Positions 1 through 51,434 of a stretch of 51,434 nucleotides of DNA are shown here, piece after piece. Under the pieces are notes generated by a model. That model worked only from the letters and a program-made list of their open reading frames with translations. It was not told where the DNA came from and did not search any database. The translations under genes were made by a program, and so were the position numbers. The stretch is from Bizionia argentinensis JUB59 (GTDB taxonomy: Bacteria; Bacteroidota; Bacteroidia; Flavobacteriales; Flavobacteriaceae). The DNA lies in contig NZ_AFXZ01000022.1 in the NCBI RefSeq assembly GCF_000224335.1, forward strand, positions 1 through 51,434, read 5' to 3'. Each line of letters starts with the position of its first letter. Positions within the stretch are counted from its first letter, which is position 1.

Positions 1-1
1 G

Positions 2-46
2 TCCTTAACGGGACAAATAGAAGCAGCTTTTAAAAATCGAAAATAA
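2..46 (+). CDS. possible 3' end of an upstream gene
   Basis: Frame 2 is open from the window edge and ends SLTGQIEAAFKNRK-stop, which looks like the C-terminus of a protein; the other two forward frames stop earlier. It is far too short to assign a family. It could equally be chance. Confidence 0.25.
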   Translation, partial: SLTGQIEAAFKNRK

Positions 47-2641
<2,595 letters not shown>

Positions 2642-2662
2642 ATAAAATTATAATTATTAGGG

Positions 2663-2697
2663 AAAACGCGTTTATAATTTATAAACGCGTTTTTTTG
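2663..2697 (+). terminator. intrinsic terminator of gyrB
   Basis: Perfect 13-bp stem (AAAACGCGTTTAT with its complement at 2681-2693), 5-nt loop, followed by a T-run. Confidence 0.85.
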
Positions 2698-2734
2698 TTT
2701 ATCTTGTAATTAATATTTTAAAATAGTTTTTAGT

Positions 2735-3745
2735 ATGAAAAAAGTATTTGCTATCACTTTGTTAATCCTGTCGTCAGGGATTTACGCGCAACAAAACATA
2801 GACGATTTGTTAGCCGCAGGTGTTGAAGACGCTGAACGCTTTAGCACAGATTATTTGACTCCAGCTACGGAAAGTGTAATTTATGGCATAAATAATGGTT
2901 GGTTTAGCCATGGTAAAGGTCAGAAACAATTTGGTTTCGAAATTGGTTTAGTGGCCAATACTACTTTTATAAAATCGAGTAAAAAATCGTTTGAAATGAA
3001 TGTTAGTGATTATCGTAATATTCGGTTTTCAGATAATAGTTCATCTAAAACCGTGGCCACGGCTTTGGGAAATAATAATCCTGATATTTCGGTAATGCTA
3101 ACCTATGACGATCCTATTTTTGGAAATCAAGAAGTAGAGGTGACGTTGCCAACAGGCATAGGTTCCGCTGATGTTAATATGATTCCAACTGCTTTTTTAC
3201 AAGTCGGATTTTCACCGTTTAAAGGAACACAGTTAAAAGCACGATATTTTCCTAAAATAGCTGTAGACGATGTTGAAACAGGGCTTTATGGATTTGGTTT
3301 GCAACAAGAGTTTACAGCTTGGCTACCACAAGAGAAATTGTTCCCGGTTGCTGTTTCTGGATTAATAGCTTATACACATTTAGATGGTAGTTATGATTTT
3401 ACTGATGAAGGTATTGTAGAAGGAGAAAATCAACAAATTAAAACAAATATAAATACGGTGCTATTAGAGCTTATTGCATCAACAAAATTTAAAATGTTTA
3501 ATGTTTATGGTGGTTTAGGGTATTTAAGTGGGAAATCAGAAACTGATTTAGTTGGAAGTTTTAATGTTTCAGATGGGGTTCTGTTTTCACAAACAATAAC
3601 AAACCCTATTTCAATTGAAGACAAAGTTACTGGTATGCGTACTACCTTGGGCGCCAATTTAAAGCTAGGTCTATTCTCTATAAATGCGGATTATACTATA
3701 GCGGAATTCGATTCAGCATCTTTAGGGTTACAGGTTTCGTTTTAG
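2735..3745 (+). CDS. secreted, probably outer-membrane beta-rich protein (DUF6588-like)
   Basis: 336 aa with a signal peptide (MKKVFAITLLILSSGIYAQ, cut after the AQ typical of flavobacterial exported proteins). The rest alternates hydrophobic and polar residues and ends in a strand finishing with Phe (SLGLQVSF), as outer-membrane beta-barrels do. I associate it with DUF6588, a Bacteroidota family of unknown function, but that name is from memory. It sits between gyrB and mdh with its own gap on both sides. No function can be assigned. Confidence 0.7.
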   Translation: MKKVFAITLLILSSGIYAQQNIDDLLAAGVEDAERFSTDYLTPATESVIYGINNGWFSHGKGQKQFGFEIGLVANTTFIKSSKKSFEMNVSDYRNIRFSDNSSSKTVATALGNNNPDISVMLTYDDPIFGNQEVEVTLPTGIGSADVNMIPTAFLQVGFSPFKGTQLKARYFPKIAVDDVETGLYGFGLQQEFTAWLPQEKLFPVAVSGLIAYTHLDGSYDFTDEGIVEGENQQIKTNINTVLLELIASTKFKMFNVYGGLGYLSGKSETDLVGSFNVSDGVLFSQTITNPISIEDKVTGMRTTLGANLKLGLFSINADYTIAEFDSASLGLQVSF

Positions 3746-3784
3746 ATTTCATAAATTCTATAAACGTATGTAACTTAAAAATAT

Positions 3785-3792
3785 TAAATTTG
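3785..3792 (+). promoter_or_regulatory. candidate mdh promoter -7 box
   Basis: TAAATTTG is an exact TAnnTTTG match 37 nt before the mdh start. No clear -33 TTG is seen at the usual distance. Confidence 0.35.
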
Positions 3793-3828
3793 TAAAAATT
3801 AATGTTTCACAAATAAAATTATATAAAC

Positions 3829-4755
3829 ATGAAAGTAACAGTAGTTGGTGCTGGAGCCGTAGGAGCCAGTTGTGCAGAATATATAGCGATTAAAAATTTC
3901 GCATCAGAAGTTGTTCTATTAGATATTAAAGAAGGTTTTGCAGAAGGTAAAGCTATGGATTTAATGCAAACGGCATCTTTAAACGGATTTGATACAAAAA
4001 TAACAGGTATCACTAATGATTATTCGGCAACTGCCAATAGTGATATTTGTGTAATTACATCTGGAATTCCTAGAAAACCGGGTATGACGCGTGAGGAGTT
4101 AATCGGTATCAATGCTGGTATTGTAAAAGCAGTTTCATCTAGTTTAATTGAGCACTCGCCAAACACGATTATTATTGTGGTTAGTAATCCTATGGATACG
4201 ATGGCATATTTAGTTCATAAAACAACAAATTTACCAAAAAGCCGTATTATAGGAATGGGTGGAGCTTTAGATTCTGCACGTTTTAAATACCGTTTAGCTG
4301 AAGCTTTAGAAGCGCCTATTAGTGATGTAGACGGAATGGTGATTGGTGGGCACAGCGACACTGGAATGGTGCCATTAACACGTTTAGCAACACGTAACAG
4401 TGTGTTGGTTACCGAGTTTTTATCGGAAGAGCGTTTAAATCAAGTTAAAGAAGATACTAAAGTGGGTGGAGCTACACTTACTAAATTGTTAGGAACGTCT
4501 GCTTGGTATGCACCAGGAGCTGCAGTAAGTGGATTAGTTCAAGCTATTGCTTGCGATCAGAAAAAAATGTTTCCATGTTCTGTTTTATTAGAAGGTGAAT
4601 ATGGTTTAAATGATATTTGTATTGGAGCGCCTGTAATTTTAGGTCGTAATGGTATTGAGAAAATTGTTGAAATCAAATTAACGGATGCTGAAAAAACGCA
4701 TATGCAAGAAAGTGCAGAAGGTGTAAGAAAAACAAATGGCCTTTTGGCATTATAA
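3829..4755 (+). CDS. mdh: malate dehydrogenase
   Basis: NAD-dependent oxidation of malate to oxaloacetate in the TCA cycle; cytoplasmic. 308 aa, typical of the LDH-like bacterial MDH type. Visible: the dinucleotide-binding loop GAGAVGAS at residues 7-14, substrate-binding arginines in IPRKPGMTREEL near 82-93, SNPMDTMAYL near 124, GMGGALDSARF near 143, and the catalytic His in GGHSDTGMVPL near 175. The inserted Gly after SDT is a small variation on the common GGHGDTMVP. It has its own promoter-like box and lies 78 bp upstream of a separate secreted-protein gene. Confidence 0.97.
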   Translation: MKVTVVGAGAVGASCAEYIAIKNFASEVVLLDIKEGFAEGKAMDLMQTASLNGFDTKITGITNDYSATANSDICVITSGIPRKPGMTREELIGINAGIVKAVSSSLIEHSPNTIIIVVSNPMDTMAYLVHKTTNLPKSRIIGMGGALDSARFKYRLAEALEAPISDVDGMVIGGHSDTGMVPLTRLATRNSVLVTEFLSEERLNQVKEDTKVGGATLTKLLGTSAWYAPGAAVSGLVQAIACDQKKMFPCSVLLEGEYGLNDICIGAPVILGRNGIEKIVEIKLTDAEKTHMQESAEGVRKTNGLLAL

Positions 4756-4833
4756 TTTTATAAGCTGGCTGCGAGCTATTTTAGGATCCTAAAACAGTAA
4801 TCTACAAACAATCTAAATAAATAAAATAAACAG

Positions 4834-5487
4834 ATGAAAAATTTATTATTTGCTCTAGTGTTAACCTTTACTCTTTCTGGTTTTGCACAAGAGGCTATGC
4901 AGGAAGGAGTTATAACATCTAAACAGAGCATGTCTAGTGATAGCGAGCAAATGCAAGCGCAATTAGCTATGATAGGTGATATGAAAACAACTACGTACTT
5001 TAAGGGTGACAAAACACGTTCGGAAACTTCTAATGTAATGTCTGGAAACACAACTACCATTTTAAATGGTGAAACGAAAGAAATGTTGATGTTTTTGGAA
5101 AACCAAAAACTGTATGCTTCTGCTAGTATTGAAGCAGATGCAGAAACCATGAAAAACTTTCAGATTACAAAAGGCGATGAAACTAAAACAGTTTTAGGTT
5201 ATGAATGCCAAGAGTATAATGTAAGTGTAGAAAAAGATGGCGCAACGGTTGTTATGGATATTTATGTAACCGATAAAATTGCAGCCATGAATCAGCAAGT
5301 AGCGCAAATGGGCTCTGCAATTAAAGGGTTTCCATTATATATGAAAATAGATGTAAATCAAAGTGGTATGAATATGACTATTACTAATGAAGTTACAGAA
5401 ATTAAAAAAGAAACGGTTTCAGAGGATAAGTTCAATATGACACCACCTGAAGGATACAAAAAAACAGATAATTTAACTGGAATGTAA
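4834..5487 (+). CDS. exported DUF4412-type protein
   Basis: 217 aa with a clear signal peptide (MKNLLFALVLTFTLSGFAQ). The mature part has the pattern of DUF4412 proteins: a YFKGDKTRSE strand, then a conserved LGYECQEYNV segment, then a C-terminal KFNMTPPEGYKK. The family is exported in Bacteroidota and of unknown role; some members are annotated as binding-pocket proteins. It is a monocistron with a terminator right after it. Confidence 0.7.
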   Translation: MKNLLFALVLTFTLSGFAQEAMQEGVITSKQSMSSDSEQMQAQLAMIGDMKTTTYFKGDKTRSETSNVMSGNTTTILNGETKEMLMFLENQKLYASASIEADAETMKNFQITKGDETKTVLGYECQEYNVSVEKDGATVVMDIYVTDKIAAMNQQVAQMGSAIKGFPLYMKIDVNQSGMNMTITNEVTEIKKETVSEDKFNMTPPEGYKKTDNLTGM

Positions 5488-5510
5488 GTTTCATTAAAAT
5501 TACTATTTGA

Positions 5511-5540
5511 AAAAAACAGCTTTTAAAGCTGTTTTTTTTG
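5511..5540 (+). terminator. intrinsic terminator after the DUF4412 gene
   Basis: Self-complementary AAAAAACAGCTTT / AAAGCTGTTTTTT with minimal loop and a T-run. Confidence 0.75.
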
Positions 5541-5570
5541 TTTATTGACATTCAGAAACTATGCAAACCT

Positions 5571-5602
5571 TTTGTTAAATCATTATAGAAGATATATATT
5601 TG
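5571..5602 (+). promoter_or_regulatory. secDF promoter, housekeeping type
   Basis: TTTG at 5571-5574, 20-nt spacer, TATATTTG at 5595-5602: both boxes of the Bacteroidota sigma-A promoter at ideal spacing. Predicted transcription start is about 35-40 nt before the secDF ATG. Confidence 0.65.
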
Positions 5603-5646
5603 CTCGTTTTTAAAAATATCAACAACCAATAATAATTTAACACATA

Positions 5647-8622
5647 ATGCAAAATAAAGGATTAGTAAAACTGTTTGCAATTTTGTTTGGACTGGTAAGT
5701 ATTTACCAGTTGTCTTTCACATTTAAGGCAAATAGTATTGACGAAAGTGCTGCAGTTTATGCAAATGGCGATGAAGTAAAGGAACGAAAGTATCTGGATT
5801 CTCTTGCAAACATGGATGTTTACAATTTAGGTATTGCTAAATATACCTATTCTGAAGTAAAGGAAAATTCCATGAACCTTGGTTTGGACTTAAAAGGTGG
5901 GGTAAGTGTTATTCTTCAAGTATCTGTAAAAGATATCTTAAAAGGATTAGCTAACTACAGTAAAAATCCAGAATTCAATCAAGCATTGGACAATGCGTCT
6001 GAAATGCAAAAAACAAGTCAAAACGATTTCGTTGCTGATTTCTTTATCGCATTCGATGAAATTAAAGGCGATACTAGATTAGCTTCACCTGAAATTTTCT
6101 ACACCCGTTCATTAGACGGCGAGATAGATGGCAGCATGACTGATACTGAAGTGAAGTCAATTATCGAAAGAAAAATTGACGAATCTATTGTTTCTGCTTT
6201 CGAAGTATTACGTAAACGTATTGACGAATTTGGTGTAACATCACCAACTATTCAACGTTTGGGTAGTTCTGGTCGTATTTTAGTAGAACTTCCAGGTGTT
6301 AAAGACAAAGAGCGTGCTCTTAAATTATTACAAAGTACAGCGCAATTAGAATTTTGGGATGTTTACAAACGTGATATGTTTGGTCAATTTTTATTTGATG
6401 CTAATACTCTTTTAAAAGAGTCTGAAGCACCAAAAGAAGAAGAGCTTGCTGAACAAGCAGAACCTCAAGATTCTGATGATTCAGAAGATTCTGCTATTGA
6501 AGATTTATTAGGAGCAGATCCAGACTCAACTAAAACAGAAGTAAATCCATTACGTGATTTGTTGTTCCAGTCGCAAAACACCGCAGCTATAGCTATGGTT
6601 AACATTAACGACAAGGATAAAGTTTTGGAGTATTTAAGTATGCCTCAAGTGCGTTCATTATTGCCAAGCGACCTGCGTTTTGTTAAATTCGCATTTGGCA
6701 AGCCTGCAAAGGATAGTGAAATCGTAGAATTATACGCATTAGATGGTAACAGAGATAACGTACCGCAATTAAGTGGCGCTGTTGTAACAGACGCACGCCA
6801 AGAATATGACCCAATGGGTAAACCAACGGTATCTATGGTTATGAACTCTAAAGGCGCCAAAATCTGGGAAGAAATGACCGGAAATGCTTTCTCTCAAGGT
6901 TCTCATATTGCTATCGTTTTAGATAACGTTGTATATTCTGCACCTACTGTATCTACAGGTCCAATTTCAGGAGGTAACTCTTCTATCTCTGGACAATTTA
7001 CTTTAAATGAAGCAACGGATTTAGCAAACGTATTACGTGCTGGTAAACTACCAGCTTCAGCGGATATTGTACAAGGTGAAGTTGTTGGACCATCATTAGG
7101 TCAAGAAGCAATTGAAAGTGGAAAAATGTCATTCCTAATCGCATTGGCGGTCGTTTTAATCTGGATGTTCTTATACTATGGTAAAGCAGGATTGTTTGCT
7201 GATATTGCCATGTTATTTAACTTGCTTTTAATCTTCGGTGTTTTATCTGGATTAGGAGCGGTATTAACATTGCCTGGTATTGCCGGTATTGTATTAACCA
7301 TTGGTATGTCCGTGGATGCTAACGTACTTATCTTTGAGCGTATTCGAGAGGAAATTGCAAAAGGTAAAGATCTTAAGGCCTCTATTAATGACGGTTTCAG
7401 TAATGCCTTATCTTCTATTTTAGATGCTAACATTACAACAGGTTTAACGGCATTAATTTTATTTATATTTGGAACAGGTCCAATTAAAGGATTTGCTACA
7501 ACCTTAATTATTGGTATTGCTACATCTTTATTTACAGCTATCTTTATTACAAGGTTATTTGTTGATTGGTATGCAAACAAAAATGGGAATTTAGATTTCT
7601 CAACTGCCATTACAAAAAACTTATTCAGAAATATCAATATTAATTTCTTAAAGAAACGTAAAATTGCTTATATCGTTTCTACAGTAGCTATCCTAATCAG
7701 TTTAGGTTCGTTATTCACAAATGGATTAGATCAAGGTGTCGATTTTGTTGGAGGTAGAACCTACCAAGTGCGATTTGCAAATGATGTAAGTGCTAATGAA
7801 ATATCAGAAAAATTATCTGAAGCCTTTGGAAGTGCCGAAGCTAAAACCTTTGGGGATGCAAATCAATTAAAAATCACCACTAAATACAAGGTCAACGAAA
7901 CTGATAATGCAGTTGATGAAGAAATTAGAAGCACATTATTTGAAGAACTACAACCGTTTTTAGGAAGTCTAACTTATGATGAGTTTATAAGTGATGACCA
8001 AAACAAAACAATTGGTTTGATGAAGTACTACAAAGTAAGTCCAACTATTGCTGATGATATTAAAACATCGTCTATATGGGCAATTCTAGGATCGTTAATC
8101 GTTGTGTTCTTATATATATTAGTGCGTTTTAAAAGATGGCAATTCTCATTGGGTGCAGTTGCGGCAGTATTCCATGATGTGTTAATCTTGTTGGGTATTT
8201 TCTCATTAACACATAAATACATGCCATTTAGTATGGAAATAGACCAAGCATTTATTGCGGCTATTTTAACAGTAATTGGTTATTCCTTAAATGATACCGT
8301 GGTAGTCTTTGATAGAATTCGTGAATTTTTCAACGAGCATTCAGCATGGCCATTTAACAAAGTAATTAACGTGTCTTTAAGCAGTACTTTAAGTAGAACT
8401 TTAAATACCTCTTTAACAACATTAGTAGTTTTATTATCGATATTTGTTTTCGGTGGAGATTCTATTAGAGGATTTATGTTCGCATTAATAGTTGGTGTAG
8501 TTGTAGGTACATACTCATCATTATTTATTGCAACACCGTTAATGTATGATGCGGTTAAAAAAGGAGATGCTGCAAATTCTTTGAAAGAAAAAGAAAAAGT
8601 AGAAGAAGCGGAAGTAGTGTAA
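5647..8622 (+). CDS. secDF: fused protein translocase subunit SecDF
   Basis: Proton-driven accessory of SecYEG that pulls exported proteins across the inner membrane. 991 aa: SecD and SecF are one polypeptide, the usual Bacteroidota form. SecD half: first TM at about residues 6-24, LGLDLKGG near 77, P1 periplasmic domain, and SVDANVLIFERIREE near 555 in TM4. SecF half: VDFVGGRTYQVRF near 697 and GYSLNDTVVVFDRIREF near 877. An acidic Glu/Asp/Ser-rich insert at about 258-300 interrupts the SecD periplasmic domain. The C-terminus is charged (EKEKVEEAEVV). Single-gene unit between a good promoter and a strong terminator. Confidence 0.97.
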   Translation: MQNKGLVKLFAILFGLVSIYQLSFTFKANSIDESAAVYANGDEVKERKYLDSLANMDVYNLGIAKYTYSEVKENSMNLGLDLKGGVSVILQVSVKDILKGLANYSKNPEFNQALDNASEMQKTSQNDFVADFFIAFDEIKGDTRLASPEIFYTRSLDGEIDGSMTDTEVKSIIERKIDESIVSAFEVLRKRIDEFGVTSPTIQRLGSSGRILVELPGVKDKERALKLLQSTAQLEFWDVYKRDMFGQFLFDANTLLKESEAPKEEELAEQAEPQDSDDSEDSAIEDLLGADPDSTKTEVNPLRDLLFQSQNTAAIAMVNINDKDKVLEYLSMPQVRSLLPSDLRFVKFAFGKPAKDSEIVELYALDGNRDNVPQLSGAVVTDARQEYDPMGKPTVSMVMNSKGAKIWEEMTGNAFSQGSHIAIVLDNVVYSAPTVSTGPISGGNSSISGQFTLNEATDLANVLRAGKLPASADIVQGEVVGPSLGQEAIESGKMSFLIALAVVLIWMFLYYGKAGLFADIAMLFNLLLIFGVLSGLGAVLTLPGIAGIVLTIGMSVDANVLIFERIREEIAKGKDLKASINDGFSNALSSILDANITTGLTALILFIFGTGPIKGFATTLIIGIATSLFTAIFITRLFVDWYANKNGNLDFSTAITKNLFRNININFLKKRKIAYIVSTVAILISLGSLFTNGLDQGVDFVGGRTYQVRFANDVSANEISEKLSEAFGSAEAKTFGDANQLKITTKYKVNETDNAVDEEIRSTLFEELQPFLGSLTYDEFISDDQNKTIGLMKYYKVSPTIADDIKTSSIWAILGSLIVVFLYILVRFKRWQFSLGAVAAVFHDVLILLGIFSLTHKYMPFSMEIDQAFIAAILTVIGYSLNDTVVVFDRIREFFNEHSAWPFNKVINVSLSSTLSRTLNTSLTTLVVLLSIFVFGGDSIRGFMFALIVGVVVGTYSSLFIATPLMYDAVKKGDAANSLKEKEKVEEAEVV

Positions 8623-8647
8623 GCTAGCGACGTTTTATTACATATGT

Positions 8648-8686
8648 AAAAAAGCCTTTCTGATTGTTTCAGAAAGGCTTTTTTGT
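8648..8686 (+). terminator. intrinsic terminator of secDF
   Basis: Perfect 16-bp stem (8648-8663 with 8669-8684), 5-nt loop, T-run. Confidence 0.9.
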
Positions 8687-8689
8687 TTT

Positions 8690-9158
8690 GCTTAAGTTTC
8701 ATTTAAAGCAAGTTATATACGGCTAAATCCTAATCATAATTTCTATGAAGCTATTGGTTTTCTTTTAATATGGATATGCCAAACTATTTATTGCTTATGT
8801 TAAATTACTAGTTAGTATGCATTGGATTAAGAGGGTAATTAGGATAAGGTGAAGGGTTCTCGTTTTAATTAAGATCTGTTATATTCAAAAGAGAGACGGC
8901 CGTTAGATATCTAGAAATTAATATGAATCTTAATCCATTGTTAGAAACCGTCAAGACATTACTTGTTCACGACCGTGAAGTATTCAGCCAACGCCCCATT
9001 ATCTTGAAGTGTCGAAATTTATAGAAGTATTATTTTAATATGCCACAAACCTTTAGAGTAGCACTATTTAAATTGATTTTAAAGCGAAGAATTTCAGCCT
9101 AATTAAAACCAATGTACATAATTAAGGTATTAAAGGGAAATAACTTGTAGTATAAAAC
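8690..9158. other. non-coding stretch between secDF and the DUF192 gene
   Basis: About 470 nt with no open frame of note, no hairpin of terminator quality and no recognisable RNA. The genes on both sides end into it. I see nothing to annotate. Confidence 0.5.
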
Positions 9159-9656
9159 TTAATCAGTTGTTTTAAACGTCATCGCATCGCCGACTTCCAA
9201 TTGCCAAGTGTTTACCAAGCCTGCATTTACCTCTAGCACGTATTTTGCTGCACCTTCAGATGGCAATGACCCTTCATTAAAAGGCTGGGCATTTTCCTGA
9301 AAGCTAACCACTGTTTTGTTAGCATCCAGATAAATAATATCTAAAGCAATACGTGTATTCTTCATAAAAAACGAGCGAGGTTGCTCGTTAGGAAAAATAA
9401 ATAACATTCCACGATTAATTTTCATAGACTCCCGATACATCAACCCTGTTTGCGTTTCAGATTCATTATCGGCAATTTCAATATCAAGATTGACCAAAAC
9501 AGAATCATTTACCTTTTTGAGCAGCTGTAATTCACCTTCTTTCTTAAAGGCGACTTCAGCCTGCTTGGTTTTCTTTGGTTCTTCTTTACAAGATGTTGCT
9601 GTTAGAGCTATAAGTGCAGCTGATAAACAGATAATTTTAAAATAACGACGGATCAT
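9159..9656 (-). CDS. DUF192 family lipoprotein
   Basis: 165 aa starting at the second possible Met, chosen because it gives a lipoprotein signal (MIRRYFKIICLSAALIALTA then TSC, Cys at 23) and because the start lies one base after the lgt stop (TAG-T-ATG on the minus strand). The DUF192 fold occupies the C-terminal ~110 residues: LNVDIEIADNESETQTGLM-type strand, MLFIFPNEQPRSFFMKNT, LDIIYLD, and the closing VLEVNAG..WQLEVGD. Function of DUF192 is not established. Translationally coupled to lgt, the enzyme that lipidates proteins like this one. Confidence 0.85.
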   Translation of the reverse strand: MIRRYFKIICLSAALIALTATSCKEEPKKTKQAEVAFKKEGELQLLKKVNDSVLVNLDIEIADNESETQTGLMYRESMKINRGMLFIFPNEQPRSFFMKNTRIALDIIYLDANKTVVSFQENAQPFNEGSLPSEGAAKYVLEVNAGLVNTWQLEVGDAMTFKTTD

Positions 9657-9657
9657 A

Positions 9658-10587
9658 CTATTTTTTACTTGCTTTCGGTTTGTATATAAACATAAAATAC
9701 AGACCAATTAATATAAATGGAATACTCAACATCTGACCAGTATTCAGGCCAAACATTTTAATATACTCATCACCTTGTGGCTCTTTTACAAATTCCACAA
9801 ATAAACGAACTGTCCATAATAAGACTAAAAATAAGCCGAATAAAAAGCCACTCTGATGTCCTTTATTTGTTTTCTGGTAAATAAACCATAGAATAAGAAA
9901 TACGAATATATAACAAAACGATTCGTACAATTGCGCCGGATGACGAACAGGAACCGCATCCAATAAATATTGAAACTGTGGATTATTGGTTACAGCCGCA
10001 TAAGCTTCTTTATAATTTTCAATACCAGTTTCACCAACAATCTGTCGCTTGCTATAATAATCTTGAACAAAACGCACACCTAATGGAGAATCCGTTACTT
10101 TTCCAATAATTTCCGAATTAATAAAGTTACCTATTCGAATAAAAATAGCTCCCGAAGCTACAGCAATAACCACACGATCCAAAATCCAGAGCAACGATTT
10201 ATAGTTGTATTTTTTACGATACAAATACATACCTATAATAATACCAATAGCGGCACCATGACTGGCTAAACCTTGAAAACCTGTAAATTCAAACCCGCCT
10301 TTAAATTTGAAAGGTAGAAAGATACTGAAGAAATCTTCTGAAATTAATTCGGACTGATAAAAGAAGACATGTCCTAAACGAGCACCAAGCATAGTAGCTA
10401 ATACTGTATATAAGAAAAGTGGATCTAAATATTCCAAATTGATCTTCTCTTTTACAAAGATATACTTCATGATTTGCCAACCTAAAAGGAAAGCAACAAT
10501 CCACATAACACTATAAAAGTGTAATTCAAAAAATCCGAAAAGATCTAACCCTGTAGTAGGGTTCCAATTAAATTGTAATGCTAACAT
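9658..10587 (-). CDS. lgt: prolipoprotein diacylglyceryl transferase
   Basis: Transfers a diacylglyceryl group from phosphatidylglycerol to the lipobox Cys of prolipoproteins, the first step of lipoprotein maturation; inner membrane. 309 aa with about seven TM segments. Visible: GLASHGA with His at 110, the Lgt signature RIGNFINSE at 151-159, and HPAQLYE at 216-222. A cytoplasm/periplasm loop at about 165-210 is longer than in enterobacterial Lgt. The start ATG at 10587 fits the usual N-terminus. Followed with a 1-nt gap by the DUF192 lipoprotein. Confidence 0.95.
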   Translation of the reverse strand: MLALQFNWNPTTGLDLFGFFELHFYSVMWIVAFLLGWQIMKYIFVKEKINLEYLDPLFLYTVLATMLGARLGHVFFYQSELISEDFFSIFLPFKFKGGFEFTGFQGLASHGAAIGIIIGMYLYRKKYNYKSLLWILDRVVIAVASGAIFIRIGNFINSEIIGKVTDSPLGVRFVQDYYSKRQIVGETGIENYKEAYAAVTNNPQFQYLLDAVPVRHPAQLYESFCYIFVFLILWFIYQKTNKGHQSGFLFGLFLVLLWTVRLFVEFVKEPQGDEYIKMFGLNTGQMLSIPFILIGLYFMFIYKPKASKK

Positions 10588-10759
10588 GCGTTATTTTTTA
10601 TTAGGGTAAATATATGCAATTGGAAATGGATACGAAAGTCATCAAGTTATAATGAAACATTATTTTTTTGAAGTCTGTGCTTTTGAAAATGTAATGGGTA
10701 GGAGGAGTTAAGTATACTTTTAATATATGATTAAGTCAACTTCGATTTCGAATTCAATT

Positions 10760-10996
10760 TCACTCATCATCCTTTGCCGGAACTGGATCATAGCCGCTTC
10801 GTCCCCATGGATGACAACTAAAAATTCGAATAATCGCCAATTTTCCACCCTTAAAAAAACCATGTTTTTCCAAGGCCTCTTTCGCATAATGCGAACAGGT
10901 AGGTTGAAAACGACACGATGGCGGCGTTAACGGTGAAATAAAGGTTTGATAAATCTTTATAATTAGTAGAAATGGATATGTGAGTATTTTTTTCAT
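10760..10996 (-). CDS. yidD: membrane protein insertion efficiency factor YidD
   Basis: 78 aa, normal length for the family. The first ~18 residues form an amphipathic membrane-associating helix ([18 protein letters not shown]), followed by the YidD core [22 protein letters not shown] and [12 protein letters not shown], with three cysteines. Known role is to assist YidC-dependent insertion of membrane proteins. Here it is not next to rnpA or yidC but lies between cysS and lgt, a frequent arrangement in flavobacteria. Confidence 0.95.
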
Positions 10997-11044
10997 GTAG
11001 CATCTAATAGTCTTCTCGTTTGGAGAGGATCTAGGAGAGGTTTC

Positions 11045-12523
11045 TTAAAACGTAAAACTCGTCCCTTCCTGACTATCGTTTAACTGAATTCCTAATTCCG
11101 TTAACTCATTACGAATTTGATCGGATAAAGCAAAATTCTTATTCGCACGTGCTTCTTGGCGTAGCTTAATTAGTAACTCCACAGCTCCAGATAGTTTAGT
11201 CGAAGAATTATCTTCTTTAGCTACATTTTCAAGACCTAAAACATCAAAAACAAAGGTGTTTATAGTGTTTTTAAGTAGTTCCAAATCGGTAGCCGTAATA
11301 GTGGCTGAACCATCATGGATTTGATTGATATACTTTACCGCTTCAAATAAATTGGCAATAAGAATTGGTGTATTAAAATCATCATTCATTGCCTTATAAC
11401 ACGATTGTTTCCAATTGGAAATAGCATGCGTAGATGTGTTTGCTGGCTCTAGGTTATTCAATAAATTAACAGCATCCATTAATCTGTTAAAACCTTTTTC
11501 ACTGGCCTGGAGTCCTGCATCCGTTAAATCCAAGACACTTCTATAAGACGCCTGCATCATAAAGAACCTTACGACACTTGGTTTGTAAGCTTTAGACATG
11601 ATATCATTATTCCCAGAAAGCAATTCAGCAGGATTGATATAGTTGCCTGTAGATTTACTCATTCTGGTGCCATTTAACTCCAGCATATTAGCGTGCATCC
11701 AATATTTTACGGGTGTTTGTTTTTTGGCAGCTTGATTTTGTGCAATTTCACATTCATGATGCGGAAACTTTAGGTCCATACCACCACCATGAATATCAAA
11801 ATAATCACCGAGATATTTAGTACTCATAGCAGTACATTCTAAATGCCAACCTGGAAAACCGTCACTCCAAGGGGAAGGCCAGCGCATAATATGGGTTGGT
11901 TCTGCTTTTTTCCAAAGTGCAAAATCCTGTGGATTCTTCTTGTCACTTTGGCCATCAAGTGCACGCGTGTTGTGTATTAAATCTTCTAACTTACGTTTGC
12001 TTAAAATACCGTATTCATTAGATTCATTGTATTTATGGACATCAAAATATACGGAGCCGTTTACGATATAAGCAAATCCGTTATCTATAATAGTCTGTAT
12101 TAATTCTATTTGCTCAATAATATGACCCGTTGCGGTTGGCTCAATACTTGGTGGTAAAAAATTGAAAGTATGGAGTACATTATGAAAATCTACGGTGTAA
12201 CGCTGTACAATTTCCATAGGTTCAATAGCTTCTAAACGCGCTTTTTTTGTAATTTTATCCTCGCCAACATCAGCATCATTTTCTAAATGACCAGCATCTG
12301 TAATATTACGAACATAACGTACTTTGTAACCTAAATGCTTCAGGTATCTAAAAATAACATCAAAAGACATAAAGGTTCGCACATTTCCTAAATGCACATT
12401 ACTATAAACCGTTGGACCACAAACGTACATGCCAACATAACCATCTGTTATAGTTTTAAAGGCTTCTTTTTCACCACTTAAAGTGTTGTAAATCTGAATG
12501 TTTTGTTGGTTGTATAACTGCAT
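11045..12523 (-). CDS. cysS: cysteinyl-tRNA synthetase
   Basis: Charges tRNA-Cys in the cytoplasm. I start it at the internal Met (12523, [13 protein letters not shown]) because the 12 residues of the longer frame are not family-like; this gives 492 aa. Visible: [13 protein letters not shown] with the HIGH-like HLGN at 44-47; zinc/substrate ligands C35, C230, H255 and C258 (WHLEC and PHHEC); the KMSKS-like MSKS at 288-291; a DALR-type helical C-terminal domain. Lies between folE and yidD on the same strand. Confidence 0.96.
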
Positions 12524-12605
12524 ATTGAAAATGTTTAGTTGCCTACCTGCCTGTAGCAAGGTTTGTTGGTTTTTGTTGAGTTAGTTTGTTGTTTACGTGC
12601 AGAAT

Positions 12606-12637
12606 AAATTGCTTATTTATTACGAAATAAGCAATTT
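12606..12637 (-). terminator. terminator-like hairpin after folE
   Basis: Perfect 13-bp inverted repeat AAATTGCTTATTT / AAATAAGCAATTT with a 6-nt loop, just past the folE stop on the minus strand. The T-run is weak but the arm itself ends in T. Confidence 0.55.
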
Positions 12638-12674
12638 AACGATTCTATATTTTAACAAGTTTTACCGACTAATC

Positions 12675-13352
12675 CTAAAATTTCGTATCTAATTTAATAT
12701 AATCTAAAAACTCTCTACGTGTTTCTATGTCTTTAAATTTACCACCGAATTCTGCTGTTATCGTGCTACTTTCCGTATCGCGAATTCCTCTAGAGTTCAC
12801 GCATAAGTGTTTAGCATCTACCACACAGGCAACATCTTCAGTGTTTAAAACCCTCTGAAGTTCTTTAACTACTTGAATAGTTAATCGTTCTTGAACTTGT
12901 GGACGCTTTGCGAAATAATCCACAATACGATTCATTTTAGATAAACCAACAACTGTTCCGTTAGAAATATAAGCTACATGAGCTTTCCCAACTATAGGAA
13001 GTAAATGGTGTTCGCAGGTAGAATAAACTGTAATGTTTTTTTCAACGAGCATTTCGCCATACTTATATTTATTATCAAAAGTGGATGCGCTTGGTTTTAT
13101 AGCAGGATTCAAACCGCTAAATATTTCATTAACAAACATTTTAGCAACTCGGTTAGGAGTGCCTTTTAAACTGTCATCGGTTAAATCAAGACCCAATGTT
13201 TCCATAATATGGCGTACATCGTTTTTAATAATTTCAATTTTTTCTTCTGAATTTAAAACAAAAGCGTCACTGCGCAATGGTGTGTCAGCTGAAGTGCCTA
13301 CATGATCATCGCCAAGGGCATCAAAATCAGCTGTATTATCATTAATTTTCAT
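12675..13352 (-). CDS. folE: GTP cyclohydrolase I
   Basis: Converts GTP to 7,8-dihydroneopterin triphosphate, the first step of folate (and queuosine/pterin) synthesis. 225 aa. Zinc ligands C113, H116 and C184 are present, within STCEHHLLP and DAKHLCVNSRG; the catalytic segment KMNRIVDYFAKRPQVQERL spans about 139-157. An acidic N-terminal extension of ~35 residues precedes the fold. Folate partner folP is 13 kb away on the same strand. Confidence 0.97.
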   Translation of the reverse strand: MKINDNTADFDALGDDHVGTSADTPLRSDAFVLNSEEKIEIIKNDVRHIMETLGLDLTDDSLKGTPNRVAKMFVNEIFSGLNPAIKPSASTFDNKYKYGEMLVEKNITVYSTCEHHLLPIVGKAHVAYISNGTVVGLSKMNRIVDYFAKRPQVQERLTIQVVKELQRVLNTEDVACVVDAKHLCVNSRGIRDTESSTITAEFGGKFKDIETRREFLDYIKLDTKF

Positions 13353-13381
13353 TATTTCGAAATAAAAAGGTTTTTAATCTG

Positions 13382-13389
13382 CAAAGGTA
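13382..13389 (-). promoter_or_regulatory. candidate folE promoter -7 box
   Basis: Minus strand reads TACCTTTG, an exact TAnnTTTG match 30 nt before the folE ATG. No clear -33 box at 19-21 nt. Confidence 0.35.
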
Positions 13390-13741
13390 ATGAATTCCCT
13401 TTTTTTGATTACTGAATTAACAAACTATTAATTACCATAAGTATTCTAAAAAAAAATACTGAGCTAAAACTCAAACTGAAAGTGTGAAAAATAATAAATG
13501 CAATCAGTAGCGTTCTAAAGCCAGACAAGAATAAAGTATGGGTACTTATTGCGAGTCTTCTTTATAGGTTAACAAAGCTCAAAGCTGTTGCTGTTTTTTT
13601 AAATAGTGGAGGCTTAAAATAAAAAGAATAATGAATCGCCTAAAAATAACTTTTGAATACAAATATTTCTGTTGAATCATAAAATCTCGCGGATGGTTTA
13701 AAAGTATTGTGATATATCAGCTAAAATTAATTTTATAAAAG
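13390..13741. other. non-coding stretch between folE and the fadL-type gene
   Basis: About 350 nt without an open frame of note. Nothing recognised apart from the folE promoter box at one end and the hairpin terminator at the other. Confidence 0.45.
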
Positions 13742-13773
13742 AAGCCCTAAACAAATATGTTTTAGGGCTTTTT
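13742..13773 (-). terminator. intrinsic terminator of the fadL-type gene
   Basis: Perfect 10-bp stem AAGCCCTAAA / TTTAGGGCTT; T-rich on both strands, so it can act in both directions. Confidence 0.7.
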
Positions 13774-13817
13774 AGAGTTATCGGTAGTTTTTTATAAAAT
13801 GCGTCGTTATAGATTAC

Positions 13818-15341
13818 TTATAAGTTGAAACTTAAAGTAAGTGTTACATTGGAGTTTCGACTTTCAATATTTGCTCTATCAGTTAGACCTGTATTATATA
13901 GTCCAGTTTCGTTAGTTTGCTGAGCCTGATCGTATGTTAAATCAATTCTCGTCATGTTTCCGAAGTTATAACCCAGACCAAAAGAATAACCTGATATATC
14001 ACCAATAGCAGAGTCATCCTTATAAGGACTCTCTTCATATCGGTAACCAGCTCGCACGCTTAAACTGTTCAGTTTAACCTCACCACCCAATCTATATGTC
14101 GATGCCGCTGTTAAGGCGTTTTCCATTCTGTTGTTTTCAGAATTAAAATACGCGTCAGAGGTCGGTTTAAATTTGGTGTTACTATAATCTTTTAAAGAGT
14201 AGTCAAAACTAATTAAGCCATGCGTACCAAAGATATAAGCTAAACTACCCGTGAATTTACCCGGGCTTTGTAATTTGTAACTTGGGTAAATATTAGTAAT
14301 GTATGGGTTTATAGTTTGTGTTACGTTCGTACCACCGTCGTCTCTTACAGTTGATAGATATTGTGATGTTTCTTCATTAATAGTAAGCCATGTTGGCGAT
14401 TTATAACTTAAACCAGCTCGCAAACCTTCGGTAACCTTATAAATGGTTCCAATTTGAAATGAAAATCCAGAACCTGTTGTATATATATCATTTTCAAAAC
14501 GCACATTGCTTACCGTCGATCCTGTGTTTGTATTGCTTTCATATAAGGACGTAAATTCCTCATAGTTTATAAAATGCGAATTTAGGTTAATACCTAAATG
14601 CAACTTTTCACCAATTTGCGTGGCAGCATTAAAAGTGAATTTACCGTTATAACCTCTTGATACCATGTTGTATTCTTGGTAGTAATTACCAGGCGCAATA
14701 TTTGAGGTGTATACCGTGTTCTCATCGTCATTTGTAAGCGGCTGTAATATATAGGACTCATACCCTAAAAATGCTTGTTGATTTGTAAATCCATAATAAC
14801 TACCAATATCACGATATGCTTGCGAATAGGATTCGCCCGGTAAAGCAGAAATTTCGTCTAACCTTAAACCATTGGAATTTTGCATGAAATAATCGCCTAT
14901 GGAGTTATTAGAATTGGTTCCAGAGGCAAACCATTTATCGTTATAATCACTTATTTTATCATAAGACGCACCGATTGTAAATTTTTTCCAAATTGAATTC
15001 GGGTTTTTGTTATAGAAAACAAAAGCCGCACCTGTTTGGTTAACATCGAAATTAGATTCAGATGATTCCGAATACCCATTATAAAAAGCCGTTTTATTTT
15101 TGGTGTACATATTGGCTAATGATAAAGAGATATGACCGGAATTAAAAATTGCCGAACCTGCCGGGTTGATACTTACCGCACTCATATCGCCTCCCAATGC
15201 TCCAAAAGCACCGCTTAAAGCTCTATATCTCGCTGTTCCTTGAATGTTGTCTTCCGAGTAGCGGAGCGCATCAGACATATCTTGCGCGTAAATTTGTGAC
15301 ATTGTCAATATAGCCGTTGACATTAGAATTAATTTCTTCAT
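13818..15341 (-). CDS. outer membrane protein transport protein, OmpP1/FadL family
   Basis: 507 aa beta-barrel with signal peptide (MKKLILMSTAILTMSQIYAQ) and a C-terminal strand ending in NL (SNVTLTLSFNL). The FadL/OmpP1/TodX pattern is seen near the N-terminus: GTARYRALSGAFGALGGDMSAVSINPAGSAIF, about residues 35-66, the hatch region NPAG motif. Family members carry hydrophobic compounds across the outer membrane; the substrate here is unknown. It begins 29 nt after the end of the interrupted lipoprotein gene upstream, so the two are probably one transcript. Confidence 0.9.
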   Translation of the reverse strand: MKKLILMSTAILTMSQIYAQDMSDALRYSEDNIQGTARYRALSGAFGALGGDMSAVSINPAGSAIFNSGHISLSLANMYTKNKTAFYNGYSESSESNFDVNQTGAAFVFYNKNPNSIWKKFTIGASYDKISDYNDKWFASGTNSNNSIGDYFMQNSNGLRLDEISALPGESYSQAYRDIGSYYGFTNQQAFLGYESYILQPLTNDDENTVYTSNIAPGNYYQEYNMVSRGYNGKFTFNAATQIGEKLHLGINLNSHFINYEEFTSLYESNTNTGSTVSNVRFENDIYTTGSGFSFQIGTIYKVTEGLRAGLSYKSPTWLTINEETSQYLSTVRDDGGTNVTQTINPYITNIYPSYKLQSPGKFTGSLAYIFGTHGLISFDYSLKDYSNTKFKPTSDAYFNSENNRMENALTAASTYRLGGEVKLNSLSVRAGYRYEESPYKDDSAIGDISGYSFGLGYNFGNMTRIDLTYDQAQQTNETGLYNTGLTDRANIESRNSNVTLTLSFNL

Positions 15342-15370
15342 AATACTTTTTTCTTTTTCTTAATTATCTG

Positions 15371-16417
15371 TTAGCGTCCGCCTCCACGTCTACCTCCAGA
15401 ACCTCCTCTTGTGCTACCTGAAGAACTACGACCACCACTAGAACCACTAGCGTTTGAAGAAGAACTTCTTCTTGATGTGTTGTAGTTGTTATTACTATTA
15501 TTGTTACTCCTTCTTGGTTGTGTTGTTGTATTTGTACGCTTGGTGTTTGTATTAACACGTGGCGATGTAGTGTTGTTACTTCTTCTCGTTGTGTTTGTGT
15601 TTACACGAGGTGTATTTGAATTATTTCTTCTAGTAGTATTTATATCACTATTAGATCGTGTACTACCTCTTCTTGGCGTAGAGAAAGATGTTTGCGTTCT
15701 ACTACTTCTTGTTACTGTATTATTTGTTGAGCCTCGTCGTGCATTACTGTCCTTGTAAATTCGCTCTGTATTATAATATCTAGATGTTGCGTTGCGTCCT
15801 GTTTGACTATTATAAACACTACCGCGTCTACTATTCATATAGGCAACATTATTCCTGTTATAATTTCCGCCATAATAACTACCGTAGTAGCCACCATAAC
15901 CATACCATTGATTGTAATAACCACCATATCCATACCCTCCATAATAAGGTGAGTGGTAACCATAACCATATCCATATCTTGGATAGTATCCAGAATAATA
16001 TGGCGAATATCCATAATAGAATGGTGAGTAAAAGGAATTGTAAAAACCAGCGTTAGCATAAACGTTAATGGATACATTAGCACTTTCTTGACCCCAACCA
16101 GCGTAAGATTCAGGTGCTACTTATGTACCGTCGTCCTCTACATAATCACCTTCATAGTCATCTACATCTGTAAAAATTTCGTTTTCTTCTGCATATAAAT
16201 CTAGTTCAGACGATTTTTCGGTGAAGTAATTTTTATAATAAGAACTAGCTTCAGCGTTATTAGCTTCTACATAGGATTCTTGTTCTATTGGCGTTGTTGA
16301 AGAGCCATAAATACCATCGTTACTTTGTTGGTAAGTACCACAAGCTGTCATTAAAAGCAAACTGCTTAAAATCGCTATCGTGGGTATTTTTTCTGTAAAG
16401 TAGTTTTTATAGGACAT
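15371..16417 (-). pseudogene. lipoprotein gene interrupted by one in-frame TAA
   Basis: The frame runs from ATG at 16417 through a lipoprotein signal (MSYKNYFTEKIPTIAILSSLLLMTAC) to TAA at 16121-16123, then stays open in the same frame for 249 more codons to 15371. The region after the stop reads VAPESYAGWGQESANVSINV, then a long Tyr/Gly-rich stretch and an Arg/Ser/Asn-rich tail ending GGRRGGGR, clearly continuous protein style. Without the stop it would be ~348 aa. The motif YKNYFTEK occurs twice, in the signal region and again in the mature part, with different synonymous codons. It may be a nonsense mutation, a sequencing error, or readthrough. Function unknown; it precedes the fadL-type gene. 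Confidence 0.8.
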
Positions 16418-16431
16418 ATCTCTTAATTTTA

Positions 16432-16462
16432 TTGTTGAACATAACAAAAATAGTTAGTTTTG
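16432..16462 (+). promoter_or_regulatory. proS promoter, housekeeping type
   Basis: TTG at 16432-16434, 20-nt spacer, TAGTTTTG at 16455-16462. On the other strand CAAAAATA at 16445-16452 (TATTTTTG read on minus) could be the -7 box of the divergent lipoprotein gene, so the two promoters overlap. Confidence 0.5.
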
Positions 16463-16516
16463 TGAAACTATTTCTATATTTAACATAGTCGCAATTTTTG
16501 TGCCAAAAACCTGAAT

Positions 16517-17995
16517 ATGAGCAAAAAACTTACAAGTAGAGCAGAAGACTACTCTAAATGGTATAATGAATTGGTTGTCAAGGCAGACCTTGCCGAAAAT
16601 TCAGCAGTACGTGGCTGCATGGTCATTAAACCTTATGGCTTTGCTATTTGGGAAAAAATTCAAGCGGAATTAGATCGCATGTTTAAAGAAACAGGTCACC
16701 AAAATGCCTACTTCCCTTTATTTATTCCTAAAAGTTTATTTGAAGCTGAAGAAAAAAATGCCGAAGGTTTTGCTAAAGAGTGTGCTATTGTAACACATTA
16801 TAGATTACAAAACGATCCAGATAATCCAGGGAAGCTGCGTGTAGATCCAGAAGCCAAACTAGAGGAGGAGCTAATAGTAAGACCTACCAGTGAAGCAATT
16901 ATATGGAATACATATAAAGGATGGATTCAATCGTACAGAGATTTACCTATTTTAATAAACCAATGGGCCAATGTTGTGCGTTGGGAAATGCGTACACGAT
17001 TATTTTTAAGAACAGCCGAATTTTTATGGCAAGAAGGTCATACAGCTCATGCTACCGAAGCGGAAGCTATTAAGGAAGCGGAATTAATGAATAATGTTTA
17101 TGCAACATTTGTCGAAAATTTCATGGCTATACCTGTTGTTAAAGGTATAAAAACAGACAGTGAACGTTTTGCTGGCGCTGTAGAAACCTATTGTATTGAA
17201 GCATTAATGCAAGATGGAAAAGCTTTACAAGCAGGAACTTCACACTTTTTGGGTCAAAACTTTGCCAAAGCATTCGATGTCAAATTTGCAACAAAAGAAG
17301 GTAAGCAAGAATATGTATGGGCAACATCATGGGGTGTTTCCACACGTTTAATGGGTGCGCTAATAATGACGCATAGTGACGACCATGGTTTGGTATTACC
17401 ACCCAATTTGGCACCAAACCAAGTAGTGATTGTGCCAATTTATAAAACCGAAGAGCAGTTAGAGCAAATAACAACGCTTGTAAATGTTATTATGGGTGAG
17501 CTACGATCCAAAGGTGTTACCGTTAAGTTTGATGATAGAGATACATTTAGACCAGGAGCTAAATTTGCACAGCACGAGTTGCAAGGCGTTCCTTTACGTA
17601 TAGCTATAGGGCCAAAAGACCTAGAAAATGGAACAGTAGAGCTTGCTAGACGTGACACATTAACTAAAGAAGTGATTTCAATTGATAATTTAACAGACAC
17701 TGTTGAAAGATTAATGACGGAGATTCAAACTAGTTTGTATGAAAAAGCACTTAATTATAGAGATTCGCATACCACAGAAGTTGATAATTTCGATGATTTT
17801 AAAACTATTTTAGAAGATAAAGGTGGTTTTATTTCAGCGCATTGGGACGGAACCGAAGAAACTGAAACAAAAATCAAAGAATTAACAAAAGCGACAATTC
17901 GTTGTATTCCTATGGATGGAGACACGCAAAGTGGTGATTGTGTGTATTCTGGGAAGCCTTCTAGTAGGCGTGTGCTTTTTGCAAAAGCATACTAA
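16517..17995 (+). CDS. proS: prolyl-tRNA synthetase (archaeal/eukaryotic-type, ProS3)
   Basis: Charges tRNA-Pro; cytoplasmic class II synthetase. 492 aa, without the ~180-aa editing insertion of the E. coli enzyme, so it belongs to the short archaeal/eukaryotic-like group common in Bacteroidota. Visible: [16 protein letters not shown] (motif 1-2 region, near 122), [24 protein letters not shown] near 155-178, [12 protein letters not shown] near 243, the anticodon-binding domain from about 300, and the C-terminal domain with Cys in [21 protein letters not shown], ending in the typical terminal Tyr. Confidence 0.97.
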
Positions 17996-18028
17996 ATGAA
18001 AGTTTTTTTAAAATATTTCAAATAGTAG

Positions 18029-18058
18029 TTGCAACACTTAAAAATATTTGTATTTTTG
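18029..18058 (+). promoter_or_regulatory. distal promoter upstream of tRNA-Glu
   Basis: TTG at 18029-18031, 19-nt spacer, TATTTTTG at 18051-18058. It lies ~75 nt upstream of a second promoter for the same tRNA. Confidence 0.5.
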
Positions 18059-18102
18059 CATCCGCAATGGGAACATTGTGAGTTATTTTGACAAAAATAA
18101 AA

Positions 18103-18134
18103 TTTGCAGGTTTAAATTTAATTATATATATTTG
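18103..18134 (+). promoter_or_regulatory. proximal promoter of tRNA-Glu and rpsT
   Basis: TTTG at 18103-18106, 20-nt spacer, TATATTTG at 18127-18134, an ideal housekeeping promoter 18 nt before the tRNA. Confidence 0.65.
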
Positions 18135-18152
18135 CAAACTGAAAAACAAAAT

Positions 18153-18224
18153 GGCCCGTTCGTCTATCGGCTAGGACGCATGGTTTTCATCCATGTAAGA
18201 GGGGTTCGATTCCCCTACGGGCTA
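18153..18224 (+). tRNA. tRNA-Glu (anticodon TTC)
   Basis: 72-nt cloverleaf: acceptor stem GGCCCGT / ACGGGCT, anticodon stem CATGG/CCATG with loop TTTTCAT giving anticodon TTC at 18186-18188, T arm GGGG-TTCGATT-CCCC, discriminator A. CCA is not encoded (ACA follows). Confidence 0.97.
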
Positions 18225-18253
18225 CAATTTTTATTTAATAAGAAAAGATACAA

Positions 18254-18508
18254 ATGGCAAATCATAAGTCAGCGTTAAAAAGAATTAGAAGTAACGAATC
18301 TAAACGTTTAAGAAATAAATTTAAGCACAAGACAACTCGTAATGCAATCAGAAAATTGCGTGATACGAGTGATCAAAGACAAGCACAAGAATTGTTTGTT
18401 GATGTTACTGCTATGATTGATAAATTAGCGAAGAAAAATATTATACATAATAATAAGGCTGCCAACTTGAAGTCTGGTTTAGCTAAGCATATAGCTTCTT
18501 TAGCATAA
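18254..18508 (+). CDS. rpsT: 30S ribosomal protein S20
   Basis: 84 aa, basic, three-helix-bundle protein of the small subunit, binding 16S rRNA. N-terminus MANHKSALKRIRSNESKRLRNK and the later NKAANLKSGLAKHI segment are characteristic. It starts 29 nt after tRNA-Glu with no promoter box between, so it is probably made from the same transcript. Confidence 0.98.
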   Translation: MANHKSALKRIRSNESKRLRNKFKHKTTRNAIRKLRDTSDQRQAQELFVDVTAMIDKLAKKNIIHNNKAANLKSGLAKHIASLA

Positions 18509-18527
18509 AGAAGAAAAGTTTATAATT

Positions 18528-18559
18528 AAAAAAGCTTCTCTTATCGAGAGGCTTTTTTT
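18528..18559 (+). terminator. intrinsic terminator of rpsT
   Basis: AAAAAAGC-TTCTC / GAGAG-GCTTTTTT stem with a 5-nt loop and T-run. Confidence 0.8.
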
Positions 18560-18611
18560 ATGTGAAAATTTCAAATTTATAGAAAGTTTAAATCCAGTTT
18601 TGTTTATAATT

Positions 18612-18644
18612 AAAAATGCCTTGAGAAATTCTCAAGGCATTTTT
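18612..18644 (-). terminator. bidirectional terminator between rpsT and rho
   Basis: Perfect 14-bp stem AAAAATGCCTTGAG with its complement, 5-nt loop; A/T runs on both sides. It ends rho transcription and backs up the rpsT terminator. Confidence 0.8.
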
Positions 18645-18668
18645 TAGTTTTATATATTTGATTCGCTT

Positions 18669-20357
18669 TTAACCATTCATGGAAATTAAAAACTCTTCAT
18701 TGTTTTTAGTTTGTTTAAAACGTTCGTTTATAAATTCCATAGCTTCTACAGGATTCATATCTGCTAGGTACTTACGCATTACCCACATACGTTTAATAGT
18801 CGTTTCATCTAATAGAATGTCATCACGACGCGTACTTGATGAGGTTAAATCGATAGCAGGGAAAATACGACGGTTAGATATTTTTCTATCTAATTGTAGT
18901 TCCATATTACCGGTTCCTTTGAATTCTTCAAAGATAACTTCATCCATTTTAGATCCTGTGTCTGTTAATGCTGTTGCAATAATAGTTAACGATCCGCCAT
19001 TTTCAATATTACGAGCAGCACCAAAGAAACGTTTTGGTTTGTGCAATGCATTGGCATCAACACCACCACTTAATATTTTTCCTGAAGCTGGTTGTACAGA
19101 GTTATAGGCTCTTGCTAAACGTGTAATAGAATCTAATAAAATAACTACATCATGACCACATTCTACCAAGCGCTTGGCTTTCTCTAAAACAATATTGGCA
19201 ATTTTTACGTGCTCGTGTGCTTCTTTATCAAAGGTTGAAGCAATTACTTCGCCACGTACATTACGTTGCATGTCGGTAACTTCTTCAGGACGTTCATCAA
19301 TTAATAAAATCATTTGATATACTTCCGGGTGGTTTGCTGCAATAGCATTCGCCACATCCTTTAATAGCATCGTTTTTCCTGTTTTAGGCTGCGATACTAT
19401 CATACCACGTTGTCCTTTTCCAATAGGAGAAAACAAATCCATGATTCGCGTAGAAATTGTACTTTGCTTTCCGGCAAGATTAAATTTTTCTTGAGGAAAA
19501 AGTGGTGTTAAATGCTCGAAAGAAACTCTGTCTCTTACTACATCTGGACTTTGACCATTAATTTTACTAACACGAATTAAAGGAAAGTATTTTTCGCCTT
19601 CTTTTGGAGGTCTAACATTTCCTAATACAGTATCTCCAACTTTTAAACCGAATAAACGAATTTGCGATTGTGATACGTATATATCATCTGGAGACGATAA
19701 ATAGTTGTAGTCAGACGAACGTAAAAAACCGTAACCATCTTGCATAACATCCAAAACCCCTTCACTCTCTATAATAGCATCAAACTCAAAGTCTGGCTCT
19801 CTATAGCGATTTCTGGTGTCTTTATTACCGTTATTTTTCTTGTCGTGTTTTGTTGGACGGTTGTCCTTTTGCTTATCCTCCTGTGTGTTGCCGTTTTTGT
19901 CCTCACGTTTGTTTGGTTTATTTGGCTTAGGTCTTGGATTTGGCTTGTTTTGTTTGGGAGGCGTTGTGGTAGTTTCCTTTTCTGTTTCAGCATCTGGCGT
20001 TTTCGCTTTATTAGCGACTACTTCAATACTGTCTTTAGGTTTATCCTCCGATTTAGTTTCAATTGGACTTTCCGTTTTCGGCTTAATGGCTCTCGGAACT
20101 TTTTGAACACGCTTTCTTGGTGTTTTTTCTTCTGTCTTTTCGGCCGGTTTTACTGCAGGTTTCTCCACAGGTTTCTCGGGCTTTGTTTCCGTAGCAACAA
20201 CTTCCTTAATTTCTTTAGGGTTGGCTGCTTGGTAATCTAGAATTTGATAAACTAAATCTAATTTTTTTAAGGAACGATATTTTGAAACGTTCAGTTTTTG
20301 AGCTATTTCCTGTAATTCAGGAAGCTTCATTGCTTTTAATTGAGATATTTCAAACAT
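18669..20357 (-). CDS. rho: transcription termination factor Rho with long disordered insert
   Basis: Hexameric RNA helicase that ends transcription. 562 aa against ~420 in E. coli. The N-terminal helical domain ([18 protein letters not shown]) is followed by a low-complexity Lys/Pro/Glu/Asn-rich segment at about 50-190, then the cold-shock-like RNA-binding domain ([15 protein letters not shown]) and the ATPase core with Walker A PKTGKT near 331, [14 protein letters not shown], and the [13 protein letters not shown] segment. The disordered insert is known in Bacteroidota; in Bacteroides thetaiotaomicron Rho it drives phase separation. Whether that holds here is inference. Divergent from the DUF4293 gene. 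Confidence 0.97.
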
Positions 20358-20452
20358 TGATATTGATGTTGAATTGAATGTTTTATTTTAATATTGTTAA
20401 GGTGAATAATTCCGAAGAAAAATTGATCTTATTTTAGAAGAATAATGTGTTA

Positions 20453-20483
20453 CAAATCTGATAGTTGCAAAACATTACTGCAA
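20453..20483 (-). promoter_or_regulatory. candidate rho promoter
   Basis: On the minus strand TTG (20483-20481), 20-nt spacer, CAGATTTG (20460-20453), one mismatch to TAnnTTTG. It gives a ~90-nt rho leader, where Rho autoregulation commonly acts. Confidence 0.4.
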
Positions 20484-20532
20484 TTATACAACTTTATTTT
20501 CTTTTTTTTAGCTTAATTTTAAAAGAAACTGC

Positions 20533-20540
20533 TATTTTTG
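20533..20540 (+). promoter_or_regulatory. candidate promoter -7 box of the DUF4293 gene
   Basis: TATTTTTG, exact TAnnTTTG match 22 nt before the ATG; no clear TTG at 19-21 nt. Confidence 0.35.
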
Positions 20541-20562
20541 CAGTTGATAAATTAGAATATTA

Positions 20563-20973
20563 ATGCTTCAACGAATTCAAACTATATTTTTATTATTAGC
20601 TGCTATAGTATCTGGTGGCTTAATTTTTGTGTTTGAATTATGGTCCACTCCTGAAGATGTAAAAGTGTTTGCATTGGATATTAATTACATATTTGCTATG
20701 TTTATAGTATCCGCAGTATTATCTATTTTATCCATAGCCAAGTATAAAAAAAGGATGTCGCAATTTATGTTGGGGCGCCTAAACATCATATTAAACTTTT
20801 TTTTACTAGGATTATTTGTGTATCAATCTCTAAATTTATCTGGAGAAACTGTTGTTTCAGAGAAAGGTATTGGGATTTTTCTTCCTATTGTTTCTATCGT
20901 TTTCTTGGCATTAGCCAATAAAGCCATCAAAAAGGATGAGGATCTTGTGAAATCTGTAGATCGATTACGATAA
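20563..20973 (+). CDS. DUF4293 family membrane protein
   Basis: 136 aa with four predicted TM helices (about 5-25, 42-62, 75-93, 105-122) and the charged tail KKDEDLVKSVDRLR typical of DUF4293. The family is restricted to Bacteroidota, of unknown function, and is regularly found next to rho, as here. Inner membrane. Confidence 0.85.
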   Translation: MLQRIQTIFLLLAAIVSGGLIFVFELWSTPEDVKVFALDINYIFAMFIVSAVLSILSIAKYKKRMSQFMLGRLNIILNFFLLGLFVYQSLNLSGETVVSEKGIGIFLPIVSIVFLALANKAIKKDEDLVKSVDRLR

Positions 20974-21001
20974 ACCTATCATCTTAGTAGTATTAGTGCG
21001 T

Positions 21002-21033
21002 GAGCCCAAGGTGAAGATCTTGGGCTTTTTTAT
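21002..21033 (+). terminator. intrinsic terminator after the DUF4293 gene
   Basis: AGCCCAAG / CTTGGGCT stem (21003-21010 with 21019-21026), 8-nt loop, T-run. Confidence 0.75.
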
Positions 21034-21143
21034 TTTCTCTCTTAATCCCTCTGATGTAAGTTGAGATCTTGAGGGTTTAGCATATTCCATTTAAATGAAT
21101 TAAACTTTTGTAATCTTGTGTAGTCTTTCCTTCTAAAAATGAT

Positions 21144-21635
21144 TTAGGATGGGAATTCAATCACTTCTAAATTATCAATTTTCTTACCGTCAATAGTAAA
21201 ACGCAGCATCGTCCGCACATTATGAAAGCCTTGCTTCCCAACAGCACCGGGATTCATATGTATTAAATTGAGTTTTTTATCCGGCATGACTTTTAAAATA
21301 TGTGAATGTCCTGAAATAAAAATTCGGGGTGGATTCTCTTTAATCATTTCTCTAATGCGGACATTATATTTATTTGGATAACCGCCAATATGCGTAATCC
21401 AAACATCAACACCTTCACACATAAATCGGTTGTCTAAAGGGAACTCCAATCGGGCTTTTTCGTCGTCAATATTGCCATAAACACCACGTAAAGGTTTTAA
21501 AGCTTTAATAGCGTCGGTAACTTTCAAATTACCAATATCGCCAGCATGCCATACTTCATCTGCTTGTTTTACGTATTTTAAAACAGCGTCGTCTATATAA
21601 CTATGGGTATCGGAAAGTAGGAGTATTTTTTTCAT
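21144..21635 (-). CDS. metallophosphoesterase, YfcE/MJ0936 family
   Basis: 163 aa calcineurin-like phosphodiesterase. The full metal-binding set is visible: D9 and H11 (SDTHS), D33 (GDIGN), N55 (GNIDD), H82 (THIGG), H110 and H112 (GHSH). Relatives hydrolyse phosphodiesters in vitro; the physiological substrate is not known. Cytoplasmic. Divergent from truA. Confidence 0.93.
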   Translation of the reverse strand: MKKILLLSDTHSYIDDAVLKYVKQADEVWHAGDIGNLKVTDAIKALKPLRGVYGNIDDEKARLEFPLDNRFMCEGVDVWITHIGGYPNKYNVRIREMIKENPPRIFISGHSHILKVMPDKKLNLIHMNPGAVGKQGFHNVRTMLRFTIDGKKIDNLEVIEFPS

Positions 21636-21649
21636 AAATATTTTACGAA

Positions 21650-21667
21650 TCCCGATAGCTTTCGGGA
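21650..21667. repeat. short TCCCGA...TCGGGA inverted repeat
   Basis: Stem TCCCGA / TCGGGA around TAGCTT, in the intergenic region before truA. A related stem with a different loop recurs at 35379-35394. Confidence 0.4.
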
Positions 21668-21722
21668 GGAATCTTTTTATTTATTTAACTTTCATTTGAA
21701 ATTTCAAGAAAGATTAAAATTC

Positions 21723-21730
21723 TATCTTTG
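21723..21730 (+). promoter_or_regulatory. candidate truA promoter -7 box
   Basis: TATCTTTG, exact match, 26 nt before the TTG start; the nearest upstream TTG (21696-21698) is 24 nt away, slightly long. Confidence 0.4.
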
Positions 21731-21755
21731 CTTTTTACAAAAATAGCATTTACCA

Positions 21756-22505
21756 TTGAGATATTTTATAGAACTTTCATATAATGGACAGGCATATCAC
21801 GGCTGGCAAAATCAGCCTAACGCTATTTCTGTGCAAGAAGTTATAGAAAAAGCGTTGTCCACTATTTTAGGACAAAAAACGGCTGTTGTTGGGGCAGGAA
21901 GAACGGATGCTGGCGTACATGCTAAGCAAATGTTTGCGCATTTTGAAACCGATGCTGATTTTAGTATTGAAAAACTGTCTTATAAATTGAATGCTTTTCT
22001 TCCAGAAGATATAGCGGTTCATAATGTATTTTCGGTAACACCAGAAGCACACGCGCGTTTTCATGCTACAAGCCGAACTTATTTGTATAGAATAGCTTTA
22101 GATAAAAGTGCGTTTAACTATCAATCAGCGTATTTTGTAAAGAAAAAATTAGAAATTAATAAGATGCAGGCAGCAGCAAACAGCTTATTAAACTATAAAG
22201 ATTTTCAATGCTTTTCCAAATCAAAAACAGATGTAAATACGTATAATTGTAATATTATGCAGGTGCATTTTGAACAGGTGGATGGCGAATTGCACTTTAC
22301 AATTCAAGCCGATCGTTTTTTGCGCAATATGGTTCGGGCTATTGTAGGCACATTAATAAATATTGGGTTAGGAAAAATTAATTTATCCGACTTACACAAC
22401 ATTATAGAATCTAAAAACAGACAAGAAGCAGGCTATTCCGTTCCTGCTCATGGTTTATATTTAATACATATTTCGTATCCAGAGACGATAATAAATGGCA
22501 ACTAA
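21756..22505 (+). CDS. truA: tRNA pseudouridine(38-40) synthase
   Basis: Forms pseudouridine at positions 38-40 of the tRNA anticodon arm. 249 aa. Catalytic Asp is D51 in GAGRTDAGVHA; other family segments are YNGQAYHGWQNQ near 9-20 and FLRNMVRAIVGTLI near 188. The start codon is TTG: an in-frame TAG lies four codons upstream (21744-21746) with no ATG or GTG between, and the protein begins exactly as homologs do (RYFIELSYNG). Its 3' end overlaps the ABC transporter gene by 11 nt. Confidence 0.95.
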   Translation: MRYFIELSYNGQAYHGWQNQPNAISVQEVIEKALSTILGQKTAVVGAGRTDAGVHAKQMFAHFETDADFSIEKLSYKLNAFLPEDIAVHNVFSVTPEAHARFHATSRTYLYRIALDKSAFNYQSAYFVKKKLEINKMQAAANSLLNYKDFQCFSKSKTDVNTYNCNIMQVHFEQVDGELHFTIQADRFLRNMVRAIVGTLINIGLGKINLSDLHNIIESKNRQEAGYSVPAHGLYLIHISYPETIINGN

Positions 22506-24264
22506 AACAGATAATAAAATACTAGACACCAACTTGCTTAAAAAGCTTGTTAAATACATGAAACCATATAACACCGTTTTTATTGGTGTATTATTCGTGG
22601 TGATTTTGTTGGCGCTTTTAGGAGCAGCCAGGCCTTATATTTTACAACAAGCTATTGACAAAAATATAGCTACTAAAACTTTAGAAGGCTTTGTTCCTTA
22701 TATTCTATTAATGGCCGGTTTACTATTTTTTGAGGTGGTTAGTCAGTTGTTATTTATTTTCTATGCCAGCTGGTTAGGACAAACAGTTGTTAAAGATATT
22801 CGGGTTGTATTATTTAACCATATGCTTCGTTTTAAAATGAAGTATTATGATAATTCGTCGGTCGGTGTTCTCATTACACGTGCCATTACAGATATGGAGC
22901 GTATTGCCGCTATTTTTGGCGAAGGTTTATTTATGATTTTTCGAGATTTATTAACCATGCTTGTCGTTTCAGGCGTTATGGTTTATATGAACTGGCAATT
23001 AAGTCTGATTGTTTTTTTAATGTTACCATTGGTTTTATATGCAACGCGAATTTTTCAGAAGTATATGAAAAAGGCTTTTGAAGAAGTTCGTACGGAAGTT
23101 TCAAACTTAAACTCCTTTGTTCAAGAGCGGGTAACGGGCATGAAAATTCTACAGCTGTTTACACGGGAAGATACCGAGTTTAAAAACTTTGTAAAAATTA
23201 ATGAGCGCCATAAAAAAGGTTGGTTAAAAACGGTTTGGTATAACTCCATATTTTTCCCAATTGCCGAGCTGTCATCATCTATAACCATTGGATTAATTGC
23301 GTGGTATGGCGGATTAAATGCCGTTGTAGACGACACGGCAACTTTAGGTGATTTAACGGCGTTTATTATGATGATTCCTATGTTATTTAGACCTCTACGT
23401 CAAATAGCAGATAAGTTTAATACTTTGCAAATGGGTATGGTGGCTGCAAACCGCGTATTTAAAGTGCTGGAAACTACCTCGCAAATTGATGATACAGGAA
23501 CACAGGAGGCGGCTAATTTTAAAGGGGATATCCAATTTGAAAATGTACGTTTTAGTTATGTGGAAGAAGAGGAAGTATTAAAAGGTATTTCATTAAATGT
23601 AACTGCTGGGGATACTATTGCTATTGTTGGTGCAACAGGTGCAGGGAAGTCTACGATTATTAATTTATTAAATCGCTTTTATGAAATTAATGAAGGTGTA
23701 ATTAAAATTGATGGTACAGATATTACAGCCTTCACTTTAGCGTCTTTACGTCAGCAAATCGCTGTAGTTTTGCAAGATGTATTTTTATTTGCCGATACTA
23801 TTTTAAATAATATAACCTTAAACAATCCTCATATTACCGAATCGGATGTTGTGGAAGCGGCAAAAGCTATTGGAATTCACGATTTTATAATGACTTTGCC
23901 TGGGGGTTATCACTATAACGTTAAAGAACGTGGCGCTATGCTGTCTTCTGGTCAACGCCAATTAATTTCATTTTTGCGTGCTTATGTCACCAATCCGAGT
24001 ATTCTAGTATTGGATGAAGCCACATCCTCTGTCGATTCGTATTCGGAACAACTGATACAAAATGCGACGGATAAAATAACGAAAAACCGAACCTCTATTG
24101 TCATAGCACACCGATTAGCAACAATTAAAAAAGCGGATCAGATTATTGTTATGGATGCTGGAGAAATTGTGGAGCAAGGAACACATTCCGAACTTCTTAA
24201 AAAGGAAAATGGTTATTATAGAAATTTATACGAAGTACAGTTTATGAAAGAGGAACTGGCTTAA
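22495..24264 (+). CDS. ABC transporter, fused permease and ATPase (exporter, MsbA-like)
   Basis: 589 aa half-transporter of the type I exporter class: six TM helices in about residues 20-310, then the nucleotide-binding domain with Walker A GATGAGKST near 378, Q-loop VVLQDVFLF, signature LSSGQRQ near 483, Walker B ILVLDEATSSVD near 503, and H-loop AHRLATIK. The substrate cannot be told; lipid or drug export is usual. Overlaps truA by 11 nt, so translation is probably coupled. Ends 6 nt from the convergent cdaA gene. Confidence 0.93.
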   Translation: MATKTDNKILDTNLLKKLVKYMKPYNTVFIGVLFVVILLALLGAARPYILQQAIDKNIATKTLEGFVPYILLMAGLLFFEVVSQLLFIFYASWLGQTVVKDIRVVLFNHMLRFKMKYYDNSSVGVLITRAITDMERIAAIFGEGLFMIFRDLLTMLVVSGVMVYMNWQLSLIVFLMLPLVLYATRIFQKYMKKAFEEVRTEVSNLNSFVQERVTGMKILQLFTREDTEFKNFVKINERHKKGWLKTVWYNSIFFPIAELSSSITIGLIAWYGGLNAVVDDTATLGDLTAFIMMIPMLFRPLRQIADKFNTLQMGMVAANRVFKVLETTSQIDDTGTQEAANFKGDIQFENVRFSYVEEEEVLKGISLNVTAGDTIAIVGATGAGKSTIINLLNRFYEINEGVIKIDGTDITAFTLASLRQQIAVVLQDVFLFADTILNNITLNNPHITESDVVEAAKAIGIHDFIMTLPGGYHYNVKERGAMLSSGQRQLISFLRAYVTNPSILVLDEATSSVDSYSEQLIQNATDKITKNRTSIVIAHRLATIKKADQIIVMDAGEIVEQGTHSELLKKENGYYRNLYEVQFMKEELA

Positions 24265-24270
24265 AAGCGT

Positions 24271-25056
24271 TTAATTTAAATCTTTTCTTATCATTTCGGC
24301 AAGCTCATTGGTATCGTGAAACATAACAAAATCACCATCTTTAAAATAAGATATCTGACCGGTTTCTTCACTAACGGCAAGTGCTAAAGCATCTGTTCTT
24401 TCGGTAATTCCAACAGCTGCTCGGTGACGTAAGCCAAAGCGGCTAGGTAAAGTCTTGTCATTATTAACAGGTAATATAACTCGTGTTGCTTTTACAATAT
24501 TATTTGCAATAATTATTGCGCCATCGTGCAGCGGACTATTTTTAAAGAAAATACTTTCAATAATGGGCTGTGTTACTTTAATATTCATTTCGTCTCCTGT
24601 GGTTGTAAGGAAATCTAAATTATTATTGTGTTCTAAAACAATTAAAGCGCCAGTTTTAGACGCGCTCATTTTATTACAAGCCGAAAGAATGATATCCACA
24701 TCCGTTTCATTTGCTGTTTCGGTTTGTAAAAACTTAAACTGCCTAAAAAACTTGCCGCGTTTGCTAATATTGGTAGAGCCTACCATTAATAAAAACTTTC
24801 TAATTTCCTGTTGGAAAACTACGATTAACGCAATAATTCCAACACTCATAAAACCACCCAGAATCCTACTTAACATTTTCATTTGCAAGGTTTCGGTGAC
24901 TAAATAAATAAGGTAAACGATAACAATACCTATAAAAATATTGATGGCAACTGTGCCTTTTACTAATTTGTACACATAATAGAGTAGGGCTGCCACAAGA
25001 ACAACATCCACAATATCTATTACGGTGAACTTTAATAGGTCGTCAAAAATATTCAA
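24271..25056 (-). CDS. cdaA: diadenylate cyclase CdaA
   Basis: Makes the second messenger c-di-AMP from two ATP. 261 aa: three N-terminal TM helices (about 14-32, 36-54, 67-82) and a cytoplasmic DAC domain with the catalytic D178-G179-A180 (PLHDGA) and the R210-H211-R212 motif (GLRHRAAVG). Encoded downstream of folP and a lipoprotein gene on the same strand; the gap to that gene is 36 nt. The usual partners glmM and cdaR are not in this window. Confidence 0.96.
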   Translation of the reverse strand: MNIFDDLLKFTVIDIVDVVLVAALLYYVYKLVKGTVAINIFIGIVIVYLIYLVTETLQMKMLSRILGGFMSVGIIALIVVFQQEIRKFLLMVGSTNISKRGKFFRQFKFLQTETANETDVDIILSACNKMSASKTGALIVLEHNNNLDFLTTTGDEMNIKVTQPIIESIFFKNSPLHDGAIIIANNIVKATRVILPVNNDKTLPSRFGLRHRAAVGITERTDALALAVSEETGQISYFKDGDFVMFHDTNELAEMIRKDLN

Positions 25057-25092
25057 AAGCGCGTGTTTTTTTGTAAATGTAACAATTTACGA

Positions 25093-25758
25093 TTAATAAA
25101 TAAATTCGTTCGTATCTAGAATTAACTTTTCAGAAACGACTGATAATAAAGCCGATTTTAGACTAATATATTCCTGAAATGTCAGCGATTCTGACATATT
25201 TAAAACCATATAAGTTGTTTCAGAAATTGAACTGTTTTTTAAATCTGAAACGAGCTGCTGAAGGTTTATAGTGTTTTCTCCATCAGGAAGACCTATGCTT
25301 TTTAATGATTCTACTTGAAGTTTTAAGCTGTTTTCCTCCAGGCTATTCCATGCTTTCTTGGAACTTACCACAGAATCCTTTGTGTGATAATATACATCCG
25401 TAAATTCGACGAATCCTAAATTTTTAATACTCGTATCATTACAAGAATAATAGTTTTTGGCATCTTCATTTTTATGTAATTCCGAACTACGTTTTTTATT
25501 CTGAAGAAATTGTATTTTAGGAATTAACTGTTTTAAAGTAAGACGTTTGTCTACATTTACTAACCAGTTTGTGGTAATAATTAAGTTCTTCCTGTTTAAT
25601 TCAATATTATTAACGGCAGTCGAATCGTAAAATAAATAAGCTGGAGATACATCCAAAACCTCGTGAATGTTTGATTGTTCAACTTCAGGAAGCAAAATAA
25701 CCTTTTCATTATTGCAGGCTATAAAAAGTAACGGGATTAAAAATTTGAAATATTTCAT
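25093..25758 (-). CDS. hypothetical lipoprotein between folP and cdaA
   Basis: 221 aa with a short lipoprotein signal (MKYFKFLIPLLFIAC, Cys 15). No domain recognised. The mature part is Ser/Lys/Asn-rich with predicted alpha/beta content and no repeats or metal motif. It starts 6 nt after the folP stop, so it is co-transcribed with folP and probably cdaA. Confidence 0.7.
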   Translation of the reverse strand: MKYFKFLIPLLFIACNNEKVILLPEVEQSNIHEVLDVSPAYLFYDSTAVNNIELNRKNLIITTNWLVNVDKRLTLKQLIPKIQFLQNKKRSSELHKNEDAKNYYSCNDTSIKNLGFVEFTDVYYHTKDSVVSSKKAWNSLEENSLKLQVESLKSIGLPDGENTINLQQLVSDLKNSSISETTYMVLNMSESLTFQEYISLKSALLSVVSEKLILDTNEFIY

Positions 25759-25764
25759 AATGAA

Positions 25765-26586
25765 TTAATTGAGTTCGTTAGTAAGTTTAATACATTCCAT
25801 GGCTTCCTTAACATCATGAACCCTAAGAATGCTCGCGCCTTTCTGTAAGGCAATTGTGTTTAATACGCTTGTACCATTTAAGGCTTCTCTTGCTGTGCTT
25901 TTTAGTGTTTTATAAATCATCGATTTTCTTGAAACCCCAATGAGAAGTGACCTTTCTAATAATTGAAAATGTTTTAGATGTTTCAATAATTCAAAATTCT
26001 GTTCACGAGTTTTGGCAAAACCAAAACCAGGATCGATAATAATATCTTTAATATGGTGTGTTTTGGCTTCTGCAATACGTTCTGAAAAATAAAACAGAAT
26101 ATCTTTTATAAGCGAATGATATTCAGTTAAATCCTGCATGGTTTGTGGCGTGCCACGCATATGCATCATTATATATGGAACGTGTAAGCTTCCAACAACT
26201 TTAAGCATGTTTGCGTCTAATTTTCCAGCAGAAATGTCATTAACCAAAGCAGCACCAGCTAAAATACTTTCTTTGGCAACCTGACTTCTAAAGGTGTCAA
26301 CTGAAAGGAGAACATCGGGAAATTCAGTAATAATAGATTGAATAATAGGAAGTATGCGACTTAACTCTTCGGTTTCTGAAACAAAATCAGCATTTGGCTT
26401 GGAGCTGTAGGCGCCAACATCAATAAAAGTAGCACCTTGCTCGAGCATCTCGTTAACTTGAGAAAGTACAGCATTCGTGTCTTTGTATTTACCGCCATCA
26501 TAAAAGGAGTCTGGCGTAAGATTTAAAATACCCATCACTTTTGGTGCCGATATATCAATCAAGTTTCCTTTACAATTAATGGTCAT
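25765..26586 (-). CDS. folP: dihydropteroate synthase
   Basis: Joins 4-aminobenzoate to the pterin pyrophosphate in folate synthesis; sulfonamide target. 273 aa TIM barrel. Visible: GILNLTPDSFYDGG (N22, D26), DVGAYSSKPNA, a variant of the usual loop-2 GxxSTRPG, LSVDTFRS near 94, LVNDISAG near 114, DPGFGFAKT near 185, and GVSRKSM near 217. It heads a three-gene unit with the lipoprotein and cdaA. Confidence 0.96.
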   Translation of the reverse strand: MTINCKGNLIDISAPKVMGILNLTPDSFYDGGKYKDTNAVLSQVNEMLEQGATFIDVGAYSSKPNADFVSETEELSRILPIIQSIITEFPDVLLSVDTFRSQVAKESILAGAALVNDISAGKLDANMLKVVGSLHVPYIMMHMRGTPQTMQDLTEYHSLIKDILFYFSERIAEAKTHHIKDIIIDPGFGFAKTREQNFELLKHLKHFQLLERSLLIGVSRKSMIYKTLKSTAREALNGTSVLNTIALQKGASILRVHDVKEAMECIKLTNELN

Positions 26587-26719
26587 AATATTAAAGTCTA
26601 TTTTGATAACAAAATTAGCATATTCAGACTAAAGCAGGCGCGTATTTATGGCAAAATAAAAACATTCATCATCTAACTTTGAACTTTAAACTATTTAAGC
26701 GAAATTTACGCAAAATTCA

Positions 26720-27274
26720 ATGTCACACATGGCAGATACATCACAACAATATGATGCTGTAATTTCAATTTGCAGAAACCTTTTCGAAAAAAAAATGTCT
26801 GATTATGGCAGTGCATGGCGTATTTTACGTTTACCATCACTTACCGATCAAATTTTTATAAAAGCACAACGTATTCGCGGCTTGCAGCAAAACGGCGTGC
26901 AAAAAGTTGAAGAAGGCGAGGTAAGTGAATTCATCGGAATAATCAATTACTGTGTCATGGCGCTTATACAAATAGATAAAGGCGTTGTAGAGCAACCCGA
27001 TTTGTTAACAGAAGAAGCTGTTAGATTATACGCAGAAAAAGTGGCGTTAACCAAAGAACTCATGATGAATAAGAATCATGATTATGGGGAAGCTTGGCGT
27101 GATATGCGTGTGAGTAGTTTAACGGATTTAATCCTTCAGAAATTATTACGCGTGAAACAAATTGAAAATAATCAGGGCAAAACCTTGGTTAGTGAAGGTA
27201 TTGATGCCAATTATCAGGATATTATAAATTATGCTGTTTTTGCAATTATCCATTTAGAAGGGATGGATAGCTAA
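26720..27274 (+). CDS. DUF1599 family protein with two tandem copies of the domain
   Basis: 184 aa; a start at Met 4 (26729) is equally likely. The two halves align: MSDYGSAWRILRLPSLTDQI ... IGIINYCVMALIQID and HDYGEAWRDMRVSSLTDLIL ... DIINYAVFAIIHLE, about 65 residues each. DUF1599 is a Bacteroidota/phage family of unknown function, thought to be nucleotide-modifying-like; cytoplasmic, all helical. Divergent from folP. Confidence 0.85.
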   Translation: MSHMADTSQQYDAVISICRNLFEKKMSDYGSAWRILRLPSLTDQIFIKAQRIRGLQQNGVQKVEEGEVSEFIGIINYCVMALIQIDKGVVEQPDLLTEEAVRLYAEKVALTKELMMNKNHDYGEAWRDMRVSSLTDLILQKLLRVKQIENNQGKTLVSEGIDANYQDIINYAVFAIIHLEGMDS

Positions 27275-27299
27275 CAAATACCAAAAACTAAATTCCAAA

Positions 27300-27652
27300 A
27301 TGAGCGATACTAAAACATTTAATCTGGAATTACGAACTTTTGAGTTTGCTCGAGATTGTTGGTTTTTAGTTCAAGATTTAAATTGGTCGATTTCAAATCA
27401 AGATGATGCGAAACAATTAGTAAGATCATATGGTTCAGTTGGGCAAATTATATTGAAGGAAATGAAAAGTTAGGCGAAAAGGATTTATTATTTCGTTTAA
27501 AAATATCAAGAAAAGAAGCAAAGAAAAGTGAGTACTGGCTAAAATTATTAAAAGAATTAAATAAAGCAGAAGCCGACAGAATTCAAAAGTTAATAGCAAA
27601 AGCAAGTGAATTAAGAAAAACCCTTTCTGCAATTATAAATAAGTTAAAATAA
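27300..27652 (+). pseudogene. four-helix-bundle protein gene (23S rRNA IVS-type) with a -1 frameshift
   Basis: The first frame reads MSDTKTFNLELRTFEFARDC ... LVRSYGSVG and then stops at 27473. The next frame, entered at 27443, continues ANYIEGNEKLGEKDLLFRL and KKSEYWLKLLKELNKAEA to a TAA at 27652. Together they give the complete ~118-aa four-helix-bundle family protein. One G is missing in the GGG run at 27441-27443. The family was first seen encoded in 23S rRNA intervening sequences and is also found free in Bacteroidota. Either a recent mutation or a base-calling error in a short homopolymer. Confidence 0.85.
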
Positions 27653-27735
27653 AAGTCTGTTAATTATATTCTGAAATTTGAGTGCTCCTTACTTTTTGGA
27701 ATTTGAATTTTTAGATTTTAAAAAAAAATATAGTT

Positions 27736-28830
27736 ATGAAATATATAGTAAGTTTTAGTCGCATATTCGTGGGAGTCCTATTTATCATTTCCGGATTCAT
27801 TAAACTGAATGACCCACTTGGGTTTTCGTATAAACTACAAGAATATTTTGGCGAAGGCGTATTGAACTTACCGTTTTTAGTACCTTATGCGTTAATAATT
27901 TCCATATTAGTGGTTATTTTTGAAGTTGTATTAGGCGTTTTTCTTTTAGTAGGATACAAACCTAAATTTACGGTCTATAGCTTATTGGCCATGATTGTAT
28001 TCTTTACATTCCTAACATTCTATTCGGCTTATTTTGATAAAGTAAAAGATTGTGGATGCTTTGGTGATGCTTTAAAATTAACGCCATGGGAAAGCTTTAC
28101 TAAAGATATTATACTATTATTTTTTATTGTAATTCTGGTTGTTGGTGTAAAACACATTAAGCCATTATTTGGTAGTTTGGTCGTTACTGTTATCGCTCTA
28201 TTAAGTTTTCTAGCATCTTTATCATTCGCTTATTACGTGTTAATGCATTTGCCAGCAATCGATTTCAGAGCCTATAAAGTTGGGGCTAATATTCAAGAAG
28301 GTATGACGATTCCGGATAATGCGCCAAAACCAATTCAGGAATTTATATGGACTTTTAAAGTAAATGGTGAAGATCAACAATTTAAAACCGATGGGAGTTA
28401 TCCTTCAGTGGATGGCGAATATGTAGACGTAGAATCTAAAGTTATTGACCCAGGTTATGAACCGTCAGTAGTTGATTTTTCTATAGAAACAGAAGAGGAG
28501 GATTTTACGGAACATTTCTTAAAGGAAGATAAACTAATCATGATTATTATGTATAATTTAGCAACTGCCGAACCTGATGGCGTGGCGAAATTAAAAACTT
28601 TTTCTGATAAAGCGTTGATCAAAGGCTATACCGTTATTGGTTTATCCGCTTCGGGAGGTGATGAGAAGGAAGAGTTTAAAGCAAATCATAAATTGAATTT
28701 CGATTTCTATTTATGTGATGAAAAGGCCCTTAAAACAGTAGTTAGAGCGAGTCCAGGAATCGTTAAGTTGGAAAAAGGTACGGTTATTCAAAAGGCACAT
28801 TGGAACGACCTTGAAGGAATGAAACTTTAA
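27736..28830 (+). CDS. DoxX-type membrane protein with thioredoxin-like tail (BT_3928 family)
   Basis: 364 aa. The N-terminal half has four to five TM helices in the DoxX/MauE pattern (FSRIFVGVLFIISGFIKLNDP; later CGCFGDALKLTPWESFTKD, a Cys pair next to the membrane). The C-terminal ~130 residues look like a thioredoxin fold without a CxxC (LIMIIMYNLATAEPD, then YTVIGLSASG). Conserved in Bacteroidota with unknown role, plausibly redox. The next genes on the strand are the permease and tpiA. Confidence 0.8.
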   Translation: MKYIVSFSRIFVGVLFIISGFIKLNDPLGFSYKLQEYFGEGVLNLPFLVPYALIISILVVIFEVVLGVFLLVGYKPKFTVYSLLAMIVFFTFLTFYSAYFDKVKDCGCFGDALKLTPWESFTKDIILLFFIVILVVGVKHIKPLFGSLVVTVIALLSFLASLSFAYYVLMHLPAIDFRAYKVGANIQEGMTIPDNAPKPIQEFIWTFKVNGEDQQFKTDGSYPSVDGEYVDVESKVIDPGYEPSVVDFSIETEEEDFTEHFLKEDKLIMIIMYNLATAEPDGVAKLKTFSDKALIKGYTVIGLSASGGDEKEEFKANHKLNFDFYLCDEKALKTVVRASPGIVKLEKGTVIQKAHWNDLEGMKL

Positions 28831-28864
28831 GATTATAACAATCATTATAGAAAGCATTTAGCAT

Positions 28865-29941
28865 CTGATCAATTATCTAATACATAAAGTTTTTTACGCA
28901 TTGCTTACTTTGTTTGGAGTAGTAACGGTGATATTTTTATTATTTAATGTTTTACCGGGTGATCCAGCGCAAATGATGTTGGGACAAAATCAATCCGCTG
29001 AACAAGTAGAAGCTGTCCGCCAGAAATACGGCTTCGACAAACCCAAAACAACCCAGTACTTTTATTATATAAACGATTTGTTGCCCGTATCCTTTCACTC
29101 TAAAAATGAAAACGATTACACCTTTTTACGAAAAGGGAAATATTCGTCAACGCCTTTGTTTACAATAGGCAACACCACTACGGTTCTAAAATTTCCATTT
29201 TTGCGCGAATCTTTTACAAAGCAAGGTAAAAAGGTTTCCGAGGTTATAGGTGAAACCTTGCCAAACACATTTGTTTTAGCTGTTTCAGCCATAGTAATCG
29301 CTATGTTTTTGGGACTTATTTTAGGCGTGGTTTCTGCCATCTATAAGGACACTTGGTTGGATAAACTCATTCAAATTGTCAGTACAGTTGGTATGAGTGT
29401 GCCATCTTTTTTTAGCGCCATTTTATTCGCCTGGTTCTTTGGATTCGTACTGCATGAGTTTACCGGTCTTAAAATGACGGGAAGTCTTTATGAACTCGAT
29501 GATTATGGAGAAGCCATGCATATTCAATGGAAAAACTTAATTCTTCCAGCGGTTGTTTTAGGTATTCGTCCGTTGGCCGTAGTTATTCAATTAATGCGGA
29601 ACTCACTGTTAGAAGTTTATAATCAGGATTTTATTCGAACCGCGCGTGCTAAAGGTTTAAGCGAATATCAAATCATAAAAAATCATGCAATAAAGAACGC
29701 TATGAATCCGGTTGTTACCGCCATTTCGGGGTGGTTTGCATCCATGTTAGCAGGTGCCGTTTTTGTAGAGTATATTTTTGGTTGGAATGGATTGGGTAAA
29801 GAAATCGTAAACGCCTTAAACACGCTGGATTTACCTGTTATTATGGGATCTGTGCTCATAATTGCGGTTATCTTCATAATAATCAATATTTTTGTAGATA
29901 TAATTTATACTTGGCTGGATCCTAAAGTATCATTGCAATAA
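28865..29941 (+). CDS. ABC transporter permease, DppB/OppB type
   Basis: Inner-membrane permease of a peptide/nickel-type importer. The family core is plain: LFGVVTVIFLLFNVLPGDPAQMMLG, then the periplasmic insert, then RTARAKGLSEYQIIKNHAIKNAMNPV, the EAA loop, near residue 250, and the final GWNGLGKEIVNALNTLDLPVIMG. No ATG begins this frame. I place the start at CTG 28865, because the codons from there read INYLIHKVFYALLTLFGVV, the normal N-terminus and full first TM. The conventional alternative is TTG at 28901, which trims the start of TM1. The in-frame stop upstream is TAG at 28859. No ATPase or binding protein is adjacent. Confidence 0.88.
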   Translation: MINYLIHKVFYALLTLFGVVTVIFLLFNVLPGDPAQMMLGQNQSAEQVEAVRQKYGFDKPKTTQYFYYINDLLPVSFHSKNENDYTFLRKGKYSSTPLFTIGNTTTVLKFPFLRESFTKQGKKVSEVIGETLPNTFVLAVSAIVIAMFLGLILGVVSAIYKDTWLDKLIQIVSTVGMSVPSFFSAILFAWFFGFVLHEFTGLKMTGSLYELDDYGEAMHIQWKNLILPAVVLGIRPLAVVIQLMRNSLLEVYNQDFIRTARAKGLSEYQIIKNHAIKNAMNPVVTAISGWFASMLAGAVFVEYIFGWNGLGKEIVNALNTLDLPVIMGSVLIIAVIFIIINIFVDIIYTWLDPKVSLQ

Positions 29942-30062
29942 TGCCAGCAAAGTGAAGAATGGAATAGCAAATAGAATAGCATTTCAGTCTAAGTATAAAT
30001 CAAAACAAATAAAATAGTTTTAAAAAACACCCTTCTCTTTTAAGAAGGTTTAGAATAGGATT

Positions 30063-30812
30063 ATGAGAAAACAAATAGTAGCAGGAAACTGGAAAATGAA
30101 TAACGATTTGGTGGAAACGAAAACGCTTATCACCGAATTGAAAAACGCAAAAAAAACCTCGAATGCTGAAGTGATGATTGCACCATCATTCACCAATTTA
30201 TGGACTGCTTTCGAATCGCTTAAAGAATATAGTGTAGAAGTGATTGCTCAAAATATGCACTTTGCAGAAAGTGGTGCATATACAGGAGAAATTAGCGCAT
30301 CTATGTTAAGTAGTATCGGTATAAAAACGGTGATTTTAGGACATAGTGAACGTCGCGCTTATTTTAATGAAACAGATGAATTGTTAGCTAAAAAAGTAGA
30401 TGCTGCCTTGAAAAATGAGATGCGTACTATTTTTTGTTTTGGTGAAGAATTATCGGATAGAAAATCTGGTAATCACGAAACGATTGTTGAAAATCAAATC
30501 AAGAATGCCTTGTTTCATTTGGATGCAACAGCTTTTAAACATATCGTTTTAGCTTACGAACCAGTTTGGGCTATTGGAACTGGCGAAACAGCCAGTCCGG
30601 AACAAGCTCAAGAAATGCATGCTTTTATTAGAAAAACCTTGGCAGACACATATGGTCAGGAACTGGCAGATTCTGTTTCTATATTATATGGTGGAAGCGT
30701 CAAGGCTAGCAATGCACAAGAAATTTTTTCAAAACCCGATGTGGATGGCGGATTAATTGGTGGTGCTGCACTAAAGGCAGACGATTTTATGGCTATTGTT
30801 AATGCATTTTAA
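30063..30812 (+). CDS. tpiA: triose-phosphate isomerase
   Basis: Interconverts dihydroxyacetone phosphate and glyceraldehyde 3-phosphate. 249 aa barrel with N9-K11 (GNWKMN), H94 (LGHSERR), catalytic E166 (AYEPVWAIGTG) and phosphate loop YGGSVKASNA near 209. First gene of a tpiA-prmA-clpS run with gaps of 12 and 40 nt. Confidence 0.98.
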   Translation: MRKQIVAGNWKMNNDLVETKTLITELKNAKKTSNAEVMIAPSFTNLWTAFESLKEYSVEVIAQNMHFAESGAYTGEISASMLSSIGIKTVILGHSERRAYFNETDELLAKKVDAALKNEMRTIFCFGEELSDRKSGNHETIVENQIKNALFHLDATAFKHIVLAYEPVWAIGTGETASPEQAQEMHAFIRKTLADTYGQELADSVSILYGGSVKASNAQEIFSKPDVDGGLIGGAALKADDFMAIVNAF

Positions 30813-30824
30813 TAAGAAGAGACT

Positions 30825-31664
30825 ATGTCAAATTTAATATATATAGGTTACGATTTTAAAGTCGCGCCTTTACAACCAGGAGTCGAAATTTTAATTGCCG
30901 AACTCGGTTATGGTGGTTTTGAAAGTTTTGTAGAAACAGAAACAGGTGTTACTGCATATATTCAGAAAGATGAATGGAATGCTGATATTTTAAAAGATAT
31001 TCAGATTTTAGATTCTGATGAATTTGAAATTACATTTGAATATAACGAAATCGAGCAAGTAAATTGGAATGCGGAATGGGAACGAAATTTCAATCCAATT
31101 GTCGTGGACGATATTTGTGCTGTTCGTGCGCCGTTTCATGATAAATTTGATAAGGAATACGATATTATTATCGAACCTAAAATGAGTTTTGGTACCGGAC
31201 ATCATGAAACAACACATATGATGCTTCAGCATATTCTAAAAAACGATTTCAAAGATAAATCTGTTTTAGATATGGGCTGTGGAACTGGTGTTTTAGCAAT
31301 TTTGGCTGAAATGAAGGGTGCCAAACCATTAGATGCAATAGATATTGATAATTGGTGCTATTTAAATAGTTTGGAGAATGTAGAGCGAAATAAGTGTCAT
31401 CATATTACTGTTTTAGAAGGTGATGCGAGTTTGTTGAAAGATAAAACTTACGATATTATTATTGCTAATATCAATCGAAATATTCTACTTCAGGATATTC
31501 CTGTGTACGCTACTTGTTTAAATGCTAAAGGTTTATTATTTTTAAGTGGATTTTATAAAGAGGATATTCCGGCAATTGAAGAACTTTGTAATAAGGTAGG
31601 TTTAAAATGCGTTGATACATTAGAACAAAATAATTGGGTTGCCTTAAAATTTGAAAAAGAATAA
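30825..31664 (+). CDS. prmA: ribosomal protein L11 methyltransferase
   Basis: SAM-dependent methylation of ribosomal protein L11. 279 aa: N-terminal substrate domain, linker KMSFGTGHHETTHMML near 125, SAM-binding DMGCGTGVLAILAEMKGA near 148, and NINRNIL near 212. Lies 12 nt after tpiA. Confidence 0.96.
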   Translation: MSNLIYIGYDFKVAPLQPGVEILIAELGYGGFESFVETETGVTAYIQKDEWNADILKDIQILDSDEFEITFEYNEIEQVNWNAEWERNFNPIVVDDICAVRAPFHDKFDKEYDIIIEPKMSFGTGHHETTHMMLQHILKNDFKDKSVLDMGCGTGVLAILAEMKGAKPLDAIDIDNWCYLNSLENVERNKCHHITVLEGDASLLKDKTYDIIIANINRNILLQDIPVYATCLNAKGLLFLSGFYKEDIPAIEELCNKVGLKCVDTLEQNNWVALKFEKE

Positions 31665-31704
31665 TTGTTGATTGAATTTTATTCAGAAACAAAATATTAG
31701 AATT

Positions 31705-31980
31705 ATGAGTACAAGAGAACAAACATTAGAAGATGTTTTACTACAAGAAGAGGTTTTGGTTGAAAACGAAATCGTTTTGTATAATGATGAAGTTAATACT
31801 TTCGATCATGTTATTAATACGTTGATTTACGCTTGCGATCACACAGCTGAACAAGCAGAACAGTGTTCTATTTTAGTACACTATAAAGGACAATGTACCG
31901 TTAAAACAGGATCGTATAAAAAGCTAGAACCTATGTGTACTATGCTTTTAGAAGCCGGATTAAGTGCTGAAATTAGTTAA
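31705..31980 (+). CDS. clpS: ATP-dependent Clp protease adaptor ClpS
   Basis: N-degron adaptor that delivers proteins to ClpAP-type proteases. 91 aa from the ATG at 31705; a longer TTG-initiated frame adds 11 residues that are not family-like. Visible: LYNDEVNTFDHVINTLI (the NDxxT degron-pocket segment), ACDHTAEQAEQCSILVHYKG, and the C-terminal LEAGLSAEI. Last gene of the tpiA-prmA-clpS unit, followed by a terminator. Confidence 0.95.
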   Translation: MSTREQTLEDVLLQEEVLVENEIVLYNDEVNTFDHVINTLIYACDHTAEQAEQCSILVHYKGQCTVKTGSYKKLEPMCTMLLEAGLSAEIS

Positions 31981-32000
31981 AACAGTATGCAAAATTCATA

Positions 32001-32037
32001 AAAAAAAGCAAGCTAGGTAAACAAGCTTGCTTTTTTT
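32001..32037 (+). terminator. intrinsic terminator of tpiA-prmA-clpS
   Basis: Perfect 14-bp stem AAAAAAAGCAAGCT / AGCTTGCTTTTTTT, 9-nt loop, T-run. Confidence 0.85.
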
Positions 32038-32125
32038 ATACGCATGTTTTAGGAGAATTTTATGGATTTTCATTTTATAAAGTGTCAGAATGGTAGTATA
32101 TTATGATAAACTAAAAAAGAAAGAA

Positions 32126-32554
32126 ATGAAAACATTATATGAAGCAACCACGCAAGCTATAGGTGGGAGAAAAGGACATGTAAAATCAGAAAACAGTCCT
32201 GTCGATTTTAATTTGTCCGTCCCGAAATCTATGGGTGGCGATGGTGGAAATGGCGCCAATCCGGAACAGTTATTTGGAGCCGCTTATGCTGCATGTTTTG
32301 GAGGCGCTTTACAGTCTGTTGCTAAAAGTGAAGGAATTGAAATTGATAGCAATGCTTTAAGCATTACCGCTATTATTGGATTTTGTGAAGATGAAGATGG
32401 CTTCTTTTTAGAAGCGACTTTGGATTGTTATATTCCGAATGTAGATTTAGAAACTGGAGAAGATTTGGTGGAAAAGGCTCATGAAGTTTGCCCTTTTAGT
32501 AAAGCAACACGTGATAATATTACAGTCAATTTAAACTTACTAGTAGATGAGTAA
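32126..32554 (+). CDS. ohr: organic hydroperoxide resistance protein, Ohr/OsmC family
   Basis: Thiol peroxidase that reduces organic hydroperoxides. 142 aa from the ATG at 32126 (MKTLYEATTQAIGGRKG, the family N-terminus). The catalytic cysteines are C57 (YAACFGGAL) and C122 (EVCPFSKAT). GANPEQLFGAAYAACF is the family hallmark. It has its own terminator; no OhrR regulator is adjacent. Confidence 0.94.
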   Translation: MKTLYEATTQAIGGRKGHVKSENSPVDFNLSVPKSMGGDGGNGANPEQLFGAAYAACFGGALQSVAKSEGIEIDSNALSITAIIGFCEDEDGFFLEATLDCYIPNVDLETGEDLVEKAHEVCPFSKATRDNITVNLNLLVDE

Positions 32555-32583
32555 TATTTGATGTTGAGAATTATTTATCATAA

Positions 32584-32615
32584 AAAAAGCAAGCTATATT
32601 TATAGCTTGCTTTTT
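32584..32615 (+). terminator. intrinsic terminator of ohr
   Basis: Stem AAAAAGCAAGCTATA / TATAGCTTGCTTTTT with a 2-nt loop. Its core is the same GCAAGCT stem as the clpS terminator 580 nt upstream. Confidence 0.85.
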
Positions 32616-32704
32616 ATGTCTCAGAGGTTTAAAAAATCACATTTTTAAGATTTTAATGCGATTTTCAATTACATTAATTTAATTCAGACGCAAGAGTTAC
32701 CTTT

Positions 32705-34867
32705 TTAATCTTTAGCTAATTCTTCCTGTAAGATCGCTTTTAACTCTTTAACTGTAGGGTTTCCAATATTATCATTAACAACCTCTCCTTTTTTGTTAAC
32801 TAACATATAACGGGGAACTCCAGAAAATTGAAACTTTTTTAATAAGTAGTCCCATTCCTCTGTAGAAACTCTATAGTGTTCGCCAGCTATCTCTGTAATT
32901 GCTTGTCTCCATTTGTTTTCTGATGATCTTTTATTATCACCAGTTATATATAAAAAGACAACATCTTCATTTTTCATCTCCTCTTTAAGTGGCGCAGCTC
33001 TCTTAATAGCAGGTATACATATTCCACACCAAGTTGCCCAAAAATCGACATAAATAACTTTACCTTTAAACTTTTTGATTATGGATTCAAATAATTCTTC
33101 GTTCTCTGTTTTTTGTATAGTATTAATGTTGTAAGTAATTTTTGTTTGAGTTGCTTTAGCTTTTTTAGCAGCAACCATTATATAACTTGCTAAAAAAGGA
33201 TCTTTAATTTCTTGATTTATACTTTTTAAGTCTGAATCTGTAATGGTGTAACCTTCATCAAAAAAACTGCCGTATAATCTTTGAAATCTCAGAAAGTCCA
33301 GCATAAAGCCTTCTGATAGTCCAAAATACTTCTTAACGCTATCTTCAATATTGCTACTTGAATTATCTGTATCTTCAAAAGCATTAACACTAGAAGATAG
33401 TTTTGCTGTGATAAAACCGTAAAATGGGGATACTAATAAGCCCAAACGATCAGTAGTTAATTCTTCCGGAATAAAATCATAATACGAGGGTTCGATTGTA
33501 TAGTCTTTAAGGACAAGTTGCGACTCTTCGTCATTGTCTTTATTTGCTTCTTTAACTGCATACATTCTTAATCTTTCATAATTAAAGATATCTAATATAT
33601 TAAGAGCTTCCATTTTTATTTTTTCAATTTGAAGTGCTTTAGCGCTTAAAAATTGTTTTTTTCGCAGCTCTTGAATAGTATTAATTCTTTTATCTCTAAG
33701 GTCCTGACAAGCTTTTTTATAGTCATCAGGAGTTCCTGTGATACTTATATTTTCTAATATCTTCAAGTTTGTTTTATCCTCTAAAGAATTCTTTAAGTCC
33801 ATTTCCTTCAAACCAGCATTTAACATGGCACAATCCCCCATGAAAAGAGGTGTTTTGTCGTTTATTAAGTGAAATGTTTCCTTACCGGGCTCGACATTAA
33901 CTTCTTGCATGGAGGCATAGGGTGAATTCACGAGTATGTATTTTGGGTAATTAGCTGAAAATTTTATTGAAAAGCTACCATCCTCGTTAATTTTAACTTT
34001 TAAAGGATCTACTCTTAACGTAAAGGCGTCATGTAATAAAATAGATATGGAGACTTTTTCTTTTACGCGCTCTGTATAGCCTTTAATAACCCCCGAATAA
34101 GTTGTGGAGTCCATTTTAAATAAAGTAGCAGACTCGTAAGGTAAATCGTTTTCCAATATATAATTCGGGTTGTGCACTTTTTCTAAACTATATGTTTTGA
34201 GTTCTTTTGGTTTAGATCCAAAATCGACGCGTCCGTTTTTGTTAAGTTTTGCATAAACCGTTTTTAACTCACCTTTTCGCTCTAAAATAATAGTGTAGTC
34301 TTTTCCTTTGTTAGTCAGGGTTTTATAGTTCCAAACTGCTCTATCTATTATAGCTTTATTAGCATGAAAACTATAGTCCCATCGGTTGCTACCATCTGTT
34401 CGTAGCCAGTCGCCCCGAATTGCCATTGGTAATATGGATGCTTTTTCTTGATCTATAATAATGTCGTAAACATATTGGTTGTTTTTGTCATTTTCTTCAT
34501 TGGGAACTGCAACGAAATCTATTATTTCTGTGTTAGCCTCTAATTTTGGGAAGTACAGGCTATAGAAAAGTTCACCTGTTGCAGATGCTTTATTTACTTC
34601 GTTTATTTTTATGCCATCTGCTTTAGTTAAAAACAGTTTTTGATCACTACCAACTACCTCTATATAACTTTTTTTAGAAACGAATACTTTCTTATAAGAA
34701 TAAGACTTAATATGAAAATGTAAAACTGTAGCATTATCTAAAAAATCAATTTTTGTAATGGACCCTGAAACAGTACTTAGCCCATACTCGGGGTTTTCAA
34801 TGGTTTTTTGAGCAAAGACATTGGCTAATAATAACAATAAAAGTATAGTGATGTAATAGTTTTTCAT
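32705..34867 (-). CDS. exported TlpA-type thioredoxin-domain protein
   Basis: 720 aa with a signal peptide (MKNYYITILLLLLLANVFAQ). A long N-terminal part of unknown fold, beta-rich to about residue 330 and helical to about 580, is followed by a C-terminal thioredoxin domain: VIYVDFWATWCGICIPAIKRAAP with CGIC near 615-618, FLYITGDNKR, and the cis-Pro loop FSGVPRYMLVNKKGE near 690. Such TlpA/ResA-like proteins act as periplasmic thiol reductases. Monocistronic; target unknown. Confidence 0.85.
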   Translation of the reverse strand: MKNYYITILLLLLLANVFAQKTIENPEYGLSTVSGSITKIDFLDNATVLHFHIKSYSYKKVFVSKKSYIEVVGSDQKLFLTKADGIKINEVNKASATGELFYSLYFPKLEANTEIIDFVAVPNEENDKNNQYVYDIIIDQEKASILPMAIRGDWLRTDGSNRWDYSFHANKAIIDRAVWNYKTLTNKGKDYTIILERKGELKTVYAKLNKNGRVDFGSKPKELKTYSLEKVHNPNYILENDLPYESATLFKMDSTTYSGVIKGYTERVKEKVSISILLHDAFTLRVDPLKVKINEDGSFSIKFSANYPKYILVNSPYASMQEVNVEPGKETFHLINDKTPLFMGDCAMLNAGLKEMDLKNSLEDKTNLKILENISITGTPDDYKKACQDLRDKRINTIQELRKKQFLSAKALQIEKIKMEALNILDIFNYERLRMYAVKEANKDNDEESQLVLKDYTIEPSYYDFIPEELTTDRLGLLVSPFYGFITAKLSSSVNAFEDTDNSSSNIEDSVKKYFGLSEGFMLDFLRFQRLYGSFFDEGYTITDSDLKSINQEIKDPFLASYIMVAAKKAKATQTKITYNINTIQKTENEELFESIIKKFKGKVIYVDFWATWCGICIPAIKRAAPLKEEMKNEDVVFLYITGDNKRSSENKWRQAITEIAGEHYRVSTEEWDYLLKKFQFSGVPRYMLVNKKGEVVNDNIGNPTVKELKAILQEELAKD

Positions 34868-35049
34868 AAGGTGTTGATTGTTTGAAGCTTAATAATGGCT
34901 AATATAAAATAATTATACAAACCTAACACCCAATTAAAATAATTGTAAGAAATAACGATCAAATTAGTTAATAGTGACACTAAAAGTGACATATACTCAA
35001 AAATTCAAAAATTAGATAGGAGTGATATGTAAGGAAAACTGAATATTTT

Positions 35050-35378
35050 GGATTTTTGCGCATCCCAAAAGCTGCAATATGATAAAAAGAATGTAAACTT
35101 ATAAATTCAACCTGGTGAGTTATTTAGTCATATTTATAAAATAAAACAAAGCTCTATGGGATTGATATGCATCCAAAAAGCTCCGTTTTAAGATTATTAC
35201 GAACAAAATAAGGCTCAAGTAAACTTGGCGATTTGGCTATAAATGAGGAAGTGGATTCGCTGCGGGCATCCGTAAAGATCCGCTTTGATACTAATTGAAG
35301 TAAAAAACCTCAATCTCGCTATGAAGGATTTTTAAGATAAAGCATGTCTTTCGGATTGCTGCGCATCCATAAAGCTCC
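35050..35378 (+). repeat. four degenerate copies of a ~26-nt motif spaced about 100 nt
   Basis: Copies at 35050-35075, 35159-35184, 35253-35281 and 35353-35378. All read GGATT, a short variable piece, (GCG/ATG)CATCC, one or two bases, then AAAG(C/A)T(C/G)C. Start-to-start distances are 109, 94 and 100. GGAT and ATCC can pair, making a mini-hairpin. The sequence between copies is not obviously conserved. Confidence 0.5.
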
Positions 35379-35394
35379 TCCCGACGCTTCGGGA
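35379..35394. repeat. short TCCCGA...TCGGGA inverted repeat
   Basis: TCCCGA and TCGGGA around CGCT; same arms as the one at 21650-21667. Confidence 0.4.
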
Positions 35395-35402
35395 TTGAAA
35401 AG

Positions 35403-35455
35403 AAAAAATCCATACATTAAATCAAGCTCGCTTGAATTTATAAGTATGGATTTTT
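35403..35455 (-). terminator. nested hairpin, likely terminator of the hip operon
   Basis: Outer arms AAAAAATCCATAC / GTATGGATTTTT; an inner stem TCAAGC/GCTTGA sits in the loop. Read on the minus strand it ends in a T-run beyond the toxin gene. About 210 nt separate it from the toxin stop. Confidence 0.5.
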
Positions 35456-35664
35456 CATTTATTCGTGACCTCGACTGGATTCAAACCCAATCGGCAAACA
35501 CTTGATATTGTTGAGGTTTCCAGATTTGCTTTGCAAATGGTAACCGAATAGCAGACACTTTGAATGAACGTGTTTGGTTTTAAATGACTTTCAAACCTTT
35601 CTACTAAATTACAAAAAACTAGGATTCAAACCTATATAAATTAGATGAAATACTATTAGCGTTT

Positions 35665-36615
35665 TTAAAATTTTAGATTAATTTGTTGTGCTCGTTTAGA
35701 AATTAGTTCTTTGAATGCTTCTTTTTTTTCAATGCTTAAAAAGCTGTTATTAATTAGTTGCTCCCATTCTGTCATTCCGGTTTCTATACGTTTCCAAGTG
35801 TTTTGGATAGCCTTATTAGGAATACCACTTCCTGCTATGGCGCTCTCAAAATCCGTACGTTTTATACGATTCTTTTTGCCATTGATATTGAGTGCTAGCT
35901 CTTCTGGATCGTCAACAAGTAGTTGTGCGGAAATCATATCATATACGGGTGTTAAACTATAATTTCCTGGTGCCTCGGCAATCAGAGAGAAGTTTTTTAA
36001 ATGCATATCATTGTTTCCTATAAGAAACGAAACTATTACCTGTTCATAAAAGCGTATAATATCAATTAAGGGATTATAACCGTAGGTTTTTATACCCTTT
36101 GCAATTTGCTCATAAGACCCTCTGTATTTATGTTCTGTCAAGCGTTCTGTAAACTGACAGGCATCTTCCATTGCCAATTTGCTGCCATCTGGTTTGCGGT
36201 CTATTCGTCGTGTTAGGTAAGCGAGTTCTCCATCTTTCAGGGGAATTAATAAGAAGGGTACTGTGTCTACACCGCATACTTTGGCAAGATGCATGGATAG
36301 AGCTTCTATTTGTGGCATTTCAGGGTGTAGCGCAAATGGTGGCTTTAATATAAATCGTCCATTTAAAGCTCCAACGATGGTTAGGCGCTTATTATTATTA
36401 ATCTCCTCATTATTATAGCCTAAAGATAGTTTTGGCTGTACACCAGTAACGATTAAACGCTGTGCTACATTCTCTTTGGCCAGCTGGTCTATTTCCGACA
36501 TGCCGTACTCCAATTGCATTACAGGTTTGTTGTCTTGCCAAAATTCTTTAAGGCAAGCTTCATGATACATATTAGTACCGCTTTCAATGGTTTTATGGCA
36601 TGCTAAACAAATCAT
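35665..36615 (-). CDS. hipT: HipA-type kinase toxin, HipT-like
   Basis: 316 aa Ser/Thr kinase of the HipA family, lacking the N-terminal subdomain, which is a separate gene here. Start at 36615 because its ATG overlaps the upstream stop as ATGA. Visible: a Cys/His motif C3-x2-C6, H18-x2-C21, likely a small zinc site; the Gly/Ser loop VTGVQPKLSL at 56-65, where HipA-type kinases autophosphorylate; catalytic loop D203-M-H-L-K207-N208 (NNDMHLKNFS); metal Asp D226 (VYDMISA). HipA/HipT kinases phosphorylate aminoacyl-tRNA synthetases; the target here is unknown. Third gene of a tripartite operon. Confidence 0.88.
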   Translation of the reverse strand: MICLACHKTIESGTNMYHEACLKEFWQDNKPVMQLEYGMSEIDQLAKENVAQRLIVTGVQPKLSLGYNNEEINNNKRLTIVGALNGRFILKPPFALHPEMPQIEALSMHLAKVCGVDTVPFLLIPLKDGELAYLTRRIDRKPDGSKLAMEDACQFTERLTEHKYRGSYEQIAKGIKTYGYNPLIDIIRFYEQVIVSFLIGNNDMHLKNFSLIAEAPGNYSLTPVYDMISAQLLVDDPEELALNINGKKNRIKRTDFESAIAGSGIPNKAIQNTWKRIETGMTEWEQLINNSFLSIEKKEAFKELISKRAQQINLKF

Positions 36616-36926
36616 ATTTCGCGAATGCTTATGTTGCCGATACAGTCGCGGCAAGTGGTTAATAATAGTCCCATGCGATCTCTAGGATTGAGCTTCCAGT
36701 TTTTATGTGCAATTTCGAGTAACCAGCCTTCTGGAATTAATCCATCAAAAAAAGGAAATAGGTATTCCGACTGATACACGTCTTCCTGCAGCGGTAATGA
36801 TAGCGCTATGGGCATTGGGTTATCGGTATTCAAATATGCAGCATCGTAAGAAAAGAAGTAACCTTCATCGGTTTCTTTCAAAATGCCTGCCTGCTGGTTA
36901 TTTATCCAGATTGCTCCTTGTCTCAT
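36612..36926 (-). CDS. hipS: HipA N-terminal-subdomain protein, HipS-like antitoxin
   Basis: 104 aa matching only the N-terminal subdomain of HipA (WINNQQAGILKE at the start; LPLQEDVYQSEYLFPFFDGLIPEGWLLE at 44-71). In the known HipBST systems this stand-alone piece is the antitoxin. W68 in the PEGW motif is a candidate for the residue that plugs the kinase pocket, by analogy only. The stop overlaps the kinase start by ATGA and the start overlaps hipB by 29 nt. Confidence 0.82.
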   Translation of the reverse strand: MRQGAIWINNQQAGILKETDEGYFFSYDAAYLNTDNPMPIALSLPLQEDVYQSEYLFPFFDGLIPEGWLLEIAHKNWKLNPRDRMGLLLTTCRDCIGNISIREI

Positions 36927-37140
36927 TTTTTATAGGTGTAGGGGTTAATGTATGACCAAAGAATTGTAATAACTGATTTACTTTATCTGTCATAACATTT
37001 GGTTTGCCTTGTTCGAGTTCGCGCAGGAAACGCAAGCCAATACCTGTCAAATCTGCTAGTTCTATTTGTGTGTATTTTGCCTCTTTTCGTCTGTAGCGTA
37101 CGAAAGTCGCTATGGCATTATCGCGGTCCCATGCTTTCAT
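36898..37140 (-). CDS. hipB: XRE-family DNA-binding protein, HipB-like
   Basis: 80 aa with one HTH at about residues 23-50 (YTQIELADLTGIGLRFLRELEQGK), the standard HipB/Cro fold. It begins the three-gene operon and starts directly next to the first of three palindromic operator-like sites. Expected to repress the operon by binding these sites. Confidence 0.85.
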   Translation of the reverse strand: MKAWDRDNAIATFVRYRRKEAKYTQIELADLTGIGLRFLRELEQGKPNVMTDKVNQLLQFFGHTLTPTPIKNETRSNLDK

Positions 37141-37143
37141 AAT

Positions 37144-37243
37144 TATACCTTTATGGGTGCAATTTACTATTTTTTATTTATATTATACCTTTTAGGGTAT
37201 AATTAATGTATTTTTGATGTTTGATATACCCGAAAGGGTATAT
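37144..37243 (-). promoter_or_regulatory. three palindromic operator-like sites upstream of hipB
   Basis: O1 37144-37160 (TATACC-TTTAT-GGGTGC, imperfect), O2 37182-37203 (ATTATACC ... GGTATAAT), O3 37224-37243 (ATATACCC-GAAA-GGGTATAT, perfect). Centres are about 41 nt apart, close to four helical turns, so a regulator would bind one face of the DNA. Confidence 0.75.
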
Positions 37244-37250
37244 TTAAGAG

Positions 37251-37448
37251 CTACTCTAGATATTGCATAACTGTCTCCTTTTTAATACCACTGTATTCGG
37301 AAAATTCCTCTGCTGTAATAAATTGATAGGACTTTTTACCAAAGTGATCTTTAATGTCGTTTAAGAGCTTACGACCATAGCGTTCACTTCTGCCAGTGAT
37401 ACGCATAATATCTTTTGGGTAAATACATAGTCTTTTGATGTTGCTCAT
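37251..37448 (-). CDS. small hypothetical DNA-binding-like protein
   Basis: 65 aa, basic N-terminal half (MSNIKRLCIYPKDIMRITGRSERYGRKLLN) and a second part that resembles a short winged or HTH segment (TAEEFSEYSGIKKETVMQYL). No family recognised with confidence; this type of small protein occurs often in Bacteroidota accessory regions. It ends 7 nt before operator site O3. Confidence 0.6.
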   Translation of the reverse strand: MSNIKRLCIYPKDIMRITGRSERYGRKLLNDIKDHFGKKSYQFITAEEFSEYSGIKKETVMQYLE

Positions 37449-37599
37449 ACCTTATCCATGCTTTATCTATACATGATCCTGTTATCATCTATGCGTTTAA
37501 ATTGGCAAAAAAGACACTTTTCGGCAGGGGCCGGAAGCGCTTTTGGGAATGTTTATTAAATATACGGAGTTTTAGGGAGAAATAAAAAAACTTTGAATT

Positions 37600-38355
37600 A
37601 TGGCTAGGCAAACAGGTATTATCAAATTAAAGGGAACTCTGGATGATATTTCCTTTTACAAAACAAGCGACGGGCATTTGGCGCGTACAAAAGGCGGTAT
37701 TGACGCCAGTCGTATAGCAAATGATCCTGCATTTCAACGAACGCGTGAAAATGGTTCTGAATTCGGGCGTGCTGGCAAAGCCGGCAAGCTAATTCGGAAT
37801 GCTATTCGGGTGCTGTTGCAAAATGCCAAAGACAAACGTGTGGTTAGCAGATTAACAAAAGATCTGGTAGCTATTGTAAAAACTGATGCTGTCAATTTAA
37901 GAGGTGAGCGAACTGTTCAGGATGGAAATTTAGATGCCTTTTTGGGTTTTGAATTTAACCTCAACGGTAAATTGGCTTCCACCTTATTTTCTGCTTACGG
38001 TGTGGCATTTGATCGGGTGACGGGAAGCGCTGATTTTACTTTAGCACCTTTTAGTCCGATGGTTAGAATAGCCGCGCCCATAGGAAGTACGCATTTTAGC
38101 ATTGTTATGGGTGCTGCAGAGTTAGATTTTGTAAACGAAACCTTTGTTTTTGAAACAGATGCTACTGGTATTTTACCGTATACGGCACCAGATACAGCTC
38201 CAATTGCTTTGAATGCAACGCTTACCGCTAACTCGGTGCTGCCGGTTATTGAAGTCGTAGGAGTTGCATTTTACCAAGAGGTAAATGGTGATATGTACCC
38301 GCTTAAAAACGGTGCTTTTAATGCGCTTTCGGTTGCACTAATTGACACGTTGTAA
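37600..38355 (+). CDS. hypothetical protein heading the DUF5675 cassette
   Basis: 251 aa. The N-terminus MARQTGIIKLKGTLDDISFY and TKGGIDASRIANDPAFQRTRENGSEFGRAGKAG are strongly conserved-looking and recur, from memory, in other Bacteroidota beside DUF5675. The second half is beta-rich with repeated hydrophobic strands. No signal peptide, no TM. No assigned function; a virion- or particle-like structural role is one guess. Followed after one base by the DUF5675 gene. Confidence 0.7.
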   Translation: MARQTGIIKLKGTLDDISFYKTSDGHLARTKGGIDASRIANDPAFQRTRENGSEFGRAGKAGKLIRNAIRVLLQNAKDKRVVSRLTKDLVAIVKTDAVNLRGERTVQDGNLDAFLGFEFNLNGKLASTLFSAYGVAFDRVTGSADFTLAPFSPMVRIAAPIGSTHFSIVMGAAELDFVNETFVFETDATGILPYTAPDTAPIALNATLTANSVLPVIEVVGVAFYQEVNGDMYPLKNGAFNALSVALIDTL

Positions 38356-38356
38356 T

Positions 38357-38752
38357 ATGGAATTATTGCTCCAAAGACACTATTTTAAAGAGGGTACGAA
38401 TAGTGCCCTCTTTGTTAATGGGCACTTTATCTGTTTTATGATTGAACTGCCTTGGTTGGATAATAAGCGTATGGTGTCTTGTATTCCAGAAGGGGTTTAT
38501 GAATTACAACCTCGAACTTCTAGTCGGTTGGGTAATCATATTCATGTGAAGTCGGTTGCAGATCGACGATTGATTTTAATTCACCAGGCCAATGATGCTA
38601 CTAAAGAATTGGAAGGTTGCTTGTCTCCAGTGAGTCAGCTAACGGGAATCGGAACAGGATGGTCGTCTAAATTAGCTATGCAAAAGATACTTTCACTTTG
38701 TCACCAAGCTTTTGAACGCAAAGAAATTATTTTATTAACTATTAACCATTAA
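38357..38752 (+). CDS. DUF5675 family protein
   Basis: 131 aa from the ATG at 38357, one base after the preceding stop (TAA-T-ATG). Visible family pattern: FVNGHFICFMIELPWLDNKRMVSCIPEGVYEL, then LGNHIHVKSVADRRLILIHQANDATKELEGCLSP. His, Asp and Cys residues in these segments (H541-type numbering not given; they lie at about residues 71-97) would suit a hydrolase. The family occurs in Bacteroidota and phages and is uncharacterised; a cell-wall role is speculation. Confidence 0.8.
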   Translation: MELLLQRHYFKEGTNSALFVNGHFICFMIELPWLDNKRMVSCIPEGVYELQPRTSSRLGNHIHVKSVADRRLILIHQANDATKELEGCLSPVSQLTGIGTGWSSKLAMQKILSLCHQAFERKEIILLTINH

Positions 38753-38818
38753 ACCTCCTCTCTAACCCTCTCCAAAGGGCCGGGAATGCAGAGCGGATTT
38801 TTTTTAAAACTTATAATT

Positions 38819-39040
38819 ATGAATTTAGTTGAACGTTACCAAAAACCAACTCCGAAGTTTTTCAGAATATTGAGAAATATTGGTATAGCACTTGCAGCTG
38901 CTGGTGGTGCTATTATTGCCGCACCTATAAGCATTCCAGCGATTGTGATAACTATAGCCACTTATATGACGGTTGTTGGTGCTGTTGCTACGGCTGTGAG
39001 TCAGGCTGTAGTTATCGATGACTCTAACAAACAAAAATAG
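38819..39040 (+). CDS. small membrane protein, holin-like
   Basis: 73 aa from the ATG at 38819. Basic N-terminus (MNLVERYQKPTPKFFRILRN) followed by two hydrophobic Gly/Ala-rich helices (GIALAAAGGAIIAAPIS and IVITIATYMTVVGAVATAVSQ) and a short charged tail. Size and layout are like phage holins. One base separates it from the next small membrane protein. Confidence 0.65.
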   Translation: MNLVERYQKPTPKFFRILRNIGIALAAAGGAIIAAPISIPAIVITIATYMTVVGAVATAVSQAVVIDDSNKQK

Positions 39041-39041
39041 C

Positions 39042-39221
39042 ATGGACTTTTCGGAATTAAATACAAAAGCTGGTTTTTTGGGCGGTACTTTATTTTCGAT
39101 CGCCTTAAATATTAGTTTGGACGCGATTCTATTCACGGTTGTTATGGCAAGTATTGGCGCTTCTGTTAGTTATTTAGTCGCCAAACTTCTAAATTATATT
39201 TTCAGTTTCTTCAAAAAATAG
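39042..39221 (+). CDS. second small membrane protein
   Basis: 59 aa from the ATG at 39042 (TAG-C-ATG after the previous gene). One to two hydrophobic helices (LFSIALNISLDAILFTVVMASIGASVSYLVAKLL) ending in Phe and two Lys. No family recognised. Last gene of the cassette. Confidence 0.6.
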   Translation: MDFSELNTKAGFLGGTLFSIALNISLDAILFTVVMASIGASVSYLVAKLLNYIFSFFKK

Positions 39222-39223
39222 TT

Positions 39224-39254
39224 TAAGGCTCTTTCTTCAAGGGCCTTTTTTTTA
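39224..39254 (+). terminator. terminator of the DUF5675 cassette
   Basis: AAGGCTCTT / AAGGGCCTT stem (one wobble) with 5-nt loop and an eight-base T-run. Confidence 0.7.
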
Positions 39255-39621
39255 TGTTTCTTTTTTTAAAATTCAACTAAACTTATTCATTCAAACAAGA
39301 TAGACCTATCAATATTAAAATCTTGTTACATCATTTGTTTTGCAAGCTATCTCTTCCCTATAATATTTTTTCGGAAGAACGGAAAAAAAGAAAGCACATC
39401 ACTTGTAGCCGAGGAAATACTGTCAAGTTTTTTGGATAAAATTTTTTTCTAAATTTTGTTCAAAACCCGTAGGGCTTGAACTTTATAGTATTATAGTAGG
39501 GGTGAAGGGAGGCTACTATCTTTGTTGTCTTTTTTATCTTATTCTTCTCGGTTTCTTTTTATGCAATTGAATATTTTTATGCGGCAGGTAATCTTTAAGG
39601 CGCGAGCCGACTGCGAGTTTA

Positions 39622-39698
39622 GCAAGGGTGGTGTGGTAATAGCACGTTGCCTTTTCGGCAAAAGTGCGTACCACAGCAACGGTTTACCGCAAGGGTGG
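39622..39698 (+). repeat. nested hairpin framed by a 10-bp direct repeat
   Basis: Hairpin arms TGTGGTA (39632-39638)/TACCACA (39669-39675), GCAC/GTGC, TTGCC/GGCAA, loop TTTTC. GCAAGGGTGG occurs on both sides, at 39622-39631 and 39689-39698. Confidence 0.6.
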
Positions 39699-39832
39699 CA
39701 GATTTTTTGATTCTATTTTGTAGTCGGATGGAGTTTTTTGGATGTTAAGAGAATGGTCCGGTTTTGCAAGTGCAAGGCTTGAGTTTATATAATGTTATTT
39801 TTCTAAAAATATAGGTTGGATGTTGATGAGAT

Positions 39833-39853
39833 TCCTGCCTGCGCAGGAATTTG
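39833..39853. repeat. REP-like hairpin
   Basis: ATTCCTGC-CT-GCGCAGGAAT: 8-bp arms. This small palindrome style is common between flavobacterial genes. Confidence 0.45.
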
Positions 39854-40013
39854 GGCCTTGCTCTTGGAGTTTTTGCGAAATGGGATAACCCATTAAACGG
39901 CTATTGTGTGAAGCAATTTAGAAGCTAAATATATTTTATGAGATCCCCGTGTTTGCGAGGATTGGGTTATCTTATTTGCAAGCTGAATCGGTCAAAAAAT
40001 GTGACACCCGCAG

Positions 40014-40106
40014 CCCCACATATTTGAATCGGCAGTAGTAATCAAATTTTGAATCCATTGAATTTAATAGACACTATTGACTATTATTGCTATCATATAT
40101 GTGGGG
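40014..40106. repeat. inverted repeat, 10-bp arms, 93-nt span
   Basis: CCCCACATAT at 40014-40023 and ATATGTGGGG at 40097-40106, perfect. Confidence 0.6.
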
Positions 40107-40143
40107 TTTGGCCGCAGCGACCCGCAGGCTCGCATCATATGAA

Positions 40144-40220
40144 GTAGCGGTTTTACCCCAAATACTTTACTTGCGCTCGCGCGCACATCTTTTTGGGGTT
40201 TGGGGTAAAAAAGTAGCTAC
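40144..40220. repeat. inverted repeat, 12-bp plus 5-bp arms
   Basis: TTTTACCCCAAA at 40151-40162 with TTTGGGGTAAAA at 40199-40210, perfect; extended outward by GTAGC at 40144-40148 and GCTAC at 40216-40220 across an internal loop. Loop holds the GC-rich piece GCGCTCGCGCGC. Confidence 0.65.
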
Positions 40221-40290
40221 GGGTGAGGAAGGAGTGAATGTGTGAAATAAAACAAATAAATGGAGCCAACGAGGACGTCTCGCCGCAGTG

Positions 40291-40410
40291 GTTCCAGTTA
40301 TGGTATATGCAAGCCTTATAAATGCTAGGTTTTATAGGTGCTACGCGCTTCTTTTAAAAACGGTATACCGAACGCATACCGAATTGGCTTGCAGATATGT
40401 TTTATGGAAC
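40291..40410. repeat. 120-bp element with ~25-bp imperfect terminal inverted repeats
   Basis: Ends GTTCCA (40291-40296) and TGGAAC (40405-40410); inside, GCAAGCC (40309-40315) and GGCTTGC (40386-40392), with ATAT next to each. The palindrome CGGTATACCG lies at 40361-40370. Resembles a folded recombination site or MITE in layout. Confidence 0.6.
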
Positions 40411-40603
40411 AAAATGGAGCGACTGACGAACACCTTATTACCTGCCTTGTTGAATTATATAGTTTGATGAAATGAACTACAAACTGATTTTTAAAAATGG
40501 GTTTTTTATGTAATTTAAAGCATGGGGTTCATCTGTGCTATATGAATCTAAACTGCATAGCCAGTTACATTTGCTTAATAGCTATTGAAATTGGCTGTGT
40601 TTT

Positions 40604-41593
40604 CTATATGTTTTTTTCTTCCGGTAGAATATCTAAATACATACCATGTGCTCGTAGATGGCTTTCTAAACTATATGTGATGCCTTTTTTTGCAATTTTG
40701 AAATGTTCCGGGGTAGGCTCGTATTTGTTTATTAAATCTTCCTCATGCTTACCATGATGATAGCTGAATTCCAAAGATTCAGGGTAACTAGAGCAATCAA
40801 TAATTATTGAAGGTTTATTTTTATAAGTGATTAAATTACTTTCTTTCCAGCCTTCTAATCGGTTAAAACCATACAAACTTAAGTTACTCCATTGGTAGGT
40901 TAATAACCAATAAACTAATTCTTTTTCGCTTTCAATTGTTTTAAATTCGGAAATAGCTTGTTTGGCGAACTCGTGCTTTTCTATTAAAGCGAGCACCTGT
41001 TTAATATCTGTAGAGAATTCCTGAAATAATTCAAATTGTTTATAATCGTTCATAAAAGGGATGGTACTAAAACTTTCGAGTAGTTCACGATGCTTTGTGC
41101 CCCAATATTCTATGTCCTCTATTAAAATGGTTTTATTATTAAACTTTTCAAAGTCACTTAATGCGTATTCTATTTTTTGTTTTTTAATTAGAAACTCTAT
41201 TGAAGGGGTGAAATTCACTTTTTCATCTTCATAGAATTCAAAATACATTGCGTATCTGGGAGTGATTTTTTCTTCATGTTTTAAATCATTACATAAATAT
41301 ATGTCTGTTACTCGGTCATCATTTTCTTCGAAAAACAGATTTAAAGCACAATTATCATCTGTTATAAAAGTAAGTGCGGCGCATCCTTTATTACAGGTAT
41401 TGCATATTCCTGGAATTATTTTATCAAAACTAAAAATCTTGTTTTCCTTTTTATGGTCAAATTGTTGTTTTAGGGTTTTTAAGAATAACTGTTTTGTGAC
41501 ATCCATGTATGAGCGATTGTCATCTAAAAGTCGCTCTAACTTTTCGATGTTCATTTCTTTAATGGCGGAGATGATTTGCTGTTTGTTGGTCAT
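40604..41593 (-). CDS. hypothetical protein with CxxCxxxC motif
   Basis: 329 aa, no signal peptide and no TM. Not recognised. A Cys cluster (GICNTCNKGCAAL, about residues 62-74) may bind metal. The C-terminal part has Asp/His-rich segments (IIDCSSYPESLEFSYHHGKHEEDL). Its promoter-like site at 41733-41760 has the same GGTTACC-N15-TATTAA form as those in front of the genes at 41884 and 44372, tying it to the same regulon. Confidence 0.65.
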   Translation of the reverse strand: MTNKQQIISAIKEMNIEKLERLLDDNRSYMDVTKQLFLKTLKQQFDHKKENKIFSFDKIIPGICNTCNKGCAALTFITDDNCALNLFFEENDDRVTDIYLCNDLKHEEKITPRYAMYFEFYEDEKVNFTPSIEFLIKKQKIEYALSDFEKFNNKTILIEDIEYWGTKHRELLESFSTIPFMNDYKQFELFQEFSTDIKQVLALIEKHEFAKQAISEFKTIESEKELVYWLLTYQWSNLSLYGFNRLEGWKESNLITYKNKPSIIIDCSSYPESLEFSYHHGKHEEDLINKYEPTPEHFKIAKKGITYSLESHLRAHGMYLDILPEEKNI

Positions 41594-41732
41594 TATTTTA
41601 TCAGTTAAATTATAGGAATATATTAAGTTATTGTTTTGTAATTTGATTGAATAGGTTTGATTTTTTAGATATATAAGTGTTTTGTATTTATTTTATAACA
41701 CCCTAGTGTTTAGTTTAAATATCATGCTACTA

Positions 41733-41760
41733 TTAATATCACTTTCTAAAAAAGGTAACC
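41733..41760 (-). promoter_or_regulatory. cluster promoter P3 (GGTTACC-N15-TATTAA)
   Basis: On the minus strand GGTTACC 41760-41754, 15-nt spacer beginning TTTT, TATTAA 41738-41733; followed by TAG. About 140 nt upstream of the gene starting at 41593. Confidence 0.65.
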
Positions 41761-41839
41761 TTGATTTTTGTTTTAAAAATACTATACCTTCTATTTATAA
41801 CCTTCTGTTTTATCCAATTTTAAATATAAAATAAACGAG

Positions 41840-41867
41840 GGTTACCTTTTAATGTTTCAGGTATTAA
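41840..41867 (+). promoter_or_regulatory. cluster promoter P1 (GGTTACC-N15-TATTAA)
   Basis: GGTTACC 41840-41846, 15-nt spacer beginning TTTT, TATTAA 41862-41867, then GGATAAAATAA. The ATG of the membrane protein gene is 17 nt downstream. Confidence 0.7.
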
Positions 41868-41883
41868 GGATAAAATAAACCTT

Positions 41884-43158
41884 ATGAAACTTTTTAAAAC
41901 ACTACAAAATCACATGAAGCCTAAACATCAGAAATCAATCGACTTATTAGAAGACTCATTAAACTCAACTAAAAACTCAACTAACATAACAACTAAAGTA
42001 GAGCGCGTAAAAAGTTTTCAAGATTATGCCTTACAAAAAGCTGGTTTAAATAATGGAGACGCCACTTCTTTAAAAACTCATTTACGGTGTATTAAAGATG
42101 GCTATGTTGTTGATGAGACCTATAATGAAAACGAGCATCAAATTAGAAGGAAACAAATTGTAGGTAAAATTGAGTTAAAACAGGACGAAAAAGAAAGTAT
42201 TGAAGGAGCTAAAAGAAATATCGAGTCAGTAGAAATTCCATCGAGAAAAGAAAAGATTAAAGATTTTGATTCTGAAATTCAACAAACCAAACTGGATTTA
42301 GAAGCCAATAAAATCAATACTGGATATCAGGCTATAAAGCATTATACCTATATGACGTTAGTTATGTTATTATCGGTTTATCTGATTTTATTTTATGCAT
42401 CTGCTATATATGCTTCTTTTTTCCGAAATGCTAGTACTTTGATAGAGTTAGCTGGAGATGATATTGCTTTGTATCTTGATTCTATATTTGATATTAAAGG
42501 AATTTTTACACCATCATATTCTCTAATTATTGTTTATTTAGGTGCTTTCTTATTCTTTGCTATTGGCATGATTCCTCACACCATGGAGGGTAAATACAAA
42601 AAGTTAAAAGCAGGACTGGCCATATTGGGGTCATTAGTAGTTGATGCATTACTTGCCTATAAAATTGACAAAGGAATACATGATTTAAAAGTGATGGCAG
42701 GTATCGCAGAGGAAGACTGGAATTTTCTAACGAGCATCAATTTCTACCTCGTATTAGCTTTCGGGTTTTTAGCTTATTTAGTTTGGGGCTATATGTTTGA
42801 ATTAATGATAAAAGAGAAAGATAAGAAAAACGCACATATTTCAGCTGAACTATTAATAAAAGGTTTAAAGAAGTCTATTAGGGAAGAACGTCAACATATT
42901 AATAGTTTAGAGACAAAAGTGATAGAACTTGAGTCACAATTAGCGGTTTTAAAGTCACAAATTGAGCACCTGAAAAAAGACCTAGACCGTGCGATGTTAA
43001 ATCCTGATTTGCTTTCACAAAGTTTAACCAGCTTTTATATGGGATGGTTGCAATACTTAAACGGCTCCATAGAATTGAATGCCAAGAAGGAAGCCTGCAC
43101 TAATGCTTATGATGGCTTTATGGAAACACACTTTAAAATAACTCCATCATTTAATTAA
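41884..43158 (+). CDS. four-TM coiled-coil membrane protein
   Basis: 424 aa, not recognised as a named family. Coiled-coil regions at about 90-150 and 315-370 (Glu/Lys/Gln heptad style) flank four hydrophobic helices near 160-184, 218-237, 245-265 and 287-312. No signal peptide; inner membrane with long cytoplasmic coiled coils. Followed after 29 nt by an exported VWA-like gene. Preceded by P1. The pairing with a VWA-type protein suggests one membrane complex; function unknown. Confidence 0.7.
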   Translation: MKLFKTLQNHMKPKHQKSIDLLEDSLNSTKNSTNITTKVERVKSFQDYALQKAGLNNGDATSLKTHLRCIKDGYVVDETYNENEHQIRRKQIVGKIELKQDEKESIEGAKRNIESVEIPSRKEKIKDFDSEIQQTKLDLEANKINTGYQAIKHYTYMTLVMLLSVYLILFYASAIYASFFRNASTLIELAGDDIALYLDSIFDIKGIFTPSYSLIIVYLGAFLFFAIGMIPHTMEGKYKKLKAGLAILGSLVVDALLAYKIDKGIHDLKVMAGIAEEDWNFLTSINFYLVLAFGFLAYLVWGYMFELMIKEKDKKNAHISAELLIKGLKKSIREERQHINSLETKVIELESQLAVLKSQIEHLKKDLDRAMLNPDLLSQSLTSFYMGWLQYLNGSIELNAKKEACTNAYDGFMETHFKITPSFN

Positions 43159-43187
43159 AATTCACTTAAATACTACTATTTACTATT

Positions 43188-44048
43188 ATGAAAACTACAC
43201 TCTCATTTTCCGCGATAACAACAATATTTTTAACAGTTCTTTTTTTTAGTGCTTCAATTGTTTATGCTTTTGAGCCAGGTAAAAAACCACCACTCAACTA
43301 TAATATAATTCTTGATTTAAGTGATCGCGTATTGCAAGATCATCAAGTACAAAAGGATATGCTCTTAATTGAAGAGATGTTTAAGGTATTTGAAATTCAA
43401 GCACGTCGTGGATTGATTTTAACATCAAAAGATCGCTTCTCTGTAAAAATTATACCTCAAAAAGGGAGTCCACTGGATGTGAATTATTATGAAAACAAAC
43501 TACAACTATATTTGGATGAAGTTGCGGTAAAAGATAAGAATACAACTATTAGCAAATTTTCATCGACTTTACAAAGTACTTTACAGGAGTTGGTAAATGC
43601 TTGCAAATATGGTGAAACTAACGGAGCCTATTTTGGTGTTGATATTTGGAGCTATTTGTACAACAATGGTATTAGCTTTGAAAAGTTAGGGTATAATAAT
43701 GTGGCAGTAATTATAACGGATGGTTATTTTGATTTTGAAAATAGAAGTCATGTTTTAAAGGCTGAAAACAGATTTACTTCAACGCAATTTTTAAAGCAAT
43801 TAAAAGGGTTTGATTGGATGTCGATTGCACAAGAAAAGGACTATGGACTTATACCAATAGCTTTAAGTCGTCATGTAAACTGGATAGTGTCAGGTATTGA
43901 AAGTAAAAATTCACAAGATATTTTACAGACTAAAAAGATCACTTATTTTTGGGAAAAGTGGTTAAAAGAGTCTGGAGCTAAAAACTATCACTTTATACTG
44001 AATAGTTCTGGTCGCCAAATGAGCTCTCAACTGTTGGCAATACTTTAA
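43188..44048 (+). CDS. exported VWA-like protein
   Basis: 286 aa with a signal peptide (hydrophobic stretch about 12-28). The mature part begins NIILDLSDR, which fits strand 1 of a von Willebrand A fold with an imperfect MIDAS (D-x-S-x-R in place of D-x-S-x-S), and later NVAVIITDGYFDFENR matches the strand with the T-D-G end of the MIDAS. Acts probably in the periplasm, interacting with the membrane protein upstream. Metal binding may be lost through the Arg. Confidence 0.65.
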   Translation: MKTTLSFSAITTIFLTVLFFSASIVYAFEPGKKPPLNYNIILDLSDRVLQDHQVQKDMLLIEEMFKVFEIQARRGLILTSKDRFSVKIIPQKGSPLDVNYYENKLQLYLDEVAVKDKNTTISKFSSTLQSTLQELVNACKYGETNGAYFGVDIWSYLYNNGISFEKLGYNNVAVIITDGYFDFENRSHVLKAENRFTSTQFLKQLKGFDWMSIAQEKDYGLIPIALSRHVNWIVSGIESKNSQDILQTKKITYFWEKWLKESGAKNYHFILNSSGRQMSSQLLAIL

Positions 44049-44371
44049 GCCCTATTAGAATTGTTTTAGGACATTCTTACTCATAAAAAGGTTCGTTAAA
44101 ATGATATCCAAAGTAAATATATAAGCTATTTTACTATTCTCTTTAATTGGTTGTCACTCTGTAATTATTAGGAGTGTTTCAAAATATTAGGACAGAAAAA
44201 GTAGTTAATAGTCGATCTATATTATTTAAGGCGATAATACTTACTATATATTTAGATATAGTGAGGTTTGAAAGTTTTTTTAAAACGAATAATAATTATT
44301 TATATCAAATGCTTGGGTTACCTTTTTAGGAGTATGCTATTAATAGATAAATAACAATTACACATCTAATT
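44049..44371. other. intergenic stretch with promoter P2
   Basis: About 320 nt with no open frame of interest. It has the small palindrome ACTATAT/ATATAGT near 44250 and promoter P2 at 44316-44343. Confidence 0.45.
44316..44343 (+). promoter_or_regulatory. cluster promoter P2 (GGTTACC-N15-TATTAA)
   Basis: GGTTACC 44316-44322, 15-nt spacer beginning TTTT, TATTAA 44338-44343, then TAGATAAATAA. ATG of the 304-aa gene is 29 nt downstream. Confidence 0.7.
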
Positions 44372-45286
44372 ATGGCCTATTTAACAAAACATACCTATAG
44401 TAAATTAAGCAGAGAAATTGATTTAAAAACAAAAGTAAGTCAGGAGGTTTTTCAACAGCATATTCTAAAAGATTATAAACTCTATTTAATTTTTAACAGT
44501 GTTGAGTTGAAGTATCTTTTTAATTTTAAATTGCTGTTTGAAAATGATAAAGAGCAAATGAAACGCTACTTGAAGTATGTTCCAGCACAAAAAGACACTA
44601 AGAAGTACGTGTTTGAAATTAAGGGAAAATTAAAATATCACTTATCCTCAGACTGTTGGCATCTGAATAAAGACTTTTTGAATTATAATATTCCACAGGA
44701 GATTAGAGATTTGGGCGATGCAGCTATAGAAGATTATAGACGTTGGTTTAAAGCTGAAGGTTTTGCTGAACAATATTTAAAAGGCGAGCTTGATGTTAGC
44801 ATCGTTGTTTTCCGATATAATAATATCTTTCCTTTTAGATATGGGGTGGCTAGACTAAATGAAAAATACAAATTGATAGAAGAGCTACCTAATTCATCTA
44901 TTAAAACGGAAAGTCAACAATTTAATTACGATGCCTTTTTGAGAGATATTGAGGGTTTAAAAAAAGAACATGCTTTTCATTTCCAAAGTAGAGTTACCAG
45001 AATATTATCAAAATTCGATTATTTATTATATAGAAGTGATTCTGAAATCGTAGAAAAAATCACAGATTTATTTACGCCTGAATTTATAACCAATTATGGA
45101 ATGGATCGGGTTAAAGAGCTGTTTACTATTTCCAAGCGGATTAAAAAAGCACTTATGAAAGCACTTATAGATTATTTTAAATGGACTTACAAAAGTACCT
45201 TAAACAGTATTGATACTGTTACATTAGAAAATTTCGGTTTGGAATGTTGCCGTTCTTGTAAAGAAAACAAGACTGTAAAACGGTAA
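44372..45286 (+). CDS. hypothetical protein with Cys/His motif
   Basis: 304 aa, soluble, Lys- and Tyr-rich, no signal peptide. Two Cys-containing spots: KYHLSSDCWHLNKDF near 91-105 and, at the C-terminus, LECCRSCKEN. The first looks like a possible metal or nucleic-acid site. Not recognised. It has its own P2 promoter copy and ends 135 nt before the sigma gene. Confidence 0.65.
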   Translation: MAYLTKHTYSKLSREIDLKTKVSQEVFQQHILKDYKLYLIFNSVELKYLFNFKLLFENDKEQMKRYLKYVPAQKDTKKYVFEIKGKLKYHLSSDCWHLNKDFLNYNIPQEIRDLGDAAIEDYRRWFKAEGFAEQYLKGELDVSIVVFRYNNIFPFRYGVARLNEKYKLIEELPNSSIKTESQQFNYDAFLRDIEGLKKEHAFHFQSRVTRILSKFDYLLYRSDSEIVEKITDLFTPEFITNYGMDRVKELFTISKRIKKALMKALIDYFKWTYKSTLNSIDTVTLENFGLECCRSCKENKTVKR

Positions 45287-45288
45287 AG

Positions 45289-45316
45289 GGTTAGTAAGCA
45301 GCAGTGTAGCTCTTAA
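45289..45316 (+). promoter_or_regulatory. degenerate fourth copy of the cluster promoter motif
   Basis: GGTTAGT 45289-45295, 15-nt spacer, TCTTAA 45311-45316, 105 nt before the sigma gene. Same spacing as P1-P3 but 3 mismatches in 13 and no T-run; it could be chance. Confidence 0.3.
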
Positions 45317-45421
45317 AGTGTGACGCTAATTGACAATTTACTATGCTACTTCATGATATTTAGCTATTTTCGGACATGAACTACAAGGAGATAGTTTCCT
45401 AAACTAAAGTAAATTAGTAGT

Positions 45422-46033
45422 ATGAACGTTGCAGCATTATCAGATCAAGAGCTCGTTAGGTTAGTAAAACAGGACCAAGATTACCTAGGCCATATTTATA
45501 AAAAACATAAAGAATACTGTGTGCTTTTTATGAGGAAGATGACTACGGGTAGTAAAATTAGAGAAATAGATTTAGCAGATGTTTATCAGGACGTGATGTT
45601 AATTTTATATGAAAAAATAATAAAAGGTGATTTTGTATTGACATGTGCTTTGCAAACTTACTTGAATTCAGTTTGTCGTTTTCAGATTCTAAACAAATTT
45701 AAAGCTGCCGGAAAACAATTAAATTTTGAAGCTTACGAAGGTTTTAATGTGGATTCGATAAACGAACAATATGACGTTCAAATTCAAGATAATTTAGACG
45801 ATTTAGGAGATCAAGATGAGGAACAGTTTACAGCTCTAGAGAGGGCCTTACAAGTGTTGAAGGATAGCGGAGGCAAATGTTTTGAATTGCTTACGTTATT
45901 TTGGTATCATAGAAAATCAATGGTAGAGTTAACGGACCATTTTGGATATACTAATCCTGCTAATACAAAAAACCAAAAGGCAAAATGCCAAAAGCGATTA
46001 GAGAAATTAGCTTTTAATGAATTGAACATATAG
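45422..46033 (+). CDS. sigma-70 family RNA polymerase sigma factor, ECF-like
   Basis: 203 aa. Region 2 spans about 8-100 (SDQELVRLVKQDQDYLGHIYKKHK; DLADVYQDVMLILYEKI; TYLNSVCRFQILNKFK, the DNA-melting/-10 reading helix). Region 4 spans about 135-200 (ALQVLKDSGGKCFELLTLFWYHRKSMVELTDHFGYTNPANTKNQKAKCQKRL, -35 recognition). An acidic linker lies between. No sigma 3. First gene of a four-gene coupled operon; the next starts one base after its stop. Candidate reader of P1-P3. Confidence 0.88.
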   Translation: MNVAALSDQELVRLVKQDQDYLGHIYKKHKEYCVLFMRKMTTGSKIREIDLADVYQDVMLILYEKIIKGDFVLTCALQTYLNSVCRFQILNKFKAAGKQLNFEAYEGFNVDSINEQYDVQIQDNLDDLGDQDEEQFTALERALQVLKDSGGKCFELLTLFWYHRKSMVELTDHFGYTNPANTKNQKAKCQKRLEKLAFNELNI

Positions 46034-46034
46034 T

Positions 46035-47195
46035 ATGACATTATTAATACCACATATTAAATTAATATTAGAACCAGTATTAGAGGAACAAGGGCTATCA
46101 ATTACTGATGTCTCTATACCATGGGAAAACATTTGTGATGGTTTTTTACAGTACGAATTGGATTCGAAACCTTTATATACGGAGTTATACCGCATGGAGT
46201 TGAACAACCCAGAGCAAGTTATTAGTCAATTAGATACTTTACATAATGTTTTTATGACTGACCTTGCGGAGGACTTTGTTTTAGGAATAAGAACTGATTA
46301 CATTAAACCATTATTAACTAAAGAAGCTTCTCTTTTAAATAAAAAAATTACATTTTTAAGCCAGTTAAAAGTAGCAATAACAAAAACGGAACGTCAGCGT
46401 ATTGTTCAGGATTTGGATGAAATGAGCCAGCGCGCAGCGTTTGTTATTCCAGAAACTACATTAGAAAGTGCTTTAAAAAAAAAGACACGGGCTGACTTAA
46501 GGAATCAGTTCAATACCTGGGACAAAGAACTTGAAGAACTTGAAGAGTTTGAAGAGTTTGAAGTGAAGAAGCACATACCTGAATTAGAGTCCAACATATT
46601 TAAGAAAAAAAGTGAGAGTAACCCGGAAACATTAGATGCAGACACTAAAGATAATTCAAGTAAATCACGTGTTATTTCTTTATCTTGGGTAAAATACGCT
46701 GTTGCTGCTAGCGTATTAATTATGGCCGGTATATTTTATTTCAAATCGTTTCCAACTACTGATAATTCTATTCCTGTTTTCGCTAATGTTGAAACCTCAA
46801 CACAAACCGTACCTGTTATAGTAAATCAGGGAATGGGCTATGTTTCGAGTGTGACTGATCAACAAATAGAAATTGTTGTAATGGATTACACAAATCGAAT
46901 TGATTCTATTAATAAAGTATTAATTGATAATGACGATTCAGTTTATAAAAACGAATTAGAACGTTTGCAATTGTTAGAAAATACATATGTTTTTGATGAA
47001 AATAAATTAACAGTCCATTTGAAGGATATTAATAAACAATTTAATATTATTTATTTAAACGACGTCGATTTTTACTTGAACATAAGAGATCAGTATTATA
47101 GTATTGTTTCATCTGATGCTCCAACTAAATTGGTTGCTGAAAACGATGAGAGAATAATTGAGCAATTAGAGAAAATAATATTTGAAAATGAATAA
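46035..47195 (+). CDS. single-pass membrane protein, candidate anti-sigma factor
   Basis: 386 aa: ~215-residue cytoplasmic N-terminus, mostly helical with an acidic repeat EELEELEEFEEFE near 168-180, a TM helix at about 217-238 (WVKYAVAASVLIMAGIFYF), and a ~148-residue periplasmic part. This layout and the position one base after the sigma gene fit an anti-sigma factor, though I see no classic anti-sigma zinc motif. The next gene overlaps it by 8 nt. Confidence 0.7.
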   Translation: MTLLIPHIKLILEPVLEEQGLSITDVSIPWENICDGFLQYELDSKPLYTELYRMELNNPEQVISQLDTLHNVFMTDLAEDFVLGIRTDYIKPLLTKEASLLNKKITFLSQLKVAITKTERQRIVQDLDEMSQRAAFVIPETTLESALKKKTRADLRNQFNTWDKELEELEEFEEFEVKKHIPELESNIFKKKSESNPETLDADTKDNSSKSRVISLSWVKYAVAASVLIMAGIFYFKSFPTTDNSIPVFANVETSTQTVPVIVNQGMGYVSSVTDQQIEIVVMDYTNRIDSINKVLIDNDDSVYKNELERLQLLENTYVFDENKLTVHLKDINKQFNIIYLNDVDFYLNIRDQYYSIVSSDAPTKLVAENDERIIEQLEKIIFENE

Positions 47196-48330
47196 AGCGT
47201 TATTGTATTTTATGGTGTTTTTTCTAATTTATAGTGAGTCGTTTGCCCAAACAAGCCTGACTGAAAAGGAGCAAATAACGACTGTCTTTAATAAACTTGT
47301 GGCGGCTTATGGAAATTCGAAAACAGCCCCTAAACTCAAAATCACTTCTTCTAAGCAGCGAAAAACTCCTGCGGTATATTATGTTTCTCCTGTGCCAACG
47401 ATTAGTGTAGATAAAAACTTGTTATTGATTTGTAATCGTTTTGGAGAAGATAGTGAGAATGCCTTGTCTATAATTATCGCTCATGAATTAGCGCATTATT
47501 ATAATGATCATACATTTTGTACTGATTTTGCTTTTGCCGTCAGAAAAGAGGAGAGTGTATTTAGTAGTAAATTGAAGGCTCTATCAAAAACAGAAAAACT
47601 TGCTTTAGAAACAGAAGCAGATCATAAGGGATTGTTTTATTCATGTATGGCTGGATATAAACCTTTTGATGTATACCCCCAATTGTTAGATGCTATATAT
47701 CAATTTTATGATTTAGCTGATGCTAACAATGGATACCCAACAAAGAATGAACGTAAGGCTATTAATCTGCAAGCCCAAAAAAAAATTAATGAACTTTATA
47801 CCGTTTTTTTAGAAGGTGTTAGGGCTAATAAAAAAGAGGATTATGATACAGCCATTACAAGTTTTGAAATTCTAAATAATTATTTTCCGTCCAGAGAAAA
47901 TTATAACAATTTGGGGGTAATCCGCACATTAAAGGCTTTAAAATACCATCCCTTAAGTAGAGTTGCATTTAAAAATCCAGAGCGTTTTTTATACCCTTTG
48001 GGGATTGATACTAATAGTCGTTTACAACAAGCATCACGTGAACGCAGTTTAAATGAGAGTACTTTCCGAGTTATGCAGGATTTATTGAAACGAGCTCAAA
48101 AAGATTTTGAAAAAGCCATTAGCCTTGATGATACTTATACTCAAAGTTATATTAATCTTGCTTGTGTCTTTGATCTTTTGGGTAATTCAATGGCTGCAAT
48201 TGGTAAGATAAATGAACTTCCAAAAGAACAACAAAATAGTAGAGCTGCTCAACGAATTCTGGCGATTGCTTATTATAATTTGGAGATGGAAGATAAGGCT
48301 TTGGGAATATGGAAAAATTTAAAGTTATGA
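47188..48330 (+). CDS. exported HEXXH metallopeptidase with TPR tail
   Basis: 380 aa from the ATG at 47188 (a TTG 6 nt upstream is less likely). Signal peptide MNKALLYFMVFFLIYSESFAQ. Zinc-peptidase motif H99-E-L-A-H103 (IIAHELAHYYNDH) and a third-ligand candidate E143 in LETEADHKG, as in M48 enzymes. From about 215 the chain is TPR-like (DYDTAITSFEILNNYFPS; DFEKAISLDDTYTQSYINLA). Probably periplasmic. Its start overlaps the anti-sigma-like gene and its stop overlaps the CHAT gene (ATGA). Confidence 0.82.
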   Translation: MNKALLYFMVFFLIYSESFAQTSLTEKEQITTVFNKLVAAYGNSKTAPKLKITSSKQRKTPAVYYVSPVPTISVDKNLLLICNRFGEDSENALSIIIAHELAHYYNDHTFCTDFAFAVRKEESVFSSKLKALSKTEKLALETEADHKGLFYSCMAGYKPFDVYPQLLDAIYQFYDLADANNGYPTKNERKAINLQAQKKINELYTVFLEGVRANKKEDYDTAITSFEILNNYFPSRENYNNLGVIRTLKALKYHPLSRVAFKNPERFLYPLGIDTNSRLQQASRERSLNESTFRVMQDLLKRAQKDFEKAISLDDTYTQSYINLACVFDLLGNSMAAIGKINELPKEQQNSRAAQRILAIAYYNLEMEDKALGIWKNLKL

Positions 48331-51300
48331 AAATAATAGTTTTTATATTTTTTATTACTTCTCCATTATTTGCGCAAAAATTTAATGACAGTATTTTTTA
48401 TTATCATGATAAAAAAGATTTTAATAGAGCACTACTTTTTGCTGAAAAAGGAATAGAGCACAATAGAAATCTTCAAGACACATTGAATTTAGATTATGCA
48501 AACTGCTTATTTTATGTAGGAACATTTAAACAAAATTCTGATTTATCTTCAAGATATTATGACAAGGCTTTAGTTATTTACAAAAATAATTTGGGAGAAT
48601 ATGATACAGAATATGCCACATATCTCAAAATTGTCTCAAATTATTATTTTACAATTAATATTGATTATTTAAAAGCAAAAGAATATTTAATAGAACTTTC
48701 GAATAATCTGAAATTTAATTTGGGAGATAGAAACATTGATTATAGTAAAGTCATTTCCATATTGGCTACTTTATATTTTCATATAGAAGATTATGATAAT
48801 GCACTTTTGGCTTACAAGGAATCATTAGAAATAAAAATAGAATTATTTGAAAAAGAGAATTTAAATGGAATTCGAAATGTTGATTTCGCAATGTCTTTGG
48901 GTAATTTGGCGTTTTGTTATCATGTGCAAAGTAAATATTTATTGGCAGAACCATTATATATACAGGCTTTGGAAATAAGGGAGGAGGTGATTGGACTAGA
49001 ACATCCTGATTATTTATTAAATTTAGATAATTTAGTTACGCTATATATAGATTTAGAGGATTATGAAAATGTAGAAAGATTTGAGATCAAAAGGGCTGAA
49101 ACTAGAAAAATAATATTTGGATATAACAGTTATGAATACGCAACTTCTTTAAAAAGTTTGGGGATTATTTATCAAAGAAAAGGAAATTATGAAAAAGCTA
49201 TTGATTTGTACCTTAAATCATTAGAGATTCAAAAAGCTTTGTATAATGAAAACCAAGAAGACTATCTCACATTATTAAATAATTTAGCTAATTGTTATAA
49301 TTCTTTGGGAAATTATAATAAAGCAGAAATAATATTTATAGAAGCTCTGTCTGTATCCAAACCAAATAATTTAGATTATGCTGCAATTCTGACTAACCTA
49401 GGTAAAGCATATAACAACTTGGGAAATTTTAAGTTGTCTGAAAAGCACCATAAGCAATCCATAGAAATATATAAAAATATTCTTGGTGAAAACCATCTTA
49501 AATATAGAGTTGCTTCGGGGAATCTTGCAAGTAATTATATTGATCAATATAAATTTTCTGAAGCTGAAATAATTTTCAAAAACAATTTAACTTTTTATGA
49601 ACTTCACGATGATAAAGAAAACCCAGAATATTTAACTACTTTAAACAATTTGGGTTATTTATATAAGATTACTGGAAAGTATGAATTATCTGAAGTTTAT
49701 TATTTAAAATCTTATAATATTAGAAAAATAATTCTAGGAGAGAATCATCCAGATTTTATGAATTCGGAGAATAATTTGGCTGAGTTATACCGATTAAAAG
49801 GAGATTATAAAAAAGCAGAACGCATATTGCAGGAATTAACTCAAAAAAGGAAAGAATTATTGGGTAAAAACAACATAGATTATTTAATGTCTTTAAATAA
49901 TTTGGCTGTTTTATATGATGAAATTGGAGAATTTGATAAAGCAGAAGTATTACATCTGGAAGGATTAAATACAAGAAGACAAATATTTGGAGAACAAGAT
50001 TTACGATATGCAATTTCACTTAATAATGTAGGGCTACATTATAAAGATAGAGGTGATTTTATGAACGCAGAAGAATATTATATTAAGTCATTGAATATTA
50101 GAAAAAATATTCTTGGAACCGAAAATCTAGATTATTCGACTTCACTTAATAATTTAGGGGTGTTTTATAAGGAAATAAAAAATTATACAAAAGCACAAGA
50201 TTATTTAATGCAGTCTCTGACAATTACAATTAAGGTTTTAGGGAATAATCACATAGATAGCGCCCTTGTTTTAAATAATCTCGCTGTTTTATTTTTAAAA
50301 CAAGGAAAATATATTGAAGCAGAATTTTTTGCAAAAAATAATGTAGATATTATAATTGATAACCTTGGAACAGAAAATTTAAATTATGCTGACGCTATTC
50401 ATCAACTAGCTTCATGTCTAGAGTTGAAAGGAGACTCTATTAAAGCTGAAGAATTTTATTTATCTTCATTGGAGATTAAAACAAAAGTGCTTAATGAAAA
50501 TCACCCTGGATTTATCACTACTTATAACAATTTAGCTGTTTTTTATCTAAATATTAACAATTATGATAAATCTAAATTTTATGCTTTAAAAGCATTAAAC
50601 CTTATTCAAACCTTATATGGAGTTTATAATGATAGGTATTTACACTCCCTTTATAATAGCATTGTTTTATATGACGAAATGAATAATGATGTTATGGTAG
50701 AAGAATTAATACTACAAATATCAATTCCTTTAAGACAAAGGTTCTTGCGTTCAATAAATTTTTTATCCGTGAAAGAGCTAACAAATTATTATAAATCTTT
50801 TGAGGCTTTTAGATTTTTTCCACTATCATATATTCAAAAAAAAACTAATTTGAGCGGAGGTATTACTACTCATAGTTATGAAATTGAAACTTTAGTAAAA
50901 AGCTTATCCTTACGTAATCAGCAACGCATTAAGAATAATATTTTAAAAACAAAAGACACCGTTCTTGTTAATAGCTATTCTCAATTTATTAAACAAAAAA
51001 AGCAATTGGCACAATGGAAGAAACTTCCACTTTCTGATAGGTCTCAAGCATATGAACAACTTGATATAGACACTGAAAAGTTAGAAAAATATTTGAGTAG
51101 AAACTCTTCTGATTTTGCAACATCAGAAAATGCTCTTTCAATAAACTTTAGTCAGGTACAAGAGAAGCTTAAATCAAATGAAATAATTATAGATATAGTA
51201 GCGTATAATTATTATGATAAAAAATGGACTGATAGTATTATGTATAGTGCCTTTATAATAGGAAAAAATTATAAATCACCAAAGTATATTCCTCTTTTTG

Positions 51301-51434
51301 AGCAACAACAGTTAGATTCACTGATGAATCAAACAGATGCCCATGAAGCTACTATAAACAGGCTATATGCTGGACAAGCTATTAGTGATTTGTTTTTAAA
51401 ACCATTATTTAAAGAGTTAGAAGGAATTACTACG
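48327..51434 (+). CDS. exported TPR-CHAT domain protein, 3' end outside window
   Basis: Open to the window edge: 1036 codons. Start ATG overlaps the previous stop as ATGA. Signal peptide MKIIVFIFFITSPLFAQ. Residues about 60-790 are roughly a dozen ~42-aa kinesin-light-chain-type TPRs (YEKAIDLYLKSLEIQ; LLNNLANCYNSLGNYNKAE; YLTTLNNLGYLYKITGKYELSE). After a helical linker a CHAT domain begins near 940 (VQEKLKSNEIIIDIVAYNYY, then SAFIIGKNYKSPKYIPL). CHAT is a caspase-like protease fold; its catalytic His and Cys would lie beyond the window, so activity cannot be judged. Confidence 0.85.
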   Translation, partial: MKIIVFIFFITSPLFAQKFNDSIFYYHDKKDFNRALLFAEKGIEHNRNLQDTLNLDYANCLFYVGTFKQNSDLSSRYYDKALVIYKNNLGEYDTEYATYLKIVSNYYFTINIDYLKAKEYLIELSNNLKFNLGDRNIDYSKVISILATLYFHIEDYDNALLAYKESLEIKIELFEKENLNGIRNVDFAMSLGNLAFCYHVQSKYLLAEPLYIQALEIREEVIGLEHPDYLLNLDNLVTLYIDLEDYENVERFEIKRAETRKIIFGYNSYEYATSLKSLGIIYQRKGNYEKAIDLYLKSLEIQKALYNENQEDYLTLLNNLANCYNSLGNYNKAEIIFIEALSVSKPNNLDYAAILTNLGKAYNNLGNFKLSEKHHKQSIEIYKNILGENHLKYRVASGNLASNYIDQYKFSEAEIIFKNNLTFYELHDDKENPEYLTTLNNLGYLYKITGKYELSEVYYLKSYNIRKIILGENHPDFMNSENNLAELYRLKGDYKKAERILQELTQKRKELLGKNNIDYLMSLNNLAVLYDEIGEFDKAEVLHLEGLNTRRQIFGEQDLRYAISLNNVGLHYKDRGDFMNAEEYYIKSLNIRKNILGTENLDYSTSLNNLGVFYKEIKNYTKAQDYLMQSLTITIKVLGNNHIDSALVLNNLAVLFLKQGKYIEAEFFAKNNVDIIIDNLGTENLNYADAIHQLASCLELKGDSIKAEEFYLSSLEIKTKVLNENHPGFITTYNNLAVFYLNINNYDKSKFYALKALNLIQTLYGVYNDRYLHSLYNSIVLYDEMNNDVMVEELILQISIPLRQRFLRSINFLSVKELTNYYKSFEAFRFFPLSYIQKKTNLSGGITTHSYEIETLVKSLSLRNQQRIKNNILKTKDTVLVNSYSQFIKQKKQLAQWKKLPLSDRSQAYEQLDIDTEKLEKYLSRNSSDFATSENALSINFSQVQEKLKSNEIIIDIVAYNYYDKKWTDSIMYSAFIIGKNYKSPKYIPLFEQQQLDSLMNQTDAHEATINRLYAGQAISDLFLKPLFKELEGITT

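Follow-up and report, generated by a model that had tools for sequence, protein, structure and literature searches.

In Bizionia argentinensis JUB59, three sites of the form GGTTACC-N15-TATTAA are very probably targets of the ECF-type sigma factor whose gene starts at 45422, as judged by comparative sequence analysis. All of them lie in the window, i.e., the whole 51,434-nt stretch of DNA that was analysed. According to the whole explanation, which we consider likely to be correct, this sigma factor reads GGTTACC-TTTT-N11-TATTAA in its own locus, is held at the membrane, and is freed by proteases. The first-pass annotation had proposed the motif as the target promoter of this sigma factor, and both its co-occurrence with sigma loci and its confinement to the vicinity of the sigma gene support this proposal. 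The cluster comprises the following features.

40604..41593, minus strand: 329-aa protein, putative target of promoter 1; lacks TM-like segments and matches no family above cut-off
41733..41760, minus strand: candidate promoter 1, exact GGTTACC-N15-TATTAA, 139 nt ahead of the 329-aa gene
41840..41867, plus strand: candidate promoter 2, exact GGTTACC-N15-TATTAA, 16 nt ahead of the 424-aa gene
41884..43158, plus strand: 424-aa protein, putative target of promoter 2; TM-like segments, coiled coil by eye
43188..44048, plus strand: 286-aa protein; N-terminus hydrophobic, likeness to VWA seen only by eye, Pfam without match
44316..44343, plus strand: candidate promoter 3, exact GGTTACC-N15-TATTAA, 28 nt ahead of the 304-aa gene
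44372..45286, plus strand: 304-aa protein, putative target of promoter 3; family without match
45422..46033, plus strand: 203-aa sigma factor of ECF type, candidate reader of these promoters
46035..47195, plus strand: 386-aa protein; one TM-like segment (residues 213-231)
47188..48330, plus strand: metallopeptidase of M48 type (HELAH) carrying TPRs; N-terminus resembles a signal peptide by eye
48309..51434, plus strand: TPR-CHAT protein, open ORF with TPRs; N-terminus hydrophobic, CHAT domain and 3' end past the contig end

Re-scanning of the window bore out the positions and strands of the three exact copies, as well as the TTTT with which the 15-nt spacer was said to start, which is present in 3/3 copies. 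The GATAAA described as common to both plus-strand copies lies 1 and 2 nt past the second box. Exact N15 matches numbered three, compared to a Markov-1 expectation of 0.005 (simulation maximum 1, n=400), and the pattern GGTTACCTTTT-N0..20-TATTAA was also found three times, a count reached in 0/100 shuffles. A mechanically called 50-aa ORF on the opposite strand overlaps promoter 1. If the copies were a chance repetition of an AT-rich pattern, the lack of enrichment at up to three mismatches (33 matches in the window vs. 27.6 expected) and of the 11-mer GGTTACCTTTT alone (4 copies genome-wide vs. 9 reversed) would be accounted for. However, exact matches were 600-fold above expectation, and conservation of the motif across the sigma loci described below refutes this explanation, leaving it a negligible probability. 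The unusual feature is that TATTAA follows 4/4 of the GGTTACCTTTT copies at N14 or N15. Because the motif is not enriched at up to three mismatches, the degenerate copy reported at 45289-45316 before the sigma gene, which has three mismatches, is no more than chance would give; Bizionia arctica does not conserve it either, and this claim was not upheld.

The exact copies were also compared with B. arctica. Promoter 1 aligns with GGTTACT-N15-TATTAA in this species, where the 329-aa homologue also lies behind the motif, and promoter 2 has kept both boxes and the 5' leader. The promoter 2 motif is also found ahead of a 64%-identical orthologue of the 424-aa gene in genome G284. The promoter 3 footprint, compared with B. 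arctica, was counted as support for the promoter reading. Eleven members of the 424-aa family, including that of the window, are first genes behind the motif, and the 286-aa gene is probably in one operon with the 424-aa gene. The 329-aa and 304-aa proteins showed no similarity when compared with each other. A PADLOC scan of seven window proteins gave weak matches only (best E 8e-4, on a coiled coil).

The window sigma appears to be a divergent ECF-type factor; we file it there on the basis of fold and of profile similarity under the curated cut-offs. It matched the NCBIfam sigma70-ECF profile with E 4.6e-9 (36.1 bits, below the cut-off of 42.9), Pfam region 2 with 14.2 bits (below the cut-off of 24), and SigW over residues 5-98 (E 0.0027). 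The AF2 model (pLDDT 79.8, pTM 0.47) consists of helical parts at residues 8-96 and 130-201, with residues 100-129 below pLDDT 50, and has the ECF layout of regions 2 and 4 only, with a flexible linker between them. The first 35 Foldseek matches of this model were all sigma factors, with AlgU, SigW, and SigK among the top ones. The best match had a probability of 1.00 (best E 2.5e-3); whole-chain TM values stayed below 0.5, since the two sigma domains are freely placed. The B. arctica sigma is 81% identical to that of the window. A search for plasmid or phage carriage of the sigma, run at E 1e-10 and 1e-6, gave no match. Among the papers listed, no title or opening of an abstract describes the promoter or a sigma-CHAT-M48 locus, and the factor may already have an ECF group number.

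A GTDB search with the window sigma yielded 48 loci, which were scanned for the motif with at most one mismatch and N14-16. Comparison across loci and genomes established the motif, its conservation with the sigma, its confinement to the locus, and the gene order. As anticipated for orthologous clusters in the first-pass annotation, the motif was present in 44/48 loci; in two of these 44 (L125 and L147), the sole match sits inside a called ORF. Matches at the sigma loci numbered 104 vs. 8 reversed (exact N15, 47 vs. 0), compared to 2 vs. 5 reversed, none exact, at 78 control loci. No motif match was found in L138 (4.9-kb contig), L151 (3.1 kb), and L153, nor within one mismatch in the 20 kb fetched for L134 (Aureicoccus), which is a clade member. 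Of the 92 sigmas in the tree, 36 form the clade of the window sigma (support 100/99); 34 of these rows are labelled, or 33 without L125 with its match inside an ORF. The median distance from the second box to the start codon was 35 nt (93 first genes), and the T-tract was 93-99% conserved though the scan did not demand it.

The T-tract form gave 28 matches in 11 of 12 sigma-bearing genomes (reversed control 1), and across these 12 whole genomes 28/28 matches lay within about 17 kb of the sigma. Among 397 family genomes, five contain the T-tract pattern, and two of these carry a sigma orthologue (G000 and G284); in G284, 4/4 exact matches are within its own sigma locus. The remaining two genomes with an orthologue, G156 and G177, gave no match to the exact T-tract pattern. 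Matches outside the locus were few, as the first-pass annotation had expected: only 3/393 sigma-less genomes contain the pattern. These single matches (G079, G108, and G335) lie inside ORFs in genomes with no sigma match at E 0.01, and were rejected. Two of the three outcomes named in advance as contrary to the proposal, namely many matches outside the locus and no motif upstream of orthologs, were looked for, and neither was observed.

The GGTTACC box might also be the operator of a DNA-binding regulator, with TATTAA serving as an AT-rich start region or an ordinary -10 box. Consistent with an operator, GGTNACC is almost palindromic, and GGTTACC varies less than the second box, where the fourth base is T in 75%, A in 20%, and C in 5%. 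The spacing was 14 or 16 in 19/109 matches (15 in 90, 16 in 13, and 14 in 6), which we count against uniformity; 10/13 matches with spacing 16 come from the Rufibacter/Pontibacter group. However, the spacing is 15 in 77/85 GTDB matches outside this group, the core-flanking positions are asymmetrical, and the sigma goes with the motif into groups without CHAT, M48, and 424-aa profile matches. We regard an operator as quite unlikely. In the Rufibacter/Pontibacter group, a variant of the motif stays with the sigma, and the CHAT, M48, and 424-aa family profiles found nothing in the fetched DNA. The Rufibacter sites have no T-tract and their genomes are nearly identical, which we count against the promoter reading.

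In the whole B. argentinensis genome, exact matches with N14-16 numbered five, compared to two in the reversed control. Three are those of the window, and contig C51 has another, with N14, ahead of an HNH gene. The fifth, C59:137364, falls within an ORF of contig C59 (ApbE-like by eye) and was taken as chance. An additional divergent copy, GGTTACC-N15-TATAAA, is located on C51. Synteny suggests that the gene cluster continues on C51, with two more putative promoters. The CHAT domain encoded there was detected with E 1.6e-56, and its protein contains HIATHG and LSAC, which we take to be the His and Cys dyad motifs.

Another sigma of the genome, such as the C59 or C52 paralogue, could in principle read these sites, as both are related to the window sigma (34% and 27% identity) and GTTAACCTTTTTAATT...TATTAA, conserved in seven loci, precedes the C59 gene. 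However, the second box of this GTTAACC...TATTAA element directly adjoins the start codon, and just upstream there is a TAnnTTAG-like box; the element is thus probably a leader, and was rejected as an autoregulatory promoter. Moreover, 29 distant-sigma loci, 11 of them from the B. argentinensis genome or genus, contained no GGTTACC motif within one mismatch (three reversed matches), and genus members G001 and G002 have a C59-type sigma but no T-tract pattern match. Reading by a paralogue is, in our judgment, very unlikely, and we retain the sigma at 45422 as the probable reader.

Autoregulation, suggested along with the promoter, is partly supported by these comparisons. In relatives it would be common, with a same-strand motif at most 1.3 kb upstream of the sigma in 30/45 loci with enough DNA (window included) and at least one ORF in between in 21 of these 30. 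In the window, however, autoregulation would be indirect: no motif lies directly upstream of the sigma, and expression would depend on read-through that starts at 44316 and crosses the 304-aa gene.

The 386-aa protein is probably a membrane anti-sigma factor, for which the fold search and the family models gave nothing above cut-off. Homologues were recognised beside the sigma in 24/48 loci; the N-terminal half is conserved, and there is a single TM-like segment. The NCBIfam anti-sigma match was weak (E 0.002, far below cut-off), and a Foldseek search with the model (pLDDT 69.9) gave no structural match. The next gene matched Pfam M48 with E 3.1e-4 (21.1 bits, cut-off 20.3), and HExxH was present in 14/15 family members checked, L115 being the one without it; at E 0.001, no M48 match was obtained for the B. 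arctica homologue. The TPR-CHAT protein is 91% identical over 780 residues to B. arctica CHAT1, whose CHAT domain was detected with E 7.9e-54, and the His and Cys motifs occur in 9/9 relatives' CHAT genes checked. Judging from their N-termini by eye, the M48-type and TPR-CHAT proteins are probably exported.

Beta-kind partners are followed by an M48-type gene in 13/14 loci and by a C14 caspase gene in the 14th. For TPR-kind partners, M48 is next in 0/7 and TPR-CHAT directly next in 7/7. Loci L124, L125, L126, and L133, where the partner matched weakly, were left out of these classes; in L125 and L133, an M48-type gene is next. In both Rufibacter/Pontibacter partners examined, a trypsin domain is fused past the TM-like segment. 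The pairing of partner and protease partly tracks relatedness.

From the association of motif and sigma, the sigma is predicted to bind the motif. RNA polymerase carrying the 45422 sigma would recognise GGTTACC-TTTT-N11-TATTAA at the three window promoters, and at two more on C51 if C51 is the neighbour, driving the genes for the 329-aa, 424-aa/286-aa, 304-aa, HNH, and DUF4258-like proteins. The one-TM protein encoded beside the sigma probably holds it at the membrane. Release by proteolysis is suggested because an anti-sigma-like protein and proteases adjoin the sigma: the probably exported M48-type and TPR-CHAT proteases of the same operon may cut the outer part of the partner and thereby free the sigma.

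RpoE-RseA-DegS circuits consist of an ECF sigma, a one-TM partner, and a protease. The B. argentinensis locus resembles them in its ECF-type sigma, putative one-TM partner, and protease, as do two Rufibacter/Pontibacter partners in their trypsin-like domain, but its targets were found only near the sigma gene and the proteases are of CHAT, M48, and C14 type. Circuits of this type are named in the account of Craspase (Strecker 2022, PMC10028731), which appears to be the closest analogue. In this type III-E CRISPR system, the TPR-CHAT protein Csx29, Csx30, and an ECF-like sigma form the CASP-sigma circuit, with three strong sigma-motif matches reported within its own locus (PMC10028731). Both loci would combine an ECF-type sigma, a putative inhibitor, and TPR-CHAT, with sigma motifs in the locus itself. 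Unlike in Craspase as described there, a TM-like segment is present in the putative inhibitor, and the N-termini of the CHAT and M48-type proteins look export-type by eye; the circuit thus seems envelope-facing. No CRISPR-like array was found in the window at 38.5-51.4 kb (one two-copy 70% repeat) or in L006, and neither Cas7-11 nor Csx30 was reported in general scans of seven window proteins with Pfam, NCBIfam, and PADLOC. EACC2-caspase loci, in which a caspase-type peptidase is encoded close to a TPR protein and an ECF sigma (Kaur 2021, PMC8195603), are similar in gene neighbourhood; unlike here, the available part of that account defines no promoter.

Many Bacteroidota share the pairing of sigma and motif, and protease genes that may flip the switch often lie next to it. 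A promoter code assigned to this divergent Bacteroidota sigma group would make target genes readable from sequence, and the locus would be a case of a sigma factor with detectable targets in cis. Caspase-like proteases adjoin a sigma factor outside CRISPR, and the partner domains go with the protease type. Since protease types are matched to partner domains beside the sigma, protease-triggered transcription at the envelope would be directly testable.

The first-pass annotation had reported three copies of GGTTACC-N15-TATTAA in the window, and the positions, strands and boxes were all as described. The copies and the genes behind them are:

41760-41733 (minus), promoter 1, before a 329-aa gene
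41840-41867 (plus), promoter 2, before a 424-aa/286-aa gene pair
44316-44343 (plus), promoter 3, before a 304-aa gene
45422-46033 (plus), the sigma factor gene, followed by genes for a 386-aa one-TM-like protein (the putative anti-sigma partner), an M48-type peptidase and a TPR-CHAT protein, the last open at the contig end

For sequence of the same length and composition, 0.005 exact copies would be expected (400 Markov-1 simulations; highest count in any, one). When the genome was scanned for GGTTACC-N14..16-TATTAA, the exact matches were the three window sites, position 4740 of contig C51 and C59:137364 on a further contig; the last sits within an ORF and was rejected. The 11-mer GGTTACCTTTT is rarer in the 3.28-Mb genome than its reversed control (four copies versus nine), and all four copies (three in the window, plus C51:4740) are followed by TATTAA at N14 or N15 from GGTTACC. 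A fifth, divergent site was also recorded:

C51:4634 (minus), GGTTACC-N15-TATAAA

With up to three mismatches allowed, the motif was not enriched in the window. Degenerate copies, including the fourth one that the annotation had placed at 45289-45316, therefore carry no weight.

Searching GTDB genomes with an alignment of the sigma returned 48 loci, of which L122, L130 and L134 are the family genomes G284, G156 and G177 again. The motif (up to one mismatch, N14-16) was present in 44 of the 48, and no such match was found in L134, L138, L151 and L153. Over 811 kb there were 104 matches versus 8 for the reversed pattern, and 47 versus 0 for exact N15; nine of the 104 are ORF-internal, and these nine include the sole matches of L125 and L147. 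The 78 control loci (288 kb, each shorter than the sigma loci) gave no exact match. At up to one mismatch, 28 loci of 424-aa homologues from genomes without a sigma orthologue gave 0 matches (1 reversed), 29 loci of distant sigmas gave 0 (3 reversed), and 21 further loci gave 2 (1 reversed). One control match starts 46 nt before the sigma match of its locus (L085, position 1455, genome G379). This site, GGTTACC-N15-CATTAA, accompanies a distant sigma of 31% identity and suggests that the promoter code may reach further sigmas.

In a tree of 92 sigmas, built without L150 (short match) and without six control sigmas interrupted by an in-frame stop, the window clade comprises 36 rows (support 100/99), 34 of them motif-labelled, or 33 once L125 is removed. 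The label (45 rows) changes 5 times on the tree versus a mean of 31 when shuffled, and 0 of 500 shuffles were as low. It also falls on the Rufibacter/Pontibacter group (10) and on L085, both apart from the window clade. The Rufibacter/Pontibacter group was counted as one lineage because its sites lack the T-tract (the TTTT that opens the spacer) and adjoin the sigma start, and its genomes are mostly closely related.

A clear sigma orthologue was found in 4 of 397 family genomes: the host genome (G000), G284, G156 and G177 (all E <= 2.7e-35, against 2.9e-18 for the next match). Five of the 397 carry the T-tract pattern with TATTAA, namely G000, G284, G079, G108 and G335; the last three have a single match each, within an ORF, and were set aside. 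All four exact sites of G284 lie in its sigma locus. The G156 sigma locus has two GGTTACC...TATAAA sites, one heading a four-gene run that ends with sigma; no convincing site was found in G177. Twelve whole genomes with sigma, chosen by us, were scanned for GGTTACCTTTT-N11-TATWAA, a pattern blind to variants without the T-tract or with other spacing. It gave 28 matches in 11 genomes (reversed control, 1), all on the sigma contig and within ~17 kb of sigma, and zero in the whole G177 genome. These comparisons support the proposal that the window's sigma reads the motif; on comparative-genomic grounds, the sigma-promoter pairing is strong. Among the matches listed in a literature search, no description of a GGTTACC-N15-TATTAA promoter was found.

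The promoter profile draws on 75 distinct N15 sites, each no more than 150 nt from a first gene, with the Rufibacter group excluded. GGTTACC is near-invariant by selection. The TTTT after it, not required by the scan, is 93-99% conserved and is followed by an unconserved stretch, TAT(T/A)AA and a TAnA starting 5 nt past the second box. Both boxes are conserved islands in the alignment with the close relative Bizionia arctica. Spacing was 15 in 90, 16 in 13 and 14 in 6 of 109 matches, and 15 in 77 of the 85 GTDB matches outside the Rufibacter/Pontibacter group. These 109 matches gave 93 distinct first genes, at a median of 35 nt from second box to start codon; matches inside ORFs, >200 nt away or facing another gene were dropped, and promoter 1 was retained although a 50-aa ORF overlaps it. 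Among the first genes, 18 are linked by BLAST (the C51 HNH protein among them), 11 form the 424-aa class and 10 are sigma itself (nine from the Rufibacter group); many small classes and singletons make up the remainder. By eye, many products have signal-peptide-like N-termini.

A separate element, GTTAACCTTTTnAATT...TATTAA, is conserved behind a TAnnTTAG-like box in seven loci from three genera, where it abuts the start codon of a sigma paralogue: L076 (G000:C59:9377-9980; L025 is the same place), L011, L012, L027, L028, L029 and L033. It is probably a leader element.

The suggestion of autoregulation held in part. Of the 45 loci with enough DNA, 30, among them the window, have a motif on the sigma strand no more than 1.3 kb upstream of the gene. 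It stands directly before sigma in 9 (eight of the Rufibacter group and L129), while one or more ORFs intervene in the other 21. In the window, promoter 3 is nearest, 1,078 nt upstream and separated from sigma by the 304-aa gene, and a consensus scan of this interval found no terminator-like site. In L137, L139 and L140 the motif occurs only downstream of sigma and the next gene; judged from motif placement, autoregulation is therefore common, not general. At 45407-45424, immediately upstream of the sigma start and overlapping it, lies AAGTAAATTAGTAGTATG, possibly a basal housekeeping-type promoter near the start codon; two of its positions differ in B. arctica.

By similarity, the partner directly follows sigma in 24 of the 48 loci, and CHAT and M48-type genes were counted in 17 and 16, on contigs that often stop early. 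The window's partner and twenty others from these loci were sorted by their outer half (the weak matches L124, L125, L126 and L133 stayed unsorted; L117 was added in a later alignment only). The next gene was M48-type for 13 of 14 beta-kind partners and a C14 caspase (E 8.2e-38) in L149. For TPR-kind partners (a script labelled six; L132 was assigned by eye from the alignment) it was M48-type in 0 of 7 and TPR-CHAT in 7 of 7; many species are close kin, so the counts do not represent independent events. All but one (L115) of 15 M48-type genes have HExxH, and all 9 CHAT genes checked have the His and Cys motifs. The B. arctica M48-type protein had no Pfam M48 match at E 0.001, and for the window's partner neither fold nor family searches gave a match above cut-off. 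Both Rufibacter/Pontibacter partners examined carry a trypsin-like domain with GNSGG beyond their own TM-like segment. By eye, the C59 paralogue of sigma neighbours an anti-sigma-like and a CHAT-like gene. In L123 (Flavobacterium davisii, 16654-17441) the CHAT match is split over two ORF pieces. N-termini read by eye suggest that the M48-type and CHAT proteins are exported; a crude hydropathy scan flagged the window CHAT and did not flag the M48-type and HNH proteins. Mainly because a protease recurs beside a membrane partner, we infer that proteolysis would free sigma from that partner.

Caspase-ECF-TPR neighbourhoods have been described (PMC8195603). The proposed working is most like that of the Craspase circuit, in which, according to PMC10028731, a TPR-CHAT protease lifts the inhibition of a sigma whose motifs occur within its own locus. 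Unlike in Craspase, no CRISPR-like array was found nearby, and the parts seem envelope-facing.

The B. arctica sigma is 81% identical to the window's. Its contiguous gene order is 429-aa, VWA-like, 312-aa, sigma, partner, M48-type, CHAT1 and CHAT2, then a third CHAT gene, a convergent 126-aa gene, a 170-aa gene, a VWA gene and an HNH gene. In B. arctica, L107 has three sites, two of them exact and the third with a single mismatch, and L171 has three further ones (two exact, one TATAAA). The C51 pieces correspond to the latter part of this locus:

CHAT fragment, 87% to B. arctica CHAT2 and 84% to CHAT1
CHAT gene, 67% to B. arctica CHAT3
127-aa gene, 73% to its B. arctica counterpart
HNH gene, 67% to its B. 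arctica counterpart

The 127-aa protein is DUF4258-like solely via its G156 homologue (23.5 bits versus a Pfam cut-off of 25). After the regulon genes, C51 encodes a type I restriction-modification pair (HsdM/HsdS) and a NOV_C-domain protein of 1536 aa (L006 6163-14603). In the window, a HipA-like gene split over two ORFs lies at 35665-37140 (minus) beside an HTH gene; Pfam recognises the HipA N-terminal domain and the HTH. No overlap was found between the contig ends. Since the C51 pieces match the later B. arctica gene order, the window contig (C49) and C51 are very probably neighbours separated by a gap. If they adjoin, a single locus would hold all five promoters of this genome.
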